A stretch of 35,948 nt of DNA from an uncultured Mycoplasmatota bacterium (GTDB lineage: Bacteria; Bacillota_I; Bacilli_A; RF39; UBA660), in assembly GCA_946486465.1 (NCBI GenBank), contig CAMLTY010000008.1, positions 1 to 35,948 of the forward strand, given 5' to 3'. Below the pieces are notes generated by a model. It made no database searches. It saw only the letters and a program-made list of their open reading frames with translations, and was not told the DNA's origin. This document shows, piece after piece, positions 1-35,948 of the stretch. How positions within the stretch are numbered: the stretch's first letter is position 1; each line of letters starts with the position of its first letter. Made by a program: the position numbers and the translations under genes.

Positions 1-39
1 ATCAATGGTTTCTTTTAAAATTCTCCAATAACTTAAAAT

Positions 40-1677
40 CTACGATAATACATATGGACTTGTTGCAGTTCCATCTCCAGACGTAAACCCGTTATCAGTT
101 GTCACATTGATAACTGGTCTTAATAGAGAAACATAATCATCAATTATAGAAGAGCTTGATAATCCGCGGCTTTGACTATAAAGAAAGCCAGTCTCATCTA
201 ATAACCATAATGGAGACATAGTATAAAAGCCATAATCAATATTAAAGTTTCCTTTATATGTCAAATAACTATTACCTACTACTCCCATACTTTCTCCTGC
301 TAAAACTAACTCATCTGCTGTTATTAAACCTGCTTTTAATCTATATGAACCACCATAACTTTCACTTGTAGTAGGACATTTTAAAGTCGGTGTTACATTC
401 TCTTGCATTTCTAATCCCATTAACTTTCCATAAGCTGAACTTAATCTATCAAAACTTGCAAATACACTTACTCCTAGCATCGTTTCTTCTCTATAACCAC
501 TACTATCACTACAGAATCTTCCACTACTTACTTTACTATCATAACTACTGCTTCCTAAGGTATTACTATACCATGTATCTACTTCTTTCTTTATAAATGA
601 ATCTGTTCCATTATCGTAGGTATATCCTGTATATTTAGGATCATTACCCTCTAAATTATAAGGAGTTAGCCCTATTGCAGAAGATGATACTAAATCAGCA
701 TTTGTTGGATTAGTACTTACACCATTATAGATTAGTCTTAAACTTCCATCTCCATTTACTCGCACTATCTTCCAGTACATCTTATCACCTTGGGATGCTA
801 ATAGCACTCTATTACTTTCACTACAACTACTATTATATTCTTGGCAAGACGCTAAACTCTGAAAAAATCTACTACCATAATTATACACATAATAATCCTC
901 TGTATATTCTCCAAATTGAACATTATTATTATCTACTGCTCCTCTAAAGTAGTAACTTGTACCATCTTCATCTTCCATACTATATAAGCCATTTGTTACT
1001 TGGCTTTCATCAGTTTCATATTGAGGTTGTCCATCATCAGATGCCCCAGATAAGTACATACCATTACTTGCATAATTAAACATATCATCTAAACTTGTTT
1101 CTATTTCATTATCGGCAAGTACTTTTTTAGCTCCTTCATCTAACTCTATTTCGTTAAATAAATGTCCATTACTAGGTAACGACAAATCATTATAATCAAG
1201 ACCTACTCCTGCTCCTAGTGCAATTGTTATTTCACTATCGGAACTATTCTTAACTTGAATTCTATATATACTACTAGAACCACTAGAACCACTTGTTTCT
1301 AAATTAATTCCTTTTTCATCTGGAGGAGTACTAACACCTTTAACAGGAACATATCCAACTGTTACTCCTTCCTGTAGATCTCCTATATAATAAAAATTAA
1401 ATCTTGCCATTCTATTATTAGGATTACTTAATGTTACTATAAATTCCTTAGTTGTATTTTTAGGGACTGTTAAAATATTTCCTTCACTACCATCTACAGA
1501 TAATTTATAAGTTAAGTTACCTGTTACAATACTAATAGCATTATTTTTTTCCTTACTTACCGTAAATATAGCATAAGAAAAGAAACCTCCTAATAGTAAT
1601 AGACATATAATACTTACACCTAAGATATAAAACTTAGATATATCTGCTTTCATAAACTCTTTTATCTTATATTTCAT
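40..1677 (-). CDS. Large membrane-anchored surface protein (paralog of the gene at 26567-28240)
   Basis: 545 residues. Residues about 17-40 form one hydrophobic segment ending in SYAIFTVS, like the SipW-dependent signal/anchor of TasA/CalY-type exported proteins, so the rest is probably extracellular. Residues about 45-180 look like a beta-rich domain. From about residue 230 the protein closely matches the second surface protein in this window: shared blocks include GLYSMEDEDGTSYYFRG, NNNVQFGEYT, MYWKIVRVNGDGSLRLIYNG and KKEVDTWY. It ends with an RPVINVT block typical of C-type-lectin/FGE-like folds, after a segment that differs completely from the paralog. The ATG follows an AAGGTGA SD at 5-nt spacing. 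A terminator separates it from trpS upstream. Exact function unknown; adhesion or envelope display is inference. Confidence 0.8.
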   Translation of the reverse strand: MKYKIKEFMKADISKFYILGVSIICLLLLGGFFSYAIFTVSKEKNNAISIVTGNLTYKLSVDGSEGNILTVPKNTTKEFIVTLSNPNNRMARFNFYYIGDLQEGVTVGYVPVKGVSTPPDEKGINLETSGSSGSSSIYRIQVKNSSDSEITIALGAGVGLDYNDLSLPSNGHLFNEIELDEGAKKVLADNEIETSLDDMFNYASNGMYLSGASDDGQPQYETDESQVTNGLYSMEDEDGTSYYFRGAVDNNNVQFGEYTEDYYVYNYGSRFFQSLASCQEYNSSCSESNRVLLASQGDKMYWKIVRVNGDGSLRLIYNGVSTNPTNADLVSSSAIGLTPYNLEGNDPKYTGYTYDNGTDSFIKKEVDTWYSNTLGSSSYDSKVSSGRFCSDSSGYREETMLGVSVFASFDRLSSAYGKLMGLEMQENVTPTLKCPTTSESYGGSYRLKAGLITADELVLAGESMGVVGNSYLTYKGNFNIDYGFYTMSPLWLLDETGFLYSQSRGLSSSSIIDDYVSLLRPVINVTTDNGFTSGDGTATSPYVLS

Positions 1678-1694
1678 AGACTCACCTTATCCTT

Positions 1695-1729
1695 ATATAA
1701 AAATAATAACACAGATTGTGTTATTATTA
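1695..1729 (-). terminator. Intrinsic terminator after trpS
   Basis: A perfect 12-bp stem (1702-1713 with 1717-1728) has a 3-nt loop and is followed on the minus strand by a run of five T. It lies between the trpS stop and the SD of the surface protein. The downstream surface gene therefore needs read-through or its own promoter, and no clear promoter fits in the short space left. Confidence 0.75.
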
Positions 1730-1752
1730 AAGAATTTTTATATTTTTTTATG

Positions 1753-2796
1753 TCAATCAAAGTAATCTATTAACATTGCCTTTTTAACTTTTTTTAATGT
1801 CTCTTCTGCTTTGCTATTGGCTTTTATACTTCCCTCTTTTAATATCTTATAAACTAAATCTATATTATCTTCATAATATTTTCTTTTTTCTCTAATAGGT
1901 ATTAATATATCTTCAATAACTTCATATAAAAAGTTCTTTACTTTTACATCGCCTAATCCACCTTTTTCATAATGAGCCTTTAATTCATCTAGATTCTTAT
2001 ATTCAGGTAAATATTTCTTGAAATGATCATCAGTTGACAAGGCCTCTAAATAAATAAAGACAGGATTATCTTCAGTATTACCAGGATCTTCCACCTTCAA
2101 ATGATTAGGATCTGTATACATACTCATAACTTTCTTTTTAACTGTATCACTATCGTCTTTTAAGTAAATACAATTACCTATAGATTTACTCATCTTAGCT
2201 TTACCATCAGTACCAGGAAGCCTTCTACATACTTCATTATCTGGAATAACTGCTTTAGGCTCTACCAAGGTTTCTCCATATATATTATTAAAACTTCTAA
2301 CTATCTCTCTTGCCTGTTCTATCATAGGTAATTGATCATCTCCTACTGGAACAATAGTAGCATCAAAAGCAGTTATATCGGCAGTTTGACTTATTGGATA
2401 GTTTAAAAATCCTACAGGAATACTATTTCCAAAATCTTTTTGTTTTATTTCTGTTTTTACAGTAGGGTTTCTTTCTAATCTTGCTAATGTAACTAAATTC
2501 ATATAATACATAGTAAGTTCTGGTAACGCCCTAACCATACTTTGAATAAATATTGTCACTTTACTAGGATCTAAACCAACAGATAAATAATCTAAAGCAA
2601 CTTCAATAACATTATCTCTAACCTTTTTAGGATTATTGAAATTATCTGTCAAAGCCTGTGTATCAGCGATAAAAACATACATCTCATCATAATTACCTTC
2701 ATTTTGAAGCATTACTCTATTTTTAAGAGAACCAACATAATGACCTAAATGAAGGTTACCAGTAGGTCTATCACCTGTTAATATTATATTTTTCAC
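1753..2796 (-). CDS. trpS: Tryptophanyl-tRNA synthetase
   Basis: Class I aminoacyl-tRNA synthetase that charges tRNA-Trp in the cytoplasm. The HIGH-type motif GNLHLGHYVG is near residue 14, the KMSKS motif (KAKMSKSIGN) is near residue 200, and the length (347) is normal for bacterial TrpRS. Two in-frame GTG starts exist. The upstream one (2805) is only 2 nt from the AAGG SD, so the GTG at 2796 is preferred; it gives the family-typical opening MKNIILTGDRPTG. The stop is TGA, and the protein ends where the family normally ends, so TGA is a stop in this genome. The gene follows the prepilin gene at short spacing and probably shares its promoter. Confidence 0.95.
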   Translation of the reverse strand: MKNIILTGDRPTGNLHLGHYVGSLKNRVMLQNEGNYDEMYVFIADTQALTDNFNNPKKVRDNVIEVALDYLSVGLDPSKVTIFIQSMVRALPELTMYYMNLVTLARLERNPTVKTEIKQKDFGNSIPVGFLNYPISQTADITAFDATIVPVGDDQLPMIEQAREIVRSFNNIYGETLVEPKAVIPDNEVCRRLPGTDGKAKMSKSIGNCIYLKDDSDTVKKKVMSMYTDPNHLKVEDPGNTEDNPVFIYLEALSTDDHFKKYLPEYKNLDELKAHYEKGGLGDVKVKNFLYEVIEDILIPIREKRKYYEDNIDLVYKILKEGSIKANSKAEETLKKVKKAMLIDYFD

Positions 2797-2816
2797 ATTT
2801 ATCACATCCTTATTTT

Positions 2817-3479
2817 CTAATTTATTATATAGTTACCTGAACTTATGGTAGTTCTATTACCTTTATTATCAATAGCATATCCTATTATTTTATAATCTCC
2901 TACTTCAGTTAATTTTATTGCAATTTCATTATTATATGTATTATAATTGCTATCATCGTAAGTTTCTCCATCTTTTGTTATTACATATCTAAATGAGGCT
3001 ACTTCTTCATTATCAGTAACTTTTATTATAACATTAATATAATCTTCTGATAATTTACTACTAGGAGTAAAAGTTATAACTGGTTTTATATCATCATTAT
3101 CTGTTTTATAATTATCACATATTAATGTTACATAATATTGAAAATCTCTTGTCGTTATCTTTTGAACTGTTACTATACTATTTTCAAAATCACAATCAGC
3201 TTTATTAACATCCTTTATGGAATCAATATATGATTCATTTATTAACGTTTTAGCAGGTATTGTAGAAGTCTCACCTATTTCTTTAGGAAGTTTACTTCGA
3301 TAATCAGCAAAATACTCCCTGCCTGCTAAAAGCAACATATTCTCCTGGGAATTATAATAATTATCATGACCTCTATCCAGTACTGACCTTATACTGATAT
3401 ATCCTATTGTTACCAATATTCCAAGTATTATAATCATAGCAAGCATTTCTATTAAAGTAAAACCACTATTATCATTCAT
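2817..3479 (-). CDS. Type IV prepilin/pseudopilin-like protein with an Ig-like C-terminal domain
   Basis: 220 residues. The short leader MNDNSG followed by FTLIEMLAMIIILGILVTI is a classical class III (type IV pilin) signal, with cleavage expected between Gly6 and Phe7 by a prepilin peptidase and Glu at mature position 5. A pilin-like globular part follows (about 35-115, with LPKEIGE and two Cys), then a beta-rich part (about 120-220) reading PVITFTPSS...VIIKVTDNEEV, which looks like an Ig/cadherin-type extracellular domain. The part around LPKEIG resembles the ectodomain of the gene at 21026-22009. No pilus assembly ATPase or peptidase gene is in the window. Start ATG at 3479 with an AAGGAT-type SD. 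Confidence 0.8.
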   Translation of the reverse strand: MNDNSGFTLIEMLAMIIILGILVTIGYISIRSVLDRGHDNYYNSQENMLLLAGREYFADYRSKLPKEIGETSTIPAKTLINESYIDSIKDVNKADCDFENSIVTVQKITTRDFQYYVTLICDNYKTDNDDIKPVITFTPSSKLSEDYINVIIKVTDNEEVASFRYVITKDGETYDDSNYNTYNNEIAIKLTEVGDYKIIGYAIDNKGNRTTISSGNYIIN

Positions 3480-3503
3480 TACTCACACATCCTTATCATA
3501 TAT

Positions 3504-3533
3504 ATTATAAAACAAATAAATATAAAAATTCAA
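3504..3533 (-). promoter_or_regulatory. Sigma-70 promoter for the prepilin-trpS unit
   Basis: Minus strand: -35 TTGAAT (3528-3533), 18-nt spacer, -10 TATAAT (3504-3509). It is placed 24 bp before the prepilin start codon, giving a short leader. Confidence 0.6.
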
Positions 3534-3582
3534 TATTATCATAATATTTCATTTTTTACATAATATTTATTAGGTGAAGCAA

Positions 3583-3945
3583 ATGCAATATTTAAAAAAA
3601 CTAGGTAAATTTATTTTATTTATTCTTATTAGTATAATATTATTAGGATTAATGTTAAATGCTCTATACTATTTTGATATTATAAGTAATAATGTTTATA
3701 ATATTATGAAAATGGTCATTATTCTAGTTATTCTTTTTATTAATTCTTTATTATTAGGAAAAAACTCTTCTAAATACGGAATAGTTGAAGGCTTAAAATT
3801 GGGAGCAATATTTCTCCTTTTCATGGTCATAATAAAATTAATAATAAAGAGTCCTTTTGATATAAGAACCTTTATTTATAGTATCATAATTCTTTTAACG
3901 ACTAGTATTGGAGCAGTCATTGGCATTAACAAAAAAACAAAATAA
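3583..3945 (+). CDS. Small four-helix membrane protein, TIGR04086/YrzE-like
   Basis: About 120 residues with four hydrophobic helices (about 7-27, 37-57, 68-88, 95-112 counted from the chosen start) and a lysine-rich C-terminus. The pattern with FDIIS between helices 1 and 2, then LLLGKNSSKYGIVEGLKLG, matches Firmicute TIGR04086-type membrane proteins, whose function is unknown. An in-frame GTG exists at 3574, but the ATG at 3583 has an AGGTGA SD at good spacing and is preferred. Its stop abuts the trmK stop with no spacer (convergent genes). Confidence 0.65.
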   Translation: MQYLKKLGKFILFILISIILLGLMLNALYYFDIISNNVYNIMKMVIILVILFINSLLLGKNSSKYGIVEGLKLGAIFLLFMVIIKLIIKSPFDIRTFIYSIIILLTTSIGAVIGINKKTK

Positions 3946-4623
3946 TTATTTATTTAAATCCTTTAAAGTTTGCAATAGGTATTTTATTTCTTTTTTAGTT
4001 ACTATTATTTTATTTCTAAATGATTTAGGTAAAGCTTTAAGAAGGGCTTGCTTGGTATTTAATATACTTTGATAATACTCTTTAGTAAGACTATCTTTTT
4101 TAGTCATTAAAACAGGTCCTAAAAAAAGTTTTTTATATGAGTAATATTTTCTTCCTTTCTTAAAGACTAATATTTCATAAATTATCTTATTTTCTTTAAC
4201 TAATGTTTCATTATCTATATGATATCCTAATTTTATTAGTTTTCTTTTAACAGCAAGAGAATAGTTATTAGGAGATAATATTAAAGTATTAATATTTTTT
4301 AAATAACTTCTATTATCATCAAGTATTTTATTGATATTAAGTCCCCCCATACCTGATATAGTAACTGTATCTATTCCTTCAATATAAGAATCTAATCCTT
4401 CGGCTTTTACTAACTTTACTTTATCAGATACTTTATAGAACTTAACATTTTCCAAGGCTTTCTTTAAAGGACCACTTTTATTATCACTAGCGACTGCTTT
4501 ACTAAGCCCTCTTTCTTTTATTAAATAAATGGACAAAAGAGCGTGATCACATCCAATATCTAGAGGATATGAAGAAAGAGGAACTAAATCCCCTATAGTT
4601 TTTAATCTGTTATTTATTTTCAT
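3946..4623 (-). CDS. trmK: tRNA (adenine-22-N1)-methyltransferase
   Basis: SAM-dependent methyltransferase modifying A22 in the D-arm of some tRNAs (B. subtilis YqfN family). The SAM-binding motif LDIGCDHALL is at about residue 21, the acidic residue ending the second strand is in AVASDN, and the family-typical SGMGG is at about residue 90. The length (225) fits. Its ATG directly abuts the rpoD stop codon, so translation is probably coupled in the dnaG-rpoD-trmK operon, the same order as in many Bacillota. Confidence 0.92.
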   Translation of the reverse strand: MKINNRLKTIGDLVPLSSYPLDIGCDHALLSIYLIKERGLSKAVASDNKSGPLKKALENVKFYKVSDKVKLVKAEGLDSYIEGIDTVTISGMGGLNINKILDDNRSYLKNINTLILSPNNYSLAVKRKLIKLGYHIDNETLVKENKIIYEILVFKKGRKYYSYKKLFLGPVLMTKKDSLTKEYYQSILNTKQALLKALPKSFRNKIIVTKKEIKYLLQTLKDLNK

Positions 4624-5715
4624 CTAATCTGTTAAGAAATCCTTTAATTTACGAGATCTAGATGGATGTCTTAGTTTTCTTAAAGCTTTCGCTTCTATTT
4701 GTCTAATACGCTCTCTTGTAACTCCAAAGATTTGTCCTACTTCTTCTAGAGTTCTACATTGTCCATCATCAAGACCAAATCTTAATCTTAGTACTTTCGC
4801 TTCTCTTTCTGTTAAAGTTGCAAGAACACTACTAAGTTCTTCTTTAAGCATTTCTTCAGTAGTATATTCTTCAGGTCCTATCATTCTATCATCTTTAATA
4901 AAGTCTCCTAAATGAGAATCATCTTCTTCCCCAATAGGTGTTTCAAGAGCAACAGGATCTTGACTAATTTTATAGACTTCTCTAACTTTTTCTACTGGCA
5001 TATCAAGTTTAGCAGCAATCTCATCATCAGTTGGTTCTCTATTTAATTCCTGGGTAAGTTGTCTTTGAATTCTTGCTAGTTTGTTAATTGTTTCTACCAT
5101 ATGAACAGGTACCCTAATAGTTCTCGCTTGATCTGCTATTGCTCTAGTTATCGCTTGTCTTATCCACCAAGTAGCATATGTAGAGAATTTATATCCTTTA
5201 GTAGGATCAAACTTCTCTACCGCTTTCATCAAACCTATATTTCCTTCTTGAATTAAGTCAAGGAAAAGCATACCTCTACCAACATAACGTTTAGCGATAG
5301 AAACAACTAAACGAAGATTAGACTCTGCAAGTATTCTTTTCGCTTCTTCATCCCCATCAACTGCACGTTCAGCATATTCAAACTCTTCATCACTAGTTAA
5401 AAGAGGGATTCTACCTATTTCTTTTAAATACATCCTAACTGGATCATTTATTTTAATATCTTTAGACATTGTCAAGTCTTCTGATTTAGTATGTTCAGTA
5501 ATCTCTTCTCCACTAGCATCATCGCTTCCATCTTCTGAAACAACATCAATGCCTTCTGCAACTAAAGCATTATATAAATCATCAAGACTATCACTATCTA
5601 CTTCAAGTCCTTTAAGTTCGTTAGCAAGTTGTTCATAAGTAATATAGCCTTGCTTTTTACCTAATTTTATAAGTTTCTCTTTTCTTTGTTCCATTGTTTT
5701 TATTTCTTCTACCAT
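4624..5715 (-). CDS. rpoD: Primary sigma factor RpoD/SigA
   Basis: 363 residues, the compact Gram-positive form. A short acidic region 1.1-like N-terminus is followed by region 1.2 ([11 protein letters not shown], about 92), regions 2.1-2.4 ([46 protein letters not shown]), region 3 ([12 protein letters not shown]) and region 4 with the -35-binding helix-turn-helix ([20 protein letters not shown]), ending in [14 protein letters not shown]. The SD (GGGGAGAG) lies inside the end of dnaG one base upstream, so the two genes are probably translationally coupled. It should recognise the TTGACA/TATAAT promoters listed in this window. Confidence 0.97.
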
Positions 5716-5716
5716 T

Positions 5717-7450
5717 TTAACTCTCCCCTATTCTTAGCTTTCTAATCTCTTCCGCGTATTTTACTTGTCTTACTGGATCTGTTTCATTCTTAATTTTCTC
5801 TTCTAAATTAGCAATTGTTCTTTTCAAGTTATATTCTCTTATTACTTTAAAGTAATCAAATAATTCTTCTTTAGTAACAACGGTCTTTAAATCCATTTCC
5901 AATACTTCATTTAAGAGATTAAGTAACTCTCCTTTAGGTGTTAAGTAAGTATAAAAGTCTGCTTCATTAATAAACCCATACTTATGATAAAAATAAACAA
6001 TTTCACTTTCTAATGCTCTTAAAGCTTCGGTAGGAAACACTAAATGTTCATCTTCTACCATATCGATAATATCTTGCTTATTTAACATATAATATATAAT
6101 ATTGAGGCTTGCTTTTTGATACTTATCTTTATTCTTAGGTTGTATAGTTTTTGGAGTAGTAATAACTTCTTTTGTTATCTCATTATTAGTAACTAACTCC
6201 TTAAAACTTTTTTCTAGGGTATTATACCCTATTTCAAACTTTTTTGCAAGGTCTTTTAGTATAATTTCTGTTCTAATAGAATCATTTATCTTAGATGCTT
6301 CTTCTAACACTTCATGAATATAATTAGCTTTCTCTTCACTACTTGCAAAATTACGGTTACGAGATAAGTTCTTAATCTTAAAATCACTATAGTAAATAGC
6401 GTTATTTATTAAAGCTTCAAAAGCATCTCTTCCATTTTTTAGAATATAGGTATCAGGATCATCTTCTCCTGGTAAAGAGATTACTTTAACTTCTATCCCT
6501 TCACTTTTAAATAACTCCCCAGAGGCGATAGTTGCTTTAACTCCAGCTTCATCACCATCAAAACAAAGGATAATGTTATTAGAAAGTCTTTTAATCTCTT
6601 TAATATGATCACGTGTTAAGGCCGTCCCCATAGTAGCGACCGTATTTTTAATCCCTACAGTACTAGCACGAATTATATCCATAAAGCCTTCCATTATTAT
6701 AACAGACTTTTTAACCCGTGCTTCTTCTTTTGCAATATGATAATGGTATAATAGTTTACCTTTTTTAAAAAGCTCTGTCTCTTTAGTATTAAGATATTTA
6801 TTTTGTTTACCACTAGTTATAATACGGCCACTAAATCCTATTACTTTACCATTTAAATCGTGTAAAGGAAACATTAGACGAGAATTATAGATATCATGAT
6901 CTTCATTACTAAGTCCTACTTTATTAAGTAAATCAATAGAGTGTCCCTTGGCTGTAAGTAATTTAGTAAGATCATCTCTATTTCTTAAAGAATAACCTAT
7001 TTCAAATTCTTTAACTGTCAGATCATCAATACTTCTATTCTTTAAATATTCCCTTGCCCCTTCTCCTTCTTTAGTAAGTAAATTATTTTGATAATATTTA
7101 TTAGCAAGATCATATATCTTATACCATTCATCATATTTAGTAGATATTTTTTTAGTTTTAAAGCCATTTAAAGTAATACCAACACGATTTGCTAATTCAC
7201 TTAAGACTTGATTAAACTCTTTATGTTCATAGTTCATTAAAAAAGTAAAGACATTGCCAGTCGCATGACAAGAGAAACAAGTATAGATTTGTTTTTCTCT
7301 TGATACACTCATAGAAGGATTAGTATCATCATGAAAAGGACAAACTCCAAAGTAGTTCTTACCACGTTTTTCAAGAGGAATCTTTTCACCAATAACATCA
7401 ACAATATCATTACGTCTTCTTACTTCATTAATAATATCTTGATTATTCAT
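5717..7450 (-). CDS. dnaG: DNA primase
   Basis: 577 residues. N-terminal CHC2 zinc finger ([10 protein letters not shown]...[11 protein letters not shown], about 35-62), catalytic core with TOPRIM motifs ([12 protein letters not shown], then [13 protein letters not shown]), and a weakly conserved C-terminal helicase-interaction region. It synthesises RNA primers at the replication fork. The chosen ATG at 7450 has a strong AAGGAGGG SD 5 nt upstream; a start further upstream at 7468 is less likely. First gene of the dnaG-rpoD-trmK operon. Confidence 0.96.
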
Positions 7451-7478
7451 GATATCCCTCCTTACCAATCTACCAATT

Positions 7479-7507
7479 ATTTTAGCACAAAAGATAAGAA
7501 AGTTCTA
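7479..7507 (-). promoter_or_regulatory. Candidate promoter for dnaG-rpoD-trmK
   Basis: Minus strand extended -10 box TGCTAAAAT (hexamer 7479-7484). The -35 region is poor (about 7502-7507, TAGAAC-like) and overlaps the stop of the upstream toxin gene. Read-through from the toxin transcript cannot be excluded, because no strong terminator is visible between them. Confidence 0.4.
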
Positions 7508-8005
7508 TAAACTACTAGAATTTTCTAATTGCATATTATCAAGTTCTTTTAACATTTGTTCTTTAATTTTATCAATATCAGTAAAAAATAAGTTTATACC
7601 TTTTGACTTTAACTTTAATAAATATTTAAAACTGTTAAGTATCTCATTTTGTAATGAATCAATTACCTTGGCAGGACGCCCATTCTCAAGTAAATGTATA
7701 TGGTCTATATATTTATCTAAAGTAGGAAAAGCATTTTGAATAAGAATTGCAGAATCTTCTCCTAATACTTTTCGTATCAAAATACTATCACATCGTCCAT
7801 ATTTTTTAATCTTATTATTTATAATTCGTTTATATTTATTAACTTTGCTACTTAGAGGAATAAACCATAATATTTTCTTATCTTTAATAACAAAATATGT
7901 AGGTCTTTTATGTCCTCTTTCTTTATTAGTCATAAGATTTTCATCATTAACAATACCAAAAAATTCATCTTTAATATGGTACAAATAACCAGGTTTTATT
8001 TTCAT
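7505..8005 (-). CDS. cptN: Type III toxin-antitoxin toxin, CptN-like endoribonuclease
   Basis: 166 residues. The pattern KIKPGYLYHIKDEFF, GHKRPTYFVI, ILWFIPLSSKV, KKYGRCDSILIRKV, NAFPTLDKYIDHIH and INLFFTDIDKIK is what I recognise as the CptN branch of the ToxN/AbiQ superfamily, RNases held inactive by a repeated RNA pseudoknot. The context agrees fully: upstream on the same strand are a promoter, tandem 49-bp repeats and a terminator hairpin before the gene. A second promoter lies between the terminator and the start codon. ATG at 8005 with a GGGGGTG SD. Likely role: growth arrest or phage defence when antitoxin falls (known for the superfamily, inferred here). Confidence 0.85.
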   Translation of the reverse strand: MKIKPGYLYHIKDEFFGIVNDENLMTNKERGHKRPTYFVIKDKKILWFIPLSSKVNKYKRIINNKIKKYGRCDSILIRKVLGEDSAILIQNAFPTLDKYIDHIHLLENGRPAKVIDSLQNEILNSFKYLLKLKSKGINLFFTDIDKIKEQMLKELDNMQLENSSSL

Positions 8006-8042
8006 TTTTTGTACACCCCCAGAATATATAAATTGTAACTTA

Positions 8043-8072
8043 AGTGTACTACATTAAAAATATGTTCGTCAA
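8043..8072 (-). promoter_or_regulatory. Second, antitoxin-independent promoter directly upstream of cptN
   Basis: Minus strand -35 TTGACG (8067-8072), 18-nt spacer, -10 TACACT (8043-8048), located downstream of the antitoxin terminator. Its sequence is very like the tnpB promoter at 16581-16610. It would transcribe the toxin without its antitoxin repeats, which is unusual for a type III locus. Confidence 0.55.
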
Positions 8073-8085
8073 TGCTTTTTTCAAA

Positions 8086-8122
8086 ATTTAAAAAGAAAAT
8101 TCTATCTTTATGATAGAACTTT
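8086..8122 (-). terminator. Terminator between CptI-like antitoxin RNA and cptN
   Basis: The stem pairs AGTTCTATC with GATAGAATT on the minus strand (about 8099-8121, loop of five) and is followed by TTTTCTTTTT. In type III systems such a leaky terminator sets the antitoxin-to-toxin transcript ratio. Confidence 0.75.
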
Positions 8123-8291
8123 CCAAAACATTTTCACCCGGAATAATTTATTACTCGCACCATCCGGGAGCGAGAAACATTGTCGACCGGAATAATTTAT
8201 TACTCGCACCATCCGGGAGCGAGAAACATTTTCATATATGTAAGTAAAACTACTTACTTTTATATTATATGAAATCTCTTTCATTTAATAC
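8098..8291 (-). ncRNA. cptI: CptI-like antitoxin RNA
   Basis: Predicted transcript from the promoter at 8298-8326 to the terminator at 8086-8122. It carries a 5' hairpin (ATGAAA-GAGA-TTTCAT), a second hairpin (GTAAGTA/TACTTAC, about 8239-8257) and about 2.2 tandem repeats (8125-8235). The toxin would cut this RNA into repeat-length units that fold as pseudoknots and inhibit it; processing and pseudoknot folding are inferred from the family. Confidence 0.75.
8138..8235 (-). repeat. Two tandem 49-bp antitoxin repeats
   Basis: Units 8138-8186 and 8187-8235 are identical except for a few bases at their ends, and a partial third copy lies at about 8125-8137. On the minus strand each unit contains CTCGC...GCGAG and CCGG elements that can pair, and is clearly richer in G+C than its surroundings. 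Unit length and copy number fit the CptI class of type III antitoxins. Confidence 0.85.
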
Positions 8292-8331
8292 ATCTTTATT
8301 GTATCATAACAAACTAGTTTAGTAAATATTT
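8262..8331 (-). repeat. Promoter block duplicated at 9111-9180
   Basis: 70 bp covering promoter and leader, matching 9111-9180 at 67 of 70 positions. The two copies sit at the head of the two type III antitoxin genes, 849 bp apart and in the same orientation. Confidence 0.9.
8298..8326 (-). promoter_or_regulatory. CptI antitoxin promoter
   Basis: Minus strand -35 TTTACT (8321-8326), 17-nt spacer, extended -10 TGATACAAT (hexamer 8298-8303). Transcription should start near 8290. Confidence 0.7.
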
Positions 8332-8353
8332 TTTACATCATAAGAATCAATTC

Positions 8354-8899
8354 CTACAAAGTAGAATCTTTTGTTTTTAAATATTTTATATTTTTTTCTA
8401 ACAATTTAAAATTACAGCAACGTTCACTAAGTCTTGAATTAGGATTATTAATTTTCTCAAAATATAGCTTTCTTGCTTTTATACATATATCGTTTCTCCT
8501 AGCATTTATTATTTTCATCTCTTTATCTAATAAACTAATGTATTTATATCGTTCTTTTTTATTTTTGAACTTTCTGTAATTATTTATATTATTATATTTC
8601 AAAGCACTTGCCTCACTTGATAAAACTGGGATCATATTATTTAGATTTAAAACTCCTAATATTTTAGAATGGTCTTTTATTATGACAAAATCTTTGCCTT
8701 CTTTCATTTTATAATGCTTTTCTTTTACAGATGAAATAGGCACATAATAGTTAAAATTATTTATTTGTAACACAATTCCTATATATGGTTTAATCTCATT
8801 ATCACCATAGTCTATATTTTGGACAAGGCTATCAAACTGTCGTAAATATTCAACATATTTCTTAGAAAGCACATACCATGAGAGATGTTCACTATTCAA
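8354..8899 (-). CDS. toxN: Type III toxin-antitoxin toxin, ToxN/AbiQ-like endoribonuclease
   Basis: 181 residues. It follows the ToxN pattern throughout: WYVLSKKYVEYLRQFDS at the N-terminus, YIGIVLQINNFNYYVPISS (first half of the active-site region, including the Ser of the SSxK stretch), HYKMKEG, LGVLNLNNMIPVL and a C-terminal CNFKLLEKNIKYL. The length is close to known ToxN (about 170). It starts at TTG (8899) behind a strong AGGAGG SD. Upstream on the same strand are 36-bp tandem repeats, a terminator and a promoter, the standard toxI-toxN order. It should be a sequence-specific RNase inhibited by the repeat RNA; phage-abortive function is known for relatives only. Confidence 0.9.
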   Translation of the reverse strand: MNSEHLSWYVLSKKYVEYLRQFDSLVQNIDYGDNEIKPYIGIVLQINNFNYYVPISSVKEKHYKMKEGKDFVIIKDHSKILGVLNLNNMIPVLSSEASALKYNNINNYRKFKNKKERYKYISLLDKEMKIINARRNDICIKARKLYFEKINNPNSRLSERCCNFKLLEKNIKYLKTKDSTL

Positions 8900-9009
8900 T
8901 TTTTCCTCCTTCCATATATTTTTTTCATGAACACCTAATTTTTCAACTAAGAACCCTTATCGCATTTATATTTTAACAATATATTAAATTTTTAGCAAAT
9001 ATAATTAAC

Positions 9010-9038
9010 AAAAGAGATGACTAATTATCATCTCTTTA
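9010..9038 (-). terminator. Terminator between ToxI-like RNA and toxN
   Basis: A 10-bp inverted repeat (AAAGAGATGA with TCATCTCTTT, 9011-9020 and 9028-9037) is followed on the minus strand by TTTTGTT. It is the expected leaky terminator of a type III locus, 110 bp before the toxin start. Confidence 0.75.
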
Positions 9039-9043
9039 TAAAA

Positions 9044-9115
9044 CCATTTTTTACTGGAATGGTAAACCGCTTTATACGTCCATTTTTTATAGGAATGGTA
9101 AAACCCATTAATATT
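9044..9115 (-). repeat. Two tandem 36-bp antitoxin repeats
   Basis: Units 9044-9079 and 9080-9115 share CCATTTTTTA..GGAATGGTAAA at their starts and differ more in the second half. CCATT and AATGG are complementary, allowing a stem in each unit. Confidence 0.8.
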
Positions 9116-9180
9116 ATATGAAATCTCTTTCATTTAATACATCTTTATTGTATCACAACAAACTATTTTAGTAAATACTT
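9111..9180 (-). repeat. Promoter block duplicated at 8262-8331
   Basis: Second copy of the 70-bp promoter and leader block (67 of 70 identical); see the other copy. Confidence 0.9.
9147..9175 (-). promoter_or_regulatory. ToxI antitoxin promoter
   Basis: Minus strand -35 TTTACT (9170-9175), 17-nt spacer, extended -10 TGATACAAT (hexamer 9147-9152). Start near 9139. On the plus strand an extended -10 (TGATATAAT, hexamer 9200-9205) faces away and probably serves the gene at 9232. Confidence 0.7.
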
Positions 9181-9231
9181 TTTGACTTTAAATACGTGAT
9201 ATAATAGGTTCTATCAGAAATGGGGGATTTT

Positions 9232-9690
9232 ATGTTAGAACTTATTAAGGAAAGAAAAGTGTTAAAAGATGATAGTACATTCTTTAAACTATTAAGGGTA
9301 TCACTTGAAAGAGATTTAAATGAAAAGGAACAAGGCAAATTCTTAGAATCTTCTTATAGAAATATTGATTATTTAGAAGAAGAGTTTAATACTTATAGAA
9401 ATAGTGTTGTAGGTAATTTAATTATTTATAATACTCTTATTAACAATGGTACTACTTTAATTAATGGTCTAAGAACTGGTCTTAATATAACTAAAGATAA
9501 TTTTATTAAAGAAAATATTAATCAGTTTAGTGCCCATTATCAAACAGTTAAAGAGTATGAAGAAGCTTTTTTAGAATATAGAGAAAATATTACTGATGAA
9601 AGTTATGATAAGACAATAGAAAAGTATGAAGAAGCGATTGATTATAGTGATGGTTATACAAAAGAAAAGACTTTAACTAAAAAGAGTTAA
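9232..9690 (+). CDS. Unrecognised small soluble protein
   Basis: About 152 residues, highly charged and helical, with no membrane segment or signal peptide. Visible features are ERDLNEKEQGKFLESSY near the N-terminus, a middle stretch with GNLIIYNTLINNGTTLINGL, and an acidic Tyr/Glu-rich C-terminal third. The ATG at 9232 lies just downstream of a GGGGGA SD; an ATG at 9220 overlaps that SD and is less likely. It is divergent from the ToxI-toxN promoter and ends in a bidirectional terminator. I do not recognise the family and see no link to the toxin systems beyond adjacency. Confidence 0.7.
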   Translation: MLELIKERKVLKDDSTFFKLLRVSLERDLNEKEQGKFLESSYRNIDYLEEEFNTYRNSVVGNLIIYNTLINNGTTLINGLRTGLNITKDNFIKENINQFSAHYQTVKEYEEAFLEYRENITDESYDKTIEKYEEAIDYSDGYTKEKTLTKKS

Positions 9691-9699
9691 GGTCTTTTA
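9665..9699. terminator. Bidirectional terminator between convergent genes
   Basis: Inverted repeat AAAGAC.TTAACT / AGTTAA.GTCTTT spans the stop codon of the plus-strand gene, with A/T runs on both sides. It can end transcription from both directions. Confidence 0.7.
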
Positions 9700-10506
9700 A
9701 AATTCACTCCCCCTATTAAGATTTGCAAGTTCTATTAAGTAACTATTATCTATACTGTCTCTTGTTTCAAAGATATAAGTATAACTAGTTAATTCATCTT
9801 TATATGGTTCTATTAAATTATTAATGTCACTATCTTCATAATCATTATCTTCTTCATATAAATCTACTACTAAGTTTTTATTATTTACTAAGTCAGTATA
9901 ACTACCAAAATAAGATGAAGTATTTGGATAAGCGAAAGCTTTCTTTAAGGTTATAGAATAGATTAATTTATCTCCTTCTACTCTTCTTTCTCCTTCTACA
10001 TAATAGTTTTCTATAGATAAAGGAGTATAGCCGCTATGAGCATGATAATCATTATCTGCTTTATACATATTAGTATTACTATCATAGATTAGATAATCTC
10101 CATCATCTAAAAAGCAAGTAGAATTGACAGGATTAAAGGTTGTTTTAGGTCCAAAATATTTTTTTAAGACTCTTTTTACTCTATCTAAACTAACACCAGC
10201 ATTAAAATCTAAACCAAGGTCTTTTTTTACATTAAGAGGTAATCTATCTATAAAGTTAATCTTTTCTTTATCTGTTAAAGTACTTAAATCTTTAGTACCA
10301 TCAAAAGTAATTATATAACTGTCATAAATATTAACTAATTCTAATAAAGATGTCACTTCTTTAGTAGAAAGACTACTACTATCTTCATTAAATGTTTCCC
10401 TACTTTCTCCTTTTAGATTAATATTAACTATAAATATGATGGATGCTACTATTATGAGGGTTATTAAAGCAATAAATAACATCCCTACTCTTCTTGCATT
10501 TTCCAT
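9697..10506 (-). CDS. Membrane-anchored extracytoplasmic protein of unknown function
   Basis: 269 residues. A short positively charged start (MENARR), one hydrophobic segment (about 8-29) and a large polar domain expected outside the membrane. The domain is rich in Tyr, Asp and Asn and contains LDFNAGVSLDRVKRVLKKYFG, GDYLIYDSNTNMYKA and HAHSGY, suggesting a folded beta-rich domain. It is a single gene downstream of aspS and separated from it by a terminator. The family is not recognised. Anchoring is similar to the gene at 21026 (MYTEENARGR start), but no convincing domain similarity is visible. Confidence 0.75.
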   Translation of the reverse strand: MENARRVGMLFIALITLIIVASIIFIVNINLKGESRETFNEDSSSLSTKEVTSLLELVNIYDSYIITFDGTKDLSTLTDKEKINFIDRLPLNVKKDLGLDFNAGVSLDRVKRVLKKYFGPKTTFNPVNSTCFLDDGDYLIYDSNTNMYKADNDYHAHSGYTPLSIENYYVEGERRVEGDKLIYSITLKKAFAYPNTSSYFGSYTDLVNNKNLVVDLYEEDNDYEDSDINNLIEPYKDELTSYTYIFETRDSIDNSYLIELANLNRGSEF

Positions 10507-10572
10507 AAGCTTAGCTTCCTTTCTTACTTACTTAGAGTATAAGGGAAGAATAAAAAATATTCTATAAAAAAA

Positions 10573-10601
10573 GAAAAAAGACATGTAAATTTACACGTCT
10601 T
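10573..10601 (-). terminator. Terminator of the hisS-aspS operon
   Basis: Near-perfect hairpin AAGACGTGTAAA/TTTACATGTCTT (10578-10601) overlaps the aspS stop and is followed on the minus strand by TTTTTTC. Confidence 0.85.
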
Positions 10602-11916
10602 ATGGATTTAATCTATTAGGTCCTCTAAATATCAACATTGACTCTTTAACACTAGGTAATCCTAATACTAACATAGTAAGTCTATCTACTCCTAGTCCAA
10701 AGCCACCATGAGGAGGACATCCATATTTGAAGAATTCTAGATAGAACTCTACATCTTTATCAAGACCTTTTTCTTTGGCTTGTTTAACTAAAACATCATA
10801 TCTATGCTCACGTTCTGCTCCTGTAGTTATTTCAACTCCACGATAAATTAAATCATAACCTTCAGGAATACCATCTTTACGCATATGATAGAAAGCACGT
10901 TTTTCTTTAGGATAATCTGTAACAAAGATAAACTCTGAGTTAAACTCATCCATTGCATAACGATAACTTAGTCTCTCTGCTTCTGTAGTTAAGTCATTTT
11001 TTTCACTTTCATCTACTTTATAGTCATATCTTTTTTCAAGTTCATCGTATAAATCTGCTAATTTTACTCTTGGAAACTTCTCTTTAGGAACAACTATTTC
11101 TTTTCCATATAGATTTTTAACTAATTCTCCATACTTTTCATTTAACTTCTCTAATGTATAAGTTAATAATTCTTCTTCAAAGTCCATAACATCACGATAA
11201 GAGTCAATATAGGCAAACTCTACGTCGAAACCAGTAAATTCTGTTGTGTGTCTTGAAGTATTAGAGTTTTCAGCGCGAAAAACAGGGGCAACTTCAAAGA
11301 CTCTATCATAACCACTAGCGATAGCCATTTGTTTATAAAATTGAGGTGACTGGGCAAGATATGCTTTTCTATCAAAGTATTTTACTTCAAAGACATCTGC
11401 CCCACTCTCACTGGCCGCTCCTATTAGTTTAGGGGTATGGATTTCTGTAAAGTCATGAGAATACATAAACTCACGCATATATTTAACCATATCACTTTGA
11501 ATCTTAAAGATATTAAAGTTATATTCATTTCTAAGGTCTAACCAACGATAATCTAGTCTTTGGTCAAGTAATTGAGCATCTTTATCATGAATGTTAATAG
11601 GAAGTTCTGCATCACTTGTACTAGTAACTTCTATTTTAGTTGGAATAAACTCCATTCCTCGTAATCTAACATTTTCATTTTTCTTTAATATTCCTGTTAC
11701 TTTAATAGTAGATTCTACAGTTAAGTTATTAGCTAACTCTACCATCTCAGCATTATTTTCATCACTCTTTTCAATAGTTACTTGAATCTTCCCAGTAGAG
11801 TCTCTAAGTACTAAGAACTGTACCCATTTAATATTTCTAATATTTTCAACAAAACCACTAAGTTCTATTTCTTTATCAAAATAATTTTCTAAATCTTTGA
11901 AATAAATTTTTTTCAT
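10600..11916 (-). CDS. aspS: Aspartyl-tRNA synthetase, archaeal/eukaryotic type (possibly non-discriminating)
   Basis: 438 residues, about 150 shorter than the usual bacterial AspRS because the bacterial insertion (GAD) domain is missing. N-terminal OB-fold (1-110, ELSGFVENIRNIKWVQFLVLRD), class II motif 1 around FTEIHTPKLIGAASESGADVF, aspartate-specific QSPQFYKQ, motif 2 FRAENSNTSRHTTEF, motif 3 GFGLGVDRLTMLVLG. The SPQ-YKQ stretch argues for AspRS over AsnRS. Archaeal-type bacterial AspRS enzymes are often non-discriminating (also charging tRNA-Asn, with GatCAB finishing the reaction); that cannot be read from this window. Its start overlaps the end of the preceding gene by 41 bp. Confidence 0.9.
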   Translation of the reverse strand: MKKIYFKDLENYFDKEIELSGFVENIRNIKWVQFLVLRDSTGKIQVTIEKSDENNAEMVELANNLTVESTIKVTGILKKNENVRLRGMEFIPTKIEVTSTSDAELPINIHDKDAQLLDQRLDYRWLDLRNEYNFNIFKIQSDMVKYMREFMYSHDFTEIHTPKLIGAASESGADVFEVKYFDRKAYLAQSPQFYKQMAIASGYDRVFEVAPVFRAENSNTSRHTTEFTGFDVEFAYIDSYRDVMDFEEELLTYTLEKLNEKYGELVKNLYGKEIVVPKEKFPRVKLADLYDELEKRYDYKVDESEKNDLTTEAERLSYRYAMDEFNSEFIFVTDYPKEKRAFYHMRKDGIPEGYDLIYRGVEITTGAEREHRYDVLVKQAKEKGLDKDVEFYLEFFKYGCPPHGGFGLGVDRLTMLVLGLPSVKESMLIFRGPNRLNP

Positions 11917-12814
11917 ATTTTTTCACTCCTTCTTTATGTTTTTCTTCATACTCTTTTACAAATATACAATCTAATAAATGTTTCTTTATCTCTTCTCTTG
12001 GATAATTACTATGTATCTTTTCTTCAATATAATCTAATAATTCATAAATATCACTACTATCATTACTTTTTATTACTTTTATCATTTCTTCATATGGCAT
12101 TAGTAAATGTCTACTAATTTCAATATTGTGCAATCTAAAAAAAGAAGTTTTTATTGATACACCATCTTTAGTTTTTAAAATTTCTTCTTTGCCTTGTCGT
12201 AATACGGTATAACTAAACTTTTTATAGTTTCTATTTATTAAATGTAACCCTGTAACAAAACTATTAACTTCAAAATAAACTACATATTTATTTTCCATAT
12301 ATCTATTAATAGCTATTTTTGTATTATTATCATCATATATTAAAATGCTATAAAACAAATTCTCACCTTTACCTGTAAGTTCACATAAAGAATTTATATA
12401 ATTTTTTTGATAATTATTTCCATCTTTAAATAATGACCAATCATATAAAGTATTTTCTCTTATGAATTTAGTATCTTTTTCTATTTTCATAAACTCTTCA
12501 TATCTATATAAGTCTTTACCTTCTTTAAGCATTTCTTCATCAAAACGGTAATTATCTAAAAGATAAGATACATCTTTCTCTAATAGTTCTTTTGTTTCTT
12601 TAGAACATTCTATTACATCATTAATGTAATCATCTTTTAAGTTCATAAATTCTTTATAAAACTCTCTATCATAAGATGAAATAATCTGTACTTTAGCATC
12701 TTCTTGTCTTAATATAAATAAATATGGTTTTCCATAAGGATTAAGCCCCTCTTTTAATTCTATAAATGGTCTATTCTTCGTCATGATCATGGTCATGGCA
12801 AGTACATTTTTCAT
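11876..12814 (-). CDS. Unknown protein encoded between hisS and aspS
   Basis: Up to 312 residues, no signal or membrane segment, highly charged. Contains FILRQEDAKVQIISSYDREFYKEF, a middle region with AINRYMENKYVVYFEVNSF and a basic C-terminus (KKYEKNLFQRFRKLF). It overlaps hisS by 44 bp upstream and aspS by 41 bp downstream, so it is translated as part of the operon, probably by coupling. No SD is visible before the first Met; several Met codons lie in the first 11 positions (MKNVLAMTMIMTKN), so the start is uncertain. Family not recognised; a role tied to translation is only suggested by position. Confidence 0.7.
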   Translation of the reverse strand: MKNVLAMTMIMTKNRPFIELKEGLNPYGKPYLFILRQEDAKVQIISSYDREFYKEFMNLKDDYINDVIECSKETKELLEKDVSYLLDNYRFDEEMLKEGKDLYRYEEFMKIEKDTKFIRENTLYDWSLFKDGNNYQKNYINSLCELTGKGENLFYSILIYDDNNTKIAINRYMENKYVVYFEVNSFVTGLHLINRNYKKFSYTVLRQGKEEILKTKDGVSIKTSFFRLHNIEISRHLLMPYEEMIKVIKSNDSSDIYELLDYIEEKIHSNYPREEIKKHLLDCIFVKEYEEKHKEGVKKYEKNLFQRFRKLF

Positions 12815-14090
12815 CTATATCTATAGGCAAATTATCATCACTTATATGTTCATCAAAGTAATAGATGATATATTCCATCATAATCTTTTCTTCTTCTTTA
12901 GTCTTATTATTCTTAATAGTAATTAAGCCTTCGTTTAAATCATCACTGTTAAGTAGTATTAAATATTTACTATTAAAGTAATCTGCTCTTTTAAACTGAC
13001 TCTTTAAGCTTCTTCCTGTATACTCTGTTTCTACCACAAAACCTGACATTCTAAGTTCATTTGCAAGGTAGATAGCGTTTTTCTTTTCATCTTCATTAAC
13101 ATACATAATGAAAGCATCTATATCATCTCTAACGTTTTCTATATCTCTTTCTATTATCTCTTCAACTAATCTATCAAGACCAACAGCATAACCTACACAT
13201 GGGGTTTCTGGTCCACCTAGCATACTAACTAAGTTATCATATCTTCCTCCACCACCTAGAGCAAGATTGTTGTTTTCTGTCATTAGTTCAAAAACAGTAT
13301 GATTATAATAGTCAAGTCCTCTAACTATCTTAGGGTCTATTTCATATTTAACTTCTAATAAGTCAAGATACTCGCACACCTTATCAAAGTGTTCCTTACT
13401 TTCAACACTAAGATAATCTAATATATTAGGAGCATCTTTAAAGTAGTCTTTATTACTATCTACTTTACAGTCTATAATCCTTAAAGGGTTCTTATCAAAC
13501 CTTTCCTTACAATCATCACATAAGTCGTCTAAATGAGGCTTAAAATAATTTTTTAAGGCTTCTCTATATTTATCACGAGACTCTTTATCTCCTATGCTAT
13601 TAATATGTACTACAGTATCTGTTAGTCCTAACATTTTATTGATATTGTAAGCAAGAGAGATAACTTCAGCATCCATCATAGGGTCACTACTACCTAGAAC
13701 CTCTACTCCATATTGACTAAGCTCTCTGTATCTTCCCTTCTGTGGCCTTTCATAACGATACATTGTTCCATTATAATATACTTTAACAGGTAAGTTATGA
13801 GTACCATACATTTTATTTTCTATATAACTTCTAACTACTCCTGCCGTTCCTTCTGGTCTTAAGGTAATAGACCTATCTCCTCTATCTTTAAAGTCATATG
13901 TTTCTTTAGTAACTATATCAGTAGAATCTCCTATTCCTCTATGAAATAATTCAGTAGATTCAAATATAGGAGTTCTAATATAATTATAGTTATATTTTTC
14001 CATTACAGAATCAATTACTTCTTCTACATATTTCCAAGTTCTTGCCTTCTTATCAATTAAATCAACTGTTCCTTTTGGTTTACTAATCAT
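12771..14090 (-). CDS. hisS: Histidyl-tRNA synthetase
   Basis: Class II synthetase charging tRNA-His. Motif 1 region near the N-terminus, motif 2 (TLRPEGTAGVVRS and MYRYERPQKGRYREL), histidine-specific VRGLDYYNHTVFEL, GGGGRYDNL, and motif 3 (GYAVGLDRLVEE), then the anticodon-binding domain (about 325-415). The end is odd: after the normal fold comes a tail with CTCHDHDHDEE, rich in Cys, His and Asp, encoded in the region that overlaps the next gene. First gene of the hisS - unknown - aspS operon. Confidence 0.96.
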   Translation of the reverse strand: MISKPKGTVDLIDKKARTWKYVEEVIDSVMEKYNYNYIRTPIFESTELFHRGIGDSTDIVTKETYDFKDRGDRSITLRPEGTAGVVRSYIENKMYGTHNLPVKVYYNGTMYRYERPQKGRYRELSQYGVEVLGSSDPMMDAEVISLAYNINKMLGLTDTVVHINSIGDKESRDKYREALKNYFKPHLDDLCDDCKERFDKNPLRIIDCKVDSNKDYFKDAPNILDYLSVESKEHFDKVCEYLDLLEVKYEIDPKIVRGLDYYNHTVFELMTENNNLALGGGGRYDNLVSMLGGPETPCVGYAVGLDRLVEEIIERDIENVRDDIDAFIMYVNEDEKKNAIYLANELRMSGFVVETEYTGRSLKSQFKRADYFNSKYLILLNSDDLNEGLITIKNNKTKEEEKIMMEYIIYYFDEHISDDNLPIDIDEKCTCHDHDHDEE

Positions 14091-14115
14091 ATTAATCCCT
14101 TTCTTTCTAAGCTTT

Positions 14116-14121
14116 ATTATA
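14116..14121 (-). promoter_or_regulatory. -10 box for hisS operon
   Basis: Minus strand TATAAT 25 bp before the hisS SD. No good -35 is seen at 17 nt (TTTCCT), so the call rests on the -10 and position. Confidence 0.45.
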
Positions 14122-14210
14122 CAGTAAAATTCTCCTTAAGGAAAGCATAACCTTGATTTTTCTTTAATTTTGTGGTATTTTATATATTACTTTTAGAAAG
14201 GGGCTATACT

Positions 14211-14996
14211 ATGAATATAAGTTTTAGAGAAGCTTGTTTTATTAAGAAGCTCCCTAATATGGAAGGTTCATTTGGGTATCTTGCCACTCATAAGACACTT
14301 CCTAATGGGACAGTTATTAAAGTAATAAATAATTTAACAAAAGAAAAAGAATCTACTATAAGAGAATTAATTGGTGAGAAGAAAATTCAAGGTAGTGGAT
14401 ATCCTATTGATGAATATAAAGTTGATAATAAATTACAAGGTTTTATCATGCCTTACTATCCTCATTCTCATACCTTTGATTATATTGTTAATAGAGATAT
14501 GTTTACACATATGGAAAGATTAAAAGCTTCAATTGATTGTACTAGACAGTTAAAAGAGTTACATAATAAAGGTTTCTTTTTAAATGATATCGCTTTATCT
14601 AATAGTTTGATTGATAAAGATGGAGGCCACTTAATAGACTTTGATTCTGCTACTAAAAGAAGTCCTAAGAAAACAGAAAGTCATTATGAATTAACCTTAA
14701 ATGGTAAAATTCTAAGACCAAGTTATAATACTGATAAATTAAAACAAGCTTTAACAAATCTCTCAATCATTTATGGAATTAACTTTGAAGAAGTAATAAA
14801 AGATAGAACTACTGATGTTAATGGTCTATTTAGCCTATTTAAAGATAACAAAGAAATTTTTAATCTTTTATATAGTTACCTTAGTTGTGATAGTTCTAAA
14901 CCTTATTTTGATGTATTAATAGATACTTTAGAAGATGAAGAAAAAGTTATGTTTGAAAGTGCTAAGATATATAGAAAAACTAATAGCCTAGTTTAA
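14211..14996 (+). CDS. Protein kinase-like fold protein
   Basis: About 261 residues. Kinase-like landmarks in order: an N-lobe with GTVIKVI (possible ATP-anchoring Lys), a possible helix C (ESTIRELIGEKK), a hinge region QGFIMPYY, a catalytic-loop-like LHNKGFFLNDIALSN with Asp and, five residues on, Asn, and LIDFDSA in the place of DFG. The usual Lys at +2 of the catalytic Asp is replaced by Ala, and Gly of DFG by Asp, so activity is uncertain. The ATG at 14211 has an AAAGGGG SD; an ATG at 14172 has none. It is divergent from hisS and a single gene. It could act on proteins or small molecules; nothing nearby suggests a substrate. Confidence 0.6.
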   Translation: MNISFREACFIKKLPNMEGSFGYLATHKTLPNGTVIKVINNLTKEKESTIRELIGEKKIQGSGYPIDEYKVDNKLQGFIMPYYPHSHTFDYIVNRDMFTHMERLKASIDCTRQLKELHNKGFFLNDIALSNSLIDKDGGHLIDFDSATKRSPKKTESHYELTLNGKILRPSYNTDKLKQALTNLSIIYGINFEEVIKDRTTDVNGLFSLFKDNKEIFNLLYSYLSCDSSKPYFDVLIDTLEDEEKVMFESAKIYRKTNSLV

Positions 14997-15194
14997 GACA
15001 AAATAAAAGAAGCCACCTAAACTCTTCTTTTTTTGTTTATTTGGGCGACTATAAAACAAAATAAGATGGTAAAGAGAGTCAGATGACTTAGGAAATTTCT
15101 TTCCTAATACAAATATATAATAAAACTTCAAAAGTTACAAGTACGAGTTTTCGTAAATGCCTTCAAACCCTTTAATATCAACGAAAATTTATTA
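14997..15194. other. Intergenic region with hairpins, no gene seen
   Basis: Holds a weak terminator-like hairpin with a T7 run after the kinase-like gene (about 15009-15034, AGAAG/CTTCT stem) and a perfect 8-bp inverted repeat TTAGGAAA/TTTCCTAA (about 15098-15117). No protein or RNA gene is recognised. Confidence 0.5.
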
Positions 15195-15277
15195 TTATTT
15201 TTTTATTTTAAAGGGAATAAATCCTGATAAAACTAATAACCCTATAGAACAAATAAAACAAAATAAATTTTGTTTTT

Positions 15278-15430
15278 ACCTTGTCGTTACCTCCAAGGAT
15301 TCCTACTTCATAGATAGAGTAACCTCTATTCTCCATAGGCTTAAATTCCGATAGTCGCTACCGTACTCAATAATCTATTTATCTTTGTTCATTTTTTATT
15401 ATATCAAACATTACTTAACTTTGGTAGTGT
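15278..15430 (-). ncRNA. Probable omega RNA (reRNA) overlapping the 3' end of tnpB
   Basis: Family knowledge places the TnpB guide scaffold at the end of tnpB and the right end of the element. Here this stretch holds pairing segments (GGTAG/CTATC, 15350-15362 region; CCTTG/CAAGG, about 15283-15302) and GTAGGAATCC shortly before the end, as in other Firmicute elements. The guide would begin just after CAAGG and read into the transporter remnant (about 15265-15280). Boundaries are approximate. Confidence 0.5.
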
Positions 15431-16554
15431 AACTTCAATCCTTCAAACATTATGTTTAAACTTGCATTTATATCTCTATCATTATGTGAGCCACATTTTG
15501 GGCAATCATATTCTCTTATACTCAAATCTTTTAACTTACTATTCTTATATCCACAATGACTACATATTTGACTACTTGGATAATAGGTATTTATTTTATA
15601 ATAAATCTTTCCTTTTATCTTACATTTCCATTCTATTAGAGAACGTAATGTACTAACAGCAGCATCTGATAGACTTTTATTAAATGCTTTTCTCTTATCT
15701 TTAAACATATCTTTTACTAATAAACTCTCTGTTACTATAATATCATGGTCATTCACTATCTCCTTTGCAATGTCATTTAAATAATGTTTTCTATAATTTT
15801 TAATCTTAGCATGTAACCTTGCTATTTTCTCTTTTGTCTTTAAATAATTCTTACTTCCTTTAACTTGTCTTGATAACTTTCTTTGTAATCTTTGTAATCT
15901 CTTTTCATACTTCATTAATACTTTCTCATTACTATATTTAATTCCATCACTTGTTACTACTAAATCTTTTATACCTAAGTCTATTCCTACTATACTAGTA
16001 GGTGTTATTACTTTTTCTACTAACAAATCTTCTTCTACTAATACACTTACATAATACTTATTAGTTGTATCTTTTGATATAGTCGCATTTACTATTTTTC
16101 CTTCTATTATGTCTTTATTTCTATATCCTCTTATTTTAACTCTACCTAGTTTAGGTAATTTTATATTTCTAGTTAGTAAATCTACTTCTATATTACTATA
16201 CTCTTTACCTTTATAAGTACTTCTTATACAACTAGTTCTATAAGATTGTCTACTAAACTTACTCTTAAACCTTGGGATTTCACTTCTCTTAGCAAAGAAG
16301 TTATTAAAACCATCTTCTAAATCAAATATAGAACATCTTAAGGCACATGAATCTACTTCTTTAAGGTATTCATGATTGTTTTCTAATTCTTTTAAATCTT
16401 TACACAAATCAAATGATTTCTTTACTCCATTTTCTTTTTGATAATTTAGATAGTAGTTATAAACAAATCTACTACATCCAAAAGTTTTATGTATTAATAT
16501 TCTTTGTTCTTCTGTTGGATATAACCTAAATTTATATGCTTTATATATTTTCAT
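15415..16554 (-). CDS. tnpB: TnpB RNA-guided endonuclease (IS200/IS605 family)
   Basis: 379 residues, standard TnpB length. N-terminal domain (YKFRLYPTEEQ...), RuvC-I with GIDLGIKDLVV (catalytic Asp), RuvC-II with IVTESLLVKDMF (catalytic Glu), zinc ribbon CSHCGYKN...CPKCG, and RuvC-III DRDINASLN (catalytic Asp). All catalytic and zinc residues are present, so the nuclease looks intact. TnpB is an omega-RNA-guided DNA nuclease that helps the element persist. ATG at 16554 has a GGGAGG SD and a consensus promoter. The element splits a transporter gene. Confidence 0.95.
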   Translation of the reverse strand: MKIYKAYKFRLYPTEEQRILIHKTFGCSRFVYNYYLNYQKENGVKKSFDLCKDLKELENNHEYLKEVDSCALRCSIFDLEDGFNNFFAKRSEIPRFKSKFSRQSYRTSCIRSTYKGKEYSNIEVDLLTRNIKLPKLGRVKIRGYRNKDIIEGKIVNATISKDTTNKYYVSVLVEEDLLVEKVITPTSIVGIDLGIKDLVVTSDGIKYSNEKVLMKYEKRLQRLQRKLSRQVKGSKNYLKTKEKIARLHAKIKNYRKHYLNDIAKEIVNDHDIIVTESLLVKDMFKDKRKAFNKSLSDAAVSTLRSLIEWKCKIKGKIYYKINTYYPSSQICSHCGYKNSKLKDLSIREYDCPKCGSHNDRDINASLNIMFEGLKLHYQS

Positions 16555-16580
16555 ACAACGAACCTCCCTTTAGTAACTAA

Positions 16581-16610
16581 AGTGTACCGTATAGAAAATA
16601 TGTTTGTCAA
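16581..16610 (-). promoter_or_regulatory. tnpB promoter
   Basis: Minus strand -35 TTGACA (16605-16610), 18-nt spacer, -10 TACACT (16581-16586), followed by a small CTTTAG/CTAAAG inverted repeat next to the SD. It closely resembles the promoter before cptN at 8043-8072. Confidence 0.75.
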
Positions 16611-17306
16611 TACATTTTTTCGATTTTTAAGTATAACTTTCCTATTATATAAATAAAGCGGAAAGAATGCCGTCATTACTGTTGATGCTTCTCTTAATGC
16701 TAAATGAAATAGTGTTGTTTTAGGAACTATTTTAAAATATTTAATAAGAGAATCCTTAAGTTTTGTCTTCCTTTTTTCATCCATAAGAAAAAAACTAATT
16801 AATGAGATTAACATCAAAATACTTGATGCAATAACTAAAGGAACAATACTAAAATTATCTAATATAAAAGCAGATATTATCCCTGCCGTTATTTCAGAAA
16901 TTTGTGATATTATTCCTACTTTACGACCAAGCTTTTTATCGTTTAGAGTAATAAATTCCAAATTATGTCTTACATTCCAATATATATTAGAATAAAGAGC
17001 AAAGAAAAATACATTAACTATTAAACTACCTACCCCCTCTACAAAAAAGATTAAGTCTACATAAGTACAAATAAAGAAAAAATTAGAGATAAGCATTAGA
17101 GTCTTATTACTAATTTATAATTATACCTAAATACAGGTGGTTGAAAAATAATATACCCAAGATATGCTATTAATTGCCATATAGCAACTTCTAAAACAGA
17201 AAAGCCTTGTTTATAAAGATATATACAATTAAATGTTCCCAAAAGATTTTTAGCAAGCGAAGATAACAATAAGAAAACTTTAGTATATGTAATTGTACTA
17301 TTCATT

Positions 17307-19217
17307 TTATTTATCCTCGCCATTAAATATAATATTATTTTTCTTTATATTCTGTAAAATATTACTGATATTTATTAAATTATTATTTTCTAATAAAATA
17401 TTTACTTCTTTACTTTTATTTGATAAAGGATCTAAGAATTCATAGTTATAATTAGTAACACCATCTTCTATAAGATTATCATTATTTAATATTTGAAAGA
17501 CAATTTCTTTAATAGTTATATTATTTTTTTCTAATAATGGACTTAACAAGACTACAATCTTACTATTAATGTTGTTATATTTTTCATAAATATATCTTTT
17601 TATTATATTTTCTAATAGTAGTTTTAAATATTCATCTTTATTAACACTATTAACTAATTCTCTAGCTTTATATTTAGATGTAAACTTCAAAGTATTACCA
17701 GTCTTCAAATAATCTAAGATAGCATAAATACCTTGTCCCTTCTTATAGACTTTATCGCAAATTACCACCGCTGTATTTATATCTAAGACTGTATTAATAT
17801 CTTTATATATAGAATTATCTTCTCTAGTTATAGTTACATTAATTTTATTACTACTAGCTAAAAGCTCTAATTCTTTAACTCTATTATTTAAGTATTCATT
17901 AATCTTTTCATAATTTGTAATTATATTACCAGTAGTTTCTATATTATTAGAAACAGTATCAGTAGTATCAACTAATGGCATTTCATTACCCACTTGATAG
18001 TTAGTATTCAACAAATCATTTAATATTTTTGAATCATACATTGTTTTTAAAATACTTTTAGTATCTATAATACTTTTTTCTTTAGGATTTAAAAAGATAG
18101 ATATAATGATTCGTTTAATCTCTTTACTAATACTATTTGTATCATTTTCATATTGTAAAAAATATTCTTCTTTCGGAACATCATTATATGTAATATTTGG
18201 ATACTTATCACATGGTAAATGATTTACTAATAAAGCGATTGAATCTATAAAATCAAGTTGCATTTTAATGTTTTCTTCAAGATAAGTTAATCTTTTTTTA
18301 TAATTTACTATTAACTCATCTATTTCTTTAGTCATTTTTGTTTTATAACTCATCTCAATATAGCGCATAAACTCATTTAAATCATAATAAATACTAGCAT
18401 TTCTTATAATGATTTCACAAGTATTAATTATATTATCTTTAGTTAACACTAAATTAGGTAAAAATGTAAAACTTTGATCTATAATTTTCACCTCAGATTC
18501 CTTTTTTACTATAGCATAATATTTACTATTATCTTCAAGTGTATATAAGGCATATATATAATTACCTTTATTTACAAAGGATGAAGCGACTACTTGATCA
18601 TTTATTTTAGCAAATAGATTAAAAATTCTATCACTAAAGGATCCCTCTTTATTGTCAGTAGCATCCATATTTAATAATAAAGTATTGGTTTCATTAATAA
18701 ATTGTTGCAATTTAGAAATAGCTGTTACATCAGTTATATTATTATAAATTTTATTTAATGAATCAATTATTTCATCAGAAACATTTAAACAATTTATCTT
18801 TACAATATTTTCATTAGCTTTAGCAATTAAACTATTATACTCTATAAATATATTATTATCTATTAAATTGTCCTTAGCTTTACTTATAAGTAAATTATAA
18901 TCTTTTTCCATCTCTTCATATAACTGATTAAGTAAAGTGATTTTTTTTATGGGATCAATTTCTTTATCTAAATCTTTTTGTTTTGTTGTATAAAGATTCC
19001 GCTTTATAATAAAATTATTTAATTCATATTTATTAATAATATCTTGTATTCTAACTAAAAGTTGATTATAATGCCCTAATAATTGATTGATTATTGTCTC
19101 CTTAGAGGCAATCTCTTCTTTTATTAAAGTATCATTAGTATTATTAATAAACTTTTTCAAATCATCAATGTTGTTATCTATTGGTTTCAATAATTCAATT
19201 TTTTTACTACTACCCAT
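17307..19217 (-). CDS. Large coiled-coil-rich protein of unknown function
   Basis: 636 residues, strongly Asn/Ile/Lys-rich, with no signal peptide or membrane helix. Long stretches are predicted helical, with heptad-like patterns (about 15-180 and 295-330). A central part (about 200-250: NKGNYIYALYTLEDNSKYYAIVK) looks like a small beta domain, and the last 200 residues (DINTAVVICDKVYKKGQGIYAIL and on) are mixed. ATG with a GGGTGAT SD; its stop lies 1 bp before the transporter pseudogene start. A terminator precedes it. Family not recognised; composition is more extreme than in the housekeeping genes. Confidence 0.75.
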   Translation of the reverse strand: MGSSKKIELLKPIDNNIDDLKKFINNTNDTLIKEEIASKETIINQLLGHYNQLLVRIQDIINKYELNNFIIKRNLYTTKQKDLDKEIDPIKKITLLNQLYEEMEKDYNLLISKAKDNLIDNNIFIEYNSLIAKANENIVKINCLNVSDEIIDSLNKIYNNITDVTAISKLQQFINETNTLLLNMDATDNKEGSFSDRIFNLFAKINDQVVASSFVNKGNYIYALYTLEDNSKYYAIVKKESEVKIIDQSFTFLPNLVLTKDNIINTCEIIIRNASIYYDLNEFMRYIEMSYKTKMTKEIDELIVNYKKRLTYLEENIKMQLDFIDSIALLVNHLPCDKYPNITYNDVPKEEYFLQYENDTNSISKEIKRIIISIFLNPKEKSIIDTKSILKTMYDSKILNDLLNTNYQVGNEMPLVDTTDTVSNNIETTGNIITNYEKINEYLNNRVKELELLASSNKINVTITREDNSIYKDINTVLDINTAVVICDKVYKKGQGIYAILDYLKTGNTLKFTSKYKARELVNSVNKDEYLKLLLENIIKRYIYEKYNNINSKIVVLLSPLLEKNNITIKEIVFQILNNDNLIEDGVTNYNYEFLDPLSNKSKEVNILLENNNLINISNILQNIKKNNIIFNGEDK

Positions 19218-19263
19218 AATAATATCACCCTTATTATTCTATCTATATTTAAATTATAGCATA

Positions 19264-19306
19264 GAAAAAGCAAATAGTAAAACTATCTTGTCATACCATT
19301 TGCTTC
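19264..19306 (-). terminator. Terminator at the end of the acidic envelope gene
   Basis: AAGCAAAT/ATTTGCTT stem spanning the last codons of the 575-residue gene and the space after it, followed on the minus strand by TTTTTC. It separates this gene from the coiled-coil gene downstream. Confidence 0.6.
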
Positions 19307-21010
19307 ATATGTTTGTTCAACAGGAACTTGCTCTACACTTACTGTATTATCTTCATTTACAGAAATAGTTACATCTTCCCCGTTTTCCATGGCTTCTATA
19401 GCTGCATCTACGACTTGTTCAACAGGAACTGTTTCTATATCTTGATTTGGTTTTTCAACATCTATTGAAGGTTGTTCAAAGTCAGTATCAGTACTAACAT
19501 AATCACCATCACTAGCCGTTTCATTAGGATCAGGTAACTGTGGATTCTCACTAGTACCTAGCTCTTCATCATAACCATAATCTTCATCAATAGCTCCTTG
19601 ATTATTTTGATATTCATCATCAAAAATAATTTCATCACTAGGTGTTTCTTCTGAATCAGGCAATTGTGGTTCTTCACTATTATCTAACTCATCATCAGTA
19701 TTGTCACCAACAGGCACTTCTATTTCTTCACTGTAATCTTCATCTTCACTACTATTGTCTTCACCAACATCAATAGATGGCGTTTCTTCTTCTATAAGAC
19801 CATCATAATCTTCTTCATCTGTAGAAGGTTGTGCATCTTCTTTAGAATCATTTATAGTAGCATTAGGATCTTGAAATTCTACATAAGAGTCATTAACACT
19901 TCCTGGTGTTGTAGTAATAGGAGCTGAAGTAGCAGGTTGTTGATAATCACTATAATTATTATCTGCAACTGTTGTATTAGTATTAACATAATTACCATCA
20001 TATTCACTACCAGTTACAACTGAAGTTTCTACAACTTCATCTTCAACAGTTGCTTCTTCTGTTGGAGTTGTTTGTTCTTCAGTTATCTCTTCAGTCTTAT
20101 CATCTTCATCAGGAGTTGTATTATCTTTTTCTCTATCTTTATCATCAGTATTATCTAATGTTGTTGCATATTTACTGCTATTAGAAGTAGGACCATGATA
20201 TTTCTTAACAGCAAAGACTGCACCTACAGCAACAAATGCACATAAAGATGCTAAAGCAGCTCTTAAAGCAATTCTTTTAACTTTTTTGCCATCAAATTCA
20301 TCTTCAAAATTATCTTCATAAAACATTTTTGTTTCGTATTCATCATTATCATCATCAATAAACTCAGTTTCACTATCGTTATCAGAAGACATAGCCTCGC
20401 TATCGCTATCACTAATTTTAGTTGCACTATCACTATCAGAAGTCATAGTTTCACTAGCTTCAGCTTCTGCTTCAGCAAATTTGCTATCTGTTTTTAAAGT
20501 AGATTTATAATATTTCTTTTCAAATGCAAATTTAGCAGTAGCAAAATCTTCAATACTGATATCTAAGCCTTCATTATTTGTAGTATTATTATTTTTTATC
20601 CAATCAAATACTTCTTTACTATCGCTAAGATTATAAGCAATATGAGGATCTGTTTCACTTGAATCTAACCCCATATCTGTATAATATTGTCCTCTAGCAG
20701 CATCAGCAATTAAAGCACTATCAGTAAACTCATATTTAATTTTGCCAAACAACGTAGTACGTACAATACAATACATCTTTATTAGATTACCATTTGGATC
20801 GTAATCATTATATTCATAAACACCTTTTATTAAAGATGAACGTTTCTTTGTCTTATTGTTATTAGATTTACGTTTAAACTTACTAAAGAAATTATTCTCA
20901 GCTTTATAACCATAATCATAATCTTCATAATCTTCATCATCATAATAATAATCTTCATCATCATAATCATCATTTTTTATAAAATTTCTAAAACTATTAA
21001 ATAAACCCAT
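19283..21010 (-). CDS. Very acidic single-pass membrane protein with long disordered tail
   Basis: 575 residues. Cytoplasmic start with an Asp/Tyr run (DDYDDEDYYYDDEDYEDYD) and a basic patch, then a soluble domain (about 60-180: GVYEYNDYDPNGNLIKMYCIV), a Ser/Asp/Glu linker, one membrane helix (about 250-272: ALRAALASLCAFVAVGAVFAV), and about 300 residues of Glu, Asp, Thr and Pro-rich tail, probably outside. The tail has imperfect repeats such as SEEPQLPDSEETPSDE and SENPQLPDPNETASDG, and two VPVEQ near the C-terminus. SD GGGAGG. It lies 15 bp after the gene at 21026-22009, so both are probably one unit in the cell envelope. Function unknown. Confidence 0.8.
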   Translation of the reverse strand: MGLFNSFRNFIKNDDYDDEDYYYDDEDYEDYDYGYKAENNFFSKFKRKSNNNKTKKRSSLIKGVYEYNDYDPNGNLIKMYCIVRTTLFGKIKYEFTDSALIADAARGQYYTDMGLDSSETDPHIAYNLSDSKEVFDWIKNNNTTNNEGLDISIEDFATAKFAFEKKYYKSTLKTDSKFAEAEAEASETMTSDSDSATKISDSDSEAMSSDNDSETEFIDDDNDEYETKMFYEDNFEDEFDGKKVKRIALRAALASLCAFVAVGAVFAVKKYHGPTSNSSKYATTLDNTDDKDREKDNTTPDEDDKTEEITEEQTTPTEEATVEDEVVETSVVTGSEYDGNYVNTNTTVADNNYSDYQQPATSAPITTTPGSVNDSYVEFQDPNATINDSKEDAQPSTDEEDYDGLIEEETPSIDVGEDNSSEDEDYSEEIEVPVGDNTDDELDNSEEPQLPDSEETPSDEIIFDDEYQNNQGAIDEDYGYDEELGTSENPQLPDPNETASDGDYVSTDTDFEQPSIDVEKPNQDIETVPVEQVVDAAIEAMENGEDVTISVNEDNTVSVEQVPVEQTYEANGMTR

Positions 21011-21025
21011 AATTTTGAACCTCCC

Positions 21026-22009
21026 TTATTTGGTATTACCTGTATAGGTATACCCTTCATTTAATAGATTAGTATCATTATAATAACTCCATTTTACATC
21101 TATAGAACCACTACTTATTAAAGTTCTTGTTCTATAACTATAATAGTTTACTGTTGCATAAACTGCTTTACCAGTATCATCTGTACCTACTTTTTCTCTT
21201 CTTGAATATAACTGAACTTCTCTTAAACAATTTACATCAGTATCACTACATTTTATAGCACTATATCTATCATTATTATAATTCCAACTACTCCATGAAC
21301 TCCAGCCTGATAAAACTGGATTATTAACCTTTCTATATTCATACATGACCTGAGGTGTCGTTTGAACTATCTCAGACTGTGAACCTTGATTATTTGTATT
21401 ACCATTATTATTAGTATTTGTATTGCTATTACCACTAGATGTATTATTACTAATATTACCACTAGTATCATTAGTAGGCTCAGTAATTTTCACTTCATCA
21501 CTAGCCTCTTTAGATGTCTCTTCTTCTGTTTCTTTTGTAGTATCTTTTTTACAAATGTCATGTTCACAATAATCATATTCTCCTACTTTAGTAAGAGTAT
21601 AATCTTCTTTCTCATCACATTTCAAACTTACTCTCAATGTATAATCATCATCATTTTTAGTTAATCTAATATAACTCTTATTAACATCGCAAGCCTTACC
21701 ATTGGCATCAGTGAATGCTTCTAAGAGATTAGTATTAATCATCTCTCTTAAAGTTAATTCATTAACATCGCCTATTTCTTTTGGCAATCTATCAGCCGTA
21801 TAGTACTCATAAGCAACATTTTCCATCGTTTCTAAGTTTTTACTAAATACTTTATCATAATTAGAATCTGTTTTATTTACATTACTATTAGGTGTAGTTA
21901 TTTTAGTTATTATAAAGATAATCAAAATCAAGAAAATAATAACTACAATTGCTTTCAGTAAAATATCACGAAGTGGAAAACGTCCTCTTGCATTTTCCTC
22001 TGTGTACAT
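21026..22009 (-). CDS. Membrane-anchored protein with pilin-like and thrombospondin-like segments
   Basis: 327 residues. One membrane helix (about 15-36), then an ectodomain (about 55-145) with ADRLPKEIGDVNELTLREM and ...GKACDVNKSYI that parallels the prepilin-like protein at 2817-3479 (LPKEIGE..., DVNKADCDFENS). Then a Thr/Ser/Asn-rich linker (about 160-215) and a C-terminal WSSWSSW motif followed by two Cys and REVQLYSRRE, reminiscent of thrombospondin type-1 repeats. It carries no prepilin cleavage signal. The SD contains seven consecutive G (22016-22022). Likely surface exposed; function unknown. Confidence 0.75.
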   Translation of the reverse strand: MYTEENARGRFPLRDILLKAIVVIIFLILIIFIITKITTPNSNVNKTDSNYDKVFSKNLETMENVAYEYYTADRLPKEIGDVNELTLREMINTNLLEAFTDANGKACDVNKSYIRLTKNDDDYTLRVSLKCDEKEDYTLTKVGEYDYCEHDICKKDTTKETEEETSKEASDEVKITEPTNDTSGNISNNTSSGNSNTNTNNNGNTNNQGSQSEIVQTTPQVMYEYRKVNNPVLSGWSSWSSWNYNNDRYSAIKCSDTDVNCLREVQLYSRREKVGTDDTGKAVYATVNYYSYRTRTLISSGSIDVKWSYYNDTNLLNEGYTYTGNTK

Positions 22010-22060
22010 ATAAGTCCCCCCCTTTTCCTATAAGTTGGCCATATTATAACACAATTATTG

Positions 22061-22315
22061 CTATTTGTCAAATTTTAAACGAATTATTGTACAACCGGGA
22101 TTCATAAAATCCAATTTATATTCTAATACTCTTGTATCTTTTTGTAAATGTTTTTTTACAGCATCTCTTAAAACCCCACTACCTATACCATGAATAATTA
22201 CAGCATATTCATATTTTAATTTGTAACAATCATCTATAAACTCTCTTACTTTAAAAATAGCATATTCTCTATCCATACCATGCAAGTCTATTTTAGGATA
22301 ACTAGATAATATCAA
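22061..22315 (-). CDS. Stand-alone Smr domain protein
   Basis: 84 residues, almost only an Smr domain as found at the C-terminus of MutS2: DLHGMD near residue 10 and HGIGSGVLRDAVKKHL near residue 43. The second motif is usually HGKG; here Ile replaces Lys. Smr domains cut or bind nucleic acid, often branched DNA or mRNA on stalled ribosomes. The start overlaps the end of the pfkB-type gene by 14 bp, so the two are probably co-translated. Confidence 0.85.
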   Translation of the reverse strand: MILSSYPKIDLHGMDREYAIFKVREFIDDCYKLKYEYAVIIHGIGSGVLRDAVKKHLQKDTRVLEYKLDFMNPGCTIIRLKFDK

Positions 22316-23204
22316 CTAAATTCTTTCTTTCTAAAATAGCAGAAAGCTTTGGCATAGAATATCTTCCCCCTACCTTTAATGTAGATAAAGCTCCTGTTAA
22401 ATTGGCAAGACGACATGTATTTTCAAGAGAATAGTTATGACTAATAAAGTAAGTAAATGCACCATGAAAGATATCACCAGCACCTGTAGTATCAACTGAA
22501 TCAACTTTAATACTAGGTATTAATTTATATTCATCACCTATCTTAGTAAAACATCCTTTACTTTCTAAAGTAATAACAACTGTATTATTAAAATCATCAG
22601 TTAATTTTTTGTGAATTTCTATTAAGTTTTCTATACTACCATCATAATTCATTTTGGTATAATCAAGAGCAAAGTTTTTAGAACAAACTAAATAATCTAC
22701 TAAAGGACATAAAGCAACTGTAGATGGTCTATAACTACCAGCATCTATTATTTTAATGGCATCTTTATTATTTTGAATTATTTTTTTACTCATCTCTTCT
22801 TCTTCACCATCAACTAATATTACATCATACTTATTCTCATTGGGCATACTACACTTAAAAGAAGTGGTATCTTTACTAGTTAATATTGTTCTACTAGCAT
22901 TAGTTGCATTTGCTAAAACAATACTAAGATCTGTGTCGTATTTATCTATAAGTTCTAAATAAGTAGTGTCAACACCAACACTTTTGAATTCAGCTTTTAT
23001 CATATTACCATAATAATCATTACCTACAACTCCCTGAAAAGAAACATTTTCTCCCCAAAGTGCTAGTAAATAACCTGCATTACTAGCAGGGCCACCCCCA
23101 CAATCAATATGTTTACCTACTCTTTGTTTAGTATTTTCAACTGGGTAACCATCTAATCTAAATGTTATATCATAGGATGCATGTCCTATCGCTAAATATT
23201 TCAT
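22302..23204 (-). CDS. PfkB-family sugar kinase
   Basis: About 300 residues from Met MKYLAIGHASYDI. PfkB signature 1 region GGGPASNAGYLLALWGENV (about 33), and the ATP/catalytic signature 2 DTTGAGDIFHGAFTYF (about 235) with the catalytic Asp. The substrate could be a sugar or nucleoside; it cannot be assigned from sequence. An in-frame extension up to 23258 lies inside the group II intron and is not expected to be translated. The start is immediately downstream of the intron, and the region upstream of the intron supplies a GGTGAT SD-like site, so normal expression probably needs splicing. Confidence 0.85.
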   Translation of the reverse strand: MKYLAIGHASYDITFRLDGYPVENTKQRVGKHIDCGGGPASNAGYLLALWGENVSFQGVVGNDYYGNMIKAEFKSVGVDTTYLELIDKYDTDLSIVLANATNASRTILTSKDTTSFKCSMPNENKYDVILVDGEEEEMSKKIIQNNKDAIKIIDAGSYRPSTVALCPLVDYLVCSKNFALDYTKMNYDGSIENLIEIHKKLTDDFNNTVVITLESKGCFTKIGDEYKLIPSIKVDSVDTTGAGDIFHGAFTYFISHNYSLENTCRLANLTGALSTLKVGGRYSMPKLSAILERKNLVDII

Positions 23205-23262
23205 CTTTTTATGATTATAGGTAAGGCTTTGGCTCTGTATCCTCCGCCTTTTCCCCAACCCT

Positions 23263-23299
23263 ACACCGTACGGGATTATTTCTAATCATACGGCGTGCC
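23263..23299 (-). ncRNA. Group II intron domain V
   Basis: Minus strand hairpin: ACGCCGTA pairs with TACGGTGT, an internal bulge (CCCG side) follows, then ATTA-GAAA-TAAT with a GNRA tetraloop. The catalytic triad position reads CGC in place of the more common AGC, a known variant. The intact fold supports splicing ability. Confidence 0.8.
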
Positions 23300-23350
23300 A
23301 TCAAAGTTAGTCTTTTACTTTTACTCTGTTTATATTATAGAGTTCCAAAA

Positions 23351-25105
23351 CTAAATTGTTAGCAAGTTGTTCTCCTTTCTTATAATATTTATTTCCTCTA
23401 GTTGTTTAGAAGTCAACCCCTTTTTGAGTCTTATCATCTCTATCAAGTCATCAACTTCTTTCTTTTCTATTAGTTCTTTTACTTTCTTTTCTACTAAAAT
23501 TATATTATCATATTTATTGTTGAAAGGAGTATTTTCCCTTTTAACTATTTTTAAATTTGATATATCTAGTATCATTTTATTAGTAAAAGCATATTTACCT
23601 AATTGTCCACAGAATTTTGATATTACATTATCATTAAATTCTACTGTCTTATTTAGGTAAGGATTTTTGAGTATTACCTCTGTCATATAAAGTTTTTTAA
23701 TCTTTAGTTCTTTATAGAACTTATCTCTTGATTTACTATCATAGTAATCAATTTTATCTCCTTTATATTTCGGCTCTTGATATTTTACTTTTTCTATCAA
23801 GGCTAGAGGTTTTCCTCTTATATATGGTATCTTTTTGCCATATGTTTTTACTACAAAGTTATCTTCATCGATATCTTCGTTGAAAGTAAGAACTCCTAAG
23901 AAATTCTTATTTATGTATGCATTTATTATAATCCCAAGTTTATGCAAGTTAGATAATATATTAGTGGCTTTAGAGTAATAACCATGTGTTCCTATCACCA
24001 TACTATTATATTTATCTATTTCTTCCTTGCATTTTTTCTTATTCCATTTACTTTTCTTAACTATTCGTATTTGCTTTTTAAGTTTATCAGTTGTATTCTT
24101 AATAGCCTTATCAGTCATATTACTAACTACTTTTAACTTACCCTTATGTTTCTTTAGTTTAAATCTAAGACCTAGAAAATAGGAGTTTGTTTTCTTTAGA
24201 TTTACTATTTTGGTTTTCTCTTCACTCACTTCAAGTTTTAGCCTTTTCTTTAGCCATATTGTTGTTTTATCTAACATATCACTTGCAATCTGATATGTAG
24301 GACACAATATTTTAAAGTCATCGGCATATCTCACACATCGAATACCTTTATTCTTTTTACTATCTAACCACCAATCTAGTTCATTTAACACTACATTTGC
24401 AAGTAGTGGTGATAGTATTCCTCCTTGTGGAGTCCCCTTATTAGGTATTCCTACACCTTTAACTTCTGCTTTTAGCATCTTTGAAATGATTGACAGTAGA
24501 TTCTTATCTCGTATTCCTAGTTGCCATAACTGTTTTAAGAGTTTACCATGGTCTATATTATCAAAGAATCCTTTGATATCTATATCTACCACATAGTAAA
24601 GCTTTTCTTTTATGATGTAATTAGTCATTTGACTTATTGCCCTAGAACAACTTCTTCCTTCTATAAAGCCATTACTATTATTATGAAATTTAGGAATTAG
24701 TATTGGGTTTAGTACTTGATATATCGCTTGTTCAACAATTTTATCTATTGGTTCTTTTATTCCTAGATATCTAATTTTTCCATTAGACTTTGGAATACCA
24801 ACTCTTTTAATCATTGACGGTTTATAATTATCTAGTTGTTCCTTTATCTTCTTCAAGTACTTATAGAGTTTCATTTTACTTATAAAATCCATATTATTAC
24901 CACTTAGTCCTCTAGCTTTACTTCCACCATTATTTTTGATGTTTCTATAGGCTAGCCTAATGTTAGTATCTTCATTTATGTATTTCATTAAATCATGAAA
25001 TACATATTTATTTTTACTTCTTTTATTAAGTACATCAAACTCTTCTTGCATACAATAATATTCGTTATTTCTTAGTTGCACGATTTTAGTTTTCTCTTCT
25101 CCCAT
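23351..25105 (-). CDS. ltrA: Group II intron reverse transcriptase/maturase (LtrA-like)
   Basis: 584 residues. RT blocks: KPSMIKRVGIPKSNGKIRYLGI (blocks 1-2), VVDIDIKGFFDNIDH (block 3, catalytic Asp), GTPQGGILSPLLANVVLNELD (block 4), RYADDFKIL (block 5, YADD), then blocks 6-7 and a maturase X domain (about 330-400). The C-terminal 150-180 residues are Lys-rich and lack the Cys pairs and His of an HNH endonuclease, so target-strand cutting by this domain is not expected. The protein helps its intron splice and move. Catalytic Asp residues are present. Confidence 0.93.
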   Translation of the reverse strand: MGEEKTKIVQLRNNEYYCMQEEFDVLNKRSKNKYVFHDLMKYINEDTNIRLAYRNIKNNGGSKARGLSGNNMDFISKMKLYKYLKKIKEQLDNYKPSMIKRVGIPKSNGKIRYLGIKEPIDKIVEQAIYQVLNPILIPKFHNNSNGFIEGRSCSRAISQMTNYIIKEKLYYVVDIDIKGFFDNIDHGKLLKQLWQLGIRDKNLLSIISKMLKAEVKGVGIPNKGTPQGGILSPLLANVVLNELDWWLDSKKNKGIRCVRYADDFKILCPTYQIASDMLDKTTIWLKKRLKLEVSEEKTKIVNLKKTNSYFLGLRFKLKKHKGKLKVVSNMTDKAIKNTTDKLKKQIRIVKKSKWNKKKCKEEIDKYNSMVIGTHGYYSKATNILSNLHKLGIIINAYINKNFLGVLTFNEDIDEDNFVVKTYGKKIPYIRGKPLALIEKVKYQEPKYKGDKIDYYDSKSRDKFYKELKIKKLYMTEVILKNPYLNKTVEFNDNVISKFCGQLGKYAFTNKMILDISNLKIVKRENTPFNNKYDNIILVEKKVKELIEKKEVDDLIEMIRLKKGLTSKQLEEINIIRKENNLLTI

Positions 25106-25897
25106 AGTCAGTCAGTACAGTTTCCTGCCTTATACTTCTCTTAGTCTATAATAGAACCTATGATTATTATAAACTTTTCTTGTAGAAGATTAACTCTGAC
25201 TAGTGCCTTTCCCTCCACATCTTGTTATCAATGCTTCTAAAGTACTTTTACACCGCTTTCACAAGGATTAAGTTAAGTTATAGTCATTACTTTTCCTTAA
25301 CAATACCGTCATCGCCTAATAGGACTCTTGTATTCCTTGCTTATCAAGTTCCGATAAAACTATCTATCCATATATACTTTTAGGACTTCTCTATAAGCCT
25401 GTAGACTTGATAGTACCTTTAATACTATATGGTATTTCATAGGTGATATTCTTACTTTACCACATCTACAACACCTTTGGTGTTCATGTCATTTCTAACA
25501 TGTTATCTCTAGACCTGTACACTCGAGAATTTGTCGATTAAGACTATCACTAGTTCTTAATATTCTATCCATGAGTATTTTATAGACCACCGACCTATCA
25601 TATACAGATTATACCTCTATAACCATTTCCTTGATTACTCATTAGGGTATACTTCAGTCGACTTCAGCGAGTTCCCATACATACTAATATCTATTACTAT
25701 CATTATGCATGTCGCAGTTCTTATGGAAAGCATTTCGTGGCGTTACCCACTCATTCTACTTTTCGTTTTATCAGTTGCAAGTTGTAAAAAACTTACCTAT
25801 CGCTTTTCACGATTGAACTTGCCACACATCACCACTATTAGTATAACAACTTTTTTTAAAAAAATATATAAAAAGAAAAGACTATAGTGTAAATATT

Positions 25898-25906
25898 TGT
25901 TATAAT
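25898..25906 (+). promoter_or_regulatory. Extended -10 promoter for the gene at 25926
   Basis: TGTTATAAT on the plus strand (hexamer 25901-25906), 20 bp before the start, with no good -35. The minus strand carries a similar extended -10 (TGTTATACT, hexamer 25840-25845) facing the intron, so this short space has divergent promoters. Confidence 0.5.
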
Positions 25907-25925
25907 TAATAAAGTGGTGATTAAA

Positions 25926-26537
25926 TTGAAAAAAAAAGAAAAAAAGAAATTAACAAAAAAACAAATAATTATTTTTATAATAGCTACAATAATTTTAAGC
26001 ATTCTATGCTATTTTATTACTATAGAAATTACTAAATCTATTATAGATCATAAAACAGTTGCAAAATGGGAAAAAGAAGATTCTTATTCAGATTTAATTG
26101 AAGTAGATACAATTGATAACATTTCATTACAAGATTTAATTAATAACTTTAATGAAATTACTGATGAAGATATTAATATAGAAGATATAAATAATAACAA
26201 AATTACAATCGATAACATAGAGCTGATATTTAATTTAAAAGATGATAATAATATTAATATAGTAAGTATTAATTTCAATAATAAAAATAATAAAGTAAAA
26301 GAATTAATAAGTAATATGATAATAGCAAATAATGATGATATTGATAATGATACTGTAGATCTAATATATAACAAAGTATTTGAAACACTTGGTAACACAA
26401 CTAACAATGATAGTAAAACTTCAGAATTCTTTCAATATCAAGGACTAGAATTTAGTTTAAAAGAATATAATAATAATGATTATAAGTATAGTTTTAGAAT
26501 AGGAAGAATTACAGAAAAAAATAAAAGTGATGAATAA
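25926..26537 (+). CDS. Small membrane-anchored protein, unknown
   Basis: About 203 residues. A Lys-rich N-terminus, one membrane helix (about 15-37: IIIFIIATIILSILCYFI) and an acidic Asn/Asp/Ile-rich outer domain (about 60-200) with LQDLINNFNEITDEDINIEDI and LIFNLKDDNNINIVSINF. The TTG at 25926 is 4 nt from a GGTGAT SD and is preferred over a GTG at 25914 that lies inside that SD. It is convergent with the large surface gene downstream. The domain could be a small alpha-beta fold, but no family is recognised. Confidence 0.7.
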   Translation: MKKKEKKKLTKKQIIIFIIATIILSILCYFITIEITKSIIDHKTVAKWEKEDSYSDLIEVDTIDNISLQDLINNFNEITDEDINIEDINNNKITIDNIELIFNLKDDNNINIVSINFNNKNNKVKELISNMIIANNDDIDNDTVDLIYNKVFETLGNTTNNDSKTSEFFQYQGLEFSLKEYNNNDYKYSFRIGRITEKNKSDE

Positions 26538-26566
26538 ATTTCAACACTTTTTTATTATCGATATTA

Positions 26567-28240
26567 TTAATCGGCTTGTATCACATATGGATTTTCTGCA
26601 GCTCCATCTCCAGATGTAAACCCGTTTTCAGTGGTCACATTGATAACTGGACGAACGGCGCCGTTGGCACCCACAAAGTTGCCGCCGAGATCCTCACGCT
26701 CATACCACACATTAGCATTACCAATAAGGAAACCGCCCGGCGTCATACTCCAATACTCTATTCCTGATTTTCCTGGGCTTAAGTAACTATCTGTGGTTAC
26801 TCCAATATTCTCTCCTGCAAGTACCAATTCATCTGCTGTTATCAATCCTGCTTTTAATCTATAAGAGCCCCCATATATCTCACTTGTACTTGGACAATTC
26901 AAGACTGGTGCATTAGGTTTTGCATAGTTAGTAGCACTTTGATCTAGTCTATCATAACTCGCAAATACATTAAAGTCCATACCTGAAAAGCCATATTCGC
27001 TTACTGGTTTATATCCACTACTATCACTACAGAATCTGCCTCCTATTACTTTACTATCATAACCACTACTTCCTAATGTGTTTTTATACCATGTATCTAC
27101 TTCTTTCTTTATAAAACTATCTGTTCCATTATCATAGGTATATCCTGTGTATTTTGAATCATTATCCTCTAAATTATATGGTGTTTGTCCTACTACATAA
27201 GAATGTGCTAAATCACTATTATCTGGATTTGCACTTGTTCCATTATATATTAATCTTAAACTTCCATCTCCATTAATTCTTATAATCTTCCAATACATCT
27301 TATCTCCGGCACTAGCAAGCTTTACTTGAGTACAACTACTATTACCTGCTTCAGTACAACTAGATTCACTTTGATAAATAGTGTTATTACCTTGATAAAC
27401 ATAATAATCACTTGTATATTCTCCAAACTGTACATTGTTATTATTTACATTTCCTCTAAAATAGTAACTTGTTCCATCTTCATCTTCAATGCTATATAAT
27501 CCATTTGTTACATACTCTGGATTATTTTGTGGACTAGAACTCATATCTAAATAGTTTCCATTACTTGCATAATTAAACATATTCTCTTTTTCTTCTTGTA
27601 ATTCATTATCTTCTAATATCTCTTGTGTAGTTAGAGGAACATACTTATCTCCTGCTTTTCCATAAACATTTATCTGTACTGTAAAGACTAATCCTCCTCC
27701 ATCTCCCTGGGGATTATAACTCTCATCTACATACATTCTTAATCTATAATTATTAGATTCACTAGAGTTCATACTACTTGTATATAAACTCATCTCATTT
27801 ACTGGTCTTCCTGTATAATCATTAGCACTACTCTCCTCATTATATGTCTCAGGTACCATTAAAGCTTCTTCACTACCATCATCTGTTAATCTAGTTAGAT
27901 ATAACTTTATATATTCTCCACCTATAGTATTACCATCTTCTTTTTTAGCACTTATCTCATAGTTTATATTTACATCTCCTGTTATTTCACTACTTATACT
28001 AAAATCAAAGTACTCTCCAGGATTTAATCTTACCATACCTGTCTTATCTGTTGTTGGTAGGGCCCCATTTAGACTTATTGTATTATCACTCTCTTCATAA
28101 CTCATTGTTATCGCTCCTGTTGTTATACTATTTATACTACCTTCTCTATTATAACTAAAAGCAGCATAACTTACTCCTACTATTGCAATTACCATTACTA
28201 TTAACACCACTATTATTACTATGTTTTCACGTTTTTTCAT
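26567..28240 (-). CDS. Large SipW-type surface protein (paralog of 40-1677), with a GC-rich variable segment
   Basis: 557 residues. N-terminal segment (about 7-30) ends GVSYAAFSYN with SITTGAITMSY after it, the TasA/CalY-like SipW pattern, then a beta domain (about 45-195: LNPGEYFDFSISSEITGDV) and a long region shared with the paralog (about 235-end: GLYSIEDEDGTSYYFRG, FGEYTSDYYVY, MYWKIIRINGDGSLRLIYNG, KKEVDTWY, GRFCSDSSGYK). The final part EYWSMTPGG...GAVRPVINVTTENGF resembles C-type-lectin/FGE-like folds. Codons at 26651-26750 are GC-rich, unlike the rest. AGAGGAG SD. Probably secreted or anchored outside; ligand unknown. Confidence 0.85.
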   Translation of the reverse strand: MKKRENIVIIVVLIVMVIAIVGVSYAAFSYNREGSINSITTGAITMSYEESDNTISLNGALPTTDKTGMVRLNPGEYFDFSISSEITGDVNINYEISAKKEDGNTIGGEYIKLYLTRLTDDGSEEALMVPETYNEESSANDYTGRPVNEMSLYTSSMNSSESNNYRLRMYVDESYNPQGDGGGLVFTVQINVYGKAGDKYVPLTTQEILEDNELQEEKENMFNYASNGNYLDMSSSPQNNPEYVTNGLYSIEDEDGTSYYFRGNVNNNNVQFGEYTSDYYVYQGNNTIYQSESSCTEAGNSSCTQVKLASAGDKMYWKIIRINGDGSLRLIYNGTSANPDNSDLAHSYVVGQTPYNLEDNDSKYTGYTYDNGTDSFIKKEVDTWYKNTLGSSGYDSKVIGGRFCSDSSGYKPVSEYGFSGMDFNVFASYDRLDQSATNYAKPNAPVLNCPSTSEIYGGSYRLKAGLITADELVLAGENIGVTTDSYLSPGKSGIEYWSMTPGGFLIGNANVWYEREDLGGNFVGANGAVRPVINVTTENGFTSGDGAAENPYVIQAD

Positions 28241-28306
28241 TTCATTTCAACTCCTCTTATTTTTTTATAGTCTTTCCCAAATTATTATCTTCTATACTAT
28301 AATTAA

Positions 28307-28335
28307 ATACTAACACATAAAATCCAAAATATCAA
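28307..28335 (-). promoter_or_regulatory. Proximal promoter for the large surface protein
   Basis: Minus strand -35 TTGATA (28330-28335), 17-nt spacer, extended -10 TGTTAGTAT (hexamer 28307-28312). It lies between the leader terminator and the gene and gives about a 60-nt leader. Confidence 0.6.
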
Positions 28336-28346
28336 ATATCTTGACA

Positions 28347-28388
28347 TTATAAAAAGAATAGAACACTCCTCTACTCTATTCTTTTTAC
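28347..28388 (-). terminator. Terminator between the leader ORF and the surface gene
   Basis: Perfect 12-bp inverted repeat (28351-28362 with 28375-28386, 12-nt loop) ending in TTTTT on both strands. It would stop transcripts from the leader promoter about 110 nt before the surface-gene start. Confidence 0.75.
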
Positions 28389-28423
28389 ACTATGAAAGAA
28401 AGTAATATTATTACTTATATTTA

Positions 28424-28471
28424 CTAAACTGCCCCCCCCCAAGTAACATATTGTAAACATAGTTTTCTCAT
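28424..28471 (-). CDS. Leader peptide ORF of 15 codons with a nine-G tract
   Basis: Reads MRKLCLQYVTWGGAV and stop. It has a good SD (AGAAGG, 7-nt spacing), a promoter just upstream and a terminator just downstream, so it is more than a random short ORF. Nine G in a row (minus strand, 28432-28440) encode the WGG part. Adding one G would extend the frame to about 38 codons, running into the terminator hairpin; losing one G also changes the frame. A regulatory role for the surface gene is inference. Confidence 0.45.
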   Translation of the reverse strand: MRKLCLQYVTWGGAV

Positions 28472-28504
28472 ATTTTTACCTTCTTTCTTATCTTTGTTAA
28501 ATTA

Positions 28505-28533
28505 ATATTACCATGAATAAATATGGAAGTAAA
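28505..28533 (-). promoter_or_regulatory. Promoter of the leader ORF
   Basis: Minus strand -35 TTTACT (28528-28533), 17-nt spacer, -10 TAATAT (28505-28510). The start would be near 28498, about 25 nt before the leader ATG. Confidence 0.6.
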
Positions 28534-28595
28534 GTGTTTATTTTTCTCTTTACATCAAATTATTTTTATAGTAGTTAACTCTAATATAGAAAAAT

Positions 28596-28632
28596 AAAAA
28601 TTGATCCTAATATTAAATAAAGACCAATTTTA
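28596..28632 (-). terminator. Terminator of efp
   Basis: Stem AAAATTGATC / GACCAATTTT (28597-28606 with 28622-28631, one mismatch) starting 11 bp after the efp stop, followed by A/T-rich sequence without a clean T run. Confidence 0.5.
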
Positions 28633-28642
28633 ATTATTTAAA

Positions 28643-29200
28643 TTATGCACGAGATACATATTTACCATCTTTAGTACTAACTAAGATATCTTCATCTTGT
28701 TTAATAAATAATGGCACTTGAATAGTCATACCTGTCTCAAGTTCAGCATTTTTCATCGCACCGCTTGAAGTATTACCTTTAACTGCATCTTCAGTTTTAA
28801 CTACTTTCATAACTACTTTATCAGGTAAAGATAATCCTAACATCTCACCTTCAAAGAAAGTAATTTCAACTTCTAAGTTTTCTTTTAAGTACTTAGCATC
28901 TTCACCTATAACACTCTTATCAAGTTCTATTTGTTCATAGTCTGTCATACTCATGAAATAATAAGTATCTCCCATACTATATAAGAATTGCATAGTTTTC
29001 TTAGAAATATGAGCAGTTTCTACTTTAACACCTGCATTAAATGTCTTCTCTACAATAGAACCTGTTCTTAAGTTTTTCATCTTAGCTTTTACTATCGCAG
29101 CACCTTTACCTGGTTTAACATGTTGACTTTCAATTATAGTATAGATTCCACCTTCAAATTGAATAGTCATACCTGGTTTAAAATCATTTGAATTAACCAT
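28643..29200 (-). CDS. efp: Elongation factor P
   Basis: 185 residues, normal length. Three beta-barrel domains; the loop with the usually modified residue is HVKPGKGAAIVKAKMKNL (Lys of PGKG near residue 32), and the C-terminus has the family pattern (TGMTIQVPLFIKQDEDILVSTKDGKYVSR). EF-P relieves ribosomes stalled at proline runs. It follows rpmG at short distance, with a hairpin in between. SD AAAGGAG. Confidence 0.97.
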   Translation of the reverse strand: MVNSNDFKPGMTIQFEGGIYTIIESQHVKPGKGAAIVKAKMKNLRTGSIVEKTFNAGVKVETAHISKKTMQFLYSMGDTYYFMSMTDYEQIELDKSVIGEDAKYLKENLEVEITFFEGEMLGLSLPDKVVMKVVKTEDAVKGNTSSGAMKNAELETGMTIQVPLFIKQDEDILVSTKDGKYVSRA

Positions 29201-29223
29201 TTTACTTACTCCTTTCTATAATA

Positions 29224-29250
29224 TATAACAGTCATTTAATGACTGTTATA
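29224..29250 (-). terminator. Hairpin between rpmG and efp
   Basis: Perfect 11-bp inverted repeat TATAACAGTCA/TGACTGTTATA, with no strong T run on the minus strand; it may terminate weakly or protect the rpmG mRNA end. Confidence 0.55.
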
Positions 29251-29253
29251 TTA

Positions 29254-29421
29254 TTATTTCTTCTCTTTATGAGTTGTGTGTTTACCACAGAATTTACAAT
29301 ATTTACTAATCTCCATTCTTCCTGGAGTATTATTTACATTTTTCTCTTCTCTATAATTCTCATTACCACAAACTGAGCATACAAAAGTCTTCTTTTGTCT
29401 ATGTCCAAGCTTTTTTGCCAT
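29254..29421 (-). CDS. rpmG: 50S ribosomal protein L33
   Basis: 55 residues. Reads MAKKLGHRQ..., with CSVC near residue 15 and CKFCGKHTTHKEKK at the end, so it is the zinc-binding (C+) form of L33. A strong AAGGAGGG SD is 7 nt upstream of ATG 29421. Located between tig and efp, a translation-related cluster. Confidence 0.95.
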   Translation of the reverse strand: MAKKLGHRQKKTFVCSVCGNENYREEKNVNNTPGRMEISKYCKFCGKHTTHKEKK

Positions 29422-29477
29422 AAGTTATCCCTCCTTTTTTCTTTAGTAATTTTACCAAATATTTTAAAAAGTATCAA

Positions 29478-30764
29478 CTATTTATTTAATTCTTTTAATA
29501 ATTCAATAGTTTTTCTCATCTCTTGGTCATATTGTACCATTTCAATACCACCAAATTGATTTAAGAAGTCATCTAGTTCCATATTATAACGTTCTGCAAG
29601 TCTTTTAGCTTCTTCCATAGCTTCATCTTCACTTACTTCAATATGCTCCATATTCATAATCTCTTCAAGCATTAAACGATATAATACGTTTTGATAAGCT
29701 TCTTTTTCAAGTTGATCTCTTAAATCTTTTTCAGTAGATTTAGTAACTTGATAATATAAATCTAAACTAATTCCTTGCATAGCCATTTGTTGTTCTGTTC
29801 TTCTAAGTAGTCTATCTACTTCTTCATTAACCATTTCTTCTGGAATATCAACTTCAACGTTTTTAGATACTTCTTCTAGTAGTTTATCGATATATTTATT
29901 TTCTTCTTCCATATCTTTATTAGCTTTTATATTAGCTTCTACTTCTTTTCTAAGACTCATCTCATCATTAACACCTTCAATACCAAGGTCAAAGAAGAAG
30001 TCTTCATCTAATTCTCTTTTTTCTTTAGTTTTAATTTCATGTACTTTTACTTTAAATGTAACTTCTTGTCCCTTTAGAGACTCTTCCATATAATCATCTG
30101 GGAATGTTACTTTAATATCTTTCTCATCACCTGACTTCATACCAATTAATTGTTCTTCAAAACCAGGAATAAAAGTACCACTTCCTATTTCTAGAGAATA
30201 GTTTTCTCCTTTACCACCATCAAAAGGCTCTCCATCTTTAAATCCTTCAAAGTCAATAACTGCAACATCACCATTTTCAACTTTACCGTTTTCATCTTTA
30301 TTAACTAATTCTTCATATCTTTCAAGTAAATAGTCTATTTCATGGTCGATTTCTTCTTTAGTTACTTTAACTTCGTTAGGTTTAACTCCTAAATCTCTAT
30401 ACTTTTTAATCTTAACTTCTGGTTTAGTAATAATTTTAAAAGTAAATGTTACACTATTTTCATCTAAACTCTTTAAATTAGGCTCAGGTTGTACTACTGG
30501 TACTAAATCATTATCTTTTAAAGCTTTAGTATAAGCATCTTGAATTACTAAGTCTGCAGCATCTAATAAATAGTTTTGTCCAAACTTCTTATCATAGATA
30601 TTCTTAGGACATTTACCTTTTCTAAAACCGTCTACTTCAACTTTTTTAACTCTATCTTTAAAAGCCTTATCAACAGCATCAGTCCACTCTTTTCCTTCTA
30701 CTTTTATTTCAATATTATGATAATTTTTCTTATTTGTCTCTTTTTTATTTTCTTTCTTTTCCAT
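29478..30764 (-). CDS. tig: Trigger factor
   Basis: 428 residues. Ribosome-associated folding chaperone and peptidyl-prolyl isomerase. Ribosome-binding motif GFRKGKCPK near residue 46 (family signature GFRxGKxP), FKBP-type domain about 150-240 (VAVIDFEGFKDGEPFDGGKGENYSL, GFEEQLIGMKSGDEK), and a helical C-terminal chaperone domain. The N-terminus has an extra Lys-rich stretch (MEKKENKKETNKKN). SD GGAGG at good spacing. Confidence 0.97.
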   Translation of the reverse strand: MEKKENKKETNKKNYHNIEIKVEGKEWTDAVDKAFKDRVKKVEVDGFRKGKCPKNIYDKKFGQNYLLDAADLVIQDAYTKALKDNDLVPVVQPEPNLKSLDENSVTFTFKIITKPEVKIKKYRDLGVKPNEVKVTKEEIDHEIDYLLERYEELVNKDENGKVENGDVAVIDFEGFKDGEPFDGGKGENYSLEIGSGTFIPGFEEQLIGMKSGDEKDIKVTFPDDYMEESLKGQEVTFKVKVHEIKTKEKRELDEDFFFDLGIEGVNDEMSLRKEVEANIKANKDMEEENKYIDKLLEEVSKNVEVDIPEEMVNEEVDRLLRRTEQQMAMQGISLDLYYQVTKSTEKDLRDQLEKEAYQNVLYRLMLEEIMNMEHIEVSEDEAMEEAKRLAERYNMELDDFLNQFGGIEMVQYDQEMRKTIELLKELNK

Positions 30765-30788
30765 ATTTCTTCCTCCAATACGTCTCTT

Positions 30789-30817
30789 ATTATATATTAT
30801 AAACTATAGTTTTTCAA
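30789..30817 (-). promoter_or_regulatory. tig promoter
   Basis: Minus strand -35 TTGAAA (30812-30817), 17-nt spacer, -10 TATAAT (30789-30794), about 25 bp before the start codon. Confidence 0.75.
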
Positions 30818-30925
30818 CAGTTAATTTATACTTATATCACATTTTGCCACTTTAAATCAATAAAATCATTAAAAACACCATTTATGTTAATTTATCTTTA
30901 GAAATAATATTAATTTTTGCTTTAA

Positions 30926-30954
30926 TTGACAAAATATCTCTAATTTAGTACAAT
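30926..30954 (+). promoter_or_regulatory. Strong promoter for the PHP-nucleotidyltransferase pair
   Basis: -35 TTGACA (30926-30931), 17-nt spacer, -10 TACAAT (30949-30954), both near consensus, 23 bp before the start codon. Confidence 0.8.
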
Positions 30955-30977
30955 ACAGCAAAGAAAGAAGGGATAGA

Positions 30978-31769
30978 ATGGATGATTTTCATATTCACTC
31001 TACTTATTCTGATGGACTTGATAGTATTGATAATTTAATCAAAAGAACTAAAGATTTCACTATGTTTTCTATAACTGATCATAATAATATAGAAGCTAGC
31101 AAAAAGATAATGGAACATAATTTTATTACAGGTGTTGAACTTTCTGCTTATTTTTTGAAAGATGAATATCATATTTTAGGATATAATTTTGATGCTAATA
31201 ATAAAAAATTGAATGATATGATAAAAGAATATAACTATTATAACAATGAAATTTTTAAAGCTATATACAAAAGGATTGCAAATAATATTAAAATTGATCC
31301 AACTCTTATAGATATATTGATTAAACAAGGTATTAATTTAAACAAAGTTTCTATTACTAAAATTATATCAAAAGAATTAAATAATCAAGACTTATATAAT
31401 GTATATGATAATTATGTAAAAAAACACTGTCAAAATATTACATATTATTATATATCTATTAAAGATATTATTGAAAATATCAAAACAGCTAATGGTTATC
31501 TTATACTAGCACATCCATTTATTAGTTGCAAACATATGAATACTAAAACAATAATAGGAAAATTTTTAACACATGGTGGAGATGGTATAGAAATAACACC
31601 TGACTCTATTGATAAATCTAAAGAAATAATTGATTACTATAATGCTCTTTATTCTATTGGTAGTGACTATCATAGCGATATATTTAATAAGAATAACATT
31701 TTAGGTATAAATACAGAACATTTCGATAATGATAAACGTTATCTAAAAAATATAATTAGGAGGAAGTAA
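30978..31769 (+). CDS. PHP-domain phosphoesterase
   Basis: 263 residues, soluble. PHP metal-binding motifs in order: DFHIHSTYSDG (residues 3-13), TDHNN (about 34), GVELSA (about 53), LAHPF (about 177) and GSDYHSD (about 227). This set of His and Asp ligands fits the trimetal site of the PHP superfamily (YciV/RNase AM-like phosphoesterases acting on nucleotides or RNA ends). Helices between about 75 and 160 are more divergent. Its last codons contain the SD for the next gene, so the two are coupled. Confidence 0.85.
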   Translation: MDDFHIHSTYSDGLDSIDNLIKRTKDFTMFSITDHNNIEASKKIMEHNFITGVELSAYFLKDEYHILGYNFDANNKKLNDMIKEYNYYNNEIFKAIYKRIANNIKIDPTLIDILIKQGINLNKVSITKIISKELNNQDLYNVYDNYVKKHCQNITYYYISIKDIIENIKTANGYLILAHPFISCKHMNTKTIIGKFLTHGGDGIEITPDSIDKSKEIIDYYNALYSIGSDYHSDIFNKNNILGINTEHFDNDKRYLKNIIRRK

Positions 31770-31771
31770 AA

Positions 31772-32389
31772 ATGCATACATTTAAAGAAATAACTAATAT
31801 TTTAGAAGAAATATATAAGTTAAACGAAATAAATGATATTATTTATATAAATGGAGGGATTGTTCCTTATCTAATAAATAACAAGGCAAAGACAAGAAAT
31901 CATAGCGATATTGATATTTTAGTAAATTTAAAAGATATGGATACTATTAGGAATGTATTAAAAAAATATAATCTTTATAGTGAAAATAAAGACAGTCTTA
32001 AGTTAGCTAATCAAGATTTTGGAATTCATACTAATATTAGATGTATAGATATAGGTTTTTACCCTTTTGTAATAGAAGACAATGGTATAAAAATTAATAC
32101 TTTTAGTATTGATGACAAAACCATATTTAAATCTAGATTTATAGCAGGATTAACTTTTAATGATTTTTATGAAATAATTAGTTTTAAGAATTATAAAATT
32201 AAGATTATTAAAAGAGAATTACTATATATATTGAAAGAAAATTTAACAAGAAACAAAGATAAATTAGATTATGTGGTATTAAAAAAATTAAATATGAATA
32301 AAGAGTGTATAACTAGATTAAGAAAGTTAAATATCTCTAAATATACTAATATAGATGATTTTATTACAGAAAAAGAATCCAAAAACTAG
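31772..32389 (+). CDS. Nucleotidyltransferase-fold protein
   Basis: 205 residues. Residues about 26-52 read INGGIVPYLINNK...NHSDIDILVNL: a Gly pair followed, at usual distance, by the DxD of a minimal nucleotidyltransferase fold (as in antibiotic or MNT-type enzymes). The C-terminal part is helical and Lys-rich. SD AGGAGG overlaps the stop region of the PHP gene, 2 bp spacing between genes. It could modify a nucleotide, tRNA or protein; nothing visible decides. No HEPN partner gene is nearby, so an MNT/HEPN toxin pair is unlikely. Confidence 0.7.
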   Translation: MHTFKEITNILEEIYKLNEINDIIYINGGIVPYLINNKAKTRNHSDIDILVNLKDMDTIRNVLKKYNLYSENKDSLKLANQDFGIHTNIRCIDIGFYPFVIEDNGIKINTFSIDDKTIFKSRFIAGLTFNDFYEIISFKNYKIKIIKRELLYILKENLTRNKDKLDYVVLKKLNMNKECITRLRKLNISKYTNIDDFITEKESKN

Positions 32390-32402
32390 GATTCTCTTTT
32401 CT
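32370..32402. terminator. Bidirectional terminator between the nucleotidyltransferase gene and queA
   Basis: Stem AGAATCC/GGATTCT (32374-32380, 32389-32395) with AAAA before and TCTTTTCTTT after; the plus-strand stop codon lies in it. Confidence 0.75.
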
Positions 32403-32415
32403 TTACTATAGTTAA

Positions 32416-33441
32416 CTACTTTATAAACATTGCATCTCCGAAAGAGAAGAATCTATATTTTTCTTTAACTGCTACATTATAAGCATTTAAGATATTATCT
32501 TTTCCTGCTATTGCAGATACTAACATGATTAAGGTTGATTTAGGTAAATGGAAATTAGTAATAAGTCCATCGATACTCTTAACCTCTTTACCTGGATAAA
32601 TAAAGATATCAGTAAAACCAGAGTCTTCTTTAAACTCTCCAAACTTACCATAAACTGTCTCTAATGTTCTAGTTGAAGTAGTACCAACTGCTATTATTCT
32701 TTTACCATTTTCTCTTGTTTTATTAAGAATATCTGCAACTTCACTACTTAATGAATAAAACTCACTATGCATTTTATGTTTTGTAACATCTTCTACTTTA
32801 ACAGGTCTAAATGTACCAAGTCCTACATGTAAAGTTAGATAAACGATATTTATACCTTTCTCTTTTATTTTTTCAAGTAACTCTTTTGTAAAATGAAGAC
32901 CTGCCGTAGGAGCAGCAGCACTACCTACTTCTTTAGCATACACTGTCTGATATCTATCTTTATCTTCTAGTTTTTCATGAATATATGGTGGTAGTGGCAT
33001 AGTACCAAGTTTATCTAATAGTTCATAGAATATTCCTTCATAACTAGCAGTAAATACTCTTATACCTTCATCTTTAACTTCAGTACATGTTAACTTTAAT
33101 AACCCCTCACCAAAAGATACAACATCACCTACATGAATACGTCTAGCAGGTTTAACTAAAGTCTCCCAAGTATCACCTTCAACATTCTTTAATAATAGAA
33201 CTTCTATAACGGCTTTAGTACTCATCTTTTCACCTATTAATCTAGCAGGTAAGACTTTAGTATCATTTAAAATTAAAGTGTCTCCTTTATTAAGATAATC
33301 TATAATATCATAAAAATGTTTATGTTCAATTTCTCCTGTTTTCTTATCAAGCACCATAAGTCTTGAAGCATCTCTTTGTTTAATTGGTGTTTGAGCGATT
33401 AACTCTTCTGGTAAATCATAATCAAATTCTTCTAACTTCAT
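32416..33441 (-). CDS. queA: S-adenosylmethionine:tRNA ribosyltransferase-isomerase
   Basis: 341 residues, standard length. Makes epoxyqueuosine from preQ1 in tRNA. Visible family blocks: [16 protein letters not shown] at the start, [62 protein letters not shown] and FSFGDAMFI at the end. The SD lies over the ruvB stop, 10 bp gap. Last gene of the yebC-ruvA-ruvB-queA unit. Confidence 0.97.
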
Positions 33442-33451
33442 AAATATCCCC

Positions 33452-34471
33452 CTATTCTATATCTAGGTTAAATAAACCTCCTTGGTAGTTTATATTAAGC
33501 TCTTTATATGCTTTTTCTGTTACCATTCTACCTCTACTTGTTCTTTTTAAATAGCCTTCTTGTAAAAGATAAGGCTCTATTACATCTTCAATAGTAGATG
33601 TTTCTTCACCAATTGAAGAAGCTAGGGCATCTATTCCCACAGGTCCTCCATTAAAGCGTTCAATAATCGCTCTTAATAGTTGATGGTCAGTCTCATCTAG
33701 TCCACTCTTACCGACTTTTAGTCTCTCTAAAGCTTTTTCCATTACTTCTAAATCAATAGATTCTTTCTTATCTACTAGAGCAAAGTCACGTACTCTTTTA
33801 AAGAGACGGTTAGCAATACGAGGAGTTCCTCTACTTCTTTTAGCAAGTTCAACTGCTGCTTCATCATCTATTGGCATATCTAAGACTCTACTTGTTCTTT
33901 TAATAATTTCTGTTAACTCTTCTGTTGTATAGAATTTTAATTTAGAAATAATACCGAAACGGTCTCTAAGCGGTGCAGATAAATCTCCTGCTCTTGTTGT
34001 CGCTCCAACTAAAGTAAATGGAGGTAGATCTATTTTAATACTACGAGAACTTCCTTCCCCGCCGATTATTATATCTAAAGTAAAGTCTTCCATAGCAGGA
34101 TATAGTATTTCTTCAATATATCTTGGCATTCTATGAATCTCATCTATAAATAAGACATCTCCTGGTTCAAGAGTTGATAGTATCGCTGCTAAATCCCCAC
34201 TTTTTTCAATTGATGGACCACTAGCAGTTTTAATATTAACACCAAGTTCTCTTGCAATAATAAAGGCAAGTGTAGTTTTACCTAGTCCAGGAGGACCATA
34301 TAATAAAACATGGTCTAATACTTCTCCTCTTATCTTACTAGCTTCTATAAAGACTCTAATATTTTCTTTAACTTCACTCTGTCCAATATATTCATCTAGA
34401 ACTTCAGGTCTAATAGTATTATCTACTACACCATCATCTTCTAACTCTTCACTTGTTACAATTCTTTCCAT
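33452..34471 (-). CDS. ruvB: Holliday junction branch migration ATPase RuvB
   Basis: 339 residues. Walker [10 protein letters not shown] (about 63), Walker [11 protein letters not shown] (about 108), sensor region [18 protein letters not shown], and C-terminal winged helix ([13 protein letters not shown]). Hexameric motor acting with RuvA. Separated from ruvA by 8 bp. Confidence 0.98.
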
Positions 34472-34479
34472 TTAAACAC

Positions 34480-35040
34480 CTACTTCAATAATAATTTTAA
34501 GGCTTCTTTTATTTGGTCTTCTATACTTAAAGAATTATCTACTTTCAAGATTATACTCTTAATCTCTTTATCTTTATAACCAAGTCCAAGTAAAGCTTCT
34601 CTTAACTCTTCACTTGTATCTTTAACAATTTCATCACCAGTAGTTAAGTCATCAAGTTTTCCTTTTAAATCAAGTATCATTTGTTTAGCAAGTTTCTCAC
34701 CTATCTTAGGGAACTTCTTTAGATAAAGAATATTTTCTCTATTAATCGCATCACTAATACCATTAATAGAACCAGTGGCAATTATTGGTAGAGCCATCTT
34801 AGGTCCAAGACCCTTAACACCAATTAGTTTTAAAAATAGTTCTTTTTCTTCTTTAGTTTTAAAACCAAAGATACTATGTTCATCTTCTTTAATTTGTTGA
34901 TATAAATAGACTTTATAGTCATTTCCTTCTTCGAAAGCGAAAGGATTAGGTGTATTAATAAGATAGCCTATACCATTGTTTTCTAACACTATAGCATTAG
35001 ACATGATTTCTGTTACTTTTCCTATAATATAACTATACAC
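34480..35040 (-). CDS. ruvA: Holliday junction-binding protein RuvA
   Basis: 186 residues, short but in range. N-terminal OB domain (MYSYIIGKVTEI), two helix-hairpin-helix motifs (GVKGLGPKMALPI, FPKIGEKLAKQMIL) and a C-terminal three-helix RuvB-binding domain. Start codon GTG at 35040 behind an AGGAGG SD that is part of the preceding membrane-protein gene; the two overlap by 19 bp, suggesting coupling. Confidence 0.96.
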   Translation of the reverse strand: MYSYIIGKVTEIMSNAIVLENNGIGYLINTPNPFAFEEGNDYKVYLYQQIKEDEHSIFGFKTKEEKELFLKLIGVKGLGPKMALPIIATGSINGISDAINRENILYLKKFPKIGEKLAKQMILDLKGKLDDLTTGDEIVKDTSEELREALLGLGYKDKEIKSIILKVDNSLSIEDQIKEALKLLLK

Positions 35041-35399
35041 TTTTTTTTCCTCCTATCTTTAATAATCAATACTATACTTAATACAACATTAAGAGGAATA
35101 AAGATATTAAATGAATTCATTAAAAGAAGGCCTGCTATAGTAAATATTTCTATCAAACATATAACATATAATAATGTATTTTTCTTTTCTTTATCTTGAA
35201 TCCTATCATTAAGAAATATAAGAATTATAAATAAAACTGTAATTACCATCTTAATAATATTAAATATATTTATAAACTCATCAGTGTATTGATAATCTTC
35301 AATAAAAGCATTTATTCTAATATTACCAGTCTGAATTAGAAATAAAACTGTAGAAAGCAAATTTAATATTATATTAGCAATATATACTGTTAATTTCAT
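35022..35399 (-). CDS. Small multi-helix membrane protein, unknown
   Basis: 125 residues, four hydrophobic stretches (about 3-22, 44-64, 74-93, 96-114) and a basic C-terminus (DRRKKKC). Fits exactly between yebC (TAA one base upstream of its ATG) and ruvA (19-bp overlap), so it is translated in the same operon. Family not recognised; such small membrane genes often vary at this position. Confidence 0.75.
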   Translation of the reverse strand: MKLTVYIANIILNLLSTVLFLIQTGNIRINAFIEDYQYTDEFINIFNIIKMVITVLFIILIFLNDRIQDKEKKNTLLYVICLIEIFTIAGLLLMNSFNIFIPLNVVLSIVLIIKDRRKKKCIVIL

Positions 35400-35400
35400 C

Positions 35401-35948
35401 TTAATCCTCTTTCATATTATGATGAACATCCTGTACATCATCTATATCTTCTAAAGCCTCTATTAGATTATATACTTTTTCTTTAGTTTCATCATCAAGT
35501 TCTACTTCATTATTTGGAACAAAAGTAACTTCGCTAGTTAAGAATTCTGCTACACCGATATTAGCAAGGGCATCTGTTACAGCGATAAACTTATCACTAG
35601 GTGTTGTGATTAAGTATGTATCACCATTATTTTCCATATCTAAAGCTCCTGCATCTAAAGCTGTTAACATTACTTCATCTTCATCATAATCACTTGGAAT
35701 TACAATAATACCCTTACGTTCAAAAATATAACTAACAGAACCATCAGTACCTAAATTACCACCACGTTTAGAAAAAGTACTACGTACAGCTGAAGCTGTT
35801 CTATTACGATTATCAGTAAGGCAATCTACCATGATAGCAACGCCACCTGGTCCATATCCTTCATATCTTATACTCTCATAATTTTCTCCATTACCTGCTC
35901 CTTTAGCTTTATCAATAGCTTTTTGGATATTATCTTTAGGCATATTAG
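35401..35948 (-). CDS. yebC: YebC/PmpR-family protein (N-terminus beyond window)
   Basis: Partial: 182 codons run to the window edge, and the visible Met (MPKDNIQKAIDKAKG) is internal; whole family members are about 240 residues, so about 60 N-terminal residues are missing. Visible blocks: YEGYGPGGVAIMVDCLTDN, RTASAVRSTFSKRGGNLG, and the acidic C-terminal domain. YebC proteins act as DNA-binding regulators or as factors that help ribosomes through proline runs; which applies here is not decided by sequence. It heads the ruv unit. Confidence 0.95.
   Translation of the reverse strand, partial: NMPKDNIQKAIDKAKGAGNGENYESIRYEGYGPGGVAIMVDCLTDNRNRTASAVRSTFSKRGGNLGTDGSVSYIFERKGIIVIPSDYDEDEVMLTALDAGALDMENNGDTYLITTPSDKFIAVTDALANIGVAEFLTSEVTFVPNNEVELDDETKEKVYNLIEALEDIDDVQDVHHNMKED

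Follow-up and report, generated by a model that had tools for sequence, protein, structure and literature searches.

Diversity-generating retroelements (DGRs) of the BPP-1 type combine adenine-specific change in a variable region (VR), located near the 3' end of the target gene, with a structured RNA after the template (TR), the protein Avd, and a reverse transcriptase (RT) carrying the motif IGxxxSQ. BPP-1 also needs the region after the VR, where a hairpin or cruciform lies just after the VR (PMC3240598). In cyanobacterial DGRs with remote variable proteins, the VRs belong to a family of paralogs encoded at a distance from the RT (PMC7517822), and multi-TR/multi-VR DGRs have been described (PMC6642488). 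A short protein with the fold of MutS domain I (Pfam PF01624-type), encoded within the cassette, is a named DGR accessory, i.e., MSL (PMC10053308). Metagenome surveys that need a nearby RT miss VRs that lie far from any RT (PMC8144416).

Here we describe a locus in a window of 35,948 bases (the whole stretch of DNA analysed), which is contig C8 of a 1.40 Mb assembly of 109 contigs that is 86.85% complete (genome G000). The host is probably a relative of Candidatus Onthousia, the genus being read from close relatives; a literature search found no DGR reports for relatives of Candidatus Onthousia. We conclude, with a probability of about 0.96, that a GC-rich segment in the window is the VR of a chromosomal, multi-target DGR. 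Taken together with the cassettes of its sister species, this system shares with BPP-1-type DGRs the adenine-specific VR change, the structured RNA after the TR, Avd, the IGxxxSQ motif of the RT and the location of the VR in its target, but it is chromosomal, has several dispersed targets and an extra MSL gene, and has no significant hairpin immediately downstream of the VR. As in the cyanobacterial systems, the VRs are carried by a family of paralogs remote from the RT, although here this family is surface-type and uncharacterised rather than a recognised C-type-lectin family. Like the multi-TR/multi-VR DGRs it has several VRs, with several TR alleles in the genus and three TRs in a row on contig C51, but it differs in organism group and target family, and in having orphan TRs without an RT. 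Its MSL candidate is likewise short, encoded within the cassette and similar in fold to MutS domain I, except that this 111-residue protein scores below the Pfam cut-off.

Results

A GC-Rich Segment in a Surface-Type Protein Gene

The gene at 26567-28240 (minus strand) encodes a surface-type protein of 557 amino acids with an N-terminal hydrophobic segment, which we take, from its open reading frame and related loci, to be the variable protein of the DGR. Related loci number 78 across Candidatus Onthousia and its relatives, and the product reached no Pfam family. A sequence-only reading had marked 26590-26780 as a GC-rich, divergent segment between near-identical flanks in this gene and a paralog at 40-1677 (minus strand). 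The segment is real: 32 of the 50 bases at 26651-26700 are G or C, compared with 27.7% in the window overall, and the richest 50-nucleotide stretches of the window (33/50) overlap this interval. The 3' flanks of the two genes are identical at 61 of 68 positions, and the segments upstream of the flank are unrelated. The VR proper is narrower than first marked, covering 94 nucleotides at 26647-26740 (CCG...CGTCCAG on the coding strand, which is the minus strand), as defined by alignment with three other VRs of the same genome and the TRs of sister species. Codons ending in C or T make up 24 of its 31, versus 48% over the 500 codons that precede it.

The paralog at 40-1677 shares the flank but is not an informative comparator for the VR. 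Its body is AT-rich and lacks GCCGTNCGTCCAG, and it is not a current DGR target in its own genome. This trpS-adjacent gene has a true VR in the sister genome G029; the window copy may once have carried one and lost it, or may be a replacement. The informative comparators are genes with the same type of segment on three other contigs (C9, C22 and C82), which were found, dispersed, by searching the genome with the segment. Across the four aligned VRs the bases TATTGGAGTATGACGCCG ... TTC ... GGT ... GCT ... TGG ... GAG ... GCCGTNCGTCCAG are fixed, and variation falls on codons with a final T or C, as is characteristic of a DGR whose template codons are AAT/AAC. At least two TR alleles seem to underlie the four VRs; such alleles vary at CTC/CTG and GTG/GTC positions.

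The target gene has efp on one side and a gene for a PfkB-type kinase on the other; in the window this interval also holds a group II intron and a small ORF. At the efp-to-kinase locus of G009 and (across two contigs) of G019 there is a gene of the same family with a different segment, so the segment is not invariant between species. Elsewhere in the window, at 15415-17323, is a transposon-type gene (TnpB-like by eye) beside two short frames that resemble fragments of a single disrupted gene for a membrane transporter.

The sequence-only reading had linked the C-terminal end to lectin-like folds. Because an AlphaFold model of the target's C-terminal domain had a pLDDT of 36.5, it was left out of the fold search; a PDB sequence search with the target profile gave no match, and DUF6273 produced one weak match among 30 members of the target family.

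Template, Spacer RNA and Writer Genes in Sister Species

A guessed TR, with A at the variable sites, was searched against 35 genomes of the genus, and in many of them it matched about 250 bp beyond a VR gene. We could read 18 TRs, of which 17 are followed by the same RNA; the other, in G025:C4, has the TR and a few bases of the RNA only. This conserved structured RNA, read in the roughly 190 nucleotides after each TR (L051-L068), has 45 predicted pairs, 7 of them showing compensatory changes. Where the cassette is full, its order in the sisters is VR gene, TR, spacer RNA, a gene for a 111-residue protein, Avd and RT. The RT carries IGNVTSQ (the IGxxxSQ motif of DGRs) and YMDD and matches PHROG 1423. 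Avd matches Pfam bAvd below the cut-off (E = 3e-7) and PHROG Avd with E = 7.5e-10.

The 111-residue protein had no match above cut-off, with weak matches to Pfam MutS_I (MutS domain I) in 8 of 9 members. One of its five structure models was confident (pLDDT 88.8), and a fold search paired it with the N-terminal domains of MutS and MSH3 (best E 1.1e-3 at probability 1.00). By its fold, the protein is predicted to be a MutS-domain-like accessory, i.e., MSL.

Some RT genes of the sisters are interrupted or altered. In G012:C17 (L053) and G009:C20 (L057), the YMDD codons are themselves split by a group II intron that carries an RT of its own, with junctions TATATGGATG|GTGCGAC...CTACTCGAT|ATGGG and exon ends and starts near 14682 and 12770 (L053) and near 3846 and 5752 (L057). 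Splicing at these junctions would recreate an intact YMDD. In G019:C120 and G030:C11, too, the tail of the RT (L211 and L212) is preceded by the 3' end of an intron. Two other species have YMDG in place of YMDD (L217 in G007:C80; L065 in G013:C41), a form in which catalysis would be expected to be impaired. Yet another type of RT, sharing 44-47% identity with the cognate DGR RT, occurs in many sisters (e.g., G001:C1:19925-20869 and G026:C1:49598-50539), and its matched stretch often contains one in-frame stop.

Adenine Specificity of the Variation

Same-genome TR/VR pairs could be compared directly in the sisters. In 26 such pairs, counted without the last 13 nucleotides, 476 of 855 template adenines had changed, versus 113 of 1260 other bases. 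The pooled p value of about 5e-125 treats related sequences as independent, making it strong, not exact. Compared with a sister TR (that of G027 or G001), the window VR is changed at 21 of 34 adenines and 3 of 47 other bases (p = 7e-8). This adenine-specific pattern excludes chance. In cassette-local pairs the non-adenine changes were mostly 0 or 1 (G001, 0/47; G008, 0/49; G021, 0/47; G030, 0/47; G027, 1/47). Many of the pairs with more such changes look like VRs fitting another TR allele, and G019 C1 (27/49), scored without gaps, is probably out of register. In a permissive test, pooling the TR alleles of the sisters left no base of the window genome's VRs unexplained.

These results bear on the two origins that the sequence-only reading had offered for the segment. 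The first, a retroelement-type variable region, is borne out: TR, structured spacer RNA, Avd, MSL and DGR RT adjoin the same VR in sister species, and the change is adenine-specific. The second, gene conversion among silent cassettes or paralogs, is scarcely credible and is not needed. The VR differences lie on template adenines, mostly in the first two positions of AAT/AAC codons, and template positions other than adenine hardly change. A search of the window genome for silent cassettes returned only full-type genes bearing VRs, and no donor cassette was found there. Outside the VR the paralogs have long near-identical blocks in common, and there ordinary conversion is plausible.

Candidate Signals at the End of the VR

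TR and targets have in common the IMH-like (initiation of mutagenic homing) 3' end GCCGTNCGTCCAG. The candidate IMH core, GCCGTTCGTCCAG, lies at 26647-26659 (minus strand), where TR/VR identity stops at the sister TR loci. Past the TR homology, the target-side flank GTTATCAATGTG (26636-26647, minus strand) is invariant, even at synonymous sites: among 44 sequences its codons are GTT (44/44), ATC (43/44), AAT (43/44) and GTG (44/44), the two valine codons each being fixed, to different codons. By contrast, synonymous codons vary in an equally conserved motif upstream. This pattern makes the flank a probable cis-acting target element at the DNA level, comparable in its place to the post-VR region that BPP-1 needs (PMC3240598). 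DNA folding of the flank detected no significant hairpin just after the VR (z = -0.9). The identity of GTCACATTGATAACTGG between the two window genes, pointed out in the sequence-only reading, is due to the codons GTT ATC AAT GTG being fixed directly after the VR.

State of the Writer in the Window Genome

That reading had proposed a genome search for a template and a DGR RT, which succeeded in part. The last 22 nucleotides of a TR (C9:1-22), followed by spacer RNA, lie at the very start of contig C9 (L050, C9:1-230), i.e., at a contig edge; this TR stub ends as GCCGTTCGTCCAG does, save for one polymorphic base. With a template end present here and the segment differing at the efp-to-kinase locus of two sister species, the outcome that the sequence-only reading had named as refuting it, a genome lacking template and cassette with an invariant segment, was not obtained. 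A DGR RT of a second type was found on C51. No complete TR, MSL gene or cognate RT was found in the assembly (86.85% complete).

The four VRs might then be a relic repertoire, frozen when the cognate RT was lost through an IS insertion or a deletion, which is possible although we doubt it. The absence of RT and MSL from the assembly would fit such a loss, as would the orphan TR end on C9, where endonuclease IV follows the spacer RNA rather than MSL, Avd and RT. In several sisters the end of the RT gene overlaps a gene for a Crp-type regulator adjoining nrdD; in the window genome the regulator gene is directly abutted by an IS that has a DDE transposase and runs off the end of the contig. With an IS and a contig end at the place expected for the RT, the writer could be disrupted, absent from the genome, or merely missing from the assembly. 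However, the assembly lacks 13% of the genome, and its contigs are interrupted at the TR and within the IS, both places where repeats prevent assembly. Moreover, the sister G025 holds an orphan TR besides a full cassette, and the VRs depart from the closest sister TRs at no more than three non-adenine sites, each of them accounted for by a known TR allele, which argues that writing was recent. We infer that the writer has recently been active in the window species.

Orphan TRs with no RT downstream were seen at L062 (G025:C4), L064 (G019:C1) and L050 (G000:C9:1-230). Those in G025 and G019 adjoin a VR gene, TR copies having spread apart from the RT.

The second DGR (G000:C51, L016 3289-4603) is of another type and has an RT, Avd, three tandem TRs and its own target gene. 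RT (motifs IGNYTSQ and FMDD) and Avd are intact, Avd scoring above the Pfam and NCBIfam cut-offs, and the target shows weak FGE-sulfatase similarity. TR1 and the local VR differ at 15 of 32 adenines and 1 of 81 other sites; we found no further targets of this type in the assembly. The C51 TRs were rejected as template of the window VR, since their sequence differs and TR1 matches its own local target only. As the sole DGR writer seen in the genome, the C51 RT and Avd might instead write the window-type VRs in trans from an orphan TR. This is improbable, because the RT is 31-43% identical to the cognate type, and neither the C51 TRs nor what follows them has the sequence of the cognate TR or its spacer RNA.

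The third C51 TR (3965-4075) is changed relative to TR1 at 11 of 32 adenines and 8 of 81 other sites. A short hairpin, TAGCCC-GTAA-GGGCTA, lies just after the VR of the C51 target, in the position of the BPP-1 hairpin, and a long perfect inverted repeat, CACGGACCTTATC/GATAAGGTCCGTG, lies downstream of this target gene (L016, about 4285-4500).

The RT gene within the window (23351-25105) was also considered as the writer and rejected. It belongs to a group II intron at 23211-25779 (minus strand), between the kinase gene and the ORF at 25914, with its own ribozyme parts (Rfam group II matches at 23211-23298 and 25579-25779). The RT has the motif QGGILSP and scores 293.8 bits against TIGR04416 (cut-off 300).

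Mobile elements might also gate hypermutation across the genus, with the IS at the cassette of the window species and the group II introns in the YMDD codons of the sisters' RTs making targets alternate between writable and frozen states by splicing or excision. We regard this as unlikely.

Discussion

For the DGR reading of the window VR, we propose the following mechanism. A TR rich in AAT/AAC codons would be made as RNA together with the structured spacer. A dedicated RT with Avd, and probably MSL, would copy this RNA, miscopying its adenines. By a homing mechanism, the cDNA would then replace the VR in dispersed targets that share the 3' end GCCGTNCGTCCAG and the flank GTTATCAATGTG, so that some 15 to 20 residues of the target's C-terminal domain would be randomised. 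The target protein would presumably be located at the surface and have a role in binding.

The kind of DGR is known already, and what is new is its member in relatives of Candidatus Onthousia. Its remote VRs are of the kind that surveys needing a nearby RT miss, and its VR, TR and IMH are clean enough for the varied residues to be read species by species. It exemplifies hypermutation, at several target genes, of a family of surface-type proteins across a gut lineage that is uncultured and has small genomes.
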